From: Shewanella maritima
Lineage (GTDB): Bacteria; Pseudomonadota; Gammaproteobacteria; Enterobacterales; Shewanellaceae
Reading direction: 5' to 3'
Assembly (NCBI RefSeq): GCF_004295345.1
Contig: NZ_CP036200.1
Coordinates: forward strand, 3,659,501-3,723,500
Length of the DNA stretch: 64,000 bases
Part shown: one piece after another, positions 1 through 64,000 of the stretch
Numbering within the stretch: position 1 is the first letter of the stretch
How the letters are laid out: the number at the start of each line of letters is the position of its first letter
Notes under the pieces: generated by a model
The model's input: only the letters and a program-made list of their open reading frames with translations
What the model was told of the DNA's origin: nothing
The model's database searches: none
Program-made: the position numbers and the translations under genes

Positions 1-76
1 TGTCACTGAGCAGTTCATCACAGCGGTGGACTTGCAAAGTAAACAGATAACAGTGGATTGGGATCCAGACTTTTAA
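1..76 (+). CDS. rimM: RimM C-terminus (16S rRNA processing protein), partial
   Basis: Only the last 24 codons are inside the window, read from base 2 to a TAA stop; the 5' part lies to the left. The tail ends in the residues VDWDPDF, which fits the usual RimM C-terminus. It sits 16 bases before trmD. In many gammaproteobacteria the order is rpsP-rimM-trmD-rplS, so position supports the call as much as the short sequence does. RimM assists 30S subunit maturation by binding ribosomal protein S19. The fragment is too short to be identified on sequence alone. Confidence 0.75.
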
Positions 77-92
77 GTCGAGGTACAACATT

Positions 93-839
93 ATGTGGTT
101 AGGGGTAATCACCCTGTTTCCTGAGATGTTTCGTGCTGTTACAGACTTTGGAGTTACGGGTCGAGCCGTTAAAAACGGCCTGTTAGAAGTACATACATGG
201 AATCCTCGTGATTTCACACATGATCGACATAACACGGTAGATGACCGACCTTACGGCGGTGGCCCAGGTATGTTGATGATGGTGCAACCTTTAAGGGATG
301 CGATACATGCAGCGAAAGCTGCCGCTCCTGAAGGCGCAAAAGTGATTTATCTATCACCACAAGGACGCAAGCTGGATCAGCAAGGCGTTGGTGAGTTAGC
401 TAAATCAGACAGTTTGATCTTAGTGTGTGGCCGATACGAGGGTATCGACGAGCGCATTATTCAAACTGAAGTAGATGAAGAATGGTCAATTGGTGATTAC
501 GTGCTTTCGGGTGGCGAGTTACCGGCAATGACCCTAATTGATTCAGTTTCGAGATTGGTACCAGGCGTGCTTGGTAAACAAGCCTCGGCAGAGCAAGACT
601 CTTTCTCTGATGGATTGTTAGATTGTCCTCACTACACGCGTCCTGAAAACTTAGATGGGTTGGATGTACCGGCAGTGCTACTTAGCGGTGACCACGAAAA
701 AATTCGACGCTGGCGTTTAGGACAAAGTCTCGGTAGAACTTTGTTAAGACGGCCGGAATTATTTGAAAATCTAGCTCTGACTGACGAACAATCGACTTTA
801 TTAGCGCAGTTCGTACAAGATACGGACAAGTCCGCATAG
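93..839 (+). CDS. trmD: tRNA (guanine-N1)-methyltransferase TrmD
   Basis: A 248-residue protein of the SPOUT methyltransferase type, the normal length for TrmD. It methylates G37 of tRNAs reading CNN codons, using S-adenosylmethionine, and so prevents +1 frameshifting. Visible motifs are the N-terminal [10 protein letters not shown], the [10 protein letters not shown] stretch, [12 protein letters not shown] and [14 protein letters not shown]; the last two form the knotted cofactor site. It starts with ATG 16 bases after the rimM stop and is followed 34 bases later by rplS, so the three genes are very probably one transcript. Nothing unusual is seen. Confidence 0.97.
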
Positions 840-873
840 TCATCGCTTCAGTTATTTCTAGAACGGAGAAGTT

Positions 874-1227
874 ATGAACAACATCATTAAAATGCTCAAC
901 GATGAGCAAATGAAAACTGACGTACCTGAATTTGGTGCTGGTGATACAGTAGTAGTTAAGGTTCGTGTAAAAGAAGGTAACAAAGAGCGTCTACAGGCTT
1001 TTGAAGGCGTAGTTATCGCTAAGCGTAACCGTGGTCTGCACTCTGCATTCACTGTACGCAAAATCTCTAATGGTGAAGGCGTTGAGCGTGCATTCCAAAC
1101 GCACAGCCCACTAATCTCAAGCATCGAAGTTAAGCGTCGCGGTCGTGTTCGTCGTGCTAAGCTTTACTACTTACGTGAGCGTTCAGGTAAGTCTGCACGT
1201 ATCCGTGAGAAACTGGCAACTAAGTAA
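874..1227 (+). CDS. rplS: 50S ribosomal protein L19
   Basis: A 117-residue basic protein beginning [16 protein letters not shown] and carrying the L19 core ([29 protein letters not shown]) and the arginine-rich [16 protein letters not shown] end. L19 lies at the 30S-50S interface. An ACGGAGAAGTT ribosome-binding region precedes the ATG by a few bases. It is the last gene of the rimM-trmD-rplS operon, and a strong hairpin terminator follows about 40 bases downstream. Confidence 0.98.
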
Positions 1228-1266
1228 TAGTTACCAAAACAAAATAAGATGCAGTGTTCGCACAAT

Positions 1267-1289
1267 AACCCGCCAAATGGCGGGTTTTT
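1267..1289 (+). terminator. Rho-independent terminator after rplS
   Basis: The stem AACCCGCCA / TGGCGGGTT with a very short loop is followed by a run of T, starting 40 bases after the rplS stop. It closes the rimM-trmD-rplS operon. Confidence 0.9.
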
Positions 1290-1406
1290 GTGTTTTTAGC
1301 CCAAAGTAAAAATTAGCGCTTGCAATCACTTTTATCTAAAGGCATAGTTAGCTCAATCATGTAATGGTGTAGCGTTACAGAAATACATTATTGTTTGAAA
1401 CATGGC

Positions 1407-1437
1407 GCTACTTAAAAATAGCGTTACTTAAAAATAG
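1407..1437 (+). repeat. Two 15-bp near-identical direct repeats upstream of aroF
   Basis: The unit GCTACTTAAAAATAG (1407-1421) is repeated as GTTACTTAAAAATAG (1423-1437), a 16-base period with one difference. It ends about 66 bases before the aroF start. It could be a tandem regulator site or simple slippage; no known operator is matched. Confidence 0.6.
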
Positions 1438-1503
1438 TGATCACCCCAGCTCAAACCGAGAATGTCGGGTTAATTAGATTTAGTGTAGTCAGTCGAGGCA
1501 AGT

Positions 1504-2592
1504 ATGCAGCAAGATACCATCAACAATATCCACATCACTGGCGAGAAGGTGTTATCAACACCAGCGCAGTTAAAGCAAGAATTACCTTTAAGCGCCCACG
1601 CTCAGCAGTATATTTTGGATGCCCGTAAAACTGTGGCGGATATTGTGCATAAGCGTGATAATCGCGTGCTTGTTGTGACAGGCCCATGCTCAATTCATGA
1701 TATTGACGCTGCCAAAGAATACGCCCTAAAGCTCAAGAAATTGCACGATGAGTTAAGTGATGACTTCTACATTTTAATGCGAGTCTACTTTGAAAAGCCG
1801 CGCACGACCGTGGGTTGGAAAGGCATGATTAATGACCCAGACATGGATGAGTCATTTGACGTTGAAAAGGGCTTACGTATCGCCCGTGAGCTGATGATTT
1901 GGCTGGCTGAGCTAGAACTCCCTGTCGCCACTGAAGCGCTTGATCCGATCAGCCCGCAGTACATTTCTGAGCTAGTGACCTGGTCAGCAATTGGTGCAAG
2001 AACCACTGAGTCGCAAACTCACCGTGAAATGGCATCGGGTTTATCTATGCCTGTTGGTTTTAAAAATGGCACAGACGGTAAGCTCGATGTGGCAATTAAT
2101 GCGCTTAAATCAGCAGCCAGTAGTCATCGTTTTATGGGAATAAACCAGCAAGGCCAGGTTTGTTTGCTGCAAACTCAAGGTAACCCAGATGGCCATGTGA
2201 TCCTCCGCGGTGGTAAGCAGCCTAATTACGACGCGGCGAGTGTGCATGACTGTGCTGAGCAGTTGCATAATGCCGGCTTGAATGCACGTTTGGTGATTGA
2301 TTGCAGTCATGGCAACTCATCTAAAGATCACACGCGGCAGACATTAGTGTGTGAAGATATTTTCGCGCAAATTGTTGCTGGCAATACCTCTATTATTGGC
2401 GTCATGCTTGAAAGTCATTTAAACGAAGGTAATCAAAGCGCTGATACGCCATCTGAGTTAAAGTATGGTGTGTCTGTTACTGATGCGTGCATTAACTGGC
2501 AGACAACAGAAGCGCTGCTGCGCTCAGGTGCTAAGCAATTAGCTCCAGTGCTACCAACGCGTTTTGACAATAAACAAGTCGTAAATGGTTAA
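1504..2592 (+). CDS. aroF: 3-deoxy-7-phosphoheptulonate synthase, AroF-type (class I alpha)
   Basis: A 362-residue enzyme, close to the roughly 350-356 of the E. coli AroF/AroG/AroH family. It condenses phosphoenolpyruvate with erythrose 4-phosphate, the first step of the shikimate pathway. Visible motifs include VVTGPCSIHD (metal-binding Cys), MRVYFEKPRTTVGWKG (substrate Lys/Arg), SAIGARTTESQTHREMASG, GFKNGTDG, VILRGGKQPNY and DCSHGNSSKDH. The following gene, six bases away, is tyrA. This aroF-tyrA pairing is the one that carries the tyrosine-sensitive isozyme in enteric bacteria, so tyrosine feedback is likely; that is inference from context. The ATG start is chosen because AGGCA precedes it and the following MQQDT start suits the family length. 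Confidence 0.95.
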   Translation: MQQDTINNIHITGEKVLSTPAQLKQELPLSAHAQQYILDARKTVADIVHKRDNRVLVVTGPCSIHDIDAAKEYALKLKKLHDELSDDFYILMRVYFEKPRTTVGWKGMINDPDMDESFDVEKGLRIARELMIWLAELELPVATEALDPISPQYISELVTWSAIGARTTESQTHREMASGLSMPVGFKNGTDGKLDVAINALKSAASSHRFMGINQQGQVCLLQTQGNPDGHVILRGGKQPNYDAASVHDCAEQLHNAGLNARLVIDCSHGNSSKDHTRQTLVCEDIFAQIVAGNTSIIGVMLESHLNEGNQSADTPSELKYGVSVTDACINWQTTEALLRSGAKQLAPVLPTRFDNKQVVNG

Positions 2593-2598
2593 TATTCA

Positions 2599-3738
2599 AT
2601 GAATGAGAAAACAACTGCAGATTTAGAAAAGCTACGCGGCTTGATTGATGGCGTCGATCAGCAACTCTTGCACCTATTGCGCAAACGCCTTGATTTAGTG
2701 GCGCAAGTCGGCGCCGTTAAACATGGCGCTGGTGTACCTATTTACGCACCTCAGCGTGAGGCGGCAATGTTAGCTAAGCGTCGAGAAGAGGCGGCTAACA
2801 TGGATATTTCCCCGCAGCTGATTGAAGATATTCTGCGTCGTTTGATGCGCGAGTCATACCTCAATGAAAAAGACGTTGGCTTTAAGCAGGTTAAGACTGA
2901 TTTGGGGCACATCGTGGTGGTCGGCGGTCAAGGGCAACTTGGGCAATTATTTACCCAAATGCTGACCTTATCCGGCTATCAAGTTAAAACCTTGGATAAA
3001 GACGATTGGCAGCGCGCACCTGAACTATTCGATGGCGCTGGTATGGTGCTAGTTACTGTACCGATTAAGGTCACTTGCGACGTTATTCGCAACCAATTAG
3101 GTCAGCTACCTGAAACTTGTATTCTCGCCGATTTAACCTCGATTAAAGATGAGCCGCTCAATGCGATGCTTGATGCCCACAAAGGCCCTGTAGTCGGTCT
3201 CCACCCTATGTTTGGCCCTGATGTAGGCAGTTTGGCAAAACAGGTAGTAGTGGTATGTCATGGGCGCAACGCCGATGCGTATGAGTGGCTAATGGAGCAA
3301 ATCCAAATTTGGGGAGCGAGATTAGTAGTTGCCGATGCTAAAGAACATGATAACGCCATGCAACTGGTTCAGGCTATGCGCCACTTCTCAAGCTTTGTCT
3401 ACGGTCTTAATCTGTGTCGCGAGCAAGCGGATATTGACAAGTTGTTGCAGTTTAGCTCGCCGATTTATCGTTTAGAGTTGGCAATGGTCGGGCGCTTGTT
3501 TGCTCAAGATCCTGAGCTTTACGCCGATATTATCTTTGCACAGCAAGGCAGTTTAACTGCAATTGGAGATTACCTAGAAAATTATCAATCTGCGTTAGAG
3601 CTGTTAAAGTCAGGCAATCGTCAGGCATTTGTTGAGCAATTTAAACAGGTTTCTCAGTGGTTTGGTGATTTTGCGCCGCAGTTCCAAAACGAGAGCCGCG
3701 CAATGTTGCAATCGGTCAACGACATGAAAGCAGGTTAA
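2599..3738 (+). CDS. tyrA: Bifunctional chorismate mutase / prephenate dehydrogenase
   Basis: A 379-residue protein, close to E. coli TyrA (373). Residues 1-90 form the AroQ-type chorismate mutase helix bundle ([23 protein letters not shown], with conserved Arg and Lys). From about residue 100 a Rossmann dinucleotide-binding fold begins with [13 protein letters not shown], followed by the dehydrogenase motifs LADLTSIK and GLHPMFGPD. It converts chorismate to prephenate and then, with NAD+, to 4-hydroxyphenylpyruvate for tyrosine synthesis. It lies six bases after aroF and is surely co-transcribed. The gene order (aroF-tyrA convergent with pheA) matches that of E. coli, but here an extra small membrane-protein gene and a MITE-like element separate tyrA from pheA. 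Confidence 0.97.
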
Positions 3739-3862
3739 TTTGATTTAACCTAAACCCGCGTTGCTAAATCTGTTTATTAGGATTATGTTTATATGAGGTT
3801 TAGTAACGCTGTTTTGGCGATGAAACCTGAATTAACCGTTTAATGTCGATGAAAAGGATGTC

Positions 3863-4024
3863 ATACCAATTTGCATAAGATTGTGATCATTCTTACTGGT
3901 AAAAATCGCCTATAACTTCGTTAGAAATTTTGTAGGTATAGCAACTAGCTAGCAGCAATTTCCGCCTTGTTCTAAACGATTTTTCCTGCGTAATATCTGA
4001 ACACTTATTTATCCCAATTGGTAT
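3863..4024. mobile_element. MITE-like non-coding element with terminal inverted repeats (162 bp)
   Basis: The left end ATACCAATTTGCATAA and the right end read on the other strand, ATACCAATTGGGATAA, match at 13 of 16 positions, giving terminal inverted repeats around about 130 bp without an open frame. It lies in the 376-base gap between tyrA and the next gene. No clear target-site duplication is visible beyond possible AT at the ends. Short elements with ATACCAATT-type ends are familiar in marine gammaproteobacteria, but the element family cannot be confirmed from one copy. Confidence 0.6.
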
Positions 4025-4114
4025 CAAGCAACCCGCCGTTATTGAGTATGTGTTGCATTCTTTGACTTAAACCTAAGGTCAGTAAGCAATTCACTGCCTG
4101 ATGGAGAATATCCT

Positions 4115-4459
4115 ATGTCGATAGCTACGCCGCCAGCTTGCTCGCAAGCACTTGTTGAAGATAAGTCATTAGGCTATATGCTTTATGGCTTGATGAGCGC
4201 ATTTCCGCTGTTTTTTATTCCTGTATTAGTTAGCCTTTGGCTTAATCTTATTCAAAAGAATGTTCAGCCCAACTCTTTGCTCGGCAGTCATTTGCGCTGG
4301 CAAAAGTTCAGTATTATTGGATTGGCGCTCGCAGTATTAATGGGTTACCTGTCTGCAGGAATGTGGTTTAGCCTGCCTATCTTGTTAACGGGTATTGTTT
4401 GGTTTTGCTACCGGGTATTTAAAGGATGGCTCAGCTTAAATGATGGCATTAGGTTGTAG
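4115..4459 (+). CDS. Small inner-membrane protein of unknown function
   Basis: A 114-residue protein with a short polar N-terminus and about three hydrophobic segments (residues roughly 19-42, 66-86 and 87-105). Between the first two is the motif SHLRWQ, and near the end YRVFKGWLSLNDG. This pattern of SHxRWQ followed by YRxxKGWLxLxDG recalls small conserved membrane proteins (DUF4870-like) found in many proteobacteria, but no function is known to me. GGAGAATATCC lies just before the ATG. It is a single-gene unit: a MITE-like element is upstream, and the terminator shared with pheA is downstream. Confidence 0.75.
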   Translation: MSIATPPACSQALVEDKSLGYMLYGLMSAFPLFFIPVLVSLWLNLIQKNVQPNSLLGSHLRWQKFSIIGLALAVLMGYLSAGMWFSLPILLTGIVWFCYRVFKGWLSLNDGIRL

Positions 4460-4475
4460 TGGGTATTGAGCAGTA

Positions 4476-4505
4476 AAAAGCCGAGGGTTGATCCTCGGCT
4501 TTTTT
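4476..4505. terminator. Bidirectional terminator between the small membrane protein and pheA
   Basis: The stem AAAAGCCGAGG / CCTCGGCTTTT around a six-base loop has a T run on the plus strand and A/T-rich flank on the minus strand. It lies between two convergent genes and can end both. Confidence 0.88.
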
Positions 4506-4522
4506 GTGGGTGACTGGCTTGA

Positions 4523-6454
4523 TTAGCTAGCTAACACGCGTTGCAATAGCTGAGGCTGGTCTTGCTGACGATCTAGCATGACACCATTTAAACCAAGTTG
4601 CTTGATGGCGCGCGCCTGCTGTTCAACCGTTTCAACTGTAGCAGTTTGAGTCAGGTTAACTAGCACTGGCAAGTGAGTCAGTTGCTTAACTTCAATCAGA
4701 CTGCTTAGGTCTAGGCTGAGTTTTTGCGCTTCATTGAGACCGCGAATACCTGAGTCAACAAGACCTATTTGTTGATTGCCTTGATTCAAAATAACATCGG
4801 CACTGTTTAGCCACTGCTCAAGGCTAGCGTTGTTGTGTCTGTCAATCAGCACTGGTGTGCTAAGCGCTCCCGCGGCATTTAATAGCTCAGCATCGAACAT
4901 CGACTTACCTTGCAATAGCAAACCGTCGCTAAGTTTCGCTGCAACAGGCAGCTCAACACTGTGCTCAACAGGTAAGATGCAGGCAAGGCCAGCAAGGTTG
5001 ATTTGTTTGACACAATCGCTAACTTGCTGCTCGTTTGATATCAAATCGGCATTATTAAGTACAATCGCTTCGAAGCCTGCTTCTTTTGCTTCTCGTGCTT
5101 GGGTTGCGACTTCAGTGTTGTTATCTGTGTAGTCTAAATGCTTAATGGTATTTAGCGCAGCGCCGCCAATTTGCATCATTCCAAGTTGCACAACAGTATC
5201 TTTATCTTTAAATGATTTGGCGTGCTTAGGGTTATGGCCGAGTTGGTTAGATGCCACTTTAGAGCTATCTGGCTCAATTAGTAGTTGTGATTGTGACAAT
5301 TGCGTCGGTTTTACCGTTTCACACGGGTAGCAGCCTAAGACCTTAATAAAACGCGTTTGGCGTTCTAGCTCGTTGATAGCTTGCTGGACATTATCTGTTG
5401 CTAAATTTCCGTCGATATCAAGATAGAACATTTCTTCCCAAGGTGTACCTGGAATAGGGCGCGACTCAAGCTTACTCATATTGAGGTTATGCTCTTTGAG
5501 CACAAGCAAGGCCTCAACCAGTGCGCCAGGCTTATGACCTGTTGCCATAATCAGCGTGGTCTTTGCTGGCAGCTGTGATGGTACATCAACCGCCTTGCGA
5601 GCTACCACGATAAAGCGGCTCTGGTTAATTTTTTGATTAGCGAGATCTTTGTCAATTGCGCTTAAGCCGTAAAGGGCGCCGCCTTCAGCGCTGCCTATCG
5701 CTGCAACATTGAGACTTCCACTATCTATGACTTTTTGCATGGCTTCAGCACTGCTTGAGCAATACTCCAATTTGATGTGCGGGTATTGGCTTAGGTAACG
5801 ACTGCATTGGCTAATCGGCTGTGGATGGGCGTACAAAGTGGTGATGTTATCAACACTGCTGCCGCTGCTCGCGAGCATACAATGACCGACTTCGATGGTG
5901 GTTTCACCTACAATTGATAACGACGTGTGCTGCAGCACGTCATACACTTCATTGATTGAGCCGGAAGATGTGTTCTCAATCGGCAAAAAGCCGTAATCGG
6001 CATGGCCTGATTCTACTGCTGTGATGATGTCATCAAAGTTTGGACAACCTAAGTCTTGCATCTCAACCTGACGGCGCTCACAGTATCGATTCGCTGCCAA
6101 ATATGAATAAGAGCCACGCGCGCCCAAATACGCCACAGTGTATCGCGTCTTTTGGGTTTCAGGGTTTGCTTTGGTGTGCAGGTAGGCTTGTTGATTGAGC
6201 ACTGAGTCTTCAATGATGCTCTGGTACAGTGAAATCACATAGTGAGCGTCTAAGCCTTGCTCACGCCCTTGATGAACTAAGCGCTCAAGCAGTTCTTTCT
6301 CTCTTTGGGTATCACGAATTGGGCGCACATCGACTTCTTTTGAGCGAGCAACGTCTAGGCTCAAAGCTCGTCTTTTTGCTAATAGGCCTAGTAGTTCTTT
6401 ATCAAGATGAGTAATTTGCTCTCGGGTGTCATTTAACGCTGGTGGTTTTTGCAT
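4523..6454 (-). CDS. pheA: Chorismate mutase / prephenate dehydratase with a C-terminal DAHP-synthase-like domain
   Basis: The 643-residue product is far longer than E. coli PheA (386). Residues 1-95 are an AroQ chorismate mutase, about 104-285 the prephenate dehydratase, and about 297-375 the ACT domain with GALV (310-313) and ESRP (330-333), the phenylalanine-binding motifs. The usual catalytic Thr-Arg-Phe is Ser-Arg-Phe here (279-281). After a linker, residues about 420-643 resemble a class I-beta DAHP synthase/KDO8P synthase barrel (SGIR at 568-571, THLPVLV, QLGLNGVM) but the metal-binding DPSH is replaced by NLTQ (600-603) and the VLLKR lysine by VLIDR (535-539), so this domain is probably not catalytic. 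The start at 6454 (MQKPPALNDTREQ) is chosen by similarity to PheA N-termini; an upstream ATG at 6475 is possible. Leader peptide and attenuator precede it. Confidence 0.93.
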   Translation of the reverse strand: MQKPPALNDTREQITHLDKELLGLLAKRRALSLDVARSKEVDVRPIRDTQREKELLERLVHQGREQGLDAHYVISLYQSIIEDSVLNQQAYLHTKANPETQKTRYTVAYLGARGSYSYLAANRYCERRQVEMQDLGCPNFDDIITAVESGHADYGFLPIENTSSGSINEVYDVLQHTSLSIVGETTIEVGHCMLASSGSSVDNITTLYAHPQPISQCSRYLSQYPHIKLEYCSSSAEAMQKVIDSGSLNVAAIGSAEGGALYGLSAIDKDLANQKINQSRFIVVARKAVDVPSQLPAKTTLIMATGHKPGALVEALLVLKEHNLNMSKLESRPIPGTPWEEMFYLDIDGNLATDNVQQAINELERQTRFIKVLGCYPCETVKPTQLSQSQLLIEPDSSKVASNQLGHNPKHAKSFKDKDTVVQLGMMQIGGAALNTIKHLDYTDNNTEVATQAREAKEAGFEAIVLNNADLISNEQQVSDCVKQINLAGLACILPVEHSVELPVAAKLSDGLLLQGKSMFDAELLNAAGALSTPVLIDRHNNASLEQWLNSADVILNQGNQQIGLVDSGIRGLNEAQKLSLDLSSLIEVKQLTHLPVLVNLTQTATVETVEQQARAIKQLGLNGVMLDRQQDQPQLLQRVLAS

Positions 6455-6527
6455 ATTGTTGGCCCAACTTCTCATGCTTGTGCATGTTTAAAAATTTAAC
6501 GATTAACGAGATAGAAAAGAGTGAAAC

Positions 6528-6551
6528 AAAAAAGCCTCCCGGTTGGGAGGC
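6528..6551 (-). terminator. pheA attenuator (terminator hairpin)
   Basis: On the minus strand the stem GCCTCCC / GGGAGGC is followed by six T. It sits between the pheL stop and pheA. The 5' arm (CTCCCAAC, 6542-6549) is also perfectly complementary to GTTGGGAG inside the end of pheL (6586-6593), giving the competing antiterminator expected of a translation-coupled attenuator. Confidence 0.9.
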
Positions 6552-6570
6552 TCAATTTTCACTTTCGTTT

Positions 6571-6639
6571 TTACACAGAAAATCGACTCCCAACTTGGGT
6601 GTGCGTAAAAAAGAAAGTAAAAAACAAATTTGCTGTCAT
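6571..6639 (-). CDS. pheL: Phenylalanine leader peptide PheL
   Basis: A 22-codon open frame, too short for normal gene calling, reading MTANLFFTFFFTHTQVGSRF-SV. Five of six consecutive residues (6-11) are Phe, and there are six Phe in all. It lies between a good promoter and the attenuator hairpin, in the same place as pheL in E. coli. By the classic mechanism, ribosome stalling at the Phe codons when charged tRNA-Phe is scarce would favour the antiterminator and let transcription reach pheA. The ribosome-binding site is weak (GAACGATAG before the ATG). The call rests on residue composition plus the exact complementarity between its 3' end and the terminator arm. Confidence 0.9.
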   Translation of the reverse strand: MTANLFFTFFFTHTQVGSRFSV

Positions 6640-6730
6640 CTATCGTTCGTCATTTTGTTTGTTATCACTAATGGCACAGTCAGCGAACTCAGGACGTTAA
6701 AAACGACTCGGTGATCACGCTGCCTAATTA

Positions 6731-6759
6731 AAATTAAAGCTGTGCTGGCTCGCTGTCAA
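6731..6759 (-). promoter_or_regulatory. Probable sigma-70 promoter of pheL-pheA
   Basis: On the minus strand TTGACA (6754-6759) and TAATTT (6731-6736) are separated by exactly 17 bases. The predicted start is about 85 bases before the pheL ATG. Confidence 0.65.
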
Positions 6760-6877
6760 TGCAATTTTACTCATTTAGCGTGACATATTGTACTTAGTGA
6801 GACTTTATCGCTTGGGTTTGAGAGTGCGAGGCAGCCGTACTGGAATTGAAATAGGTATTGAACTTAAATTTTTAGAT

Positions 6878-6906
6878 AAAAAAGCGCACTTACTCAGTGC
6901 GCTTTT
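6878..6906 (-). terminator. Terminator after raiA
   Basis: The stem AAAAGCGCACT / AGTGCGCTTTT lies 24 bases past the raiA stop, with a T run on the minus strand. It separates raiA from the pheL promoter. Confidence 0.88.
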
Positions 6907-6929
6907 GAAGTATGAATGTGAAATGTGCT

Positions 6930-7283
6930 TTACGCAGCAGACTCCTCGCTATAGTCATATTCAAAATCGTCTTCAGCTTCGACCACAGGTTGTTGATGGC
7001 GTTGAGACTGTGGCTTGTGCGTGATGCGATTTAACTGCTTCTCAAGTTTTTGCCCCATGGCAGTAATGGCTGAGTATAGGTTTTCGCCTTTAGCTTGGGC
7101 AAAAAGTTCACCACTTGGTAAGCCTACTGAGGCTTCAATTTTAAACTGTTGCTTCTCTTGTGTGATGATTACGTGAGGATTAATAAGTTGAACGTCATGA
7201 CGAGTTAACTTTTCAAAACGACCCTCAATACGTTCACGGATTGGTGCAGTGACTTCAAGTTGTTTGCTGGTGATTTTTAGCAT
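6930..7283 (-). CDS. raiA: Ribosome-associated inhibitor A (YfiA/RaiA)
   Basis: A 117-residue protein of the HPF/RaiA family. MLKITSKQLEVTAPIRERIEGR and LINPHVIITQE match the start and centre of E. coli RaiA (113 residues). The acidic tail (EAEDDFEYDYSEES) beyond residue 100 is the RaiA type rather than the shorter HPF (about 95). The protein sits in the decoding centre of the 30S subunit and blocks translation in cold or stationary phase. Its position just upstream of pheL-pheA is the same as in E. coli, which supports RaiA over HPF. A CRP-like site lies about 66 bases upstream of the start. Confidence 0.92.
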   Translation of the reverse strand: MLKITSKQLEVTAPIRERIEGRFEKLTRHDVQLINPHVIITQEKQQFKIEASVGLPSGELFAQAKGENLYSAITAMGQKLEKQLNRITHKPQSQRHQQPVVEAEDDFEYDYSEESAA

Positions 7284-7738
7284 ATTTCAAACCCTCTTGT
7301 TGCTTGCTTAACTTCAGACTACCAATAATTGGGCTGGATTTTGTGATTTTTATCACGATTTTTGGGGCTAAAGATACTGTTTGCTTTTAATTTGAACGCT
7401 TGCGCAAATTCGGTAAATTTCCGTTTAGAATCGCTTGTAATTGGCTATTTTAAGGCGCATATTGGAATGGATAACAAGCAGCAAAATTCTCGTCACCCCC
7501 CATTTTTTATTGCACCTTACTTTCTCTTAGCTTCATCATCGAAAATATTCGATTCGCGAAACTGAGTCATTCTCGCGTTTATCTTTGTCACGCAAGTACG
7601 ATGTAAAAGCTCGTTTTGGCGTCACTATTAGCTCAAAGCAAATAGCGCTGTGCAAATTTGTGTAAAACGATTCATCAAGTCTGCCGGAAATGGTATGTTT
7701 GCCAGATAAAAATGGATAACAAACATCAAGAAGTCATT
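7284..7738. other. 455-base intergenic region between raiA and the cytochrome b gene
   Basis: Divergent promoter region. It holds a CRP-like palindrome near raiA (7342-7357). A short stretch, ATGGATAACAAGCAGCAA (7468-7485), is nearly repeated as ATGGATAACAAACATCAA (7712-7729), which could be an old duplication of a gene start. No convincing gene is seen; open frames here lack ribosome-binding sites and family features. Confidence 0.5.
7342..7357. promoter_or_regulatory. CRP-like binding site upstream of raiA
   Basis: TGTGATTTTTATCACG matches the CRP consensus TGTGA-N6-TCACA except for the last base and is flanked by A/T-rich sequence. It is centred about 66 bases before the raiA start and about 390 bases before the cytochrome b gene, so raiA is the likelier target. 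Confidence 0.55.
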
Positions 7739-8401
7739 ATGGAACAAAAAACAAAGTCAATTGTATGGGACTTACCAGTACGGGTTTTCCATTGGGGAAT
7801 TGTCGTGTTAATGGGTGGTCTTTGGTGGACAGCGGAGCAAGGGGAGATGGAGTGGCATCAAATCTTGGCTTATGTCTTGGCCGCGCTATTAGTGATGCGA
7901 TGGTTTTGGGCCGCTGCGGGCAGCCAAACAGCAAAATTTAGTGATTTTATCCGCTCGCCTAAAGCCGTCATCAGTTATGCATTAAACAGAAGCCCGTCTC
8001 CAACATTAGGCCATAATCCATTAGGCGGTTATATGGTGCTCGCTTTGATGTTGATGCTAACGGTGCAGCTAGTAACTGGCCTTTTTGCAACCGATGATAT
8101 TTTTACTGAAGGTCCACTATATGCTTATGTATCAAGTGAGCAAGCTAGCTGGCTTACTTGGCTACATAAAACAAATTTTACCGCGCTGCAGATCTTTATT
8201 GCTGCACATATCCTTGCTGTCATCCTTCATCAGTTTAAAGGTGATAAGCTTATTCAAGCGATGTTCTCAGGTAAAAAGCTTCATGACTCGGCACTTGATA
8301 GCCCAAAAATGAAATCTGCTATCACAGCCTGGGTAGTGCTGTTAATCGCACTGGGTTTATTGGGGTACTTTTTGATATGGCCTATTTATCAGTTTATGTA
8401 G
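7739..8401 (+). CDS. Cytochrome b561-type membrane protein
   Basis: A 220-residue integral membrane protein. After VWDLPVRVFHWGIVVLM (a heme-ligand His in the first membrane helix) come three further hydrophobic segments with well-placed histidines (EWHQILAYVLA, WLHKTNFTALQIF, AAHILAVILHQF). This is the pattern of the Ni/Fe-hydrogenase cytochrome b / cytochrome b561 family (di-heme, four or more helices), which passes electrons between quinols and soluble carriers. An extra helix ends the protein. I placed the start at ATGGAACAAAAAAC (7739) because the family begins just before VWDLP; an ATG at 7712 is in frame. It is convergent with a cytochrome c' gene, suggesting they act as an electron-transfer pair; this is inference. 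Confidence 0.85.
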   Translation: MEQKTKSIVWDLPVRVFHWGIVVLMGGLWWTAEQGEMEWHQILAYVLAALLVMRWFWAAAGSQTAKFSDFIRSPKAVISYALNRSPSPTLGHNPLGGYMVLALMLMLTVQLVTGLFATDDIFTEGPLYAYVSSEQASWLTWLHKTNFTALQIFIAAHILAVILHQFKGDKLIQAMFSGKKLHDSALDSPKMKSAITAWVVLLIALGLLGYFLIWPIYQFM

Positions 8402-8454
8402 CTTGGGTTAGTCGTTCTTGTAAATCGCTCTTGTAAATCGATAGCGATACAAAC

Positions 8455-8480
8455 AAAAAGTCCGCAGGTGCGGACTTTTT
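8455..8480. terminator. Bidirectional terminator between the two cytochrome genes
   Basis: The perfect stem AAAAAGTCCGCA / TGCGGACTTTTT, with almost no loop, lies between two convergent genes and has A and T runs on the two sides. Confidence 0.88.
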
Positions 8481-8541
8481 CTTTAATGACTTGAACTTGC
8501 ACTTAAGCGTCTAACGATCAGGTTTAGCGGCCTTTGAAGCT

Positions 8542-8991
8542 TTAGTCTTTCTTGTAGTTGTCGTGACAACCCTTACAAGTTTTGCCCACTTCACCAAATG
8601 CTTGTTTTAACTCTTTCTTGCTGCCCGTAGCGGCAATTTCAGCTAGCTTGGCAGCATTGGTTTGGAAAGTCATCATGCGCTCGTCAAAATCAGCCTTGTT
8701 TGACCAAATTTTTGCTAGCGCATCAGTGTTACCTGAGTCAGTACCATCGATGAAGCCTTCGTGAGGGATTTTTGATAACGCGGCTACATTTACTGCGCGC
8801 TCAGCAAATACTTTTTGATCAAAGGCTTTCTTACCTTTCATCATTGCGCCCATATCACCAAAATTGTAAGCGATTAGGCTGAATGCTGATTGACGGTATT
8901 TAATTGCATGCTCTGGCTTTCTAAAGTTATCGGCCATAGCGCTTGGAACTAGGATTGCTGCAGTAGTTAATGCAAGAATGATTTTTTTCAT
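8542..8991 (-). CDS. Periplasmic cytochrome c' (class II c-type cytochrome)
   Basis: A 149-residue precursor with a clear Sec signal peptide (cleavage after AMA, residue 20) and a single heme motif CKGCH at residues 139-143, close to the C-terminus. That C-terminal placement, the length and the predicted four-helix bundle are diagnostic of cytochrome c'. Family members bind NO and CO at the five-coordinate heme; roles in NO tolerance are known in several bacteria, so that is the likeliest job here. It is convergent with a cytochrome b561-type gene and divergent from trpR. Confidence 0.93.
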   Translation of the reverse strand: MKKIILALTTAAILVPSAMADNFRKPEHAIKYRQSAFSLIAYNFGDMGAMMKGKKAFDQKVFAERAVNVAALSKIPHEGFIDGTDSGNTDALAKIWSNKADFDERMMTFQTNAAKLAEIAATGSKKELKQAFGEVGKTCKGCHDNYKKD

Positions 8992-9219
8992 TTTTATTTC
9001 TCATGTTTACACGACAAAACACTTACCGGTTGCGTTGTTACCGAGGCTGAAACTCGTGTTTGAACGCATAACGGTGCGAGTGACACGGCTCACAGTTTAC
9101 ATGAATAATGGGCCTTGTGTAGATTTCATTGTTGCAAAGTTTTGCAAAGAATTTATGACGTTATATTCGCATTGTATTAAGTACACGCATTTTGAATAGG
9201 CAAGGAGATTTGTTACACT

Positions 9220-9239
9220 TGTACTGTTTTAGCATTACA
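9220..9239. promoter_or_regulatory. Candidate TrpR operator upstream of trpR
   Basis: TGTACTGTTTTAGCATTACA is an imperfect palindrome (7 of 10 pairs) with the GTAC(T) and AG..TTAC half-sites of a Trp operator. It ends 17 bases before the trpR start, where autoregulation would act. The match to the E. coli consensus is moderate. Confidence 0.45.
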
Positions 9240-9256
9240 GTAATTAGAAGGGGCCT

Positions 9257-9535
9257 ATGCGCGCTGATTGGAGTTTAGTGTTGGACAAAGTGTTGTCCCA
9301 CAGCAATGAAGCAGACTTAACTGTTCTGTTCCATTTATTAATGACCGAAGAAGAGCGAAGTGCTATCTCTGGTCGATTAAAAGTATTCCAAACATTACTT
9401 GAAGGTGAGCTCAGCCAAAGACAAATTGCCGCTGAGTATCAAGTGAGCATCGCAACCATTACGCGTTGTTCAAATTACTTAAAAAATATGTCTGTAGAGC
9501 AAAGAGACAGTGTTAGAAAACTCATCCTCGATTGA
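9257..9535 (+). CDS. trpR: Trp operon repressor TrpR
   Basis: A 92-residue all-helical protein. The stretch LTVLFHLLMTEEERSAISGR, followed by LSQRQIAAEYQVSIATITRC, is the TrpR core with its helix-turn-helix. With L-tryptophan bound it represses trp biosynthesis operons. E. coli TrpR is 108 residues; the shorter ends here are normal for Shewanella-type proteins. AGAAGGGGCCT precedes the ATG. A candidate operator lies just upstream. It stands alone with its own terminator. Confidence 0.93.
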   Translation: MRADWSLVLDKVLSHSNEADLTVLFHLLMTEEERSAISGRLKVFQTLLEGELSQRQIAAEYQVSIATITRCSNYLKNMSVEQRDSVRKLILD

Positions 9536-9539
9536 CAAA

Positions 9540-9571
9540 AAAGAGCCGCTATAAAGCGGCTCTTTGTTTTT
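9540..9571 (+). terminator. Terminator after trpR
   Basis: The stem AAAGAGCCGCT / AGCGGCTCTTT with loop ATAA is followed by T-rich sequence and begins five bases after the trpR stop. It may also serve the convergent gene at 9585. Confidence 0.88.
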
Positions 9572-9584
9572 ATGAAAGTAACGA

Positions 9585-9962
9585 CTATCGAAATGATGAT
9601 GCTGGGATCTTGTGATGCCTGAAGCTTGCACGGCGCATGATTAAGTAAAATCCAAAGGTGACCAAGCAAATGGAAAATAAGGTGCTGGAGTCTCTTGGGT
9701 AAAATCGTGTAAGTAGACCTGCTGCTAAAATGTATAGAAAGGGAAGCTGTCCATACAGAAATTCAGGAATAAAACCTTGTTTACGTTTTCGCTTAGGGTC
9801 AGTACGGCGATTTGCAGAGCGCTGATTATAGATATAACCACCGAACAAATAGACTACCACCGCCGCGGCAAGTGCGTAAATCGGCTGAGCTGTGACAATA
9901 CCTGCCCCACCAATAATTAAATAAGTTAGTGGTAGGCTTTCATAGATAGGTTTAGCAATCAT
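9585..9962 (-). CDS. Small membrane protein of unknown function
   Basis: A 125-residue protein, not recognised. Two hydrophobic segments at about residues 12-45 form a hairpin; then a strongly basic stretch (NRRTDPKRKRKQG) that should stay in the cytoplasm, and two more hydrophobic segments in the last 55 residues. The start at 9962 (MIAKPIYESLP) is chosen because AAGGAG lies about seven bases upstream; a longer frame begins at 10016 but has no such site. It is convergent with trpR and well separated from slyD. Confidence 0.7.
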   Translation of the reverse strand: MIAKPIYESLPLTYLIIGGAGIVTAQPIYALAAAVVVYLFGGYIYNQRSANRRTDPKRKRKQGFIPEFLYGQLPFLYILAAGLLTRFYPRDSSTLFSICLVTFGFYLIMRRASFRHHKIPASSFR

Positions 9963-10093
9963 AATGCACTCCTTCGCATTGGCTATTGTGAGCAGTGAGT
10001 GGAAAATGACATGCAAAAAGACTAAGCATAATGCCTATATATCCCTATTAGGCTGACTTTAGTGCATATCAACAACGGCTAAATTATAGCAAA

Positions 10094-10130
10094 TAAAAAA
10101 TGCCACCGACTATAAACTAGCCAGTGGCAT
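10094..10130 (-). terminator. Terminator after slyD
   Basis: On the minus strand a long stem, GCCACTGGCTA / TAGTCGGTGGC with loop GTTTA, is followed by six T. It lies about 110 bases past the slyD stop. Confidence 0.75.
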
Positions 10131-10242
10131 GTGATGATTTCGTACTTATTATTGAGCTTAAAAATGCCGTTATTAGCTAAGTGATTAAACTCATTAGCAT
10201 AATATTTAGCACGATACTTTTTCAGATATTAGTGAAAAAGTA

Positions 10243-10806
10243 TTAGTGGCTACAACCACAACCGCCTTTGCTATCACAATTTGGGTTACTACCGCCGCAA
10301 CATTCATGATCGTCACCATGATCGTGACCACAGCTTTGACCAGCAGCATGGATGTGACCGTGAGCGATTTCATCTTCGCTAGCTTGACGTACTTCCATTA
10401 CTTCAACGCTGAAGCGTAAGTTTTCACCAGCTAATGGGTGGTTACCATCAACAACCACAGACTCATCTTTAACTTCTGTCACTTGTACAGGACGTTGACC
10501 CATTTCGGTTTCAGCGATAAAGCGCATGCCAGGAACGATATCTTGGATCTCGCCAAATGCTTCTAGTGGGACTTCTTGTCGTAGACCTTCGTGATATTCG
10601 CCATAGGCTTGATCTGCTTCAACATTGACTTCAAGTTTGTCTCCTACCGCTTTACCCTCAAGCGCAGCTTCTAAGCCTGGAATAATATTTTCAGCACCGT
10701 GCAGGTAAAGCATTGGTTCTGCGCCAAACGAGCTTTCAATTTGCTCACCTTGAGAGTTTGAAAGTGTGTAATGGATGGTTACAGCAGTATGTTTTGCGAT
10801 ATTCAT
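10243..10806 (-). CDS. slyD: FKBP-type peptidyl-prolyl isomerase SlyD
   Basis: A 187-residue protein (E. coli SlyD is 196). The FKBP domain is split by the IF chaperone insert: the start MNIAKHTAVTIHYTLSNSQG, then GLEAALEGKAVGDKLEV, and NHPLAGENLRFSVEV. The tail beyond residue 145 is very rich in His and Cys (HGHIHAAGQSCGHDH, ECCGG, GGCGCSH), a nickel/zinc-binding extension. SlyD is a cytoplasmic folding helper and supplies nickel for hydrogenase maturation. It is a single gene divergent from the thr operon, with its own terminator. Confidence 0.96.
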   Translation of the reverse strand: MNIAKHTAVTIHYTLSNSQGEQIESSFGAEPMLYLHGAENIIPGLEAALEGKAVGDKLEVNVEADQAYGEYHEGLRQEVPLEAFGEIQDIVPGMRFIAETEMGQRPVQVTEVKDESVVVDGNHPLAGENLRFSVEVMEVRQASEDEIAHGHIHAAGQSCGHDHGDDHECCGGSNPNCDSKGGCGCSH

Positions 10807-11345
10807 GTCGACTCCAACTTTTGATTTGCACGCATACTAACGCTAATTAGTCTTGGGTGCATGCAATAACATCAGTTTTTGCTCATTCAATCACATCTAG
10901 GGTTTACTGGATTTACAAGTGATTAACTTGAGTATTTCTCAGCACTGTAGAGGATGTTGACGTAATTTACGTAGGGTTGAGTCAATATTGAAAAAACAGA
11001 AGCTAGTTGCCTTGTTTTTTAACTGTTTATATTCAGTGGTTTGCACGTATTTTTGCGGTAATCTATCTACTTGAATTTGGGCTCGAAAACCGAGTTTGCA
11101 GCATGTTGCTTAGTTGTTTTTGTATTGTTTTAGTTTTGTCAATTGGAAGATATTAAAAAAATGGTAGCAAAAGCGTAATTAAGGGTTGACATTGGAGGGT
11201 GAAACACGCAATTCTGTAATTAAGCAACATAGTTTAAATGAACAACTAGTTTCGCTTTAAAGCGCTTGTATCACAACTGCACAAAACGCTAGTGAGCTAT
11301 GTTAGCCAATTTGGGTTTATTTTTAACTTTAACGGATATCAGCCA
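10807..11345. other. 539-base divergent region between slyD and the thr leader
   Basis: A/T-rich non-coding DNA. TTGACA at 11186-11191 with AATTCT 18 bases on is the best promoter candidate for the thr operon, leaving a leader of about 140 bases before thrL. A weak AAAAAACA / TTGTTTTTT inverted repeat is near 10988-11020. No gene is supported. Confidence 0.4.
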
Positions 11346-11360
11346 GTGACTGTAACTAAG

Positions 11361-11432
11361 ATGATTACAACCACGATTACCACAACCACCATTATTACAA
11401 TGGGGCGGGCTGATCACACCCCAAAAAATTAG
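11361..11432 (+). CDS. thrL: Threonine operon leader peptide ThrL
   Basis: A 23-codon open frame missed by length cut-offs. Residues 2-13 (ITTTITTTTIIT) are all Thr or Ile, eight and four codons. It lies just before a terminator hairpin and thrABC, exactly where thrL is in E. coli (MKRISTTITTTITITTG). Low charged tRNA-Thr or tRNA-Ile should stall the ribosome and favour read-through. An in-frame GTG at 11346 (VTVTK-M...) with GGAT upstream could be the real start and would give 28 codons. The ATG itself has only a weak ribosome-binding site. Confidence 0.92.
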   Translation: MITTTITTTTIITMGRADHTPKN

Positions 11433-11439
11433 TTTTCTG

Positions 11440-11474
11440 AAGCCCGCTCAATCGAAAGATAAGCGGGCTTTTTC
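11440..11474 (+). terminator. thr attenuator
   Basis: The stem AAGCCCGCT / AGCGGGCTT is followed by five T. Its 5' arm AGCCCGC (11441-11447) is complementary to GCGGGCT inside thrL (11405-11411), which gives an antiterminator alternative. It lies 50 bases before thrA. Confidence 0.9.
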
Positions 11475-11524
11475 ATTTTAGGCAGTTTAATAATCTCAAT
11501 AGTTTTAGGAGTAGGGAGAGAAGT

Positions 11525-13984
11525 ATGAAAGTAATGAAGTTTGGCGGTACCTCACTTGCCAACTGGCAACGTTTTTCTATGGCGGCGGACATTATTGCGA
11601 CTTCTACCCAAACCACCCAGGTCGCTACCGTGCTGTCAGCACCAGCGACAGTGACCAATGCACTATTAGAAATGGCCGATTTGGCGGTTGTTAAGCAAAA
11701 CTATTCGGCTGTATTGAGTAAAGTTGAGTCGGTATTTTCCTCGCTATTTAGCGAAGCAGAAGTGCTCTTAAACGCGGAACAGAAACTGTCGCTAGAATCT
11801 CAGCTAAACGAGCAAATGCACAATTGGCAGAGCAAACTATCTGGAATTAGCCTGCTTGGCGAGTGCCCAGATTATGTGCGTGCAGAGATAGTCACTTCTG
11901 GTGAGAAGCTCTCAACAGCCTTGATGGTTGAGTTGATGCGCGCTAAAGGGCTAAGCGCAGATAAACTCGATCCACAAGCCTTGTTTCTCGCTCACGGGCA
12001 GCCGCTTGAGTCGAGCGTGGATATTAGTGTGAGTAAGCCAAGGTTTGGCAAGCTTGACCTTAAAGCCAATCAAGTATGGGTAATGCCGGGCTTTACTGCT
12101 GCAGATGTGCATGGCAAAACCGTGACCTTAGGGCGCAATGGGTCTGATTATTCTGCGGCGGTATTGGCAGCTTGTGTAGATGCGCAATGCTGTGAAATAT
12201 GGACCGACGTTGATGGGGTATATAACACTGATCCTCGTGTGGTGAGTGACGCTAAACTACTCGCGCAGCTTAGCTATCAAGAGGCGATGGAGCTATCTTA
12301 CTTCGGTGCTAAGGTGCTACACCCTAAAACAATCGCGCCTATCGCTCAGTACCACATTCCTTGTTATATCCGTAACAGCTTTAATCCAAGTGCACCGGGT
12401 ACGTTAGTGTCTAACCAGCAAGATGAAACTGGTTTACAGGTGAAAGCCATATCTAATCTTGATGATCAAACCATGTTTAACGTATCAGGCCCTGGCATGA
12501 AAGGCATGGTGGGTATGGCAAGTCGCGTACTTGAGGCTATTTCTCGCAGTGGGATATCGGTGTCGCTTATCACCCAAAGTTCATCTGAATACAGTATCAG
12601 TTTTTGTGTAGCGACCAGTCAGGCAAACAAAGCTAAATGGGCGTTAGAGCAAGAGTTTGAGCTAGAAATTCAATCTGAGTTGCTTGAGCCAATTGAGCTG
12701 AGAAAAGATTTAGCCATTGTCTCGCTAATTGGTGATGGCATGAAGACCCACAAAGGCGTATCGGCTAAATTCTTTGGCGCGCTGGCTCAGGCTAGTGTCA
12801 ACATAGTGGCGATTGCCCAGGGCTCTTCAGAGCGCTCTATTTCAACTGTGATTAAGCAAGAGAAAACCAAACATGCTATTCGAGCGTGTCATCAAGCGTT
12901 CTTTGATGTGCAGCAGTATCTCGATGTATTTTTGGTTGGCTGTGGCAACGTTGGTGCAGGGTTACTAGAGCAGTTTAAGCAGCAAGATAACATGCTTAAA
13001 CGCCAGCATATTAGTGTGCGTGTCTGCGGCATAGCCAACTCGAAAGCGATGCTACTCAATGCTGATGGTATTGAGTTAGATAATTGGCAGCAGCAAGTCG
13101 CCCAAAGCAGCGATGCATTTAACTTAGCCAAGATGCTAGAGTGGGGTAAAACGCAGCAAATTCTTAATCCTGTGCTGGTGGACTGTACCTCATCAGAGGC
13201 TATCTCCAATGCTTATCTTGATATGATGCAAGCTGGTTTTCATGTCGTGACGCCAAACAAAAAGGCCAACACCCGTGATGGTGAATATTACCAAGCGCTG
13301 CGTCAAACAGCATTAGTTAACCGTCGACAATTTCTATATGAAACCACCGTCGGTGCTGGTTTACCTGTGATCGATAACCTTAAAAAATTACTTTGCGCTG
13401 GTGACAAATTGCATAAATTCAATGGCATTTTGTCTGGTTCACTGTCTTATATTTTCGGTATGCTGGATGAGGGCATGACTTTGTCACAAGCAACCAGTAT
13501 TGCCCGTGACAAGTGCTTTACTGAGCCCGATCCTCGGGATGATCTGTCTGGCATGGATGTGGCTCGCAAGGTGCTGATCCTTGCTCGCGAAGTAGGGCTG
13601 GATTTGGAGTTAGCAGACATTCAGGTTGACTCAGTGCTGCCAGCTAGTTTCGATGCCAGCGGCGATGTCGATGCCTTTATGGCTAATTTGCCGCAAGTCG
13701 ATAGCCAGGTAAAACAACGTGTAGAGCAAGCCAAAGCCCAAGGTAAGGTGCTTCGATATGTTGGTCAAATTGATGATGGTAAGTGCTATGTGCGCATTGC
13801 AGAAGTGGGCAGTGATGACCCGCTTTATAGCGTAAAAGGTGGCGAGAATGCGCTGGCATTTTATAGCCGCTATTATCAGCCTATTCCATTTGTCTTAAGA
13901 GGCTATGGTGCGGGTACTGATGTTACTGCTGCTGGTGTGTTTGCCGATGTGCTGCGCACACTCAACTGGTCTCGTGAGGTGTAA
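11525..13984 (+). CDS. thrA: Bifunctional aspartokinase I / homoserine dehydrogenase I
   Basis: An 819-residue fusion, essentially the length of E. coli ThrA (820). Residues 1-290 are the aspartokinase (start [35 protein letters not shown]), 300-450 carry two ACT regions (threonine feedback), and from about 465 the homoserine dehydrogenase begins ([46 protein letters not shown]). It catalyses steps 1 and 3 from aspartate to homoserine. GGGAGAG precedes the ATG. It is first in thrABC, and the leader peptide and attenuator control the whole operon. Confidence 0.98.
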
Positions 13985-13988
13985 GTAA

Positions 13989-14930
13989 ATGAGTCGAAAT
14001 GCATTAACGGTTTATGCGCCTGCATCTATGGGCAATGTTGGCGTGGGATTCGATTTACTTGGCGCAGCACTTGCGCCGGTAAATGGTGAACTACTAGGTG
14101 ACAAAGTCACTATTTCTGCAGCAGAGCAGGGAATCGAGTTCACCCAAACAGGCGCTTGGGCTCATAAACTGCCTTCAAGTGCTGCTGATAACATTGTCAG
14201 CCAATGTGCGACGTTTTTCCTTTCTAAACAAGGTATCGAGCAAGGAGTTAAGCTAGAGCTTGAGAAAAACTTGCCAGTAGGGAGCGGCCTTGGCTCGTCA
14301 GCAAGCTCAGTAGTTGCGGCGCTGTACGCATTAAATTGTTTTTTTAACTCTCCTTATGATCAAAATGCCTTATTGCAATTGATGGGTGAGTTTGAAGGCA
14401 AGATATCTGGCAGCGTGCACTATGACAATGTTGCGCCGAGTTATTTAGGCGGCATGCAGCTGATGACAGACACGCCAAGCTCGGTATGCGAGGCGATTCC
14501 ACATTTTAAAGATTGGTATTGGGTGGTGTCATATTCAGGCGTATCACTGTCGACCGCCAAAATGCGCGCATTACTGCCCGAGCAACAAGACATGGCTACT
14601 ACACTTGATTATGGCCGCCGCTTAAGCGCATTTGTGCATGCAAGCTATAAAGGTGATCCGCAAATGGCTATTGATGTACTTAAAGATGTAATAGCTGAGC
14701 CATATCGCGCTGCAGCGATCCCTGGTTTTGTTGAGGCAAGGCAAGCGCTTAATGAGCTAGGTATGCTAACCACAGGTATATCAGGCAGTGGCCCTACGTT
14801 ATTTACCATTACCGATTCTTTAGCTAAAGCTGAGCAGGCCAAACTTTGGTTAGATGACCATTATTTGTGCCAAGCTGGTGGTTTTAGTCATGTGTGCAAA
14901 ATTGATGAGCAGGGTGCGAGAGCGCTGTAA
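13989..14930 (+). CDS. thrB: Homoserine kinase
   Basis: A 313-residue GHMP-family kinase (E. coli ThrB is 310). The ATP loop LPVGSGLGSSASSVVAALYA is at about residue 97, with the N-terminal YAPASMGNVGVGFDLLG and the C-terminal GISGSGPTLFTI. It phosphorylates L-homoserine with ATP. The ATG is four bases after the thrA stop, so translation is probably coupled. Confidence 0.98.
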   Translation: MSRNALTVYAPASMGNVGVGFDLLGAALAPVNGELLGDKVTISAAEQGIEFTQTGAWAHKLPSSAADNIVSQCATFFLSKQGIEQGVKLELEKNLPVGSGLGSSASSVVAALYALNCFFNSPYDQNALLQLMGEFEGKISGSVHYDNVAPSYLGGMQLMTDTPSSVCEAIPHFKDWYWVVSYSGVSLSTAKMRALLPEQQDMATTLDYGRRLSAFVHASYKGDPQMAIDVLKDVIAEPYRAAAIPGFVEARQALNELGMLTTGISGSGPTLFTITDSLAKAEQAKLWLDDHYLCQAGGFSHVCKIDEQGARAL

Positions 14931-14962
14931 CTTTTTCCAATTATTAAATTAGGTCGTAACCA

Positions 14963-16243
14963 ATGGAACTATATAACCTTAAACACCCATCTCAAAAAGT
15001 CAGCTTCAGTGAGGCTGTGCAGCTTGGTTTAGGTAAAGACCGCGGGCTGTTTTTCCCAAGTCAAATTCCTCAGCTCGATAATACTGATGCCTTGCTAGAA
15101 TTAGATTTTGTAGCGCGCAGCAAGAAAGTACTTGGTGCCTGGCTTGCAGTAGAGCTGGGTCAAGATACAGTTGATAAGCTCGTTGATGCCGCATTCACCT
15201 TTGATGTACCGCTAGTGCAGGTCGATGATAAACGTGCTTGCCTTGAATTATTTCACGGTCCAACGCTCGCGTTTAAAGACTTTGGTGCACGCTTTATGGC
15301 GCAGTGCGTTAACTTACTGGCGCCAGAGAAGGGCCTAACGATTTTAACTGCAACATCAGGCGATACTGGCGCGGCTGTAGCCGATGCATTTTATGGCCTT
15401 GATAAAGTCAAAGTGGTGGTGATGTATCCACAAGGTAAAATCAGCGAGTTACAAGAGAAAATGTTCACCACGTTGGGTGGTAACATCATTACACTTGCGG
15501 TTGAGTCAGACTTTGATGCTTGTCAGGCATTGGTTAAGCAGTCGTTTGATGATCAAGACGTCAGAGAGGGGTTAGCACTTAATTCAGCTAACTCTATTAA
15601 CATTAGTCGGTTGCTTGCGCAGGTTTGCTATTATTTTGAAGCTGCCGCCCAAGCTAAGCGCCTTGGACACCATGAATTAGTTGTATCAGTGCCAAGTGGC
15701 AACTTTGGTAATTTAACTGCAGGTTTGTTTGCTAAAGCCATGGGACTCAATATTAAGCGCTTTATTGCGGCGACCAATGCTAATGACACAGTGCCGCGCT
15801 ACTTGGCAGATGGAGAGTGGCAACCTAATGCCACGGTTGCAACCATGTCAAATGCAATGGACGTGTCTGAACCAAGTAATTGGCCGCGTTCAGAAGCTAT
15901 CTGTGAAGCTATGGGCTGGCCACTGTCTTTAATCTCTGGTGTTGCGGTAACTGAAGCGCAAACCCAAGAGACCTTGGTGCAATTAAAGCAAGCTGGTTAT
16001 CAGTCTGAACCTCATGCCGCCATTGCCGCAAATGCACTCAATGGATTAGCTGCAGATGAGTTTGGTGTGTTCCTTGGTACCGCGCATCCAGCAAAGTTTA
16101 AAGACGTGGTTGATGAGGTATTAGAGCTTGATTTACCTTTGCCACCAGAGCTAGATGCTGTAGCGGGTAAGCCTATTCTATCCGATTCGCTCGCTGCAGA
16201 TTTTGAGCAGCTGAAACAGTACTTATTTGCCAAACTGGCTTAA
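14963..16243 (+). CDS. thrC: Threonine synthase
   Basis: A 426-residue PLP enzyme (E. coli ThrC is 428). ELFHGPTLAFKDFGARF holds the PLP-binding lysine, and TATSGDTGAAVADAF is the phosphate-binding turn. It converts O-phosphohomoserine to threonine. It starts 33 bases after thrB and ends the operon with a strong terminator about 20 bases on. The last few residues (LKQYLFAKLA) match the usual end. No anomaly is seen. Confidence 0.98.
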   Translation: MELYNLKHPSQKVSFSEAVQLGLGKDRGLFFPSQIPQLDNTDALLELDFVARSKKVLGAWLAVELGQDTVDKLVDAAFTFDVPLVQVDDKRACLELFHGPTLAFKDFGARFMAQCVNLLAPEKGLTILTATSGDTGAAVADAFYGLDKVKVVVMYPQGKISELQEKMFTTLGGNIITLAVESDFDACQALVKQSFDDQDVREGLALNSANSINISRLLAQVCYYFEAAAQAKRLGHHELVVSVPSGNFGNLTAGLFAKAMGLNIKRFIAATNANDTVPRYLADGEWQPNATVATMSNAMDVSEPSNWPRSEAICEAMGWPLSLISGVAVTEAQTQETLVQLKQAGYQSEPHAAIAANALNGLAADEFGVFLGTAHPAKFKDVVDEVLELDLPLPPELDAVAGKPILSDSLAADFEQLKQYLFAKLA

Positions 16244-16262
16244 CTTAATAGTTGCAATCGCA

Positions 16263-16300
16263 AACGTAAAAAAGCGCCTACAAAGGCGCTTTTTTACGTT
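16263..16300 (+). terminator. Terminator of thrABC
   Basis: A perfect 17-base-pair stem, AACGTAAAAAAGCGCCT with its complement, around loop ACAA; both arms contain six A or T, so it also works on the other strand. Confidence 0.92.
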
Positions 16301-16344
16301 AATTGGTGCAACATTTCGCTCAGTGTTGGTGAAATGTATGATTT

Positions 16345-16358
16345 ATGATCTTGGTCAA
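16345..16358. promoter_or_regulatory. FNR-like half-palindrome upstream of the hemerythrin gene
   Basis: ATGATcttgGTCAA is close to the FNR/EtrA consensus TTGAT-N4-ATCAA (8 of 10). It is centred about 67 bases before the start, a plausible place for an activator. A single imperfect site; weak evidence. Confidence 0.35.
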
Positions 16359-16418
16359 ACACATTTTGAGCAAATTTTGTAAGTATATTTCCCTGTATCA
16401 TTTTACAGGAGAGGCGAG

Positions 16419-16976
16419 ATGAACGACAAAGCCATGCTGAAACGTTTATTGCGTGACCATAAGCATATTGCCATTTTGCTGGATATTTTGGCGACTAAGC
16501 AAGCTAAGTTGGCCGAAGGCGAAGCGATTAACTTTAACTTAGTACGTGACATCGTCGAGTACATGCAAAGTTACGCTGAGCATAGTCATCACCCGCTAGA
16601 AGATATTACGTTTGATTTATACCTGAAAAAAATGGGCGAGAGTAATCAGTCGCAGCTTCATGATGAGCATAGCCGTCTTGCTGAGTCTTCTGGGGCACTG
16701 ATGTACAGTTTAAATATGATTTTAAGTGATGTGGTCATTTCCAGAGAAAAGCTGGTGAATGATCTTAAAGCTTATATTGAGCTACAACAGTTACACATGC
16801 AGTATGAAGAGCGCGAGATTTTCCCTTTGTTTGTTAAAGCGCTTACTGATGATGATTGGAATGCCATTGAAAAGCAGTGCCAGCAGCGTTTAGTTGATGA
16901 CCCTTTGTTTAGCGACAATGACAAAGCGGTATTTGAAGAGCTAAAACAATACATAGCAGCTACCGATATTAAGTAA
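16419..16976 (+). CDS. Hemerythrin-like HHE-domain protein
   Basis: A 185-residue cytoplasmic protein. Candidate di-iron ligands lie at H14/H16 (DHKH), H55-H58 (EHSHHPLED), H81/H84 (HDEH) and H126 with E130 (HMQYEEREIFP), which is the HHE repeat pattern of hemerythrin-like proteins. Such proteins bind O2, NO or iron; RIC/YtfE iron-centre repair proteins are relatives, but the N-terminal ScdA domain of those is absent here, so this is a simple HHE protein. AGGAGAGGCG precedes the ATG. Its own terminator follows. An FNR-like site upstream suggests oxygen or NO control. Confidence 0.88.
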   Translation: MNDKAMLKRLLRDHKHIAILLDILATKQAKLAEGEAINFNLVRDIVEYMQSYAEHSHHPLEDITFDLYLKKMGESNQSQLHDEHSRLAESSGALMYSLNMILSDVVISREKLVNDLKAYIELQQLHMQYEEREIFPLFVKALTDDDWNAIEKQCQQRLVDDPLFSDNDKAVFEELKQYIAATDIK

Positions 16977-16999
16977 CCTGTTGTTAATTTAATGTAAAT

Positions 17000-17028
17000 A
17001 AAAAAGAGCGCTTAAAGCGCTCTTTTAG
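17000..17028 (+). terminator. Terminator after the hemerythrin gene
   Basis: The stem AAAAGAGCGCT / AGCGCTCTTT, 25 bases after the stop; it is close to symmetric and could serve the convergent DUF3545 gene as well. Confidence 0.85.
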
Positions 17029-17082
17029 AGGTTGTGATGAATGAATAGTTATTCACGGATCACACACTGAAGTTAATACTTT

Positions 17083-17265
17083 CTATATGATGGTATTAAT
17101 ATCCAAATCAAAAGAATTATCAATATCTTGTAATTCCTTGAGTAGGCGTTGTTTGTCTTTAATGGCCTCAATCTCACGCCATTTACGCTTTTTACTCGAA
17201 CTTCTTGTACGGGTTGGTTTCTCAACAACTTCTTCTAGCGCACCACCATAATCTAAACGATCCAT
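17083..17265 (-). CDS. DUF3545 family protein
   Basis: A 60-residue highly charged cytoplasmic protein (MDRLDYGGALEEVVE..., then RSSSKKRKWREIEAIKDKQ, LLKELQDID). This length and the KRKWREIEAIxDxxRLLKEL core match the small DUF3545 family that is common in Vibrio and Shewanella and has no known role. The start at 17265 is fixed by GGGAGG six bases upstream; the frame is open further upstream but without support. It stands alone, between the hemerythrin-like gene and pgi. Confidence 0.85.
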   Translation of the reverse strand: MDRLDYGGALEEVVEKPTRTRSSSKKRKWREIEAIKDKQRLLKELQDIDNSFDLDINTII

Positions 17266-17430
17266 GGTAACCTCCCTTGTTATTATGATGTCTCTATGCA
17301 AATAAGTATCATATTTCACCAATAGTCTGCAATATCAATGTTTCACTTTTGTTAACAGTTGAAGGCGTTTTGATGAAGATTTTACACAGCAATTTGGCAC
17401 AAAGCGCTAAAGCTGATGGGTATTTATACA

Positions 17431-17457
17431 AAAAGAGCCAGCATTTGCTGACTCTTT
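17431..17457 (-). terminator. Terminator of tal-pgi
   Basis: On the minus strand the stem AAAGAGTCAGC / GCTGGCTCTTT with a small loop is followed by T-rich sequence, 58 bases after the pgi stop. Confidence 0.85.
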
Positions 17458-17514
17458 AGAATTAATCACTTATTTTTGTCCCATTTACGCAGAGCAAAGT
17501 GATTGGAAGATTGG

Positions 17515-19152
17515 TTAGATTTTACCACTGCGGAATAGGTTGATTAACGCATTGCTTGAAGCATCTAGCTCGTTAGCATCTGACGCTGCGCCAATTCGCT
17601 CAAGCACATCGTTACCGAGCACTTTCCCTAGCTCAACGCCCCATTGATCAAATGAGTTAATATCCCAAATTGCACCCTGAACAAAAGTTCTGTGTTCATA
17701 TAGTGCAATCAGTGCACCAAGCGTTGTTGGAGTCAGCTTATCCATTAACAAGGTATTGCTCGGCTTATTACCTTCCATCACCTTGTGCTTAGCGATTAAC
17801 TGCTTTTGTTCATCAGGCAGGCTGGTATTAGCAAGTTCGCTTAATGCTTCTTCATAAGTGCGCCCTTGCATCAATGCCTGGGTTTGACCAAAACAGTTAG
17901 ATGCAAGTTGATTATGGTGCTCTCCCAATGGGTTGTGACTTTGAATTGGCATAATAAAGTCAGCCGGGATTAACGCCGTACCTTGGTGCAAGAGTTGGTG
18001 GTAAGCATGTTGACCGTTAGTGCCTTCACCACCCCAAATTACTGGGCCTGTTGAGTAGTCAACGTCAGTGCCATTTAGGGTCACTGACTTACCATTGCTT
18101 TCCATATCTAGCTGCTGAAAATATGCAGGTAAACCACGAAGGTAGTGATCATAGGTGAGGATTACATGTGACTGGGCGTTGTGGAAGTTGCCATAAAGTA
18201 CCGACAACATCCCCATAATTACTGGCATGTTTTGCGCTAATGGCGCACTTGCGAAGTGCTTGTCCATATCATAAGCGCCAGCCAGTAAGGCTTTAAAGTT
18301 GTCCATACCAATAAGCAGCGCAATAGGTAAACCAATTGCTGACCACAGTGAGTAACGACCACCAACCCAGTCCCACATAGGGAAAATGTTGTTAGCGTCC
18401 ATTCCAAATTCAGTGGCTTTAGCGACGTTAGAGGTAACTGCGACAAAGTGCTTGGCAATATCTTGCTGACTACCGCCTTGGTTAATAAACCAGTCTTTAG
18501 CGCTAAGCGTGTTGGTCAGAGTTTCTTGAGTACCAAAGGATTTAGACGACATAACAAACAAGGTTGTCTCTGCGTTTAGGCCCTTTAGTTTTTCACAAAT
18601 GGACGTGGCATCTACGTTGGCAACAAAATGGCAGTTAAGCTGCTTGCTCCAATATGGGCGTAGCGCCTGGGTGACAATCTTTGGCCCTAAAAATGAGCCG
18701 CCAATACCAATGCTGACGATGTCAGTTATTGATTTACCTGTGTAACCTAACCAAGCTCCTGATTGTACTTGCTCAACAAACTCAGCCATTTTGCTAAGCG
18801 TTTGTTGAACTTCATCAACGATGTTGTTGCCGTCAAGATTGATGCTTGTGGTTGCTGGCGCTCGCAGCGCTGTGTGTAGCACGGCGCGCTGCTCGGTATT
18901 GTTTATTTTGTTGCCATTAAACATGGCGCTAATTTTATCGCTAAGGTTTGCTTGCTCGGCAAGCTTAAATAGTAGCGACAACGTATCAGCGTCTACGCGG
19001 TTTTTAGAGTAATCAAGCATCAGACCGCACTCTGACAGGCTCATTTGCTCAAAGCGCTGCGGGTTTTGCGCGAACAGTTCACGCATATGTGGCAATGACT
19101 GAGTATTATTTTTTATTTGTTGCCAAATTTGACTGGTCGTAAGTTGTGTCAT
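17515..19152 (-). CDS. pgi: Glucose-6-phosphate isomerase
   Basis: A 545-residue enzyme (E. coli Pgi is 549). [13 protein letters not shown] is the sugar-phosphate site, and [18 protein letters not shown] with [19 protein letters not shown] is the family signature with the catalytic His. It interconverts glucose 6-phosphate and fructose 6-phosphate. The ATG at 19152 ([11 protein letters not shown]) is preferred over a GTG two codons earlier, with AAGGAA nine bases upstream. It follows tal by 15 bases, so tal-pgi is one operon for hexose and pentose phosphate interconversion. Confidence 0.97.
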
Positions 19153-19167
19153 TAGCACATTCCTTGT

Positions 19168-20121
19168 TTAACTTAACTTCTGTTTTAGCATCTCTTCTAG
19201 CTTGTTTTGATCGATAGCAAAGTTACGAATACCTTCTGCCAGTTTATCAACTGCCATTGCATCTTCGTTGAATGCCCAGCGGAACTCTGCCTCAGTTAAT
19301 GGTGATGGCGCAGTTTTGGTTTCGCTTGTAGCACTTAGCTTTTGCACAACCTGTGCATCTGAGTTAGCAAGTTCTTCAAGTAAGGCAGGGCCTATGGTTA
19401 AGCGATCGCAGCCCGCAAGCTCAATAATTTCACCTGTGTTTCTAAAACTTGCGCCCATAACAACTGTGTTATAACCGTGGAGCTTGTAGTAGTTGTAAAT
19501 GTCGGTAACAGAAACAACCCCTGGGTCGGTCTGCGCTGTGTAGCTTTCGCCAGTGTTCTTTTTGTACCAATCTAGAATACGGCCAACGAAAGGTGAGATG
19601 AGGTACACACCCGCTTCCGCACATGCGCGAGCTTGTGCAAAGCTAAATAGTAGGGTTAGGTTACAATTAATACCTTGTTGCTCTAATTCTTTAGCTGCGC
19701 AAATACCTTCCCATGTTGACGCTAACTTAATTAGAATGCGAGATTTATCGATGCCCGCATCTTGATATAGCTTGATTAGTTTATGGGCTTTGTCGATAGA
19801 ACCTTGTTTATCGAAAGATAGACGTGCATCCACTTCTGTTGAAATACGACCCGGCACGATCTTTAAAATTTCAACACCAATGTTTACTGCAAGTTTGTCA
19901 CCTGCATCTTCTACCTGTTTAGCGGAATCATCACTTTGCGATTTTGCCCATGCAATTGCATCGTCAATTAGTGGTGCATATTCAGGGATCTGGGCGGCTT
20001 TTAAGATAAGAGAAGGGTTGGTGGTTGCATCTTCAGGCTGGTAGCGTTTAATCGCTTCAATATCACCTGTGTCTGCCACAATAGTGGTCAGTGCTTTTAA
20101 TTGATTGAGTGAGTTTTCCAT
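19168..20121 (-). CDS. tal: Transaldolase
   Basis: A 317-residue protein, the exact length of E. coli Tal[15 protein letters not shown] and the Schiff-base lysine in [11 protein letters not shown] identify a class I transaldolase of the pentose phosphate pathway. The start at 20121 ([11 protein letters not shown]) is chosen because GAGGAA lies eight bases upstream and it gives the family length; the frame stays open to 20148. It is first gene of tal-pgi. Confidence 0.97.
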
Positions 20122-20434
20122 GAACAATTTCCTCAAAAAGAGTGACAAATTTGCAATGTCTTATTAGAAGCCATTTTGGTAGTGAATCCAACTAAATTTG
20201 TAAAAAAATTACGAAAAATAACGCGGTTTTGCGCTAAAAATTAATAATATTGTAGCTAAATTATCAAAAATATGTCGTCATTGACCAAGTTTTGAAAGTT
20301 TGTCGATAATAAACCGTAAACAAAACAGCATATTAGCCGTAATAGTTTTGTTTGCTAAATAAAAAAGCCGCCCATTGGTGGGCGGCTCAACTTTTTAGCT
20401 ATTTCTTAGACCAATATTAAGGCTAAGCTTATGC
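20122..20434. other. 313-base region between tal and the OmpA-family gene
   Basis: The tal promoter should lie in the right-to-left A/T-rich part (20160-20350). A terminator for the OmpA gene is at 20360-20388. No other structure is seen. Confidence 0.5.
20360..20388 (-). terminator. Terminator of the OmpA-family gene
   Basis: The stem AGCCGCCCA / TGGGCGGCT with loop TTGG/CCAA, followed on the minus strand by six T; it begins about 45 bases after the stop. Confidence 0.9.
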
Positions 20435-21553
20435 TTATTTTAGTACTGGACGTTTCTCAGTGCTGGTTACAATCGCTTCAATACGACGGTTTTGGCGGTT
20501 TGCTTCTGCTGAGCTGCCTTCCATGATTGGGCGAGTAACGCCATAGCCAACTGATTGCACGCGGCTAGCGTCGATACCGTATTTTTCAGAAAGCGCGTTT
20601 GCTACTGCTTTAGCGCGTTTTTCAGAAAGTGTCATATTGTAAGCTGGGCTACCTACGTTAGAAGCGTGACCCTCAATAGACACTGTGTGCTCTGGGTTAC
20701 GATTTAGGTAGTTAGCGAGTTTTTCGATTTCAGCGTATGACGCTTGTTTGATAACAGATGAGTTGTTATCAAACAGAATGCCACCTAAGTCGTGCTGTTC
20801 TGTCACGTTTTCATAGATACTGCAGCCGTTAGCATCAACCTTATGATTTGCAGGTGTGTTAGGGCAGCGATCTGCATCATCCATTACACCGTCATTGTCT
20901 GAATCAGCCGGTGCTGCTGCCGCCGCTACTACTGGGGCTGCAGCTACTGGAGCTGGTTTTGCTTTAGCACCAAAGCGGTAACTTAGTTCTAAACCCCAGT
21001 AGTTACTTTGCATTTCAAGTGTTTTAAATGCATCGTCATCTAGGTTTTCATAGCGGCGGTATTTTGCTTGTAACTTCATGTTTTCAGTTACCATATAGCC
21101 GATACCTGCACCAATATAAGGAGCAATACCACTGTCACTGTAGTATTCAGTATTGTAGTTTTTCTTGTTGCGTAACAGGTAGTTCATTGCACCTGCTTCA
21201 GCTGACACGCTCCAACCATCAGCAAATGGCACTACTGCAACTAAGCCTGCAGTCATACCGCGTGCACCAGCATCGTTACGCTTGTTGTTGTAGTCGGTCC
21301 ATTCAGCCATGCCAAGGTCGCGGTAACCTAGCTCTACACCAAAGTTATCTGAAAACATGTAACCACCGAAAACATCCCACGCATATGGAGAGTCTTCACC
21401 ACAGATTTTCATGGTTTTTTGGTCACAGTTAGGTTCGTAATTGTTTACCCCTAAACCAGCACCTACATACCAAGGTGATAGCTCAGTTTCTGCGCTAGCT
21501 GCAAAAGGTAAGATCGAGGTGAGTAATACTACTTTTAATGTGTTCTTCATCAT
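20435..21553 (-). CDS. ompA: OmpA-family outer-membrane protein
   Basis: A 372-residue precursor with a Sec signal peptide (cleaved after AASA). Residues about 22-200 form an eight-stranded beta-barrel (PWYVGAGLGVNNYEP; GLELSYRFGA), then an Ala/Pro linker (PAPVAAAPVVAAAAAPA), one thrombospondin type 3-like calcium repeat (DSDNDGVMDDADRCPNTP) and an OmpA peptidoglycan-binding domain (GILFDNNSSVIK ... VSIEGHASNVGSPAYNMTLS, NRRIEA). The linker-plus-calcium-repeat design is common in Shewanella and Pseudomonas OprF-like porins. It anchors the outer membrane to the wall. The start is one of two adjacent ATGs; GGA lies seven bases before the first. Confidence 0.93.
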   Translation of the reverse strand: MMKNTLKVVLLTSILPFAASAETELSPWYVGAGLGVNNYEPNCDQKTMKICGEDSPYAWDVFGGYMFSDNFGVELGYRDLGMAEWTDYNNKRNDAGARGMTAGLVAVVPFADGWSVSAEAGAMNYLLRNKKNYNTEYYSDSGIAPYIGAGIGYMVTENMKLQAKYRRYENLDDDAFKTLEMQSNYWGLELSYRFGAKAKPAPVAAAPVVAAAAAPADSDNDGVMDDADRCPNTPANHKVDANGCSIYENVTEQHDLGGILFDNNSSVIKQASYAEIEKLANYLNRNPEHTVSIEGHASNVGSPAYNMTLSEKRAKAVANALSEKYGIDASRVQSVGYGVTRPIMEGSSAEANRQNRRIEAIVTSTEKRPVLK

Positions 21554-22018
21554 ATTTAAGTCCATTGTGATTTTACTTCACCAATATGCATATAAAACAA
21601 GGTGTTCAGAATGCATTGCCAGCGCTTAGTGTGGTGATCCTTTTATGATTCTAGCTGACGGCGCAATTATGGTCGCTAAACAGGTGTTTTTCCAGAGTTT
21701 TAAACTTAAAAGTAACAAAAAGACGTCAAATTTAATGTTTTTGACATATATTTGTCAGTTTGCTTGATGGTTTAGGCGGATTCTTAGCTTCGATTTAGTA
21801 GGCAGAGAAATCATAAGTTTAGGTTTGTTTCCTAGGTTTTATGGGAAGCCAGATAACTTATTGTGATTTGAATGTGGTGAGTGTCTTTGCTTGTTGGAGA
21901 GTGTAAAAGAAACATGCATTAAAAATAAGCCACCTGACCCATATAAAAGGGAGAGGTGGCTTATTGGGTTTGACTCATTCTTTGGGTAGCGGTTTTGCTT
22001 AAATCCGCAGTTTAGCGA
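21554..22018. other. 465-base region between the OmpA gene and xfp
   Basis: It carries the ompA promoter (right half of the gap toward 21554) and a terminator for xfp at 21920-21965. No gene is supported. Confidence 0.45.
21920..21965 (-). terminator. Terminator after xfp
   Basis: A 12-base-pair stem, AATAAGCCACCT / AGGTGGCTTATT, around an 18-base loop, followed by T on the minus strand; it starts 54 bases past the xfp stop. Confidence 0.8.
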
Positions 22019-24385
22019 TTAGCGCGTCCACACCCAGTTTTCAATTTCTTTAGGGTCTACACCATGCTCTTTGATGTAGTTTCTGTGTTCAACTAGGCGC
22101 TGCAGCATGTCGGTGGTAATTGATACATGTTGGGTTTCGTCAATCACACCTTGCTGGAACAGTTTGTAGGCCATGTCGATAACTAAGTGGTAGCGAGATG
22201 TACCGTTACGCACGCCCATATCAAATGGTGTAGTGGTAGAGCCTTCTTCTTCATAACCCTTGATACGGAATCTGTGGCTACCTTTATAATCGAACACGAG
22301 TTTCTTAATCGTGTTTGGATAGCCGTGGTAATTGAATACCACACCTTTATCTTCTGTAAAGATGTCATCCATGCGCCAAGGTTTTTCCTGGAACTTGCGG
22401 CTACCTAAGCCGTTACTGTTAAGCTCAGTCACGCTAACAAAACGCACCTTAACGCGAGGCAGTAATTCGCGGATTAATACTAGCGACGCTAAACATTCCT
22501 GAGTGACATAGTCACCACAGCCAGCAAGTACCACGTCTGGGTTGTCATCTGATGCGAAATCCCAAACCATGATGCCGTCTTTAGTTTGCTTACGTGCTTC
22601 GTCGAGTGTCAGCCATTGTGGTAGATCTTTCTTACCCGCGACAATAATGTTGAGTTTATCTCTGTCGGCAAATGCGCGCTCGGTGTAAGTTAGTGTCGAG
22701 TTACCATCTGCCGGCAGGTACGCTGAGATAATATCCGGGTGTTTCTCTAACATCGCGCCCAAGAAAGAAGGGTTCTGATGTGAGTAGCCATTATGATCTT
22801 GACGCTCTAGCAAAGATGATAGCACCACGTTGCAAGATGGAACCGGTTTGCGGAAGTGCACGCCTTGGCTGGCATAGACATACTTACAGTACTGGTCAGC
22901 CATTGACGAAACCACTTGTGAGAATGCCTCGTAGGTTGGGAACATGGCATGACGCCCTGTTACCGTGTAGCCATGCAGCATGCCAAAAAGTAAGTTTTCA
23001 GATAACAGCTCAACAACACGACCATCGCGTGACATGTCTTTATCCCAGCTTTCAATTGGCCATTGCCAAGCGCGCGAGGTTTCTTCAAACACTGCTTGTA
23101 GCTGGTTTGAATAGGTCTCGTCTGGGCTGAAAATACGTAAATTACGTTGGTCACGGTTTAGTTTGAATGCATCTCGCATCCACTCACCCATCTTATACAT
23201 AGATAAGCCACGTGTTCCGCGTGGTGTTTCTGGCCCATAGCTCAGTGCTTTCAAATCAGGCTGAGCTAATGCGCGCACCACTTCACCGCCATAGCTTAAG
23301 TGCTGACGACCACAACAAAGCTGTTTTGGTGGAATTAATGATTCGATATCAGCGTCGAACTGCAGGTTGCCGTTGTCATCTATATTGTAGAGCTCATCAA
23401 ACTTGTAGCTTGCTAGCCAATCGTTGAGTGCTTGTAAGTGCGCTGGGTCTTTAGCACATTTATTGACGATAACCTGATGCGAGTCGCAGTTACCCTCAAG
23501 CTTTTCACCGTTAAATTCGGATGTACCGGTCCAGCCCTTAGCGGTGCGCATAAGAATGACAGGCCAGCGTGGTTTAACAATATCTTCGCCATTGCGAGCA
23601 CGTGTTTGAATGTCATCGATCATTTGGTATGAAAGATCCATCGCTTGTGCCATTTGCTCATAGACATCTTGCTCTAGTTCATCATCGACGATGATTGGGT
23701 GGTAACCTAAACCTCTAAATTCAAGGTCAAGTTCCTCGTGGCTCATGCGCCCCATTCGAGTTGGGCCTGAAATCTTATATCCGTTGATGTGCACGATTGG
23801 CAATACGGCGCCGCTTGTTGCTGGGTCAACTAATCGGTTGGCATACCATGACGCCGCCAATGGGCCGGTTTCAGACTCACCGTCACCAACTAAACATGCG
23901 GCGATTAGATTTGGGTTATCAAGTACCGCGCCCCAGGCTACAGATAGCGAGTAACCGAGTTCACCACCCTCAAGAATTTGCCCTGGTGCTTCAGGGTTGG
24001 CGTGTGACGGGTAGCCATATGCCGCTGAGAACTTCTTACAAATATCTTCAATTCCCGATTCATCATAAGGAATTGTTTCTGGATAAAAGTGGCTAAGCGA
24101 ACCTTCGATAAACAGGTTCGCTTGAACTGCGGGGAAGCCATGACCAGGACCTACTAGATAGAGGAAGTCGCGTTGATGTTTAACAATCAGACGGTTTACG
24201 TTGGCGTAGACAAAGTTGATCCCTGGGCAGGTTCCCCAGTGACCTAATAGTCTAGGCTTGATATCGCTGTGTTTAAGTGGACGCTTAAACAGTACGTTTT
24301 GCTTTAGGTAGATTTGTGACGTTGCGAGGAAGTTAGTTGCTCTAACTAGTTTCTTCAATGAAGTGATTTCTTGAGCAGTTGCCAT
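22019..24385 (-). CDS. xfp: Phosphoketolase (xylulose 5-phosphate/fructose 6-phosphate)
   Basis: A 788-residue thiamine-diphosphate enzyme, the usual length. GHWGTCPGINFVYANVN near residue 50, VGPGHGFPAVQANLFIEG, the cofactor motif GDGESETGPLAASW and NGYKISGPTRMGRM are family hallmarks; SHQNPSFLGAMLEKHP and the C-terminal HRNYIKEHGVDPKEIENW complete it. It splits xylulose 5-phosphate or fructose 6-phosphate with phosphate to acetyl phosphate. In many bacteria xfp is paired with acetate kinase; here it stands alone, with tal and pgi nearby but in a separate unit. Two candidate sites for CRP/FNR-type regulators lie upstream, as does a MITE-like element. Confidence 0.96.
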   Translation of the reverse strand: MATAQEITSLKKLVRATNFLATSQIYLKQNVLFKRPLKHSDIKPRLLGHWGTCPGINFVYANVNRLIVKHQRDFLYLVGPGHGFPAVQANLFIEGSLSHFYPETIPYDESGIEDICKKFSAAYGYPSHANPEAPGQILEGGELGYSLSVAWGAVLDNPNLIAACLVGDGESETGPLAASWYANRLVDPATSGAVLPIVHINGYKISGPTRMGRMSHEELDLEFRGLGYHPIIVDDELEQDVYEQMAQAMDLSYQMIDDIQTRARNGEDIVKPRWPVILMRTAKGWTGTSEFNGEKLEGNCDSHQVIVNKCAKDPAHLQALNDWLASYKFDELYNIDDNGNLQFDADIESLIPPKQLCCGRQHLSYGGEVVRALAQPDLKALSYGPETPRGTRGLSMYKMGEWMRDAFKLNRDQRNLRIFSPDETYSNQLQAVFEETSRAWQWPIESWDKDMSRDGRVVELLSENLLFGMLHGYTVTGRHAMFPTYEAFSQVVSSMADQYCKYVYASQGVHFRKPVPSCNVVLSSLLERQDHNGYSHQNPSFLGAMLEKHPDIISAYLPADGNSTLTYTERAFADRDKLNIIVAGKKDLPQWLTLDEARKQTKDGIMVWDFASDDNPDVVLAGCGDYVTQECLASLVLIRELLPRVKVRFVSVTELNSNGLGSRKFQEKPWRMDDIFTEDKGVVFNYHGYPNTIKKLVFDYKGSHRFRIKGYEEEGSTTTPFDMGVRNGTSRYHLVIDMAYKLFQQGVIDETQHVSITTDMLQRLVEHRNYIKEHGVDPKEIENWVWTR

Positions 24386-24457
24386 AGTAGCCTCAATGCG
24401 AGTAGATGTATTAATTCTGTATTGAGAACACTGTATTCTTATTTGTCTGTTAATAAA

Positions 24458-24471
24458 GTGATCAGAGTCAA
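24458..24471. promoter_or_regulatory. FNR-like site upstream of xfp
   Basis: On the minus strand TTGACtctgATCAC resembles the FNR/EtrA consensus TTGAT-N4-ATCAA (8 of 10), centred about 79 bases before the xfp start. It has the same TGAT-N4-GTCA core as the site before the hemerythrin gene. Confidence 0.3.
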
Positions 24472-24594
24472 TATTCTGCGGTTACATTTTTTTTACCTAG
24501 TTCGTTATTTGAGTTAAACATTAGTTAACTTGTTGAATAACATTGCAAGTTACTTGGTACGGTTCAGTTGGTGCTTGGTTAAGAAATTGCCGGA

Positions 24595-24610
24595 TGTGAT
24601 CAAGATCACT
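24595..24610. promoter_or_regulatory. CRP-like site upstream of xfp
   Basis: TGTGATCAAGATCACT matches the CRP consensus in all but the last base and is a good palindrome. It is about 217 bases before xfp and also more than 600 bases from the symporter gene, so xfp is the likelier target if it is functional. Confidence 0.45.
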
Positions 24611-24685
24611 CTGCACAAATTTGTAATTGTGATAGTTTCTGGCGCCGATTAGGACATACGCGCATTTGTTAAGCAGAATTTTTAT

Positions 24686-24978
24686 TAGGGTCTGTTCATC
24701 TTTGCTGATTAGAATTTGTTCGAATTAAAGCACTTTAATCGCTGAGCGAGCGATGACGTCTAGTTATCTACACCTCTGGCTTGTAACCACAGGGCTCGCA
24801 ACAAAGTTTTCTTTGCTATGTCGTATGTGCTTTAAACGAACTCTTCAGGCAGCGCTTGTTGTCATTTCTGCAGCGTTAACGACTTATCATGTGGAACAAC
24901 CAAACATCAAAGTCGTTGCCTTGTATTAACTTCCAACAAGCAGCTGCAAAAATAATCTTGAAAGATAAGCAGACCCTA
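24686..24978. mobile_element. MITE-like element with 18-bp terminal inverted repeats (293 bp)
   Basis: The left end TAGGGTCTGTTCATCTTT and the right end, read on the opposite strand, TAGGGTCTGCTTATCTTT, match at 16 of 18 positions. Inside is a non-coding sequence with further short inverted parts. The element sits in the 837-base gap between xfp and the symporter and has no transposase, as expected of a non-autonomous element moved in trans. TA may be the target duplication. A similar AGGGTCTGTTxATCTTT end is known to me from repeated sequences in Shewanella, but copy number cannot be checked here. Confidence 0.75.
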
Positions 24979-25222
24979 GCAAGAAAATGTTAGTCTTAAC
25001 GATTGTGACTAATTTAATAAGCACTAAACTATTTTGGTTTAAGCGTTGGATCATACCAATGTATGTTGGTTAATTGCGCTTGGTGAGTAAATTCACACCG
25101 ACTAAAGCCCAAATAATTTAGTGCAGCGCATACGTAATAAATTCAAAAATAATAAAGATAGCTTGTCACAGCCTGTGCTTTATGGGTGTGAGTAAACTAT
25201 TCGAAGGAATACGTTAATCATT
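24979..25222. other. Leader region of the sodium:alanine/glycine symporter
   Basis: This region was searched by eye for a glycine riboswitch, as such symporters can be under one, and the conserved core is not there. A short inverted repeat GGTGAGTAAATTCACACC is at about 25080-25100. ATACCAATGTATGTTGGT near 25053 recalls the end of the first MITE-like element, but no partner end is found. Confidence 0.4.
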
Positions 25223-26665
25223 ATGTTGATGTTAGAAACAGCAGTAAATTTTTTGAACAGCTTGCTTTGGGGTGAGTTATTGGTTTATGGCCTAGTTGGT
25301 GGTGGTTTATATTTCACTATTCGTCTTGGCTTTATTCAGCTCCTTCATTTTGGACACGGCTTAAAAGTCCTTTCTATTAGTCGCCGTCCTGGTAAACACG
25401 GTTTATCTTCATTCCAGGTTTTTTGTACAAGTATGGCTGCTCGTGTGGGTGCGGGTAACATGGCCGGTGTAGCGGTAGCGATTGGAGCTGGTGGTCCTGG
25501 TGCAGTATTTTGGATGTGGGCTATTGCCGTGCTTGGTATGGCAACGGCAATGATCGAGTCAACGTTGGCTCAGGTATACAAGGTTAAAGATGGCGAAGGC
25601 CAGTATCGTGGTGGTCCAGCTTATTATATGGAGAAGGGCCTTGGTCAACGTTGGATGGGGTCATTATTCTCTGTCTTCTTGATTATTGCTTTCGGTCTAG
25701 TTTTTAATGCTGTTCAAGCAAACACCATTACAGGAGCAATGACCCAAGTATTTGAGTTTGAGCCACTTTATGTGGGTATTGTGATTGTCATTGCCAGTGC
25801 TTTTGTCATTACTGGTGGTCTGCGTAAAGTAGCTAAAGTCTCTGAGCTTATCGTGCCGTTCATGGCAATGATTTACATTGGTATTGCACTGGTTGTGGTG
25901 CTGATGAACATTGAGAAACTACCTGATGTATTTATGCTCATCATAAACAGTGCATTTGGCTGGCAAGAAGCGGCTGCTGGTGGTGTTGCTTATACTATCG
26001 CACAAGCTATGCAGTCAGGTATTGCACGTGGCTTATTCTCCAATGAAGCGGGTATGGGTAGCGCAGCAAACGTAGCGGCAAGTGCTTCGCCAAACCCAAA
26101 TCACCCAGCGTCACAAGGTTATGTGCAAATGATGGGCGTGTTCTTTGACACTATCGTTATTTGTACGGCTACTGCTGCAATTATTTTACTGTCTGGTGAT
26201 GTAGCGGGCAGCGACGATGGCATTGCTAAAACCATTACCGCGCTAACTAGTCATGTTGGTGATTGGGGCGGCGCATTCATTGCATTCGCAATTCTATTGT
26301 TCTGCTTTACTTCAATTATTGCTAACTATTCGTATGCAGAAACCAACGTTATGTTCCTGTCTGGTAATAGTAAAAAGGCACTGCCAGTATTTAGATTGCT
26401 AGTGCTTGGTATGGTGATGTTTGGTGCAGTCGCTAAGATTGGTTTAGTGTGGGATTTAGCTGACGTATCGATGGGACTGATGGCTGTGGTGAATATCGTT
26501 GCGCTGATCCTACTTTCTGGTCTTGCTATCCGCGTGATTAAAGATTACCGCGAACAAGTCTCTCAAGGCTTAGAGCCTAAGTTTGACGTGACTAAGTTCC
26601 CTGAGCTTCAAGAAGAAGGTCAAGACAACGTTTGGTCTAAGATTAACGCGCAGTCAAAACCTTGA
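25223..26665 (+). CDS. Sodium:alanine/glycine symporter family protein (AgcS)
   Basis: A 480-residue protein with about ten hydrophobic segments of the alanine-or-glycine:cation symporter family. GGGLYFTIRLGFIQL near the N-terminus, RVGAGNMAGVAVAIGAGGPG, WAIAVLGMATAMIESTLAQ and FSNEAGMGSAANVAASA are the conserved stretches that shape the amino-acid and Na+ sites. It imports alanine or glycine with Na+ and is a stand-alone gene with its own terminator. A small neutral to polar tail follows the last helix (KFPELQEEGQDNVWSK). Confidence 0.93.
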   Translation: MLMLETAVNFLNSLLWGELLVYGLVGGGLYFTIRLGFIQLLHFGHGLKVLSISRRPGKHGLSSFQVFCTSMAARVGAGNMAGVAVAIGAGGPGAVFWMWAIAVLGMATAMIESTLAQVYKVKDGEGQYRGGPAYYMEKGLGQRWMGSLFSVFLIIAFGLVFNAVQANTITGAMTQVFEFEPLYVGIVIVIASAFVITGGLRKVAKVSELIVPFMAMIYIGIALVVVLMNIEKLPDVFMLIINSAFGWQEAAAGGVAYTIAQAMQSGIARGLFSNEAGMGSAANVAASASPNPNHPASQGYVQMMGVFFDTIVICTATAAIILLSGDVAGSDDGIAKTITALTSHVGDWGGAFIAFAILLFCFTSIIANYSYAETNVMFLSGNSKKALPVFRLLVLGMVMFGAVAKIGLVWDLADVSMGLMAVVNIVALILLSGLAIRVIKDYREQVSQGLEPKFDVTKFPELQEEGQDNVWSKINAQSKP

Positions 26666-26705
26666 GCCCGGCGTTAGTTATTTAAAATACTAGTTAAGCT
26701 AATCT

Positions 26706-26737
26706 AAAAAACCATGCATTGATTGCATGGTTTTTTT
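26706..26737 (+). terminator. Terminator after the symporter gene
   Basis: The stem AAAAACCATGCA / TGCATGGTTTTT with loop TTGAT and a T run, about 40 bases after the stop. Confidence 0.9.
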
Positions 26738-26787
26738 ATGGAATTTCAGTATCATCTAACCATTATTCATAAACGGAGTTTCCCGCC

Positions 26788-27561
26788 ATGTTGGTATTGG
26801 TTTCACCAGCTAAAACCTTGGATTACGACAATCCAGCTATTACTGAGGCCTACACTGAGCCTAAGTTATTGGAGCACAGTCAGGCGTTGATTAATGTGTG
26901 TAAACAGTTATCTCCTGCTGATATCGCATCATTGATGAAGGTCAGCGATAAAATTGCAGCCCTTAACGTGGCGCGCTTTGGTGACTGGCAACCTGAGTTT
27001 AATCTTACTAACGCTAAGCAAGCCGTGTTTGCTTTTCGTGGTGACGTATACACAGGCTTTGACGCTGATAGCCTGAGCGATGAGCAGCAGCAATCAGCGC
27101 AAAAGCACTTGCGTATTCTTTCTGGCTTATACGGACTGTTGAAACCGCTGGATTTGATGATGCCATACCGTTTAGAAATGGGGACAAAACTGGAAAACCC
27201 ACGCGGTAAGAATTTATATGCGTTTTGGGGTGAGGTTATTACCGATGAAGTGAATCAGGCATTGGCTGAGCAAGGCGATGACATATTGGTTAATCTTGCT
27301 TCAAATGAGTATTTTAAAGCAGTTAAACCAAAGCTGGTGAAAGGGCAGATTGTCACGCCTGTATTTAAAGATTGTAAGAAAGGTCAGTACAAGGTTATTA
27401 GCTTTTTCGCTAAAAAAGCCCGCGGGTTAATGGCGCGCTATATTGTGGATAATCAGCTAACCGATATTGAGCAGTTAAAGCAATTTGATGTCGACGGATA
27501 CTATTACTCAAGCGAGCAATCAACTGAGTTAGAGCCTGTTTTTCTGCGTGAAGAGCGTTAG
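26788..27561 (+). CDS. yaaA: Peroxide stress protein YaaA (DUF328/UPF0246)
   Basis: A 257-residue protein, almost the length of E. coli YaaA (258). The start [17 protein letters not shown] and internal [18 protein letters not shown] with [11 protein letters not shown] and [16 protein letters not shown] are family hallmarks. In E. coli YaaA limits free intracellular iron during peroxide stress and so reduces Fenton damage. AAACGGAGTTTCC lies before the ATG. It is a single gene. Confidence 0.96.
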
Positions 27562-27588
27562 TTTCAAACTTTTAACTCTGAGTGAATT

Positions 27589-27619
27589 AAAAACGCCTTG
27601 TGAAGACACAAGGCGTTTT
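27589..27619 (+). terminator. Terminator after yaaA
   Basis: A 13-base-pair stem, AAAACGCCTTGTG / CACAAGGCGTTTT, with loop AAGA and trailing T; it may also serve the convergent peptidase. Confidence 0.9.
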
Positions 27620-27684
27620 TGTTTTAGGTCGAGACAAGGTAATTGAAGTTAACTAACCAGCTTTACCCCTTAGCTGCCCGAAAA

Positions 27685-29130
27685 TTATTTATCCTTGGCC
27701 AGAATAGGGCGCAGATCTATTTCAGATTGTGCCATGGTGTAAGCAAACTGAGCGTATACGGCAACATTTTGTGCAAGTGCGCTTGGCACGATTTTGTCTA
27801 ACGTGTCGTTAGGAGTGTGGTGGTAGTCAAAGTAATCGGTACCGTCCTGACGTAATGATGCCACTGGCACGCCATAGTTAGGTAGCATAGACACATCAGG
27901 GCCGCCATAGGCTTTATTGTTACCCATTTCTACACCGACGGTTTTCATTCCATGATGTTCTGCCAACACTTGCTCAAAGACCTGAGGGTTAACTTTGACA
28001 TCGAGCTGGTAAATCTTGCCGGCACCAAAATCGGATTCAGCAGCGATATAGTGTTTAGCTAACTCTTGCTCATGAGCTTTTGCGTAAGCTTTGCCACCAA
28101 TCAACCCAATCTCTTCTGCAGCGTATAACACTACGCGTACGGTTCGAGCTGGTTTTTTTGGTAAATCTTGGATTAGTTTGCCTGCGGCAGTCACAATAGC
28201 GACACCCGCTCCATCATCAATTGCACCTGTACCTTCATCCCATGAATCTAGATGAGCACCAATGAGTACAATCTCATCAGGTTTACTGCTACCAGTGACT
28301 TCGGCAATCACATTGTATGAAGTCGCTGTGCCCAAGTTTTTAGACGACATATCCAACGCTAACGTAATCTTGCTATCGCGCTTTAACATGGCATTGATTA
28401 GGTCAGCATCAGGGTTAGACATGGCGGCAGCAGGAATCTTTGCAACGCCTTGTTGGTAGCGCATCACACCTGTATGTGCCATACGGTCACTGTCGGTACC
28501 GATTGAGCGGATCACAATGGCAACAGCGCCTTTTTTAGCAGCCGCCACTGCGCCTTTTGAACGTCCACCCACTGTCATGCCATAGCCCTTACCATTGCGG
28601 TGGCGCTCTGTCTTGTGGTCGATGAAGACGATTTTATCTTTAACTAAACTAGGGTCGGCAGCCTCAAGTGCAGCTAGGCTATCAAAACGAACGATTTGAG
28701 CTTCAATACCACCTTTTGGTGTGGCAACACTACCACCTAAAGCAGTAATAACTAAAGGTTGAGCAAATGGGGCTGTAATACTGGCGTTAGCATAGCCGCG
28801 CTCCCAAACAGGGACTTGCACCGCTTCTTTATAGACTTTGTCAAAACCTAGGCTATTAAGTTTATTCATCGCCCATTCTACTGCAATAAGGTCTTTGTCT
28901 GTGCCAGCTAAACGCGGGCCTACCTCTACGGTAAGTGATTCAACAAGATCATACGCTAAATTAGAATTTAGTGCTTTTTGAGCCAATTCTTGATTAACAA
29001 GCGCATTTTGCGATGTTTGGTTTGTTATTTGGCTGCTAGATGTATTGTCAGAAGTGTTACTAGGGTGTTGGCAGCCAACCGTAAGGCCTAAAAAGAGCAC
29101 TGATAGGACTACAAAAGCATTGTGTTTCAT
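27685..29130 (-). CDS. M28-family zinc aminopeptidase/carboxypeptidase, lipoprotein
   Basis: A 481-residue protein with a type II signal peptide ending LTVGC (lipobox, Cys20), then a long Ser/Thr/Gln-rich spacer. A PA-domain insert is likely in the 120-260 region. The M28 catalytic domain follows with zinc-site motifs: GAHLDSWDEGTGAIDDGAG (His-Asp and Asp) and VVLYAAEEIGLIG (Glu-Glu), plus HHTPNDTLDKI for the last ligand. The layout is that of the PGCP/carboxypeptidase Q-like group, which acts on short peptides or dipeptides. It is probably anchored to the outer membrane facing the periplasm. It is divergent from the ArsR-type regulator. Confidence 0.9.
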   Translation of the reverse strand: MKHNAFVVLSVLFLGLTVGCQHPSNTSDNTSSSQITNQTSQNALVNQELAQKALNSNLAYDLVESLTVEVGPRLAGTDKDLIAVEWAMNKLNSLGFDKVYKEAVQVPVWERGYANASITAPFAQPLVITALGGSVATPKGGIEAQIVRFDSLAALEAADPSLVKDKIVFIDHKTERHRNGKGYGMTVGGRSKGAVAAAKKGAVAIVIRSIGTDSDRMAHTGVMRYQQGVAKIPAAAMSNPDADLINAMLKRDSKITLALDMSSKNLGTATSYNVIAEVTGSSKPDEIVLIGAHLDSWDEGTGAIDDGAGVAIVTAAGKLIQDLPKKPARTVRVVLYAAEEIGLIGGKAYAKAHEQELAKHYIAAESDFGAGKIYQLDVKVNPQVFEQVLAEHHGMKTVGVEMGNNKAYGGPDVSMLPNYGVPVASLRQDGTDYFDYHHTPNDTLDKIVPSALAQNVAVYAQFAYTMAQSEIDLRPILAKDK

Positions 29131-29264
29131 GATTTTCCTTTCATTTTATTATCTAAGTCTCACTTTTTTTTACAATCTAACAAAAAGTGTGCTTCATGTC
29201 CCGACTCTATTTTTAAGGTAACGCTATATTAGGCTTGGGTTAGTTGAGGAGATAGAAGAAAGTC

Positions 29265-29561
29265 ATGAACATAGAAAAAATGCAGCAGCAAGCAGATTCT
29301 GCCGTCGTGTTGTTAAAAGCATTAGCCAACGAGCGCAGACTGTTTATTTTGTGTCATTTATTGAACGAAGGGGAAATGTGTGTAGGTGAGATGAACAAGA
29401 AACTGGGTTTAAGCCAGTCAGCTTTGTCTCAACATTTAGCGTGGTTAAGAAAAGACGATCTCGTTTGTACTCGTAAAGAAGCGCAAACGGTTTTTTATTC
29501 CCTGAAAAGTTCCGAGGTTCGCGAGTTAATCCAAGTTTTGGATAACATGTACTGCCATTAG
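29265..29561 (+). CDS. ArsR-family regulator of the YgaV/BigR/SqrR type
   Basis: A 98-residue winged-helix protein. The core (LLKALANERRLFILCHLLNEG, then LSQSALSQHLAWLRKDDLV) is ArsR-like. C30, in ILC, and C97, in YCH at the end, match in position the pair of cysteines that sense persulfides in SqrR/BigR/YgaV, as does the ending YC(P/H). C39 and C68 are extra. These regulators respond to sulfide or polysulfide and control sulfide-oxidising genes. No such gene lies next to this one. GGAG lies before the ATG. Family call is strong; the YgaV-type assignment is from the two cysteines and similar ends. Confidence 0.8.
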   Translation: MNIEKMQQQADSAVVLLKALANERRLFILCHLLNEGEMCVGEMNKKLGLSQSALSQHLAWLRKDDLVCTRKEAQTVFYSLKSSEVRELIQVLDNMYCH

Positions 29562-29606
29562 TATTATAAAGGAATCGTTTTTTTAAGCTAATTAACCCGC
29601 TATTAG

Positions 29607-29653
29607 CGCCTTGATACCTGTGGATCAGCCACAGCATATTGAGGCGTTTTTTT
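29607..29653 (+). terminator. Terminator after the ArsR-type gene
   Basis: A long broken stem: outer CGCC / GGCG, inner CTGTGG / CCACAG, with A/T pairs between, and seven T on the plus strand. Confidence 0.78.
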
Positions 29654-29734
29654 ATGGTTGGGATATTAGCCCTATTCGTATTATTGCTTAAAACTGCTGT
29701 TGAGCAAGGTATAGGGCAAAAAACAGGCAAAAAA

Positions 29735-29760
29735 AAACCGACTATAAAGTCGGTTTTTTG
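29735..29760 (-). terminator. Terminator after rpsT
   Basis: The stem AAAACCGACT / AGTCGGTTTT with loop ATAA, about 17 bases past the rpsT stop, with T on the minus strand. Confidence 0.88.
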
Positions 29761-29776
29761 CATTTATCAACAAAAA

Positions 29777-30040
29777 TTAAGCAAGAGCTTTGATTTTTGC
29801 ATTTAGACGCGCTTTTTGACGAGCAGCTTTATTCTTGTGAATAAGGCCTTTAGTCGCCATACGGTCAACAATTGGTTGTGCAACTGCGAACGCTTCGGTA
29901 GCCGCTTTGTGGTCACCGCTTTGGATAGCAGCGATAACTTTTTTAACGTAAGTACGTAACATAGAGCGACGGCTTGCGTTATGCTGACGACGCTTTTCAG
30001 ATTGAAGCGCGCGCTTCTTTGCAGACTTGCTATTAGCCAA
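29777..30040 (-). CDS. rpsT: 30S ribosomal protein S20 (TTG start)
   Basis: An 87-residue basic protein reading (M)[17 protein letters not shown] and so on, exactly the S20 length. The start codon is TTG at 30040, directly after AGGAG with eight bases between. The only in-frame ATG/GTG-type start lies 22 codons upstream and would add a non-conserved stretch, so TTG is the real start. E. coli rpsT also starts with UUG, where it is linked to feedback control by S20 itself. It is divergent from murJ, as in E. coli, where rpsT lies upstream of the ribF-ileS group. Confidence 0.95.
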
Positions 30041-30298
30041 GGTGCAACTCCTAAAAACTGGATTTGATACTTTTAAAGGCCGAGGAATATGCCTGCTTTT
30101 AACCATTTTGTCAATGGTTATGTTGGAATAATCGTCATATCAACAAATTATTCACTCGAGCATGCTTATCTTCAACCCAACTCGTGTAAAATGTGGCGCA
30201 ATTCTACCAGCTCTTGCGCTCGCGGGACAGGGTTGGAAAGCAATATTTGTCATAAATTCGATTATTTTTTGAAGCATTCGCATCATGGTGGAGGCCAA

Positions 30299-31858
30299 TT
30301 GAGCAAAAAATTGTTTAAATCAGGGATGATAGTCAGTTCGATGACGCTGATTTCTCGGGTTCTTGGCTTGATCCGAGATGTTGTTATTGCCAACTTAATG
30401 GGAGCGGGCAGTCAAGCTGACGTATTTATTTTTGCCAATAAAATCCCTAATTTTCTGCGCAGATTGTTTGCTGAGGGCGCATTTGCGCAAGCATTTGTGC
30501 CAGTTTTAACCGAGTATCAAGAGAAACACACGGCAGAAGAAACCCGTGAGTTGCTCAGTAAAGTGGCGGGGACATTAGGGCTACTTGTTTCTATTGTGAC
30601 TTTATTTGGTGTTATTGGATCGCCAATTTTGGCCGCATTATTTGGCGGTGGTTGGTTTATGGAGTGGCTTAATGATGGGCCTGAAGCCGACAAGTACCTG
30701 CAAGCGCAGTTGATGCTAAAAATCACTTTTCCCTACCTCTGGTTTATTACGTTTACCGCGCTGGCTGGCAGTATCTTAAATACCCGTGGTCGTTTTGCTG
30801 TTAGTGCTTTTACTCCTGTCTTCTTGAATATTTCAATTATTGCATTTGCCATATCGTACGCCCCTACGCTGCAGAGCCCTGAAATTGGCCTCGCCTGGGG
30901 TGTTTTTGTGGGTGGTTTAGTGCAGTTTTTGTTTCAGATTCCTTTCCTGGCGCGTGAAAAAGCACTAGTAAAGCCAAGTTGGGGCTGGAATCATCCTGGT
31001 GTTGTAAAAATTAAGACCTTAATGATCCCCGCGCTATTTGGCGTGTCGGTGTCGCAAATAAACTTATTACTCGATACTTTCATCGCCAGCTTTTTAATGT
31101 CTAGTTCGATCAGTTGGTTGTATTATTCAGACCGTTTACTTGAGTTTCCGCTGGGATTATTTGGTATTGCAATTGCCACGGTTATCTTGCCTGCGTTGTC
31201 TAAAAAACACGTAAATGCGGAAGGGGAAGCGTTTAAGCAAACGATGGATTGGGGCATTAAAGCTATTCTATTGTTGGGTGCTCCTGCGATGATGGGACTC
31301 ATTGTGTTAGCTCAGCCCATGCTAATGGTGCTATTTATGCGCGGCGCGTTTACCGTTGAAGACACTCAAATGGCGTCTTACAGCCTAATGGCTTATGGCA
31401 CCGGCTTATTGAGCTTTATGATGATCAAGGTATTGGCTCCTGGTTACTATTCGCGTCAAGACACCAAAACGCCGGTGCGCTATGGCATTATCGCCATGAT
31501 TAGTAATATGGGCTTTAACCTTATTTTTGCCATTCCGTTTGGCTATGTTGGCTTGGCGATCGCGACATCGTTATCAGCGTTACTAAATGCTGCCATGCTT
31601 TATCGAGGTTTACATAAACTCGGTGTGTACCAAATTAACGCCTCTACATTAAAGTTTGCGCTTCAGGTTATGAGTGCAACAGCAGTAATGGTTGCAGTTA
31701 TTGTTTACTATTTACCTAGCGAGCTACAGTGGCTTGATTGGGCATTTTCCCAACGGGCGTTGACTCTTGGCGCACTTATTATTGGTGGTGCGACTGTATA
31801 CTTATTAAGCTTAGTCGCTTTTGGGGTAAGAATTAGGCACCTTAAGCAGGCGGTTTAA
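30299..31858 (+). CDS. murJ: Lipid II flippase MurJ (MviN)
   Basis: A 519-residue polytopic membrane protein with about 14 membrane segments, close to E. coli MurJ (511). It begins LSKKLFKSGMIVSSMTLISR and has VLGLIRDVVIANLMGAG, RRLFAEGAFAQAFVPV and NAAMLYRGL. It flips lipid II across the inner membrane for peptidoglycan synthesis. The start is TTG at 30299, with GGAGG five bases upstream; the frame is open to 30089 but that stretch (including low-complexity residues) is not conserved. It precedes ribF by 75 bases. Confidence 0.95.
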   Translation: MSKKLFKSGMIVSSMTLISRVLGLIRDVVIANLMGAGSQADVFIFANKIPNFLRRLFAEGAFAQAFVPVLTEYQEKHTAEETRELLSKVAGTLGLLVSIVTLFGVIGSPILAALFGGGWFMEWLNDGPEADKYLQAQLMLKITFPYLWFITFTALAGSILNTRGRFAVSAFTPVFLNISIIAFAISYAPTLQSPEIGLAWGVFVGGLVQFLFQIPFLAREKALVKPSWGWNHPGVVKIKTLMIPALFGVSVSQINLLLDTFIASFLMSSSISWLYYSDRLLEFPLGLFGIAIATVILPALSKKHVNAEGEAFKQTMDWGIKAILLLGAPAMMGLIVLAQPMLMVLFMRGAFTVEDTQMASYSLMAYGTGLLSFMMIKVLAPGYYSRQDTKTPVRYGIIAMISNMGFNLIFAIPFGYVGLAIATSLSALLNAAMLYRGLHKLGVYQINASTLKFALQVMSATAVMVAVIVYYLPSELQWLDWAFSQRALTLGALIIGGATVYLLSLVAFGVRIRHLKQAV

Positions 31859-31933
31859 TGTGCTTGTGCCTTTATGTATGGCTCGGTTTGGGTATATAAT
31901 CTGCCGATTTGAAATAATTAGAATCTAGGTGTA

Positions 31934-32869
31934 ATGGAATTAATTCGCGGCATACACAATATTTCACCATCACATCATGGTTGTGTGCTTACCATAGGTA
32001 ACTTCGACGGAGTGCACCGTGGCCACGCCCAAGTGATTAAAAATTTGGTGGAAAAAGCCCAACATTTTCAATTGCCCGCGATGCTAATGACATTCGAGCC
32101 ACAGCCTCGAGAGTTGTTCTTAGGTGACAAAGCGCCTGCTCGATTAAGCTTGTTGCGCGACAAAATTAGTTTGCTTGATGAATTAGGTATTGAGCGCCTA
32201 ATTTGTGTGAATTTCACGCCATCGTTTGCCCAGCAGCCTGCCGATCAATTTATCGAAGATTTATTGGTAAAAAAGCTTGGAGTGAAATACCTAGTCGTCG
32301 GCGATGACTTTTGTTTTGGCAAAGGCCGCGAAGGCAACTTTGAAATGTTAGTACATGCCGGGGCCAAGTTCGGTTTTACCGTGGTGAGTACACAAAGCTT
32401 TTTAGTTGGTTCGCAGCGTGTTAGTTCAACGGCGGTGCGAGAGCAATTAGCATTAGGAAACCTTGAGCAAGCAAGGCGTTTGCTAGGTCATCCTTATATG
32501 TTAAGTGGTCGCGTGGCCCACGGGCAAAAGATTGGCCGCACCATAGGTTTTCCGACTGCTAACGTTGCGTTAAAAAGGCAAGTTGTGCCTGTTCGCGGCG
32601 TGTATGCGGTAAAGCTACGCTGGCAAGATAGCGATGAATATGAAGGTGTAGCGAATGTTGGCTACCGCCCGACAGTGCAAGGGCAGAAATGCCAATTAGA
32701 GGTTCATCTTTTTGACTTTGAAGGTGACCTTTATGGCAAGCGAGTTGAAGTTGAGTTGGTGGCGAAAATTCGCGACGAGCAACCATTTAGCTCGCTTGAT
32801 GCGCTAAAAAAACAGATTTTGAATGATGCAAATGAAGCGCGCGCTTTGTTTGGCAATGATGCAAGTTGA
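31934..32869 (+). CDS. ribF: Bifunctional riboflavin kinase / FAD synthetase
   Basis: A 311-residue enzyme (E. coli RibF is 313). The N-terminal nucleotidyltransferase begins with LTIGNFDGVHRGHAQVI (the HGH-type ATP loop), and residues from about 184 form the riboflavin kinase barrel (GRVAHGQKIGRTIGFPTANV, GVANVGYRPT). It makes FMN and then FAD from riboflavin. It is 33 bases before ileS in the conserved ribF-ileS-lspA-fkpB-ispH group. Confidence 0.97.
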   Translation: MELIRGIHNISPSHHGCVLTIGNFDGVHRGHAQVIKNLVEKAQHFQLPAMLMTFEPQPRELFLGDKAPARLSLLRDKISLLDELGIERLICVNFTPSFAQQPADQFIEDLLVKKLGVKYLVVGDDFCFGKGREGNFEMLVHAGAKFGFTVVSTQSFLVGSQRVSSTAVREQLALGNLEQARRLLGHPYMLSGRVAHGQKIGRTIGFPTANVALKRQVVPVRGVYAVKLRWQDSDEYEGVANVGYRPTVQGQKCQLEVHLFDFEGDLYGKRVEVELVAKIRDEQPFSSLDALKKQILNDANEARALFGNDAS

Positions 32870-32902
32870 TAAATTCAGCTTTAAATTAACGGTATAGGAT
32901 CA

Positions 32903-35722
32903 ATGAGCGACTATAAACCTACTCTAAACTTGCCGGAAACAGAGTTTCCGATGCGTGGTAATTTGGCTAATCGTGAGCCAAAAATGCTAAATCGCTGGAC
33001 TGAAGATGGTCTTTATCAAAAGATCCGTGACAGCCGCAGTGGTCGTGACCCGTTTATTCTTCACGACGGCCCACCTTATGCTAACGGTAGCATTCATATT
33101 GGTCACTCTGTTAATAAGATCCTTAAAGACATTATTGTTAAAGCTAAGACGATGTCTGGCTTTGATGCGCCTTATATTCCAGGCTGGGACTGCCATGGTC
33201 TACCAATTGAGCTTAAAGTTGAGCAAAAGGTTGGTAAGCCAGGTCACAAAATCTCTGCTGCTGAGTTTAGAGAAGAGTGTCGTAAGTACGCTAAGACGCA
33301 AGTTGAAGGTCAACGCGATGACTTCGTGCGTTTAGGTGTGTTAGCCGACTGGAACAAGCCTTACCTCACCATGGATTATGCAACTGAAGCCAACATTGTA
33401 CGCTCACTTGCTAAGGTAATTGATAGTGGTCACCTACATAAAGGTGTAAAACCAGTTCACTGGTGTACTGACTGTGGCTCTGCGCTTGCTGAAGCTGAAG
33501 TTGAATATGAAGATAAAACCTCTCCAGCGATTGATGTTGCCTTTAATGCCGTAGAGCCACAAGCTGTTGCAGCTAAGTTTGGCGCTGAGGTGACTGGCGA
33601 TATCGCTATGGTTATCTGGACCACAACTCCGTGGACTTTGCCTGCTAACCGCGCACTATCAATCAGCCCTGATTTAGATTACACCCTGGTTGAGTTTACT
33701 AAAGAAGATGAAACTAAAACGCTTATTCTAGCGCAAGTACTAGTTGAGTCTTGTCTAGAGCGTTTTGGCGCTGAGTCGCATAAAGTGCTGGGTGAAGTGA
33801 AAGGCGCTGAGCTTGAGCTAATGCGCTTTAACCATCCGTTTTATAGCTTTGACGTGCCAGCTATTTTGGGCGATCACGTAACAACAGATGCAGGTACTGG
33901 TGTGGTTCACACAGCGCCTGGTCACGGTCAAGATGACTTTGTGGTTGGCCAAAAGTACAACCTTGAAGTGGCAAACCCAGTTGGTGACAACGGTGTGTAT
34001 AAGCCTGACACGGAGATCTTCGCAGGTCAGCACGTATTTAAAGCTAACAAAGCGATTGTAGAGCTGTTAGCTGAAAAAGGCGTATTGCTGCACCATGAAA
34101 ACTATCGCCACAGCTACCCACATTGCTGGCGCCATAAAACACCGATTATCTTCCGCGCAACACCGCAATGGTTCATTTCTATGGACAACAATGGTTTGCG
34201 TAGCAATGCCTTATCTGAAATCGAAAAAACGCAATGGTTACCAGATTGGGGTCAAAGCCGTATTGAGAAGATGGTTGAGAATCGCCCGGACTGGTGTATC
34301 TCACGTCAGCGTACTTGGGGTGTACCGATCACCTTGTTTGTTCATCGCGAAACCGAAGAGTTACATCCTGATAGCGTCTCGCTAATGGAACGTGTTGCGC
34401 ACCGTATTGAGCAGCAAGGCATTCAAGCTTGGTGGGATTTAGACGCCTCGGAATTATTAGGTGATGAAGCTGAGCAGTACCGTAAAGTGACTGACACATT
34501 AGATGTATGGTACGACTCTGGTTCGACGTTCTCATCAGTAGTTGATTCGCGTCCTGAATTTAATGGTCACGGCGTTGATTTATATCTTGAAGGTAGCGAC
34601 CAACATCGCGGTTGGTTTATGTCATCATTGATGATCTCAACTGCAATGAATGGCAAAGCACCATACAAGCAAGTGCTAACTCACGGCTTTACTGTAGACG
34701 GTAAGGGCAGAAAGATGTCTAAGTCTATTGGTAACGTGATCACGCCGTTACAAGTGACTAATAAATTAGGTGCCGACATCCTACGTCTATGGGTTGCTGC
34801 GACTGATTACAGCGGTGAAATGACGGTATCTGATGAAATTCTAAACCGTAGTGCTGATGCTTATCGTCGTATTCGTAACACGGCACGTTTCTTATTGGCT
34901 AACTTGAATGGCTTTAACCCTGAAACTGATATGGTTGCGCCGCAAGATATGGTGGCACTGGATCGCTGGGTTGTGCGCCGCGCTGCTGCGCTGCAAGAAG
35001 AAATTATTGCTGCCTACGATCAGTACAATTTCCATCAAGTGACGCAAAAGTTAATGCAGTTCTGCTCGGTTGAGCTAGGTTCATTCTACCTAGACATCAT
35101 TAAAGACCGTCAGTACACAGCTAAAGCAGAAGGTCATGCTCGTCGTAGTTGTCAATCTGCGCTGTACCACATTGCCGAGGCTATGGTGCGCTGGATGACG
35201 CCAATCTTGAGCTTCACAGCTGATGAAGTGTGGCAGTTACTTCCAGGTGAGCGCGGTGAGTATGTGTTTACTGAAGAATGGTACCAAGGTTTAGAGTCGG
35301 TCACTGTTGAAAACGATTTAAGTGACGAATATTGGCAGCAACTACTGACTGTACGTACTGAAGTAAACAAGGTGATTGAGCAAGCTCGTCGTGATAAGCG
35401 CATTGGTGGTTCACTCGAAGCTAACGTAACGCTTTACGCTGATGCTGAGTTAAAACAAGCGTTAGCTAAAGTGGGCGACGAGTTGCGTTTTGTATTGCTA
35501 ACTTCAGGCGTGACGGTGGTTGACTTAGACCAAGCTGGTGCAGACGCAGTTGAAACTGAGTTAGCAAACCTTAAGCTTGCTGTGGCCAAGAGCGAAGCAC
35601 ACAAATGTGAACGCTGCTGGCATTACCGCGATGAAGTCGGTTCAATCGAAGCGCATCCAACACTATGTCAACGCTGTGTAACCAATATCGAAGGTGACGG
35701 CGAGAAGCGTGACTTTGCATAA
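32903..35722 (+). CDS. ileS: Isoleucyl-tRNA synthetase
   Basis: A 939-residue class I synthetase (E. coli IleS is 938). HIGHSVNK (HIGH-type motif) near residue 68 and KMSKS near 600 mark the catalytic domain; the editing domain lies between. The C-terminal zinc-binding Cys pairs are seen in [13 protein letters not shown] and LCQRCVTN. This layout is the eubacterial, mupirocin-sensitive type. It is co-transcribed with lspA ten bases on. Confidence 0.98.
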
Positions 35723-35731
35723 GGACTAACA

Positions 35732-36247
35732 ATGCCTCTTAAGTTAATGGAAAGTGGCATTCGTTGGTACTGGGTAGCTGTATTAGCCTTTGTGGCTGAT
35801 CAGCTATCAAAGCAATGGGTGTTAGCAAATTTCGAGCTGTACGAGCGTGTACAGCTTCTACCTTTTTTTAACTTTACCTACGTACAAAATCCAGGTGCAG
35901 CATTTAGCTTTTTAAGTGAAGCGGGTGGCTGGCAGCGTTGGTTTTTTGCCATTATCGCGATTGGTTTTAGCGTGGTATTGACTTACTGGCTGCGTAAGCA
36001 ACCAGCCAGTATGTGGCGCGCTAATTTGGCATACACCCTTATTATTGGTGGCGCCTTAGGTAATTTAGTTGATCGCTTGATGCATGGTTTTGTGGTCGAC
36101 TTCTTAGATTTTTACTGGAATACCAGTCATTTCCCTGCATTTAATATTGCGGACTCTGCTATTTTCGTTGGTGCAGTACTCATCATCTGGGAATCATTCA
36201 GCGCTGAAAATCAAGACTCCGGTAACGAAAAAGCCAAAAAAAGCTAG
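35732..36247 (+). CDS. lspA: Lipoprotein signal peptidase (signal peptidase II)
   Basis: A 171-residue inner-membrane protease with four hydrophobic segments. The catalytic aspartates are in GALGNLVDRLMHGFVVDF and FNIADSAIFVG. YVQNPGAAFSFL is the other family motif. It cleaves the signal peptides of prolipoproteins, so it processes the lipoproteins predicted elsewhere in this window (27685-29130 and 52770-53258). A short basic tail (NEKAKKS) ends it. Confidence 0.97.
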   Translation: MPLKLMESGIRWYWVAVLAFVADQLSKQWVLANFELYERVQLLPFFNFTYVQNPGAAFSFLSEAGGWQRWFFAIIAIGFSVVLTYWLRKQPASMWRANLAYTLIIGGALGNLVDRLMHGFVVDFLDFYWNTSHFPAFNIADSAIFVGAVLIIWESFSAENQDSGNEKAKKS

Positions 36248-36280
36248 CCGAGTAAAATAGCTAAACAACAAGAATAACAA

Positions 36281-36721
36281 GTGAGTGATAGTATGTCTGA
36301 AGTCTCTGCCATTGTTTGTCATATGAATATCAAGCTAGAAGACGGCTCGACCGCTGATAGCACTCAGGCTTCAGGTAAGCCAGCTAAGTTAAACTTAGGC
36401 GATCAGAGTTTGAGCCCAGCTTTTGAAGCCCAGATTAAAGCGCTAAAAGCAGGAGACAAGCATACCTTTACGCTTGAGCCTATTGATGCCTTTGGTGAGT
36501 CGAACCCGGATGCTATTCATCACTTAGACCGTAGCCGTTTCCCTGCCGATATGAAACTGGAAGAGGGCGTGATTGTCAGTTTCGCAGGGCCTGGCGGCAG
36601 CGAAATTCCGGGTATCGTTAGAAACCTTGCTGGTGACTCGGTGACAGTTGACTTAAATCATCCGCTAGCGGGTCACAAGGTAACTTTTGAGCTTGACGTG
36701 GTTGAAGTATTAACCCAATAG
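36281..36721 (+). CDS. fkpB: FKBP-type peptidyl-prolyl isomerase FkpB (SlpA)
   Basis: A 146-residue SlyD-like FKBP (E. coli FkpB is 149). The start MSDSMSEVSAIVCHMNIKLEDG aligns position for position with E. coli [22 protein letters not shown], which supports the GTG at 36281 over the ATG four codons on. GDKHTFTLEPIDAFG and DLNHPLAGHKVTF are FKBP features. It lacks the metal-binding tail seen in the slyD product. It is in the lspA-ispH group. Confidence 0.93.
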   Translation: MSDSMSEVSAIVCHMNIKLEDGSTADSTQASGKPAKLNLGDQSLSPAFEAQIKALKAGDKHTFTLEPIDAFGESNPDAIHHLDRSRFPADMKLEEGVIVSFAGPGGSEIPGIVRNLAGDSVTVDLNHPLAGHKVTFELDVVEVLTQ

Positions 36722-36766
36722 GAATTGAACCAAGACGACTAGCGGTAAGCTAGTAGGACTAACCAT

Positions 36767-37726
36767 ATGTTAAAAGTAGATCCAACTTCTCCAGAGTTAA
36801 ATATCTTATTGGCTAACCCACGTGGTTTTTGCGCTGGTGTTGATCGCGCCATTAGCATCGTTGAGCGTGCACTCGAGTTATTTGAACCGCCAATCTATGT
36901 ACGTCACGAGGTGGTGCACAACCGTTATGTGGTTGAAAACTTAAAGCAACGTGGTGCAATTTTCGTTGATGAACTGCACCAGGTACCAGATGACTGCATT
37001 GTTATTTTCAGTGCCCATGGTGTGTCTCAAGCCGTACGTAAGGAAGCAAAAGATCGCGGCTTAAAGGTATTTGATGCAACCTGCCCATTAGTGACTAAAG
37101 TACATTTACAAGTCACTCGAGCCAGCCGTAAGGGCATTGAGTGCATTTTGATTGGTCACGAAGGTCACCCAGAAGTCGAAGGTACCATGGGTCAATATGA
37201 CAATAAAAATGGTGGCGTGTACTTAGTAGAGTCTCCTGAAGATGTGGCTGCATTAAAAGTTAACGACCCTGATAACCTATGCTTTGTGACTCAAACTACA
37301 CTGTCAGTGGATGACACCCTTGATATCATTGCTGCACTGCAACAGAAGTTCCCAAGTATTGAAGGCCCGCGCAAAGATGATATTTGCTACGCGACGCAAA
37401 ACCGTCAAGATGCGGTACGTAACATGTCGAGCGATGTTGACTTAATGGTCGTAGTTGGCTCAAAGAACAGTTCGAACTCAAACCGTTTACGTGAACTCGC
37501 TGAAAAGCAAAATGTACAAGCTTATCTAGTCGATAACGCTGATGATGTTGATGTGAATTGGTTTAATGATGTTAAGCGCGTTGCCGTTACCGCTGGTGCC
37601 TCTGCTCCTGAAGTGTTGGTTCAACAGGTAGTGGAAGCCATTGCTAAACTCGCCCCAAGTGCAGTCACTGAAGTTGAGGGTCGTAAAGAGGATACAGTAT
37701 TCGCCGTACCTGCAGAGCTAAGATAA
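36767..37726 (+). CDS. ispH: 4-hydroxy-3-methylbut-2-enyl diphosphate reductase
   Basis: A 319-residue iron-sulfur enzyme (E. coli IspH is 316). The three cluster cysteines lie in [17 protein letters not shown] and [20 protein letters not shown] is a substrate-loop motif. It makes IPP and DMAPP in the last step of the MEP pathway. It ends the ribF-ileS-lspA-fkpB-ispH group. A small extension at the start ([12 protein letters not shown]) precedes the usual [12 protein letters not shown]. Confidence 0.97.
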
Positions 37727-38051
37727 ACAACAGCTTATATAGCTCCCACCTTTTCATCGATGTTGTGAGCGAGAGAAAACGCTGTGCTGTATCCCTGAAA
37801 ACCTAAAGCCTAGCTTTAGGTTTTTGTTTATCTGACGATATAAACTTAATAGATATAGGTGTAATAACACTTGTGTAGTCAGTCTTTCGATTGAATATAT
37901 CAAATATGTTTAATATACAATTTTGATACTAGATGAGATTAGCCAGTTCGGTTATGATGGTTAATTAATCGTAATTAGCTAAGTTTAAGATTTATAAAGG
38001 TAAACGTCGATTAGCAAGGTCAAAAAACTGACAAATTATGGAGGATTGACG
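37727..38051. other. 325-base region between ispH and the minor-pilin operon
   Basis: A terminator for ispH is at 37798-37823. The rest is A/T-rich and should contain the pilV promoter; no clear -24/-12 (sigma-54) or strong -35/-10 boxes were found by eye. Confidence 0.45.
37798..37823 (+). terminator. Terminator after ispH
   Basis: The stem AAACCTAAAGC / GCTTTAGGTTT with loop CTA, followed by T-rich sequence; it starts about 72 bases after the stop. Confidence 0.88.
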
Positions 38052-38606
38052 TTGAGGTCAGTTAAGCAAAAAGGTTTCTCGTTGATTGAAGTAATGGTTT
38101 CCCTGGTCATTCTGGTGATTGGGTTAATTGGTATTTTTAATCTTCATATTGTCTCCAAGCAAGGTAGTTTTGAGTCGTTCCAACAGACTCAGGCGTCTTA
38201 TTATGCCAATGACATTATTAACCGCATGCGCTTAAACGTGGCTGAATTGGCGAACTACGGTAGTGCTTCAGGTACTAGCTACACAGGGCAGTCATTAGTG
38301 ACTCCGGGAAAAATGTGCGACGAAGGTGCAGTGTGTACTGCGATTGAAATGCGCGAATGGGATCTATTTGACTGGCAAAAACTATTTATTGGTGATGCAG
38401 AAATGTCGGGCGGCTCAGGAGTTGGTGGTTTACCTGACCCAACCGCTTGCGTATACGTAGAGGGTAATAATGTAACCGTAGTGATGACCTGGGCAAGCGT
38501 ACGTAAATTTAACTCAAGTCAGCAGGGGCAAACTGACTACGTGAAAAACTGTGGTGGTTCGAATAACAAGAAACGAACCTATGAAATTCAAACGGCAATC
38601 TTTTAG
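38052..38606 (+). CDS. pilV: Type IV minor pilin PilV
   Basis: A 184-residue prepilin. A short basic leader (MRSVKQKG) is followed by FSLIEVMVSLVILVIGLIGIF, the type IV prepilin cleavage site (after G8) with the conserved Glu5 and hydrophobic helix. The size and place before pilW fit PilV, which primes assembly of the thin pilus tip complex. The start is TTG at 38052, seven bases after GGAGG; the in-frame TTG two codons before lies against the ribosome-binding site and is less likely. It is the first gene of pilV-W-X-Y1-E. Confidence 0.88.
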   Translation: MRSVKQKGFSLIEVMVSLVILVIGLIGIFNLHIVSKQGSFESFQQTQASYYANDIINRMRLNVAELANYGSASGTSYTGQSLVTPGKMCDEGAVCTAIEMREWDLFDWQKLFIGDAEMSGGSGVGGLPDPTACVYVEGNNVTVVMTWASVRKFNSSQQGQTDYVKNCGGSNNKKRTYEIQTAIF

Positions 38607-38609
38607 GCA

Positions 38610-39617
38610 ATGACTATGACAAAGTTAATACATCAACGAGGCATGTCATTAGTAGAGTTAATGGTCGCGATGGTCATCAGCTTATTTTTGTCTGCCGGCC
38701 TATTTACCATGTTTAACATGTCATCGTCTAATGTGACTACGACAAGTCAGTTTAATCAACTTCAAGAAAATGGCCGTATCGCGCTGACATTGATGGAACG
38801 TGATATCAACCAATTGGGCTTTTTCGGCGATCTAACTGGCACAGAGATGATCCTCAATACCAATACTACCAACAGTGCCACTGCGGTAACTTCTGATTGT
38901 GTAGGTGGCGGCGTCAACAATGAGACCTTTCCTGAAAATGTTCCTGCTCACTTTCGCAGACTTTGGGGCTTTGAGTATAAAACTACGGTCGAGATAAACT
39001 GTAACTCTGCGTTAACGCCGGATAAAGGCACAGACATTATTCAAGTTAAGCGCTTGATGGGACCATCACTCGCTGCTGCTGATTTAGAATCAAACCGATA
39101 TTACGCTTCGGTGACTTCCAACGAAATTGAATTTTTTAATGGTAGCGCCACGCCTCCTACCAAACTAAATAGCCGTTTGTGGGAGTATCAGCATCATGTT
39201 TATTTTGTTGAAACTGACAATAATATCCCTGTGCTTAAACGCCGCAGCTTAAACATCTCGAATGGTATGAGCAATGAAGAACAGTTAGTTGAGGGTATCG
39301 AAAATTTACGCTTTATGTATGGTTTTGATAATGATGGTGATTCAACACCGGATGTGTTTTTACCTGCTGAAGATGTATCCACGTTTATGTGGGACAACCA
39401 GGGTTTTCAACGCTTAGTCGCCGTAAAAATATTCGTGTTAGTGAGATCAGTTCAACCAGACCGCACATATAGTAATGATGTTACTTATACTTTAGGTGAC
39501 AAAGAGATCAGTGGTGCTTCAAGTGCTAATAGCTCAGACCCAAATTATGAGCACTATCGTCGACGTGTGATGTCGACCACGGTGGTACTAGAAAACCCCG
39601 TATTAATAAGAACCTAA
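38610..39617 (+). CDS. pilW: Type IV minor pilin PilW
   Basis: A 335-residue prepilin, the long kind expected of PilW. The leader MTMTKLIHQRG is cleaved before MSLVELMVAMVISLFLSAGLF, with the conserved Glu5. The body is rich in Asn, Thr and Ser and has cysteine pairs typical of a large globular minor pilin; RLVAVKIFVLVRS near residue 270 is the conserved PilW region. The ATG lies three bases after the pilV stop. Start choice among the first two Met is open. Confidence 0.88.
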   Translation: MTMTKLIHQRGMSLVELMVAMVISLFLSAGLFTMFNMSSSNVTTTSQFNQLQENGRIALTLMERDINQLGFFGDLTGTEMILNTNTTNSATAVTSDCVGGGVNNETFPENVPAHFRRLWGFEYKTTVEINCNSALTPDKGTDIIQVKRLMGPSLAAADLESNRYYASVTSNEIEFFNGSATPPTKLNSRLWEYQHHVYFVETDNNIPVLKRRSLNISNGMSNEEQLVEGIENLRFMYGFDNDGDSTPDVFLPAEDVSTFMWDNQGFQRLVAVKIFVLVRSVQPDRTYSNDVTYTLGDKEISGASSANSSDPNYEHYRRRVMSTTVVLENPVLIRT

Positions 39618-39636
39618 ACAAAATAAGGGTCTGCAA

Positions 39637-40096
39637 ATGAAGAATTTGAGTTCAATAAGGCATCAGCAAGGATTAGTGTTGTTTTTCTCGCTTATTGTGC
39701 TGATTTTAATGACGATTATAGGGGTTGCACTTGCTGTCAACTCTTCTCAGTCGCTGCGAATGGCTGGTGCCCGGCGGTGACAGGGTGGCGGCAACAATGC
39801 AAGCGCAGGGTGGCTTGAGTACTGTGATTGATAAAAGTGACTTTTATCAGTTCAGTACCACAAATACAGCAGTGCAGAACGTGAGCGAGATGGACGGCTC
39901 GCAGACAATTTCATTAATGCCTTTAAACGACCCAGGTATTGAGGTGAGTTGTCAACGCAGTGAGAAGGCAAGCGCTGCAAACTTAATTGGCTGTCGAAGG
40001 ATCGAGGTCAGCAGCACGGTCGAATTTGGCCGAGGTGGTTATGGTGAGCTCACCGTAACATCAGGTATTGAGCAAGAAGTGCTCAAAGGGAGTTAG
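39637..40096 (+). pseudogene. pilX: pilX, frameshifted minor pilin gene
   Basis: An ATG at 39637, with AAGGG upstream, opens a PilX-like start (MKNLSSIRHQQG, then LVLFFSLIVLILMTIIGVAL) and continues to SLRMAGARR, then meets TGA at 39778-39780. The rest of the gene (DRVAATMQAQGG... to the TAG before 40097) is in the next frame. Removing one C of CCC at 39770-39772 restores one frame of 152 codons: MAGA-GGDRVAATMQ. So a single-base insertion breaks the gene, unless it is a sequencing error. PilX proteins normally lack Glu5, as here. The operon continues undisturbed with pilY1 four bases later. Confidence 0.85.
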
Positions 40097-40099
40097 GAT

Positions 40100-43000
40100 A
40101 TGTTATTTAAACATTCGTTTTTTGCCGCGACCTTTTTGGCTATTGGTAGCGCTGCAACCTCTATGGCACCAGCTCTAGCTGATGATACTGAGTTGTACGT
40201 ATTGGAGTCTTCAATTCGTAGTAACGATAACCCGCAAGTACTTATTGTCCTCGATACCTCAGGAAGTATGGGCGATAACAAGTTTACAGCACCCACATTC
40301 CATGACCAGCCGAGCATTAGCTCATCGACCAAAATCTACTTTTCTCACGATGCGAAAGAAGTTCCTGAAGCGACTAGTACTCAGTTCTTTACCTATGCAA
40401 AAAATGGTTGCCATGTATCCAAAGAATTTCTAAAAGACTACGGTACTTATACTGGTTACTTCCGACACTACTTTAATTCTAAATGGTCCAAGTTGCCGCT
40501 TTATGACGGTTCACATATCTCAGTGTTAGATTGTTATGAAGACATTGCCGAACAAGAGACCCGTAACGGTTCTGGGCAGCCTACTGGTTACCCAGTTGAT
40601 GACCTTAGTTCACCTTATAACAACGATATCGAGAAAGCTAAACTTACCGAGTTTGGTTTAGGTGATCCTGTATACCTTTATACTAAAGAGTATATTGATT
40701 GGTATCATAAAGATAACAAGCCAAATGGTTGGCCTAATGGTAGTTCTTATACTCGTATGGATGTTGCAAAGCGGGTATTGGAAGAAATCGTAGTTAACAC
40801 CCCTGGTGTTGACTTTGGCTTAGCAATTTTCAATAAAAACTCTAACAATAGTCAGGATGGTGGTCGCATCATTCAAGGTTTCCGTCCTGACAGTATTGCC
40901 AACAAAAATGCCACCATTGATATCATTAAAAACTCTTATTCGATCAATGGCAACTACACGCCCCTTTGTGAAACCTTATATGAAGCCTATAGTTACTTGT
41001 TTGGTAAGCCAGTTAAGTTTGCCCATGAAACTAGTGGTTCGACTTCAAACCCAACTTATGATTCTTCGATTGAGTCAAATGGCGTGTATAAAAACCCTTT
41101 CGAAAATAAGCTCTGTCAGTCAAAAGCGTCCATCATTTACGTAACTGATGGTATTCCTAATAATGATCACAATGCTGATGCTGATATTAAAAAACTTCCA
41201 GGTGTTGATTTATCTATCGGTGTAGATGTTGTTTGGAGTGGCAAGACAACTACTAATTTAATGCCTTCAGTTGCGAAATGGATGTACACCAATGACGTCA
41301 ATAGTAATATTCCTGGTGTTCAATCAGTAACTACCCATACCATTGGTTTTAGTTCTGGTGCCGCGAACGCCGCGCCAATACTTAAAGCAACAGCTGAAAA
41401 TGCCGGTGGTAAGTATTACCCAGCTAATTCTGCACAAGAGCTTAAAGCATCTCTACTCAATGTGCTTGCTGAGATTAATAGCCAGGATGCTAGCTTCACT
41501 TCACCATCTGTAGTGCTTGATAAAACTCAAACAGGTGATGCCGCTTATTTCGCTATGTTCCTTCCAGATAAAGGACCTCGTTGGTCGGGTAACTTGAAGA
41601 AATTTAAAGTGCAATCTGACGGCAATGTGGTCGACAAAAATGACAACGATGCTATCGACTCTACTGGCAGCATCGCAAAAGATGCGTGTCCGCTTTGGAC
41701 AACGGACTGTAGCGGCAGCGATTACGCTGGTTATAACGTAGAAGATGGCGGTGTTGCTGCTGTAATGCGCAGTACTTACAGAACCAGCGTATCTAGTCGT
41801 AAAGTTCTTATCAATAAGGGTAATTCGGGTGATCTTGTTACCTTTAATAAGACCAATATTAAGTTAAATTCAGCGCTGAACACTGACACTAAGCTTGCAG
41901 ATTATATGGGCGTAACGAAAGACGATATTGATTCGACTCTGGATTGGGCTCGCGGTGTTAACGTTGACGATGAAGTATACAGCGATGAAGCTGGTGCTTC
42001 AGCGCCGTATCTACGCCAAGATATTATTGGTGACCCTCTCCATTCACGCCCACTGGTGATTAACTATGGCACCGAAGCGTCGCCTAATATTCGTATTCTC
42101 ATGGGTACCAATCATGGCTTTATGCACATGTTTAAAGATACCGAGAAAGATGGTAATGGCAGTGTTGAGGAGTCATGGGCATTCATGCCTCTCGAGTTAC
42201 TGCCAAATGTAAAAGGTTTGCGTGATAACCCACAAACTGGTGTGCATTCTATTTATGGACTAGACAGTTCCCCAGTTGCTTATATTGAGCGTAATAACAG
42301 CGGTACAGTGAAAAAAGCTTGGGTCTTCTTTGGTATGCGCCGTGGTGGTACCTCATACTATGCACTGAATGTTACAGATCCTGACGCTCCTAAGCTCAAA
42401 TGGGTCAAAAGCGTAAGCAATTACTCTACTATGGGTGAAAGTTGGTCCGAGCCTGTCATCACTAAAGTGGCTGGGTGGCCTGCTGGTGCTACAACGGCTG
42501 GTGATGCAAAGCCTGTGCTAATTGTTGGTTCAGGATATAACCCGACCACAAAAGACGGTGCTTCAGTAGGCTCAAATGATACCACGGGAGCCGGGGTTTA
42601 TATCCTAGATGCTAATTCTGGATCTAAGGTACACATGTTTGGCCAGTCATCCACTGGTGCTGATACTGTAATGCCCGGTCTAGTTGACAGTGTTCCAAAT
42701 AAGGTTGCTGTATTAGACAGTGATAACAACCAACTGACAGACAGAATCTATGTGACCGATACTGGTGCAAATGTTTGGCGTTTGGATTTACCTGGGTTAC
42801 CGACTGATACTAGTAACCCTTGGTCCGCTTTCAAATTTGCAAGTATGGGCGGGAATACCACATCGTCAGATAGACGTTTCTTTGCGGAACCTGTTATCGC
42901 GCAAACAGCATTTAGTAATGTTGCTGAGCATACGTATACAGATACTCAGGGCGTAGAGCATGTGACGACTCAACATCAGAGTATTCCGTATGACGCTATA

Positions 43001-43627
43001 GCTATTGGTACCGGTCATCGACCTCATCCATTGAATAAGACTCGTCAAGACAAGTTCTTCTTGTTCCAGGACCGGAACATTGTGTCTAAGTCTTTTAGTA
43101 GCGCTGCGGGTAATGATACGCCTGATACTCTTACAATCAGCGATTTATATGACGTAACAGCTACGCCTCCAGCGAGTGAGAGTGAATTAATTACTTTTGG
43201 CACTAAACGAGGTTGGTATTATAGTTTTGCCGATGCGGGTGAGAAGTCGCTATCCGCTGCGACTATTGTTCAAGGGCGGGTGTTCTTTACATCTTATGTG
43301 CCAGAAACAGGCGCAACTGACAACTCTTGTTTAGTTCCAGGGCAGGGTAGACTATATGGCTTTGACTTGCATAAAGGTGTTCGAGCATACAGCCATTCTA
43401 AGGACTACTTTGATATAGGTGAACAAGTGCCGGATACGCCAACATTGATTATTCCAAAGAATGGTTCCAGCGACAGCTATATGTACCTTATTGGTATTGG
43501 TGATGCCGCCAACCAAATGGATAAGGAAGATGCGTTACTTGATGATGGTTGTCCTCCCGGTGACGACGCTTGTGTTGGTGGCGGCCTTGGGGTTAACCAA
43601 ATTTACTACCACTTGAACGAGAACTAG
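40100..43627 (+). CDS. pilY1: Type IV pilus tip adhesin / biogenesis factor PilY1
   Basis: A 1175-residue secreted protein, typical PilY1 size. A signal peptide ends at ALA (residue 27). A von Willebrand type A domain follows with the MIDAS motif DTSGSMG at 52-58. The C-terminal half is the beta-propeller conserved among PilY1 proteins; DSDNNQLTDRIYVTDTGANV near residue 873 has the spacing of the calcium-binding loop that controls extension and retraction in Pseudomonas. Cys-rich ends (GCPPGDDACVGG) lie near the C-terminus. It is between the broken pilX and pilE in one operon. Confidence 0.93.
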   Translation: MLFKHSFFAATFLAIGSAATSMAPALADDTELYVLESSIRSNDNPQVLIVLDTSGSMGDNKFTAPTFHDQPSISSSTKIYFSHDAKEVPEATSTQFFTYAKNGCHVSKEFLKDYGTYTGYFRHYFNSKWSKLPLYDGSHISVLDCYEDIAEQETRNGSGQPTGYPVDDLSSPYNNDIEKAKLTEFGLGDPVYLYTKEYIDWYHKDNKPNGWPNGSSYTRMDVAKRVLEEIVVNTPGVDFGLAIFNKNSNNSQDGGRIIQGFRPDSIANKNATIDIIKNSYSINGNYTPLCETLYEAYSYLFGKPVKFAHETSGSTSNPTYDSSIESNGVYKNPFENKLCQSKASIIYVTDGIPNNDHNADADIKKLPGVDLSIGVDVVWSGKTTTNLMPSVAKWMYTNDVNSNIPGVQSVTTHTIGFSSGAANAAPILKATAENAGGKYYPANSAQELKASLLNVLAEINSQDASFTSPSVVLDKTQTGDAAYFAMFLPDKGPRWSGNLKKFKVQSDGNVVDKNDNDAIDSTGSIAKDACPLWTTDCSGSDYAGYNVEDGGVAAVMRSTYRTSVSSRKVLINKGNSGDLVTFNKTNIKLNSALNTDTKLADYMGVTKDDIDSTLDWARGVNVDDEVYSDEAGASAPYLRQDIIGDPLHSRPLVINYGTEASPNIRILMGTNHGFMHMFKDTEKDGNGSVEESWAFMPLELLPNVKGLRDNPQTGVHSIYGLDSSPVAYIERNNSGTVKKAWVFFGMRRGGTSYYALNVTDPDAPKLKWVKSVSNYSTMGESWSEPVITKVAGWPAGATTAGDAKPVLIVGSGYNPTTKDGASVGSNDTTGAGVYILDANSGSKVHMFGQSSTGADTVMPGLVDSVPNKVAVLDSDNNQLTDRIYVTDTGANVWRLDLPGLPTDTSNPWSAFKFASMGGNTTSSDRRFFAEPVIAQTAFSNVAEHTYTDTQGVEHVTTQHQSIPYDAIAIGTGHRPHPLNKTRQDKFFLFQDRNIVSKSFSSAAGNDTPDTLTISDLYDVTATPPASESELITFGTKRGWYYSFADAGEKSLSAATIVQGRVFFTSYVPETGATDNSCLVPGQGRLYGFDLHKGVRAYSHSKDYFDIGEQVPDTPTLIIPKNGSSDSYMYLIGIGDAANQMDKEDALLDDGCPPGDDACVGGGLGVNQIYYHLNEN

Positions 43628-43629
43628 AA

Positions 43630-44052
43630 ATGACAATTAAGTCACATAATCAACACGGTTTTACTCTTATTGAGGCCATGATAACTGTAGTTATTATTGG
43701 TATTTTGGCCTCAATTGCTTACCCTTCGTATACTCAGTTTGTTGCTAAAGGGGCTCGTTCTGATGCACTTGCTGCTCTGATGAATGCATCCAACAGGCAG
43801 GAACAGTATTATTTAGACCACAAAACGTACACTAATAATATGCGACGTTTAGGTTTGAATGCTCCTACTAACAATAAGACCCATGAGGTTGAAAACGGTT
43901 TGTATGAGGTAAAGGCAACAACCGCAAATAGCAGCCGCTTTGTACTGGTTGCTGCAGCTATCGGTGTGCAAAAGACTAGAGATGATGCATGTAAAGAGAT
44001 ACAACTTGATTCTGACGGTGTTAAATCACCAGCGGCTTGTTGGGCAAACTAG
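43630..44052 (+). CDS. pilE: Type IV minor pilin PilE
   Basis: A 140-residue prepilin. The leader MTIKSHNQHG is cleaved before FTLIEAMITVVIIGILASIAY. The body keeps the PilE features: RSDALAALMNASNRQEQYYLDHKTYT and a C-terminal disulfide region (Cys at about 122 and 138). PilE is a minor pilin of the PilA family that needs PilY1. It begins two bases after pilY1 and closes the operon. Confidence 0.92.
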   Translation: MTIKSHNQHGFTLIEAMITVVIIGILASIAYPSYTQFVAKGARSDALAALMNASNRQEQYYLDHKTYTNNMRRLGLNAPTNNKTHEVENGLYEVKATTANSSRFVLVAAAIGVQKTRDDACKEIQLDSDGVKSPAACWAN

Positions 44053-44089
44053 ATTAAATACTAAAAGTTAGACGTATTAACACCAATAT

Positions 44090-44127
44090 AAAATGGGCCT
44101 TGCTAATTACCTAGCAAGGCCCATTTT
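44090..44127. terminator. Bidirectional terminator between pilE and the fimT-like genes
   Basis: The stem AAAATGGGCCTTGCTA / TAGCAAGGCCCATTTT, with a small loop, lies between convergent genes and serves both strands. Confidence 0.9.
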
Positions 44128-44199
44128 AGTGTTGGTTTTAAAATTGTAAATTGCGGTTTCAAGTTTCTATCGTTATCCACTTAGCTGGTTGTAACGCCT

Positions 44200-44712
44200 T
44201 TAACTGCAATTAACCGTAGTCGTTGCCGAGCTAATCTTACCTGAAACACTAACAACGATACCTTTAGAATATTCGCTGGTTTTACTCTCTGGACAATAGT
44301 TAATGGTAATTTGCGATGTACCATTAAGCATGCCATCAGCATTAAATGAGATTGGTGAGCTAGTCGATACTTTAATGAAGTCTTTATCGTTAAATCCATC
44401 TAGCACGCGAAGAGCATCTGTATTTGCATCTTTAGTCCCGTTTGAGGCAGAGTCTAAAATAACGTTATAGCCATCAATCCAATCGCCAGTGCAACCACCA
44501 CCCGTACCTGGGCAAATACTCACATTGCGGCTGAAACTAACCGCCTGGCTGCGGCCAAACATAATCGCAGACTCGATACCACTAATTGCTGATTTGGCGC
44601 GTGTGCCATAGTACAAATTAGTCAGAGAAGGCACTGCCACTGCTATTAAGATACCAGCGACGATAAGTGTTACCATCAACTCTACAACAGTGAATCCATT
44701 TTGCCGTTTCAT
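44200..44712 (-). CDS. FimT/GspH-family pseudopilin
   Basis: A 170-residue prepilin. MKRQNG is cleaved before FTVVELMVTLIVAGILIAVAVPSL. The body (RAKSAISGIESAIMFGRSQAVSFSRNVSICPGTGGGC) is the GspH/FimT domain (PF12019 type), with three Cys. It is 87 bases downstream of the second such gene and on the opposite strand to pilV-E. Which of the two is FimT and which FimU cannot be told. Confidence 0.85.
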   Translation of the reverse strand: MKRQNGFTVVELMVTLIVAGILIAVAVPSLTNLYYGTRAKSAISGIESAIMFGRSQAVSFSRNVSICPGTGGGCTGDWIDGYNVILDSASNGTKDANTDALRVLDGFNDKDFIKVSTSSPISFNADGMLNGTSQITINYCPESKTSEYSKGIVVSVSGKISSATTTVNCS

Positions 44713-44799
44713 GTGATTTTCCTTTTTCTTATATATGAATAAGTATAAAGGAAAATCAGCGTCAATACAGTATTGCGATGAACTTGCCAGAGCTGAGAA

Positions 44800-45324
44800 T
44801 TAACTCTTACATTCAATTTTCTTAGCTGTAGAAAATCTCACTCTGCCAGCTTGATTGACGATCACAGCCCTAGAGTGGGGACTAGTGTTAGTATCTGGGC
44901 AATATCTAAAAGTGCCATTGGTGCCAGATGCAAAGCCGTCGATTTTAAAACGGATGGCTTTGCGGTTGTAATAGGCAATATCTTGCGTGGGAAAAGCCTC
45001 GAAAACCTTGATAATTTTGTCATCCCCATCTAACTGATTTCTCGTTCCTGAGTCAAAAAAAGCGGTCATGCCTAATTGCCAGTTATTGTCACAGCGATTA
45101 TTTTCTAGATGGCAAATCGTCACGGGTTTGCCATAAGTGAGGGCATGATTACGGCCTAATTGAATAAAGCTCTGAACTTTACTTACATGGGTTTGGCTGC
45201 GGATTTTTTGCTTTAAAGCCAAAAAGCTTGGTAGTGCTGTGAGGGTAAGTGAGCTAGCAATAACTAAAGTCGTCATTAGCTCAATTAGGCTAAAGCCCTG
45301 AGTGCGCGTATGCATATGTTTCAT
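44800..45324 (-). CDS. FimT/GspH-family pseudopilin (second copy)
   Basis: A 174-residue prepilin. The leader MKHMHTRTQG is cleaved before FSLIELMTTLVIASSLTLTAL. It shares the general form and the C-terminal FRYCPDTNTSPHSRAVIVNQAGRVR region with the neighbour at 44200-44712 (YCPESKTSEYSKGIVVSVSGK), but the sequences otherwise differ, so the pair is an old duplication. It is likely first of a two-gene unit with that neighbour. Confidence 0.85.
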   Translation of the reverse strand: MKHMHTRTQGFSLIELMTTLVIASSLTLTALPSFLALKQKIRSQTHVSKVQSFIQLGRNHALTYGKPVTICHLENNRCDNNWQLGMTAFFDSGTRNQLDGDDKIIKVFEAFPTQDIAYYNRKAIRFKIDGFASGTNGTFRYCPDTNTSPHSRAVIVNQAGRVRFSTAKKIECKS

Positions 45325-45527
45325 CCTTGAATGTTGTGCTTAATAAAAGCGCCCGCCAAATCCTGTGGCAGGAGTGAGAGTATAGTCGAGTTTTTTTGTT
45401 TGTGCCTTGCTATTTGAAATGATTGAGTAAATTGGCGCTTATGCAGTAGACTATTGCAATATTCGTCCTTTGAATCCAAGCTAACGGTATTCAAAAGGAG
45501 CATTCGCGTAATTTAAGGAGTGAGTAA

Positions 45528-45866
<339 letters not shown>

Positions 45867-45889
45867 GCTTTTATCTTGCCATTGCAATC

Positions 45890-45918
45890 AAAAATAGCCT
45901 CTTAATGAGGCTATTTTT
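45890..45918 (+). terminator. Terminator after glnB
   Basis: The stem AAAATAGCCTC / GAGGCTATTTT with loop TTAA(T) and T-rich end, about 25 bases after the stop; it may serve the convergent regulator as well. Confidence 0.88.
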
Positions 45919-45971
45919 ATAGGTGACTATTGGTTATAGCTTGTCGCGAATACTCTGGTTTTAATGAACCA

Positions 45972-46985
45972 CTAGCAAGGAGCCTGAGTCGAATCCCTTA
46001 TCACCGGCTCTGGGGTAAACACTTTAGTATTGTGTTTAAGTGTTTTGCGGTGTTTATCAATGAGTAAATCGGTTGCGACCTTAGCAATTTCAATATTCGG
46101 TTGATGCACCGTTGTTAGTTTTGGCAGAGTTTGACGCGAAAACGGGCTATCCTCAAAACCCACAATAGATAGTTGCTTTGGAATATCGAGCCCAGCTAGC
46201 CTTGCTGCAAACAATGCACCAGCCGCTATTTCATCGTTACAGGCTACGATTGCGGTTGGTTTATATGCTAGCTCTAGCATTTGATTGGCGCAGTTGACAC
46301 CTGACTCAAACGAATATTGTCCTTGTAGGATCCATTCGGGTTTTACTTCCAGTTGATGCTTCTCTAGCGCTAGCTTAAAGCCATTAAAACGCTCAATGGT
46401 TGATTCATGCTGCTGATCACCGCTAATAAATCCAATATGCTGGTGGCCAAGTTCAATGAGGTGTTCAGTAATTGCTGTCGCACCATGTTGGTCGTTAACC
46501 AGCACAGTTAGCGCATCTTCGCTGTCTGAGTTTTCTCCAGCAATAATACGCACATAGTTAGCGTTTATTGAGTCGAGCGCTGCTAGAATATTTGGGTCTT
46601 CCGACATAGGCGGCGTGAGCACTAATCCAGCTAGTCTAGACTGCTTGACCATAGAGGTGAGCTCTTGACAGATATTTTCTGAGCGGGAGTTACACGGATG
46701 AATCAGCAGTTCAAAGCCTTTATCACGGCAAGACGACAAAATACCATTTTGCATATCAATTACGTAATAAGCATTTGAATTGTCATAAATAAAACCAATA
46801 ACGTAAGAGCTGGTGCTGGCAAGGTTACGCGCAGCAACATTAGGTTGATAGTTCAACTCTGCAATAGCTTTGTTAACCTTATCGATTGTTGCCTGTCTTA
46901 CCGAAGGCTCTTTGTTGGTCACACGCGAGACGGTTTTTATGGACACGCCAGCATGTTTAGCAACGTCATTAATAGTAACTTTCAT
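45972..46985 (-). CDS. LacI-family transcriptional regulator
   Basis: A 337-residue regulator. Residues 1-25 form the LacI helix-turn-helix (MKVTINDVAKHAGVSIKTVSR), the hinge follows (NVAARNLAS), and the rest is a periplasmic-binding-protein-like sugar-sensing domain (NAYYVIDMQNGILSSC; ACNDEIAAGALFAARL; IVGFEDSPFSRQTLPKLTTVHQP). The start at 46985 is chosen because the family begins with MKVTIxDVA; an in-frame TTG lies four codons earlier. It is divergent from a TonB-dependent receptor and has a palindromic site of LacI-family type next to that gene. By context it controls uptake of a sugar or glycan; the effector is unknown. Confidence 0.88.
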   Translation of the reverse strand: MKVTINDVAKHAGVSIKTVSRVTNKEPSVRQATIDKVNKAIAELNYQPNVAARNLASTSSYVIGFIYDNSNAYYVIDMQNGILSSCRDKGFELLIHPCNSRSENICQELTSMVKQSRLAGLVLTPPMSEDPNILAALDSINANYVRIIAGENSDSEDALTVLVNDQHGATAITEHLIELGHQHIGFISGDQQHESTIERFNGFKLALEKHQLEVKPEWILQGQYSFESGVNCANQMLELAYKPTAIVACNDEIAAGALFAARLAGLDIPKQLSIVGFEDSPFSRQTLPKLTTVHQPNIEIAKVATDLLIDKHRKTLKHNTKVFTPEPVIRDSTQAPC

Positions 46986-47547
46986 ATTGATGCTCAAAGC
47001 GCTCTTATCGAACCACGCCTAGTTAATCGCGGGTAAAATAGGGCAAGTTAAGTGTATTTGCTCTAAAGTGGCTATTCTACACAAGTTTGCGTAATTGTTA
47101 AAAATCCATAGTGCGCAGTTTTTGATGATTTGGCAATGATCATTTGCTTTCTATTAAACCTCTCTAGGTTGATTCTCCGCTTAATTTGACCTGAATATAG
47201 TGGCGAATTTGTCTTTTAATAATGTATTACAAATAAGCCTACTTTCGATGAAAAAAGTGCAATTTATTTACTTATGCCAAACTTGGTTGTTTTATAAACG
47301 AAAAAATCTGAGTAAATTTCATCAATAAATCCATGCTTACTAATCTATTGATTTAAATCACGAATAGTTTAAATCTAGTTTGATGCTTGTCACGCTGAAT
47401 TATGGTTTTGTGATCGAATTGTTTATTTTGTTGTGGCGCAACTGTTAATTATTGTGTAATGTTTAGCCTAGACATGACAGCGTTGTCATTTCTTCGGAAA
47501 TGGTTATGAACATAAAACGATAATAAGTTATGGAAAGGGAAACAAAG
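46986..47547. other. 562-base divergent regulatory region
   Basis: It holds the promoters of the LacI-type gene and of the TonB receptor. Apart from the operator at 47474-47489 it is A/T-rich with no clear gene. Confidence 0.5.
47474..47489. promoter_or_regulatory. LacI-family operator upstream of the TonB receptor gene
   Basis: ATGACAGCGTTGTCAT is a 16-base palindrome with one central mismatch pair and a CG centre, typical of LacI-family operators. TGACA-N-CG-N-TGTCA sites are ascribed to NagR-type regulators in Alteromonadales as I recall, so an N-acetylglucosamine-type signal is a possibility. It lies 58 bases before the receptor start. Confidence 0.7.
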
Positions 47548-50142
47548 ATGCGACCATCTACCTTAAAGAAAACACCACTAGCAACTACTATTGCTCTGCT
47601 TATGGGCGGCATGATCTCAACAGGAGTGACTGCAGCAGAGCCAGTAAATGATGAGAATATTGAAAAGATTGAAGTGCGTGGTATGCGCGCATCTTTGAAA
47701 GCTTCGGTGAACGAGAAGCGCTTTTCTAACTCTGTTGTCGATGCGGTTACCGCAGAAGACATTGGTAAGTTCCCCGATAGTGATATCGGTGAGTCATTAG
47801 GTCGAATTCCTGGCGTTTCAGTGAACCGTCAGTTCGGTCAAGGCTCGCAAGTATCGATTCGTGGTGCTTCAAGTCGCCTAACTCGTACGCTACTTAATGG
47901 CCACAGTGTTGCTTCTACTGGTTGGTATGATCAGCAAGATATTGACCGCAGCTTCAACTACAGCCTACTTCCACCAGAAATGGTTGGCTCGATTGTGGTT
48001 CATAAGTCTTCTCGCGCCGATATGCCAGAAGGTGGCGTGGGTGGTACTGTGATTGTTGAAACTCGCAAGCCACTAGACTTAGATTCAAATACCGTGTTCT
48101 TAAGCGCAAAAGGCGATTATGGCTCAATCTCTGAAGAGACAGACCCTGAATTATCAGGCCTTTACAGCTGGAAGAATGAAGACGAAACATTTGGTTTCTT
48201 AGTATCTGCAGCAGGTTCTGAGACAAACTATCAACGCAATGGTATTGAGTCACTTGTTGGCTGGGGTGATATTGTTCCATCAACATTTGAGCAAGAGCGT
48301 GAGCGCACTGCACTGAATGCCGCTTTCCAATATCGACCAACTGAGCAGCTTTCTCTTGGTTTGAACTTAATGTCTTTAGACATGAAAGCAAACAATGCTA
48401 ATACCTCGTTGTTCGTTATGTTCCCTGATGATAAAGATGCTGCTTGTGAACAGCGCAACGCATCAGGTACTTGTACTTTCTATCGCCGTGACGCTAACGA
48501 TACTAACCCTGGCTGGGCACAAACCTGGGCACGTAAAGCGAGCATGGACTCAAAAACGGTCGACTTCGACTTCGCTTATGAGGCTGACAACTTTACCCTA
48601 GAAGGTCGTGTGGGTAACACCAAATCTGAAGGTGGTACTGACTTAACTGCAAACTATGGTTTCTGGTTAGGTACACCTGCAGACTTTGCTGGTACTTATG
48701 ATGCAACAGGCGATGTGATCAACATTGATATTGCAAACAAGAACTTCACTGCAGAAGATTTTGGTGGCCAATTATCACCAGCAGGTTGGTCGCTTAAGAA
48801 GCAACCAAACTCAGATGAAGAAACCTATGCTCAGTTTGATGTCACAGTCCCAGTAGAGCTGGGTGCGATTACTTCGTTTAAATCAGGTGTGCGTTATGCA
48901 GACCATGATGTAAAGCAGCTAACGCTACCTGCAATTGTCGCTGCTGATGTTGCCGCTAAAGACGCTTCAGCATATTACAATGGTCAAGTTTCTTCAGGCG
49001 CCGGTTTTACACTACCTAAGCCAAACCTTGATGCGATGATTAACGATGCATACGCAGCTATCGAAGGTTTCTCAAGTGAAGGTGCAGTATACAAATCGGG
49101 TTACGGTACCATTAATGAGAAGAACCTAGCGCTTTACTTAATGGCTGATTTTGAAGCTGAAGGTATCCGCGGTAACTTTGGTTTACGTTACATCTCGACT
49201 GATGCTGAATCTGACTACTATGCCCTGCAAGCTGATGGTACTTATGCGGATAACCTCAGCAAAGACAAAGCTAGCTACAGCGACGTGTTACCAAGCATCA
49301 ACGTTGCGTTTGACGTGACCCAAGATGTGATTATTCGTGCATCGGCTGCGCAGGTTATTTCGCGTGCTAACTATGCAGATATGTTCGCATCTTCAGCGTT
49401 AGTGGGTTATGCGGATGGTACTGCTGGTAATGAAGTGGTTAACACGGGTAACGTTGGCCTTAACCCTTACAAAGCTACCCAAGCCGATTTAGGCGTTGAG
49501 TGGTACTTCAGCCCTGATGGACTTGTAAGTGCTACATACTTTATCAAGGACATTAGCTCATTCATTACGACAGAGCAGCTGCTTGATCAGCAAGTGGGTA
49601 TTGTTGACCCAGATTCTGGTGTAGATAACTGGACTGTATCAACCAAAACAAATGGTACCGGCGGCACAATTAAAGGTATCGAGTTACAACTTCAAGATGC
49701 GTTTGATAATGGCCTAGGTTATTCGGCTAACTATACATTTGCAGAATCTGATGCCCCAGCATCGAACTACCCTGATGAAATCAGCGTGTTCTCAGATTCA
49801 TCTAAGCACACTGTTAACCTAGTTGGTTTCTATGAGATGGATGATTTTGCAGCGCGCGTAGCTTATAACTGGCGTAGTGAGTATATGATCCGCGAGCTGC
49901 CATACTTCTACGGCAACCGTGAGCATGAGGCATACGGTACACTTGATTTAAGTGCTAGCTATGCAATCACTGACTACCTAGGTGTGACCTTTGAAGTAGT
50001 TAACCTACTTGAAGAAGACAGCATTCAAAAAGGTATCGCGCCATCTGGTGCTGAGGTGAAGCCTGAGCTTAAAGATGGTTACCCGGCATGGAGCTTTGAA
50101 GGTGAGGCTCGTTACAAGTTAGGTATGACGTTAAGATTCTAA
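47548..50142 (+). CDS. TonB-dependent outer-membrane receptor
   Basis: An 864-residue precursor of the TonB-dependent receptor family, of the type first described in Xanthomonas and Caulobacter (TIGR01782-like) for carbohydrate uptake. A signal peptide is at the start (cleavage near GVTAA|EP). Then a plug domain with the TonB-box-like IEKIEVRGMRASLKAS and SIRGASSRLTRTLLNG, and a large beta-barrel ending in GMTLRF (the outer-membrane C-terminal Phe). AAAGGGA before ATG 47548 and the signal peptide decide this start over 47530. The next gene is a halogenase-like flavoprotein, with a hairpin terminator in between. Confidence 0.93.
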   Translation: MRPSTLKKTPLATTIALLMGGMISTGVTAAEPVNDENIEKIEVRGMRASLKASVNEKRFSNSVVDAVTAEDIGKFPDSDIGESLGRIPGVSVNRQFGQGSQVSIRGASSRLTRTLLNGHSVASTGWYDQQDIDRSFNYSLLPPEMVGSIVVHKSSRADMPEGGVGGTVIVETRKPLDLDSNTVFLSAKGDYGSISEETDPELSGLYSWKNEDETFGFLVSAAGSETNYQRNGIESLVGWGDIVPSTFEQERERTALNAAFQYRPTEQLSLGLNLMSLDMKANNANTSLFVMFPDDKDAACEQRNASGTCTFYRRDANDTNPGWAQTWARKASMDSKTVDFDFAYEADNFTLEGRVGNTKSEGGTDLTANYGFWLGTPADFAGTYDATGDVINIDIANKNFTAEDFGGQLSPAGWSLKKQPNSDEETYAQFDVTVPVELGAITSFKSGVRYADHDVKQLTLPAIVAADVAAKDASAYYNGQVSSGAGFTLPKPNLDAMINDAYAAIEGFSSEGAVYKSGYGTINEKNLALYLMADFEAEGIRGNFGLRYISTDAESDYYALQADGTYADNLSKDKASYSDVLPSINVAFDVTQDVIIRASAAQVISRANYADMFASSALVGYADGTAGNEVVNTGNVGLNPYKATQADLGVEWYFSPDGLVSATYFIKDISSFITTEQLLDQQVGIVDPDSGVDNWTVSTKTNGTGGTIKGIELQLQDAFDNGLGYSANYTFAESDAPASNYPDEISVFSDSSKHTVNLVGFYEMDDFAARVAYNWRSEYMIRELPYFYGNREHEAYGTLDLSASYAITDYLGVTFEVVNLLEEDSIQKGIAPSGAEVKPELKDGYPAWSFEGEARYKLGMTLRF

Positions 50143-50177
50143 TCTCTGATTTGAAAGTCTTTAACTAAGCAAAGCAT

Positions 50178-50213
50178 CAAAGCCAGTTACCCCAGTAGCT
50201 GGCTTTGTTTTTT
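50178..50213 (+). terminator. Hairpin with T-run between the receptor and the halogenase-like gene
   Basis: The stem CAAAGCCAGTTA / TAGCTGGCTTTG (one mismatch) plus six T, ending 13 bases before the next start. It may act as a partial terminator and let the receptor be made in larger amount than the following genes. Confidence 0.75.
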
Positions 50214-50226
50214 AGAGGATGGATAA

Positions 50227-51774
50227 GTGCAAATATCTAAAGTTGCTATTATTGGCGGCGGCACAGCAGGTTGGCTTGCTGCGAATCACTTAGGGCTAGC
50301 CCTTGCTGGGCGTGCTATTCAGCTAACGCTTATAGAGTCGCCCGACATTCCAACAATTGGTGTCGGTGAGGGTACAGTGCCGTCTATTAGACAGACCTTA
50401 AAGCGCTTTGGGATCCGTGAAACCGAGTTTATTCGTAGTTGCGATGTGTCGTTCAAGCAATCGATTAAATTTCAAAATTGGCTTAATAAACAGCTTCATG
50501 GCGAGGGTAACTTTTATCATCACTTGTTCGACAACCCATTTCGGTTTGGCGACCAACACTCAAAGGCGTGGTATCAAGATTGGCAAAGTAGTCAAACAGA
50601 TAGCGCTTATGCTCAAACCGTTTCACCTCAGTTTGCCGCCTGTGAAGCCAATTTAGCCCCTAAGCAAATTACAACGCCAGAATATGAATCTGTTTGTGGC
50701 TATGCCTATCACTTAAATGCAGCTAAGTTTGCTCAGCTCCTAGGTGACAATGCCAAGGGCAAATTTAATGTCGAGCATGTTAAAGCGAATGTACTTGATG
50801 CCAAGCTGCACGCCAACGGCGCGATTAAATCGCTTATATTGGATAAGCATAGCGCGCAGCCTGAGCGTGAGTTCGACTTTTATATTGACTGCAGTGGTTT
50901 TGAGTCGATTTTGCATGCCAAGGTGTTAAAAAGTGATTTTGTGGATAAATCCTCGCAGTTGTTTGTTAACCAAGCGCTGGTTGCTCAGGTGCCAACCGAT
51001 GAGTCACAAGCTTTGCCGCCTTATACGCTAGCAACAGCTCATCAAGCAGGGTGGATTTGGGATATCGCACTGCCGAGCCGCAGAGGTTGCGGTTTAGTAT
51101 TTTCAGACAATCATATCTCAAGCGAGCAGGCACAAGATAAGTTTGCCAAATATTTAGGCGAGGCAGCTGCACAAGCTAGCATTAGACAAATACCCATGAA
51201 GGTAGGTTATCGAAAGCAGTTTTGGCAGCAAAACTGTGTGGCACTTGGCTTAACGCAGGGGTTTCTTGAACCAATTGAAGCAACCTCAATTTTGCTCACC
51301 GACTTTAGCGCAGATTACCTCGCTAAGCGTTTCCCAAGCTCAACCGAACAAATAAGTTTATTGCGCGAGCGCTTCAATCATACGATGACTTACGCATGGG
51401 AGCGGGTAGTGGAATTTGCCAAACTGCATTATTGCCTGTCAGACAGAATTGATAGTCAGTTTTGGATTGATAACCGCGCTGCTGAATCGATCCCTGATGG
51501 ATTAAAGCAAAGGTTAGCATTATGGCAAACAGCTATGCCGATTACGGATGATTTTTTCTCGCGCTTTGAAGTGTTCAATTTAGACAACTATTTATACGTC
51601 CTTAATGGAATGAAGTTTAAGGGCGACTTTGTGGCTGCCTCTTCACAATCAAACAAAAGCGCAGGCAAAGGCAACCTGGCTATCGAGTCAATGGCTAATC
51701 AGTTATTAGCTGAGTTGCCCGAACATCGAGATTTAATCAACAAAATCCACCAATTTGGGCTGCAAACGGTTTAG
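50227..51774 (+). CDS. Tryptophan-halogenase-family flavoprotein
   Basis: A 515-residue protein. It begins VAIIGGGTAGWLAANHL (GxGxxG FAD motif), then PTIGVGEGTVPSI, SFKQSIKFQNW (the lysine equivalent to the catalytic K79 of PrnA is present), GWIWDIAL (close to the WxWxIP halogenase motif) and EPIEATSILLTDF. The start is GTG with GAGGAT upstream. Such genes are common next to TonB-dependent receptors and sugar-catabolic operons in Alteromonadales and Caulobacterales, and no halogenase activity has been shown for them as far as I know, so the family name should not be read as function. Confidence 0.88.
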   Translation: MQISKVAIIGGGTAGWLAANHLGLALAGRAIQLTLIESPDIPTIGVGEGTVPSIRQTLKRFGIRETEFIRSCDVSFKQSIKFQNWLNKQLHGEGNFYHHLFDNPFRFGDQHSKAWYQDWQSSQTDSAYAQTVSPQFAACEANLAPKQITTPEYESVCGYAYHLNAAKFAQLLGDNAKGKFNVEHVKANVLDAKLHANGAIKSLILDKHSAQPEREFDFYIDCSGFESILHAKVLKSDFVDKSSQLFVNQALVAQVPTDESQALPPYTLATAHQAGWIWDIALPSRRGCGLVFSDNHISSEQAQDKFAKYLGEAAAQASIRQIPMKVGYRKQFWQQNCVALGLTQGFLEPIEATSILLTDFSADYLAKRFPSSTEQISLLRERFNHTMTYAWERVVEFAKLHYCLSDRIDSQFWIDNRAAESIPDGLKQRLALWQTAMPITDDFFSRFEVFNLDNYLYVLNGMKFKGDFVAASSQSNKSAGKGNLAIESMANQLLAELPEHRDLINKIHQFGLQTV

Positions 51775-51930
51775 TTTGGCGCTTTTTTGACCGAACCCCA
51801 TTCTAGTCAGCAGTTAATGATAAATTCACTTGTAATTCGCAGGTAAGTTGGTAGTTTCAAGGATGTTCAAATTCATTACAAAAAGCACATGTCCTACATT
51901 TGATGATTAAGTGCTATTACAGGAGTAAAA

Positions 51931-52629
51931 ATGGCTAACCAAATTACATTATTAGACCATGCTAAACATGGCGAACTAAAAATTACTAACACTGATTTCG
52001 CCCACGTAGCTGATCAACACATTGTGCCTATTTCACTACATGAAATTTCTCGTGCAGCCATTGAGTATCCTGTGGTATTTGTTAAAAATGCAGAGTCTGG
52101 TGAGTTCCAGTCTGTGGTTATGCTAGGTCTAAAACCAGGTCAAAACCTGAGTGTTAAAGACGGTAAGTGGCAAGGCCTTTACGTACCTGCTGTTATTCGT
52201 GACTATCCACTAGGTCTAGTACTTAACCCAGAAGTGAAAGACAAAGTTTGGATTGGTATTCGTGAAGAAGCTAAAGAAGTGAGCAAAGACGAGGGTCAGC
52301 CACTATTTGAAGGCGAGAAAGAAACGCCGTTCTTAGAAGCACGTAAAAAAGCGCTAATTGAGCACTTCGAGCAAGATCAAGCTACTCGCAATATTCTTGG
52401 TTTCCTAGGCGAAAAAGAGCTACTGAAGAGCCAAGCTATCACTGTTGAAGTAAACGGTGAAAAGCGCAATATCAACGGTTTATACATCATTGATGAAGCT
52501 AAACTAAACGATCTTTCTGACGAAGATTTCCTAGAGCTACGTAAGCGCGGTCTACTAGCACCTATCTATGGTCACCTAACGTCAATGAATCAAATCAACC
52601 GTTTAGCTCGCACTGAAGCTATGGGTTAA
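51931..52629 (+). CDS. SapC family protein
   Basis: A 232-residue cytoplasmic protein with MANQITLLDHAKHGELKI..., VPISLHEISRAAIEYPVVFVKN, GLYVPAVIRDYPLGLVLN and LAPIYGHLTSMNQINRLA, all features of the SapC family (PF07277). It has no clear signal peptide here; SapC was named from a Campylobacter surface-layer context and its role is unclear. It lies 156 bases after the halogenase-like gene. AGGAGTAAAAATG gives a good ribosome-binding site. It belongs by position to the same receptor cluster. Confidence 0.9.
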   Translation: MANQITLLDHAKHGELKITNTDFAHVADQHIVPISLHEISRAAIEYPVVFVKNAESGEFQSVVMLGLKPGQNLSVKDGKWQGLYVPAVIRDYPLGLVLNPEVKDKVWIGIREEAKEVSKDEGQPLFEGEKETPFLEARKKALIEHFEQDQATRNILGFLGEKELLKSQAITVEVNGEKRNINGLYIIDEAKLNDLSDEDFLELRKRGLLAPIYGHLTSMNQINRLARTEAMG

Positions 52630-52678
52630 TGGTTGCGCTGCTGGGTTCTCATTGAGAATTCGTTAAGCAAATAAAAAG

Positions 52679-52710
52679 AAGCCGGTTTCAACTGTGAAAC
52701 CGGCTTTTTA
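52679..52710 (+). terminator. Terminator after the SapC gene
   Basis: The perfect 12-base-pair stem AAGCCGGTTTCA / TGAAACCGGCTT with loop ACTG and a T run, about 50 bases after the stop. Confidence 0.92.
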
Positions 52711-52769
52711 ATACCTGGAGGCAATGGGTGATGAATGGACCCTAGACCAGGTTTTTCAGGACGTACTTA

Positions 52770-53258
52770 TTATAAAAATCCATAGTCCAAGTTAGCTTTA
52801 GCGCCTTGAACCTCAATGGCGACTTTAAAGTTCTCTACATCTGATTGCCAATCAACATCATCCAGTGTTAGCAGGTAAGTCCCCGATTGCAGCTCTTTTA
52901 CGCTTAGTTCGCAATCTTGTTGCTCAATACATTTACCCTCATAGGTTTGGTGCCAGGCAAGTTCATATTTAACCGAATGCGCTGAGTCATTTGGGTAACC
53001 CATTAACAATAAGTTGAACTCAGTTGCACCGGTTATCGCAAGGTCGTCATCGCCCGTGAGCTTAACCGTAATTTCGCCTTGTTTAGGTAAGCTTGTGACC
53101 AGGCCAACCTTGATAGTGTTGGTTTCATCAATCGCAATTGTGGTGACAGGCTCAGGTGTTGGCACCTCTGGCTCTTCGATAACATCATCATCACTGTTAC
53201 AGGCCGTTATCCCGCTAACGCATGCACCGATCAGCAACAAATAAATTAACTTTTTCAT
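52770..53258 (-). CDS. Lipoprotein of unknown function
   Basis: A 162-residue protein with a type II signal peptide ending GITAC (Cys20), so it is a lipoprotein. An acidic/proline stretch (NSDDDVIEEPEVPTPEPV) is followed by a beta-rich domain with two cysteines (KCIEQQDCEL). The family is not recognised. It lies 14 bases after the C_GCAxxG/di-heme gene with GGAGAAGAC before the ATG, and shares its transcript. Together they may form an exported pair. Confidence 0.8.
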   Translation of the reverse strand: MKKLIYLLLIGACVSGITACNSDDDVIEEPEVPTPEPVTTIAIDETNTIKVGLVTSLPKQGEITVKLTGDDDLAITGATEFNLLLMGYPNDSAHSVKYELAWHQTYEGKCIEQQDCELSVKELQSGTYLLTLDDVDWQSDVENFKVAIEVQGAKANLDYGFL

Positions 53259-53272
53259 TTGTCTTCTCCTTG

Positions 53273-54082
53273 TTAGTGGCCGCCATGGCAGGTGTCACAT
53301 GCCATATTGGTTTTCACACTAGGTGCAAAGGTCGAGCTTGAAGTGTGACAGCTCTGACAGCTTTCAACAGTGCTTGAGATTGGGTGAGCATCAACCGCTT
53401 GACCGTCAAAGGCATCGTTGAGCATAGAAACCACTTCATAAACTACAGAAGCAGATAGTTGTTTACAGCGCATGCCTTTCTCGCTGAATGATTTGCCATT
53501 CTCACGCGCCCATAAGCTGATAGATGAGTGACACAAAATACTGTTTGCTTTGGTTGGCGTACCAACTTGTTCAAGCGTTGTTGCTTTATCTTCACCAATA
53601 CCAGCTAGGAATTCATCAGTTTGAATTGGCAAGGCTGTATTTTCGTAGTAGCGCATGGTTTGTCCGAGCAAGACATTAGCAGGTTCGCCATTAACTGACA
53701 GCAAATTCATCAACATAGCGGTGGCGTTAATATTACCGCAAACCGTGCCTTCGCCTAGCATGCCTGCATAGCCATAGTGCGCCATTGCGGTAGGCACTTG
53801 AGCAAATTTGTCGGCATCAGCAGAGCTTGACTCTGCAAGGCTTGCGATAATGCTGTCGAACACCTGGAACATACAGCCATTACCTGTCTCGTAAGCACGT
53901 TTTGCTACTGCCATTGGATCAAGTTTTGCGTAGGCTAAGCGAGTACCTACTTCGAGTTTCCACTCACCTGTGTTGTTAGTTACTGCGGCCAAAACAGGAT
54001 TGGCGAGTATTGCGCCACCTGCTGCCGCTGACGAAATACCAATAATACGACCAAGTGCTTGTCTTCTATTTAAGGTGTCCAT
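53273..54082 (-). CDS. Exported C_GCAxxG_C_C protein with two C-terminal c-heme motifs
   Basis: A 269-residue protein. The N-terminus (NRRQALGRIIGISSAAAGGA) has two arginines and a hydrophobic segment, a likely Tat signal ending near VLAA. The middle fits the C_GCAxxG_C_C redox family: C70 in NGC, C115 in GEGTVCGNINA, C184 and C206. At the end are two heme c motifs, CQSCH (242-246) and CDTCH (262-266). So it should be a periplasmic redox protein bearing two hemes. GGAGAG before ATG 54082 decides the start. It is first gene of a two-gene unit with the lipoprotein, divergent from a ToxR-like regulator. Confidence 0.82.
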   Translation of the reverse strand: MDTLNRRQALGRIIGISSAAAGGAILANPVLAAVTNNTGEWKLEVGTRLAYAKLDPMAVAKRAYETGNGCMFQVFDSIIASLAESSSADADKFAQVPTAMAHYGYAGMLGEGTVCGNINATAMLMNLLSVNGEPANVLLGQTMRYYENTALPIQTDEFLAGIGEDKATTLEQVGTPTKANSILCHSSISLWARENGKSFSEKGMRCKQLSASVVYEVVSMLNDAFDGQAVDAHPISSTVESCQSCHTSSSTFAPSVKTNMACDTCHGGH

Positions 54083-54495
54083 AAGTACGCTCTCCACTGT
54101 TTTTGTCATCATTTTTATTAAGCTGATTTCACTACTAACTGGCTGTCGTTACAGCGTGTGGCTAGTGGTTGATAAATCAGCTTTGTTACTGGGTTAATTA
54201 GATGATGGCAGGTTGTGAAAACCAAAATGGGATCTTGGTCATAGTAATTTTGCACTTGAAAAAGCTGCTCTATTAGATTTTTCTGTTGAATTAATGTGCT
54301 ACTTAATTGTTAGGTTTTAGCTTTTAATTCCAATAATTTATTGTTGTGCGATATGTAATCTCAATTACTGGGTTTTACAGCAAAATTTACATGATTTTTA
54401 GTGTGATTGAACTCACAAACCCTTGAGTTGGCAGGTGTTAATCTGTAACCGCGAAGTGACTAAGTAGTAAATAGCTTGAGGTAGGTTGGAGCAAT
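54083..54495. other. 413-base divergent region between the heme protein and the ToxR-like pair
   Basis: It is A/T-rich and holds a perfect-consensus CRP site at 54402-54417. No other gene or hairpin is clear. Confidence 0.5.
54402..54417. promoter_or_regulatory. CRP site of perfect consensus
   Basis: TGTGATTGAACTCACA matches TGTGA-N6-TCACA at all ten fixed positions. It is centred 86 bases before the ToxR-like start and about 327 bases before the divergent heme-protein gene. The first is a usual distance for activation. Confidence 0.7.
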
Positions 54496-55245
54496 ATGAG
54501 GTTAGATGATTTTGAATTAGACCTGAGTAACAGCTTACTGATCAATAGCCAAACTCAGCAGCAATATCACCTCACAAGAACCGAGTTGCAAGTGCTTGAG
54601 CAGTTAGCTTTGCATGCCAATCAAGTGATGACTAAAGGTCAGTTAGCGTGTGCAGGCTCAGGCGAGCCTGTAATGAGTGAGTCTGCCGTGGCCAAGGCGG
54701 TTTTTACGTTGCGAAAGCACCTTGGTGAGCATTATGAAAACATCATCGAAACCGTACCTAAGCAAGGGTATCGTTTAAACCTGCGTGAGCAGTCTCCAGA
54801 GTGGCTGCAAAAGCGTAAGAAGCACCTGTTAGTACTCGGCGTTGGTATACTCGTATCACTCATCGTGCTGATGATGAGTATTGCTGGTATGCATAAGTAC
54901 ATCTGGTTTGAGCAGGCAAAATCTCCGGTAAAACAAAGTCGTAACGTCACCTTGGAGAGTCAGGAGCTGCTACATTTGGTTTGGTTAACATCTCCAAAAG
55001 CTTCTTCCGATCAAATTGACCATATGGAGCGCAGTATTCTTAGTGCATTGAATAAATGCGCTGAAGTTCAATGGCGGTACGTATACCTAGCGATTTCTAA
55101 TGATATGCAAGTGCTCAATATTTCGATGGAAGGTGTCGACGATGATGGACATTCCCACGTAAGGAATATTAAAACCAGCGACTTCTCTCTTGCCCCGACC
55201 TACATATCATCCTTATGGCTAGAGGAGGTATCGCTCTGTGGTTAG
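54496..55245 (+). CDS. ToxR/CadC-like membrane-bound winged-helix regulator
   Basis: A 249-residue protein. Residues 1-97 are an OmpR/PhoB-type winged helix (LTRTELQVLEQLALHANQVM; SESAVAKAVFTLRKHLGE; IIETVPKQGYRL), as in ToxR and CadC. One membrane segment is at about 110-131, and residues 132-249 should be periplasmic with two cysteines (C188, C248), which could pair as in ToxR. Its stop lies eight bases inside the next gene. The layout (cytoplasmic DNA-binding head, one membrane span, periplasmic sensor) is ToxR-like, but overall similarity is confined to the head. Ligand and targets are unknown. Confidence 0.8.
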   Translation: MRLDDFELDLSNSLLINSQTQQQYHLTRTELQVLEQLALHANQVMTKGQLACAGSGEPVMSESAVAKAVFTLRKHLGEHYENIIETVPKQGYRLNLREQSPEWLQKRKKHLLVLGVGILVSLIVLMMSIAGMHKYIWFEQAKSPVKQSRNVTLESQELLHLVWLTSPKASSDQIDHMERSILSALNKCAEVQWRYVYLAISNDMQVLNISMEGVDDDGHSHVRNIKTSDFSLAPTYISSLWLEEVSLCG

Positions 55246-55762
55246 TAAGAATCAGTGGATAGCAATTGTCCTTACGTTGGCGTGTGTTATTGGCGTGATA
55301 GTATACCAGCACCTTAAAGCGACCGAAGTCTATATCGTGCTGTCTTGTCGCAATGAGCTGGTGGCAAGTGACCCAGATTCGGGGCTATTGCAAAAGCATG
55401 GTTTAATCGCTGATTTTACCCTGCAGAATCGCTCAGCAAGCATTAGCTATCGCTACTTTACTCATGCTGGACTTCCGATTGCTACCCTGCATTTACAAGG
55501 TGACATACTCAGCGCTCATAAGGCAAAAGATGTGTATGTTCTTAACCTGGTTCATAGTGAGCTAGTGCGTCATCATCCAAGTATCGAGCTGCCGCAACAT
55601 GCTAATCATCTGCAGGCTTTTGCTAATCGTAATATTGATAAACAAGGCGTGCACAATCTAACGATCAGAATATTAAAAACCATGGATAAGCAAGATCTTG
55701 CACTGTTGTACTTTCTGCCGAGCACTAACATTTGTGCCTGTAATTTGGTGAAGATGCGTTAG
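55238..55762 (+). CDS. ToxS-like membrane-anchored periplasmic protein
   Basis: A 174-residue protein with an N-terminal membrane anchor (residues about 7-25) and a periplasmic domain with C37, C166 and C168 (ICAC). No family is recognised. It begins with GTG inside the regulator gene (8-base overlap) after AGAGGAGG, so the two are translated together. Size, topology and place match ToxS or TcpH, the partner proteins that stabilise ToxR/TcpP; a role as partner here is inference. Confidence 0.7.
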   Translation: MVSKNQWIAIVLTLACVIGVIVYQHLKATEVYIVLSCRNELVASDPDSGLLQKHGLIADFTLQNRSASISYRYFTHAGLPIATLHLQGDILSAHKAKDVYVLNLVHSELVRHHPSIELPQHANHLQAFANRNIDKQGVHNLTIRILKTMDKQDLALLYFLPSTNICACNLVKMR

Positions 55763-55798
55763 GTGAGATAACCTAAAAATATACGAGACTGAATATAG

Positions 55799-55826
55799 AA
55801 AATGCGAGCAGTGCTCGCATTTTTTG
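55799..55826. terminator. Bidirectional terminator between the ToxS-like gene and the CoA transferase
   Basis: The stem AAATGCGAGC / GCTCGCATTT, with T run on plus and A on the other side, between convergent genes. Confidence 0.88.
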
Positions 55827-55860
55827 TTTGAATTGACAGTGGCGTGCTGTCAAAACTCGA

Positions 55861-56517
55861 CTAGAACACCATCTCAGGTACGTTGTCTGGTACTACTAGC
55901 TTGCCTGCTGTTTTGGCTTTGATTTCTTCAACGCTCACACCTGGTGCGCGCTCAAGTAGATGGAATGCACCGTCTTTAATTTCTAAAAACGCCAGGTCTG
56001 TCATCACACGTTTGATACAGCCGAAACCTGTGAGTGGTAACTCACACTGTGGCAGTAGCTTAGAGTTACCTTTCTTGTCGGCATGCATCATGGTGACAAT
56101 GATGTTGTCTGCGCCCGCAACCAAATCCATTGCACCGCCCATGCCTTTAATTAGCTTGCCTGGGATCATCCATGAGGCGATTGAGCCATTTACGTCGACT
56201 TCAAATGCGCCCAGCACGGTTAGATCAACATGACCGCCGCGGATCATGGCAAAGCTCTCTGCCGATGAGAAAAATGATGCGCCATCTACCGCTGTTACGG
56301 TTTGCTTACCTGCATTAATGAGGTCTGCATCAATGGTGTCTTCGGTTGGGAATTCGCCCATACCCAGTAAACCATTTTCTGATTGCAGCATAACGTTCAT
56401 GCCCTCTGGTACATAGTTAGCCACAAGCGTTGGAATACCAATACCTAGGTTAACGTAGTAACCGTCTTGCAGCTCTTTTGCTACACGTTGAGCAAGTTGT
56501 TCTCTTGTAAGTGCCAT
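55861..56517 (-). CDS. 3-oxoacid CoA-transferase subunit B
   Basis: A 218-residue subunit. GYYVNLGIGIPTLVANYVPEGM and SENGLLGMG (catalytic glutamate that forms the CoA thioester) identify a family I CoA-transferase B subunit. With subunit A, 13 bases upstream in the transcript, it would transfer CoA from succinyl-CoA or another donor to acetoacetate. As last gene of the liu unit it activates the acetoacetate made by the lyase. Named scoB, atoA or liuG in different species. Confidence 0.92.
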   Translation of the reverse strand: MALTREQLAQRVAKELQDGYYVNLGIGIPTLVANYVPEGMNVMLQSENGLLGMGEFPTEDTIDADLINAGKQTVTAVDGASFFSSAESFAMIRGGHVDLTVLGAFEVDVNGSIASWMIPGKLIKGMGGAMDLVAGADNIIVTMMHADKKGNSKLLPQCELPLTGFGCIKRVMTDLAFLEIKDGAFHLLERAPGVSVEEIKAKTAGKLVVPDNVPEMVF

Positions 56518-56530
56518 GTGCTTGCTCTCC

Positions 56531-57235
56531 TTATTCTGCTGCTTTTACGGTGCGTTGTTCGATGCGTTTTTCAAAGTTGGCTTTGATTAAACGGTCAACG
56601 TAAATGCCCGGTGTGTGGATATGATTAGGGTCTAACTCACCCGGCTGAACAATTTCTTCCACTTCAACTACTGTGATTTTACCGGCGGTGGCCATCATAG
56701 GGTTAAAGTTGGCGGCGGTTTTACGAAATACCAGATTACCCATGGTATCGGCTTTCCAGGCTCTGACTAGCGCAAAATCAGCGGTTAGTGACTCTTCAAG
56801 AACATAGTTACGGCCTTTGATTTCGCGAGTTTCTTTACCTTCAGCGACCGGTGTACCGTAGCCTGTAGCGGTGAAGAAGGCGGGAATACCAGCGCCGCCA
56901 GCACGGATTTTCTCAGCGAGTGTACCTTGAGGCGTTAAAATCACGTTGAGCTCACCCGATAGCATTTGCTGTTCAAAGGTGGCGTTCTCACCTACATACG
57001 AGGCGATCATGGTTGAGATCTGACGCTGTTGTAGCAGCAAACCTAAGCCAAAATCATCAACACCAGCATTGTTTGAGATAGCGGTTAGTCCACTTACGCC
57101 CATGGTCACCATGTGGTTGATTAAGCCTTCTGGGATACCGCATAAACCAAATCCACCTACCATGATGGTCATGTCGTTACTTAAGCCTGCTAAGGCTTCC
57201 TCATAGGAGTGGACTACCTTGTTGAATCCAGCCAT
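56531..57235 (-). CDS. 3-oxoacid CoA-transferase subunit A
   Basis: A 234-residue subunit. [17 protein letters not shown] and [14 protein letters not shown] are the family I subunit A motifs. The start at 57235 ([15 protein letters not shown]) is chosen for AAGGA upstream and for family length over a frame that opens 15 codons earlier. It pairs with the B subunit next door. Named scoA, atoD or liuF in different species. Confidence 0.92.
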
Positions 57236-57309
57236 GTGTTTATCCTTTTCTTTTGTTTTCATTACTCGCAAAAACGGCAAGTAACGGCAAATTGTTTGTG
57301 CTTTCAGAT

Positions 57310-58197
57310 CTAGAGTAGGGCGTTAGCGACTTTCGAGCCGTTTGCTCTACCAAGAACCTGACTAATAGCGTGACCTGCTTTAGCGAGTTTTGTCAGGTCG
57401 ATACCTGTTTCTATGCCCATGCCATTAAGCATATAAACCACATCTTCGGTGGCAAGATTGCCTGAGGCCCCTTTAGCGTAAGGGCAGCCACCCAGTCCTG
57501 CTACCGATGCGTCAATGACGCTGACACCGGTTTCTAAACAAGCAAGAATATTGGCAAGCGCTTGACCATAGGTGTCGTGAAAGTGCAGCGCAAGCTTATC
57601 TACAGGTACCTGTTTTGCCACAGTTTCCACCATTCTACGGGCCTTTACTGGCGTGCCAACGCCTATGGTGTCGCCGAGTGATATTTCGTAACAGCCCATG
57701 TTGTAAAGGATGGCAGACACGCGAGCCACTTCAGCTACATCTATGTCGCCCTCGTACGGGCAGCCAAGCACACAAGACACATAACCTCGCACTGGAATAT
57801 TTAGCGATTTTGCTTTTTCCATCAAAGGGATAAAGCGCTCGATTGATTCTTCAATCGAGCAGTTAATATTCTTCTGGCTAAAGCTTTGTGAAGCGGCACC
57901 AAATATTGCCACCTCATCAACGCCTGCATCGAGGGCAAGCTCGAAACCTTTTAAATTTGGTGTTAGGGCGCTGTATTTCACGCCTTGTTTGCGTGTAATT
58001 GACTTGATGACCTCGCTAGAGTCAGCCATTTGTGGCACCCATTTAGGTGACACAAAGCTGCCGGCTTCGATGCGGTTAATACCAGCATCGGCTAGATTTT
58101 CAATCAGCTGTACTTTGGCGTTACTCGATACGGGCACTTCATTTTGCAGACCGTCACGGGCGCCAACTTCAAAGATACTGACTTTATTTGGCAACAT
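57310..58197 (-). CDS. mvaB: Hydroxymethylglutaryl-CoA lyase
   Basis: A 295-residue TIM-barrel lyase. [24 protein letters not shown] and the signature [19 protein letters not shown] (with the catalytic Cys) identify it. It cleaves HMG-CoA to acetoacetate and acetyl-CoA, the last step of leucine breakdown. It lies immediately after liuD (TAA-ATG with no gap). Also called liuE. Confidence 0.95.
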
Positions 58198-60222
58198 TTA
58201 GCTTTCCTCGGCGTTTGGTGTCACATCCAGTAGCTGCGCACCATCAGAGACTAACTCGCCACTTTGAAAGTAAAACTCGCTTACCGTGCCGTCGTAGGGC
58301 GCTTCGATGGTGTATTCCATCTTCATGGCTTCCATTACCAGCAGACCTTGGCCTTCGGTAACGCTATCTCCCACTTGAACTAAATGGGTGACGACAGTGC
58401 CATTCATTGGCGCTTTGAGCTTTTCTGCGCTGTCGACGGTATCTTGAGTGAGCTCAGCTACTACAGATTTAAACTGATAGCTGCCAGATGCTAAAAACAG
58501 AGTTAGCTCGTCAATCTGCTCGTTTTGTTGAGTAGAGACTGCCACTTTCATCTTGTGACCGTTTATTTCGCCGTGGAGCATGCCATCAACAATCTCGCCG
58601 CTTAGTTTCAACGCTTGACCATTTAAGCCAAGGTGAAGGGCATGGCCGAGATCGGTTAACACTAAATCGTGCTGATTATGGTTATCTTGTGCATCAAGTA
58701 ACGACACATAATGCACTGCAGCGCTGTTGAGTCTAAACCCACTGACTTGATTCCAAGGTGAGTATGGGTCGTGGCTATTTATCGCATTTAGTTTGGCAAC
58801 TTGCTGGCGCTTTAACACCTGGTACAAGGCGGCTAGGGCAATCGCGTTGTCAGCTTCGTTATGAACTTGACCAATCAAGGTGTCGCCGTAACGGTCAATA
58901 AAGTCGGTGCTAAAGTCTGCATCAACAAATGCTTGATGCTCAGCGATGTTAGTCAGAAACTCGATGTTATGTTTAAGGCCGCTGATTTGATATTCGCTTA
59001 GTGAGTGGCTTAGGCGCTGTAATGCGCGCGGGCGCGACTCATCCCAAACGATCAATTTAGCGATCATCGGGTCGTAAAAGTTACTGATGACATCGTTTTC
59101 ACGAATGCCGCTGTCGATGCGCACATAGCGGTTTTGATCAGGCTCGCGCAAATAGTTGAGCTTACCTGAAGCTGGTAAGAACTCGTTATGAGGGTCTTCA
59201 GCGTAAATACGAGCTTCAAATGAGTGACCATGAATGGTGACTTCATCTTGCTTTAGCGGTAGCTCACCGCCACTAGCCACAACCAGTTGCCACTTAACCA
59301 GATCTTGACCTGTGACCAGCTCTGTAACCGGGTGCTCTACCTGCAGGCGGGTGTTCATTTCCATGAAGTAGAAGCTATCGTCAGTATCTAACAAGAACTC
59401 GACTGTGCCTGCACCTTCATAGTTAATCGCTTTAGCAGCTGCGACTGCAGCTTCACCCATTTGCTTGCGCAGTGCGTCGCTTAAACCTGGCGCAGGCGCT
59501 TCCTCAACTACCTTTTGGTGACGGCGCTGAATAGAGCAGTCGCGATCAGACAGATAAATGGTATTGCCAGCTTTGTCGGCAAACACTTGAACTTCAACAT
59601 GGCGAGGCTGGCGCAGGTAGCGCTCCATCAATAGTTTATCGTTACCAAATGATGATGCAGCTTCACGGCGAGCCGAGTTAATTGCATCTAGCACTTCACC
59701 TTGGCTTTCGACAATACGCATGCCTTTACCGCCGCCACCAAAGGCCGCTTTAATCAGCATTGGGAAGCCAACTTTTTCAGCCTCTGCGAGTAATACTGCA
59801 TCGCTTTGGTCATCACCGTGATAACCAGGCACTAGCGGTACATTGGCGTTGCCCATGATTTCTTTAGCAGCACTTTTGCTACCCATTGCATCGATAGCAT
59901 CGCTACTTGGGCCAATAAACTCGATGCCATTTTGCTCACACAGAGAGGCAAACTCAGCATTTTCAGACAAGAAACCATAACCCGGGTGGATGGCTTGCGC
60001 GCCTGACTGTTTGGCGATTTCAATAATGACGTCGCCTTTGAGGTAAGACTCAGCTGGGGCACTGCCACCTAGATAAAATGATTCATCGGCCATGGCAACA
60101 TGGCGGGCATCTCGGTCTGCATCTGAATATAGGGCAACGGTGCGAATGCCCATTTTGTTGGCAGTTTGAATAATACGGCAGGCAATTTCACCGCGGTTAG
60201 CAATAAGGATTTTGGTAAACAT
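58198..60222 (-). CDS. liuD: Methylcrotonyl-CoA carboxylase, biotin-containing alpha subunit
   Basis: A 674-residue biotin-dependent carboxylase subunit. The biotin carboxylase domain begins MFTKILIANRGEIACRIIQTA and has the ATP loop GGGGKGMRIV; the C-terminal carrier domain has the biotinylated lysine in EAMKMEY. It carries out ATP-dependent carboxylation of biotin for the beta subunit (liuB). Its ATG overlaps the liuC stop by one base (TAATG), so translation is coupled. Confidence 0.95.
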   Translation of the reverse strand: MFTKILIANRGEIACRIIQTANKMGIRTVALYSDADRDARHVAMADESFYLGGSAPAESYLKGDVIIEIAKQSGAQAIHPGYGFLSENAEFASLCEQNGIEFIGPSSDAIDAMGSKSAAKEIMGNANVPLVPGYHGDDQSDAVLLAEAEKVGFPMLIKAAFGGGGKGMRIVESQGEVLDAINSARREAASSFGNDKLLMERYLRQPRHVEVQVFADKAGNTIYLSDRDCSIQRRHQKVVEEAPAPGLSDALRKQMGEAAVAAAKAINYEGAGTVEFLLDTDDSFYFMEMNTRLQVEHPVTELVTGQDLVKWQLVVASGGELPLKQDEVTIHGHSFEARIYAEDPHNEFLPASGKLNYLREPDQNRYVRIDSGIRENDVISNFYDPMIAKLIVWDESRPRALQRLSHSLSEYQISGLKHNIEFLTNIAEHQAFVDADFSTDFIDRYGDTLIGQVHNEADNAIALAALYQVLKRQQVAKLNAINSHDPYSPWNQVSGFRLNSAAVHYVSLLDAQDNHNQHDLVLTDLGHALHLGLNGQALKLSGEIVDGMLHGEINGHKMKVAVSTQQNEQIDELTLFLASGSYQFKSVVAELTQDTVDSAEKLKAPMNGTVVTHLVQVGDSVTEGQGLLVMEAMKMEYTIEAPYDGTVSEFYFQSGELVSDGAQLLDVTPNAEES

Positions 60223-61043
60223 TATTTGGCTCCTTGCGGCTTATTGCCTGATAGCTGCCAGTTTGGCATACGCTTTTCAAAGAATGCATTGAGACCTTCC
60301 TGGCCTTCATCTGAGACGCGGATTTTGGCGATTTGCTCACTGGTGTAATTAAGTGTGTTTTGGTCGATAACGCCATCTTCAAGTTTGGCAACCAGGGTTT
60401 TCACCCACGCCATGCCTTGTGGACTATTTGCTTTAAAGGCGTCGATAAAGGGTTTAGCTGCCGCTTCTAGGTCATCATTAATCTCATGGATAACTTGATG
60501 GCTTAGTGCGGTTTGTGCGTCAAAGCGCTCAGCTGTGAGCATATAGCGGCGAGCTTGACGATTACCCATGGCGCGCACCACGTAAGGGCTGATCACAGCG
60601 GGAATAAGTCCGAGTTTAACTTCGCTTAAACAAAAGCTGGCGCGGCTATTAGCAATAGCGATATCGCAGCAGCAAATAAGCCCTAGTGCACCGCCAAATG
60701 CGGCGCCGTTAACCAGTGCAATTGTTGGCTTGGGAAATTTATCTAGTACATGCATGAGTTTAGCAAGCTGATTGGCATCGCTAAGATTTTGCTCAAAGTC
60801 CATTTGCGCTTGTTTGCGCATCCAGTTGAGATCGGCCCCGGCGCTAAAGTTTTTGCCATTAGCTTTTAGCATTAGCATTTGGCAGGCATCATCAGCGGCG
60901 AATGCTTCAATGGCTGTAATCATCTCAGCGATCATGACTTCATCAAAGGCGTTGTGCTTTTCAGCGCGGTCGAGAATTAACTCACCAACCCCTTGATTTA
61001 GCTGACACTCAATATGCTCAAAGCTTGGATTTATTTTTGTCAT
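60222..61043 (-). CDS. liuC: 3-methylglutaconyl-CoA hydratase (enoyl-CoA hydratase family)
   Basis: A 273-residue crotonase. NGKNFSAGADLNWMR is the oxyanion-hole region and VNGAAFGGALGLICCCDIAIA the active-site helix. It hydrates methylglutaconyl-CoA to HMG-CoA in leucine degradation; assignment to this substrate rests on its place between liuB and liuD. The ATG at 61043 has GAGGA eight bases upstream; a longer frame exists but overlaps liuB. Confidence 0.92.
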   Translation of the reverse strand: MTKINPSFEHIECQLNQGVGELILDRAEKHNAFDEVMIAEMITAIEAFAADDACQMLMLKANGKNFSAGADLNWMRKQAQMDFEQNLSDANQLAKLMHVLDKFPKPTIALVNGAAFGGALGLICCCDIAIANSRASFCLSEVKLGLIPAVISPYVVRAMGNRQARRYMLTAERFDAQTALSHQVIHEINDDLEAAAKPFIDAFKANSPQGMAWVKTLVAKLEDGVIDQNTLNYTSEQIAKIRVSDEGQEGLNAFFEKRMPNWQLSGNKPQGAK

Positions 61044-61059
61044 AGTTGTCATCCTCAGC

Positions 61060-62667
61060 TTACATGCGGAACACACCAAACTTGGTGTCTTCAATTGGGG
61101 CATTAAGTGCGGCAGATAAAGCCAAACCTACAACGTCACGGGTTTGTGCTGGGTCGATGATGCCATCGTCCCACAAACGTGCGCTGGCATGATATGGGTG
61201 GCCTTCTTTGTCGTATTGCTCAACAATTGGCGCGCGGAATTTGGCTTCATCTTCGCTTGACCAGTCCTGACCTTTGCGTGCTAAACCGTCACGGCGTACG
61301 GTTGCAAGTACGCCAGCGGCTTGCTCGCCGCCCATGACTGAGATTCGAGCATTTGGCCACATCCACATCATGGTAGGGTCGAATGCGCGGCCACACATAC
61401 CATAGTTACCTGCGCCATAACTGCCACCAATAATGACGGTAAATTTAGGCACGCTGGCACAAGAAACTGCGGTCACCATCTTAGCGCCGTGCTTGGCAAT
61501 GCCTTCATGCTCGTATTTTTTACCCACCATAAAACCGGTGATATTTTGCAAGAACAATAGCGGCACTTTGCGCTGACAACATAGCTCGATAAAGTGAGCG
61601 CCTTTTTGTGCCGACTCTGAGAACAAGATGCCATTGTTAGCGACAATACCCACTGGATAGCCATGAATACGTGCAAACCCACAAACCAGAGTGTTGCCAT
61701 AGTTGGCTTTAAACTCATCAAAGTCTGAGTCGTCAACTAGGCGGGCAATGACTTCTTTAACATCAAACGGTTTCTTTAAGTCAGTGCCAACAATGCCGTA
61801 TAGCTCGTTGATGTCATACTTTGGTGGTTTTACTGCACTAAGCTGCGCCGCAATTTGTTTTTGATGATTTAGGCGGGCAATCGATTTACGCGCAAGCTCA
61901 AGTGCGTGCTCGTCATTTTGCGCCATGTGATCGGCAACACCTGAAATCTTGGTATGTACCTCTGCGCCGCCAAGCTCTTCTGCTGATACTTCTTCACCAG
62001 TTGCAGCCTTAACAAGTGGCGGCCCAGCTAAGAAGATGGTGCCTTGCTCTTTCACAATAATTGACTCGTCTGCCATCGCTGGTACGTATGCGCCACCTGC
62101 GGTGCAAAGTCCCATAACCACAGCCACCTGCGGAATACCTTTAGCCGACATTTGCGCCTGATTAAAGAAGATACGACCAAAATGATCTCTATCTGGGAAT
62201 ACTTCATCTTGGCGTGGCAAGTTAGCGCCGCCTGAGTCCACCAGATAAATACAAGGAAGATGACAGCGATGCGCAATATCTTGCGCGCGCAGGTGTTTTT
62301 TCACAGTCAGTGGATAGTAGGTGCCGCCTTTTACGGTCGCATCGTTTGCGATAATCATGCACTCAACGCCGCTAACACGGCCGATACCCGCAATTACACC
62401 TGCTGCTGGGACTGCCTCGTCGTACACTTCAAATGCAGCGAATTGTGAGATTTCTAAAAATGGCGAGCCAGCATCAAGCAGCTTTTCTACGCGCTGGCGT
62501 GGTAGCAGCTTGCCACGAGACAAATGGCGCTCGCAGGCAACGGGGCCACCACCTTGTTCGATTTGGCTGAGTTTTAGTTTTAGGTCATCGACAAGTGCAA
62601 CCATGCCATCAGACTTGGCTTTAAACTCATCACTGCGGGCATTAATACGGCTAGTTAATTGCGTCAC
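61060..62667 (-). CDS. liuB: Methylcrotonyl-CoA carboxylase beta subunit
   Basis: A 535-residue carboxyltransferase subunit. [41 protein letters not shown] and [18 protein letters not shown] are features of the MCC beta group (not propionyl-CoA carboxylase). It carboxylates 3-methylcrotonyl-CoA with biotin from liuD. It starts 243 bases after the liuA stop, the largest gap in the operon. Confidence 0.95.
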
Positions 62668-62909
62668 AACTCATATCCTTTATGAAGCAAGTGCTGCGAG
62701 CACGTGACCAAGTGGAAAGGGGAAGTCCTAGTCACGCGCCGCATTGCACTTATATGTGGCTAATGCAGTATGTGGCAGCGGTTACCGCTGCTTCTATTTA
62801 TTGGTTTTGAATTAGTACTTGTATTGGTACTTCTATTTGTACTAATTGGGGCACTCATTTCACGTGCATCCTAACAAGTGCATGTGAACGAGTGCCTGGT
62901 TCTATGCGC
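62668..62909 (-). other. liuA-liuB intercistronic gap with hairpin and short tandem repeat
   Basis: Three 12-base units beginning GTACT (62815-62850) adjoin a long hairpin at 62850-62896: GGCACTC / GAGTGCC outside, TTCAC / GTGAA and TGCA / TGCA inside. No T run follows on the minus strand, so this is not a normal terminator; it could be an RNA-processing or stability element. Confidence 0.65.
62815..62850. repeat. Imperfect 12-bp tandem repeat, three units
   Basis: GTACTTGTATTG, GTACTTCTATTT and GTACTAATTGGG follow one another without gap. Confidence 0.6.
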
Positions 62910-64000
62910 TTACTTAGATTCGTTAAATAGCTCTCGGCCAATCAGCATACGGCGAATTTCTGATGTGCCTGCGCCAATTTCATAAAGCTTGGCATCACGC
63001 AATAGGCGCCCTGTAGCGTACTCATTGATGTAGCCATTACCGCCTAATAGCTGAATAGCATCGAGCGCCATTTTGGTGGCTAGCTCTGCGCTGTATAAAA
63101 TGGCGCCAGCAGCGTCTTTACGGGTGGTTTCACCGCGGTCACATGCTTGAGCTACGTTGTAAACATAGGCTTTAGCTGCATTCATACCCGTGTACATGTC
63201 AGCGAGTTTGCCTTGTACCAGTTGGAATTGACCAATAGATTTACCGAACTGCTCACGCTCATGAATGTATGGCACGACTATGTCCATACAAGCATTCATA
63301 ATGCCTAGCGGACCACCAGACAGCACAACGCGCTCATAATCTAAGCCGCTCATCAGCACTTTAACGCCATTGTTTAGGCCGCCTAGAATGTTCTCTTCTG
63401 GTACTTCACAATCTTCAAATACCAGCTCACAGGTGTTTGAGCCGCGCATGCCGAGCTTGTCTAGCTTTTGCGCTGTGCTAAAGCCTTTAAAGGTTTTCTC
63501 AATAATGAATGCGGTTATGCCGTGTGGGCCTTTGTCGAGGTCGGTTTTGGCGTAAACAACCAGGGTATCGGCATCAGGACCGTTAGTGATCCACATTTTG
63601 TTGCCATTTAGAATGTATTTGTCGCCTTGTTTGCGGGCAAATAACTTCATTGATACCACATCAGAACCCGCATTAGGCTCGCTCATCGCAAGTGCGCCAA
63701 TATGCTCACCGCTAATAAGTTTTGGTAGGTACTTGGCTCTTTGCTCGTCGTTGCCGTTGCGGTTAATTTGGTTTACACATAGATTTGAGTGGGCGCCATA
63801 GCTTAGGCCGATAGAAGCAGAAGCCCGTGAAACTTCTTCCATAGCGACAACATGCGCTAAGTAGCCCATGCCTGCTCCGCCAAACTCTTCTGGGACAGTC
63901 ACACCAAGCAAGCCCATTTCACCTAGCTTTGGCCACATGTGATTCGGAAAGGCATTTTGCTGGTCAACTTGCTCTGCAATTGGCGCGATTTCGTTGCTAG
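62910..64000 (-). CDS. liuA: Isovaleryl-CoA dehydrogenase, 5' end outside the window
   Basis: The frame continues through the right edge of the window, so the first 20-30 residues are missing; 362 residues are seen here. From the edge it reads [20 protein letters not shown], then [54 protein letters not shown] and [18 protein letters not shown], and [32 protein letters not shown]. These are acyl-CoA dehydrogenase motifs; the SYGAHSNLC stretch and the genes that follow mark it as isovaleryl-CoA dehydrogenase. It oxidises isovaleryl-CoA with FAD and passes electrons to ETF. It is first, or near first, in the liu unit. Confidence 0.94.

Follow-up and report, generated by a model that had tools for sequence, protein, structure and literature searches.

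Class I-beta DAHP synthases, exemplified by those of T. maritima (1rzm, 3pg8) and P. furiosus (1zco) and by the chorismate mutase (CM)-DAHP synthases of Listeria and Geobacillus (3nvt, 5j6f), are the closest kin of the domain considered here, a C-terminal tail on the CM-prephenate dehydratase (PDT) protein PheA of Shewanella. The metal ligands of this class are C, H, E and D, and contacts to PEP are made by R, K, R, K and R (PMC6362186). The same feature was described in the same genus by Song et al. in 2005, for the single species S. oneidensis, where the available text of that paper (PMC1173090) calls the tail a 'bizarre' aroAI-beta pseudogene of unknown origin, fused to aroQ-pheA. The tail itself has been known since then; its intact four-domain relatives and the series of decaying forms described below are absent from that text and from the initial annotation of this DNA. 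By comparison with the 2005 account, the tail is here found to be kept in 129 genomes, to be under purifying selection and to be linked to intact four-domain proteins. Besides PMC1173090, no paper on a CM-PDT-DAHP synthase fusion was found in the open-licence literature, nor was any report there of the tail's conservation, of an intact four-domain class or of a decay series; the available portions of PMC2700814 and PMC11237513 mention CM-PDT, and no such fusion was found in them.

Four-domain proteins of Planctomycetes, Ignavibacteria/Melioribacteraceae, Deltaproteobacteria, Myxococcales, Dadabacteria and others have the domain order of the Shewanella PheA and a similar length, but the 15 that were aligned, which were chosen as intact, all have a complete DAHP synthase site, whereas that of Shewanella is lost. 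The E. coli P-protein (PheA, 386 aa, L154) has in common with the Shewanella protein its CM-PDT-ACT core and an upstream Phe leader (pheL), but ends after the ACT domain, without a barrel. The DAHP synthase of the M. tuberculosis and C. glutamicum complexes is of the class II type. According to the parts of two papers available to us, it controls chorismate mutase by contact (PMC10520331, PMC7762937), much as is proposed below for the tail; the partners in those complexes are separate chains, an AroQ-delta mutase and an active DAHP synthase, whereas the Shewanella tail is fused and, by sequence, inactive.

Domain organization of the fused pheA gene

The window, that is, the whole stretch of 64,000 nucleotides of Shewanella maritima DNA that was analysed, holds pheA with its fused tail at 4523..6475 on the minus strand, an open reading frame of 650 aa from the first ATG. 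Initiation at Met8 (start codon 6452-6454, minus strand) gives the 643-aa form, which is database protein P0003 and is consistent with the 643 residues counted in the initial annotation; domain boundaries are given here for the longer form, and all of them lie on the minus strand. The chorismate mutase (AroQ) domain occupies residues 14-96 (6188..6436), where CM_2 of Pfam matches residues 18-96 at E 1.5e-18 and TIGR01797 of NCBIfam scores above its cut-off, and is followed by the prephenate dehydratase domain at residues 114-294 (5594..6136; Pfam PDT). A phenylalanine-binding ACT domain at residues about 303-388 (5312..5569) is recognized by PF01842 at residues 315-371 with an E-value of 3e-4, below the cut-off, and by its fold in a predicted PDT and ACT structure. 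The protein therefore has the order type II CM, PDT and ACT of an AroQ-PheA P-protein, the last element by fold and the others by profile, and PRK10622 scores 532 bits on it, below a cut-off of 577.

A linker at residues about 389-425 (5201..5311), with low pLDDT at 405-412 and a dN/dS of 0.151, leads to what profiles, predicted models and alignment identify as an inactive class I-beta DAHP-synthase barrel at residues 426-650 (4526..5200). The interval 4523-5207 first assigned to the domain matches the barrel, and with the linker the extra part spans 4523-5311. In the predicted model the eight barrel strands fall at residues 442-448, 470-474, 498-503, 518-521, 542-545, 570-574, 604-607 and 631-634. 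The whole-protein model reached a pTM of only 0.64, and for this reason the packing of the domains is not predicted.

A DAHP synthase barrel without its active site

The initial annotation had read the extra C-terminal part as a degenerate DAHP-synthase-like domain, probably a pseudoenzyme, and had called for a profile search of it. That search detected DAHP synthase homology, the tail alone matching PF00793 at E 2.2e-12 and TIGR01361 at E 1.2e-24 (87 bits, below the equivalog cut-off of 267.75). On the full protein, DAHP_synth_1 of Pfam covers residues 504-635 with 44.3 bits against a cut-off of 25.5 (E 1.4e-11), and TIGR01361 of NCBIfam covers residues 418-636 with 82.7 bits (E 2.6e-23), well below the same cut-off. 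All ten solved chains matched by the tail sequence are class I-beta DAHP synthases, the best at E 5.6e-18. The resemblance is far beyond chance, and the homology first claimed from a handful of landmarks, all of which occur in the PheA translation, is borne out by Pfam, NCBIfam and the solved chains alike. The predicted models agree on the fold, a complete (beta/alpha)8 or TIM barrel.

The catalytic apparatus has been erased more thoroughly than was first noticed. The changes named initially are present (LLKR to LIDR, DPSH to NLTQ, and no GPC), and the remaining two metal ligands are lost as well, so that the set reads C to D, H to Q, E to D and D to a gap. Among the PEP positions, aligned to P0006, K490 has become D, R555 K, K576 D and R606 S, and the PEP- and E4P-binding residues in GGxFKPRT, GAR, the K of LLKR and the R of CER are missing from the tail. 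In the window's tail the intact residue survives at only 3 of 25 active-site columns; the tail differs from class I-beta enzymes in this, in lacking metal ligands and in being fused behind an ACT domain. The loss extends to the genus, where a mean of 0.08 of four metal ligands is left in 48 proteins. The alignment of active-site columns left out L042, for its frameshift, and L061, L065 and L066, which are duplicates. Because the ligands, the PEP positions and most of the active-site columns have gone, DAHP synthase catalysis in the tail by the known mechanism is very unlikely.

Retention and constraint within Shewanella

All 129 genomes of the genus retain tail sequence. This count is made up of 127 genomes in which a single match covers the protein from the CM domain at least as far as residue 603, of G530, where the match ends at 404 yet a 674-aa frame holds a tail, and of G003, where a frameshift within the PDT part splits pheA (L042) and the second piece extends to residue 636. 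The frameshift of L042 may be real or a sequencing error. Matches end at 603-613 in four genomes, and those that were read have shortened tails; L044 (G001), L236 (G486) and L237 (G539) are short at the end, and their M..N, GN and LP barrel stretches remain.

Pooled over eight disjoint close pairs in the genus, simple Nei-Gojobori counts from these few pairs put dN/dS at 0.017 in the core, 0.076 in the tail and 0.151 in the linker, the tail value resting on 357.5 synonymous and 121.5 nonsynonymous substitutions in 1704 codons; differences lie mainly at third codon positions. Pairs were chosen greedily, without overlap and with a core dS of 0.05-1.0, and no pair was obtained for the intact proteins of family f14 of the order. 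Among other families, the tail value is 0.020 in f9 (three pairs) and 0.43, near relaxed, in f25 (two pairs). Distant GC-rich species pairs gave odd values near 1 by saturation and were left unused. Presence in 129 of 129 genomes and a pooled ratio of 0.076 strengthen both the view that the tail is not a pseudogene and the pseudoenzyme reading, and the properties of a pseudoenzyme are found together: a predicted fold, catalytic residues lost in the alignment, and purifying selection by dN/dS.

TIM barrels generally have their function on the catalytic face, and the opposite face contributes stability. Loop entropies were compared only by their order within each group, the groups differing in depth. 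In 17 four-domain barrels with an intact site, the catalytic-face loops are the least variable (0.28, against 0.73 for the opposite face). The 48 genus tails show the opposite order, with 1.87 for the catalytic-face loops against 0.92 (p 0.00017), as do f9 (0.85 against 0.33) and f25 (1.05 against 0.36). The best-conserved residues of the genus tails include M526, H601, P603, P541, N567, G566, G536, G467 and R546, and in f9 an altered pocket is largely invariant. The pattern of variability in Shewanella fits a tail kept for its fold rather than its pocket.

Intact relatives and a series of decaying barrels

Among 5.8 billion proteins searched, the tail had 28 matches, many of them proteins of 654-720 aa with CM, PDT and DAHP synthase domains, under names that include Planctomycetes, Ignavibacteriaceae and Dadabacteria. 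A second search, from one four-domain protein, scored 7998 candidates, 7995 of them at E < 1e-3; of the 120 listed, 115 have all three Pfam families, with lengths of 667-720 aa. In 15 relatives picked by eye as intact and aligned, the metal ligands are complete (4 of 4), and 13 of the 15 keep all 25 active-site columns. Two proteins of the first search, P0007 and P0023, have partly degenerate DAHP synthase domains and branch with intact ones from other phyla, and decay of a fused barrel may have happened more than once. P0025 and P0029, of 571 and 598 aa, are PDT-ACT-DAHP synthase proteins without CM; their barrels branch with stand-alone enzymes, and they are read as a separate fusion.

A contig scan found, among the matches listed, mostly stand-alone or adjacent genes; four-domain contigs among them were named Melioribacter, Ignavibacteriae, Myxococcales and Planctomycetota, and none of the matches listed was an intact fusion from Shewanella's order. 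Five matches on contigs of Deltaproteobacteria and of Syntrophales type (L161, L164, L165, L169 and L186) are about 3 kb long; this length points to adjacent pheA and I-beta DAHP synthase genes, an arrangement that may have preceded the fusion.

Within the order (Enterobacterales) the barrel is preserved to different degrees. Intact four-domain copies occur in f14 (L041 of G048, L133 of G074) and f15 (L075 of G110), and in these three genomes they sit beside separate DAHP synthases. The barrel of L036 (f20, G054) is nearly intact and keeps two of four metal ligands; tails of f9, whose members carry the database names Agarivorans, Aliagarivorans and Alginatibacterium, keep none or one. Decay is strong in the genus Shewanella, Ferrimonas (L072), f10, f12, f25, L076 (f20) and L128 (f14). 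The eroded tails of L128 (G060) and L130 (G109) score 25.4 and -1.1 bits against DAHP synthase profiles. Among the matches listed, PheA without a tail occurs in further families, and also beside tailed proteins within f15, f20 and f25. The presence of the tail in other genomes, which the initial annotation had marked for checking across Alteromonadales, proved genus-wide in Shewanella and graded elsewhere in the order, with outright absence in other lineages; since sister lineages have lost it, the barrel is dispensable.

In five proteins of the Agarivorans group (P0150-P0154, f9) the barrel is half-decayed and conserved; its altered pocket is constant among them, and dN/dS is very low. Source names on four of them are '3-deoxy-7-phosphoheptulonate synthase' (three) and 'chorismate mutase' (one); the synthase name is probably wrong for their activity.

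Separate DAHP synthases and the phenylalanine leader

The window's genome encodes three full-length DAHP synthases of AroF/G/H size, together with a KdsA-sized match, these labels being taken from length. One of the three, AroF-like, lies in the window at 1504..2592 on the plus strand (PF00793, 319 bits), and aroQ-tyrA is the next gene (2599-3738). Between tyrA and pheA, a 114-aa membrane-protein-like reading frame occupies 4115-4459 on the plus strand; no Pfam match was found for it. In 20 genomes searched with PF00793, in which I-alpha, I-beta and KdsA labels were assigned by length, span and score, the tail is strongly decayed in all five tailed genomes with three I-alpha-sized enzymes (G000, G044, G046, G059, G065) and, of the five tailed genomes from f9 and f20 that have a single such enzyme, partly decayed in four (G043, G195, G125, G054). 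There are exceptions: G145 (88% complete) has one I-alpha enzyme and a strongly decayed tail, G060, whose tail is likewise strongly decayed, has one I-alpha-sized enzyme together with a stand-alone I-beta match, and G110 combines an intact fused domain with two I-alpha-sized enzymes and one stand-alone I-beta enzyme. Isozyme redundancy is a plausible cause of barrel decay.

Upstream of pheA, a Phe leader (attenuator) matches Rfam RF01859 at 6525..6640 on the minus strand with 69.6 bits, above the gathering score of 55, and a leader peptide of 22 aa with six Phe is translated from 6571..6639 on the same strand. Given this leader and peptide, the fused pheA is very likely under phenylalanine attenuation, as is E. 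coli pheA.

Origin of the fusion

In a tree of 65 barrels, whose bootstrap had not settled, a branch with support 96/91 sets the fused barrels apart. Their side holds 18 intact barrels from other phyla, three intact and six half-decayed ones from the order, and two degenerate ones from elsewhere; the other side holds 32 stand-alone enzymes and four other fusions. Four Shewanella tails, when added, grouped with the fused barrels, the stand-alone side having support 97/95, but on a branch of length 1.75, so long that attraction to other decayed tails is possible. A profile of fused barrels outscored one of stand-alone enzymes for 12 of 12 tails in f9, 7 of 7 in f25, 2 of 2 in f20 and the single tail in f10, for 23 of 48 in the genus Shewanella, for none of four in f12 and for neither the one Ferrimonas tail nor L128. 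The assignment of the Shewanella tail to the four-domain family is accordingly indirect.

The PheA core adds a second line of evidence. Against a Planctomycetes four-domain protein, the core of the window's PheA scores 458 bits and that of the tail-less PheA of G040 379 bits, at 47% identity, as compared to 190 bits for the best PheA outside the order among the matches listed from 151 genomes of the class. The main core tree (52 rows, mixture model, rooted on upper-gamma PheA) left out L128, L130, L131, L132, L134 and most near-duplicates; a first tree with more long-branched rows, in which the backbone was weak and L128, L131, L132 and L134 fell near the base, was redone. In the 52-row tree, the order's PheA and the four-domain proteins split from upper-gamma PheA at 100/100, so that the Shewanella core branches with proteins that match it in domain order and length. 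The order's PheA forms one clade (99/92), from which the intact f14 proteins branch first; the remainder (100/97) divides into a pair of an intact and a tail-less protein (L075 and L091) and the rest, including E. coli, this last split being less certain (86/82). The tail-less PheA of E. coli nests among tailed ones. AU tests rejected a single group of all tail-less rows (p 0.003) and likewise a single group of all the order's tailed rows (p 0.0004), with groups picked after the tree was seen. Taken together, the core tree, barrel trees, profiles and AU tests favour a single fusion in an ancestor, after which the domain was lost several times, in E. coli among others; tailed genes may also have been exchanged repeatedly between lineages.

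Proposed history and role of the barrel

The history proposed from these results begins with a four-domain enzyme, CM-PDT-ACT-DAHP synthase, in which the first shikimate reaction would have been linked with both reactions of the phenylalanine branch. Many lineages of the order would then have lost the DAHP synthase active site, with separate isozymes plausibly covering the reaction, and enterics and some others would have dropped the barrel altogether. In Shewanella the barrel was kept, and its function there is most likely non-catalytic, that of a scaffold or an allosteric domain for CM-PDT; as the initial annotation suggested, an allosteric or assembly domain might also communicate with AroF. 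The combination of four-domain descent, lost DAHP synthase activity and a barrel kept as a structural or allosteric domain is given a probability of about 0.6; the direction of change, the descent of E. coli PheA by loss and, most of all, the present role are what we infer. As to that role, assembly or stability is the leading candidate, at somewhat less than even odds; an entrenched relic that brings no benefit of its own is a less likely one, a specific allosteric signal is unlikely, and some other role is improbable.

The tail could instead be vestigial, a decaying pseudogene segment not yet deleted, as Song et al. (2005) named it, and this is a possibility to be held with some doubt. Such decay would account for the erased active site, for a tail that evolves faster than the core (0.076 against 0.017), for the repeated absence of the barrel in sister lineages, for the near-relaxed f25 tails (0.43) and for the four genus genomes with matches ending at 603-613, but it sits poorly with a dN/dS of 0.076 over 1704 codons in eight pairs, with 0.020 in f9, with a tail in every one of 129 genomes and with the full barrel that is predicted. 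In a variant of the same account, which is to be taken seriously, the barrel may be retained only since the rest of PheA now depends on it to fold. A tail that is still a sensor, binding PEP, erythrose 4-phosphate or an aromatic amino acid, is rather improbable: loss of the PEP-binding K, R and K positions (K490, R555, K576 and R606 all replaced), the far greater variability of the catalytic-face loops in the genus and the location of the best-conserved stretches, mostly on the face that usually serves stability, outweigh the strong conservation in the genus of R546 (the R of LLKR) and of the QGNQQ and THLP stretches, and the largely invariant f9 pocket at a dN/dS of 0.020. Least credible of all is an active domain that carries out a new reaction on the old barrel. 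A folded barrel under purifying selection is what this calls for, but variability in the genus is concentrated in the catalytic-face loops, and an unsystematic look revealed no new invariant acid/base cluster.

A different objection concerns descent rather than role. Shewanella and other families might each have gained the tail separately from a stand-alone I-beta DAHP synthase, E. coli PheA never having been fused. Stand-alone I-beta enzymes are present in the order (L148-L153), Shewanella tails prefer the fused profile in only 23 of 48 cases, and the available text of Song et al. (PMC1173090) has the tail 'of unknown origin'. Separate gain is nonetheless unlikely, because the attachment after the ACT domain and the linker motif are identical, intact and half-decayed fusions of sister families branch with the lower-gamma PheA core, the tails of f9, f25, f20 and f10 without exception favour the fused profile, and that core lies near the four-domain proteins even where the tail is missing (379 bits for G040 against 190, among the matches listed); a single tail-less PheA clade was rejected at p 0.003, for groups picked after seeing the tree. 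The preferred reading remains descent from a four-domain enzyme whose barrel lost its chemistry and was kept.

Implications

A bolder form of the preferred reading, doubtful for the present, holds that E. coli PheA is a stripped version of a single-chain 'entry plus branch' enzyme, and that the dead barrel regulates or assembles PheA in Shewanella and Agarivorans. If true, one ACT domain would once have controlled the making of DAHP, prephenate and phenylpyruvate in a single chain, and the enzyme of the first step would have become a regulator of the last branch within one protein. The intact four-domain proteins are a candidate case of feedback linking the first and later steps of the pathway in one chain. 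Labels such as '3-deoxy-7-phosphoheptulonate synthase', as found in Agarivorans, assign an activity that such barrels probably lack. The history of the E. coli P-protein, a classic of allostery, would be seen differently. Complete four-domain, half-decayed, inactive but selected, and absent barrels form a natural series within one bacterial order, which opens to direct test how an enzyme becomes a non-catalytic domain.
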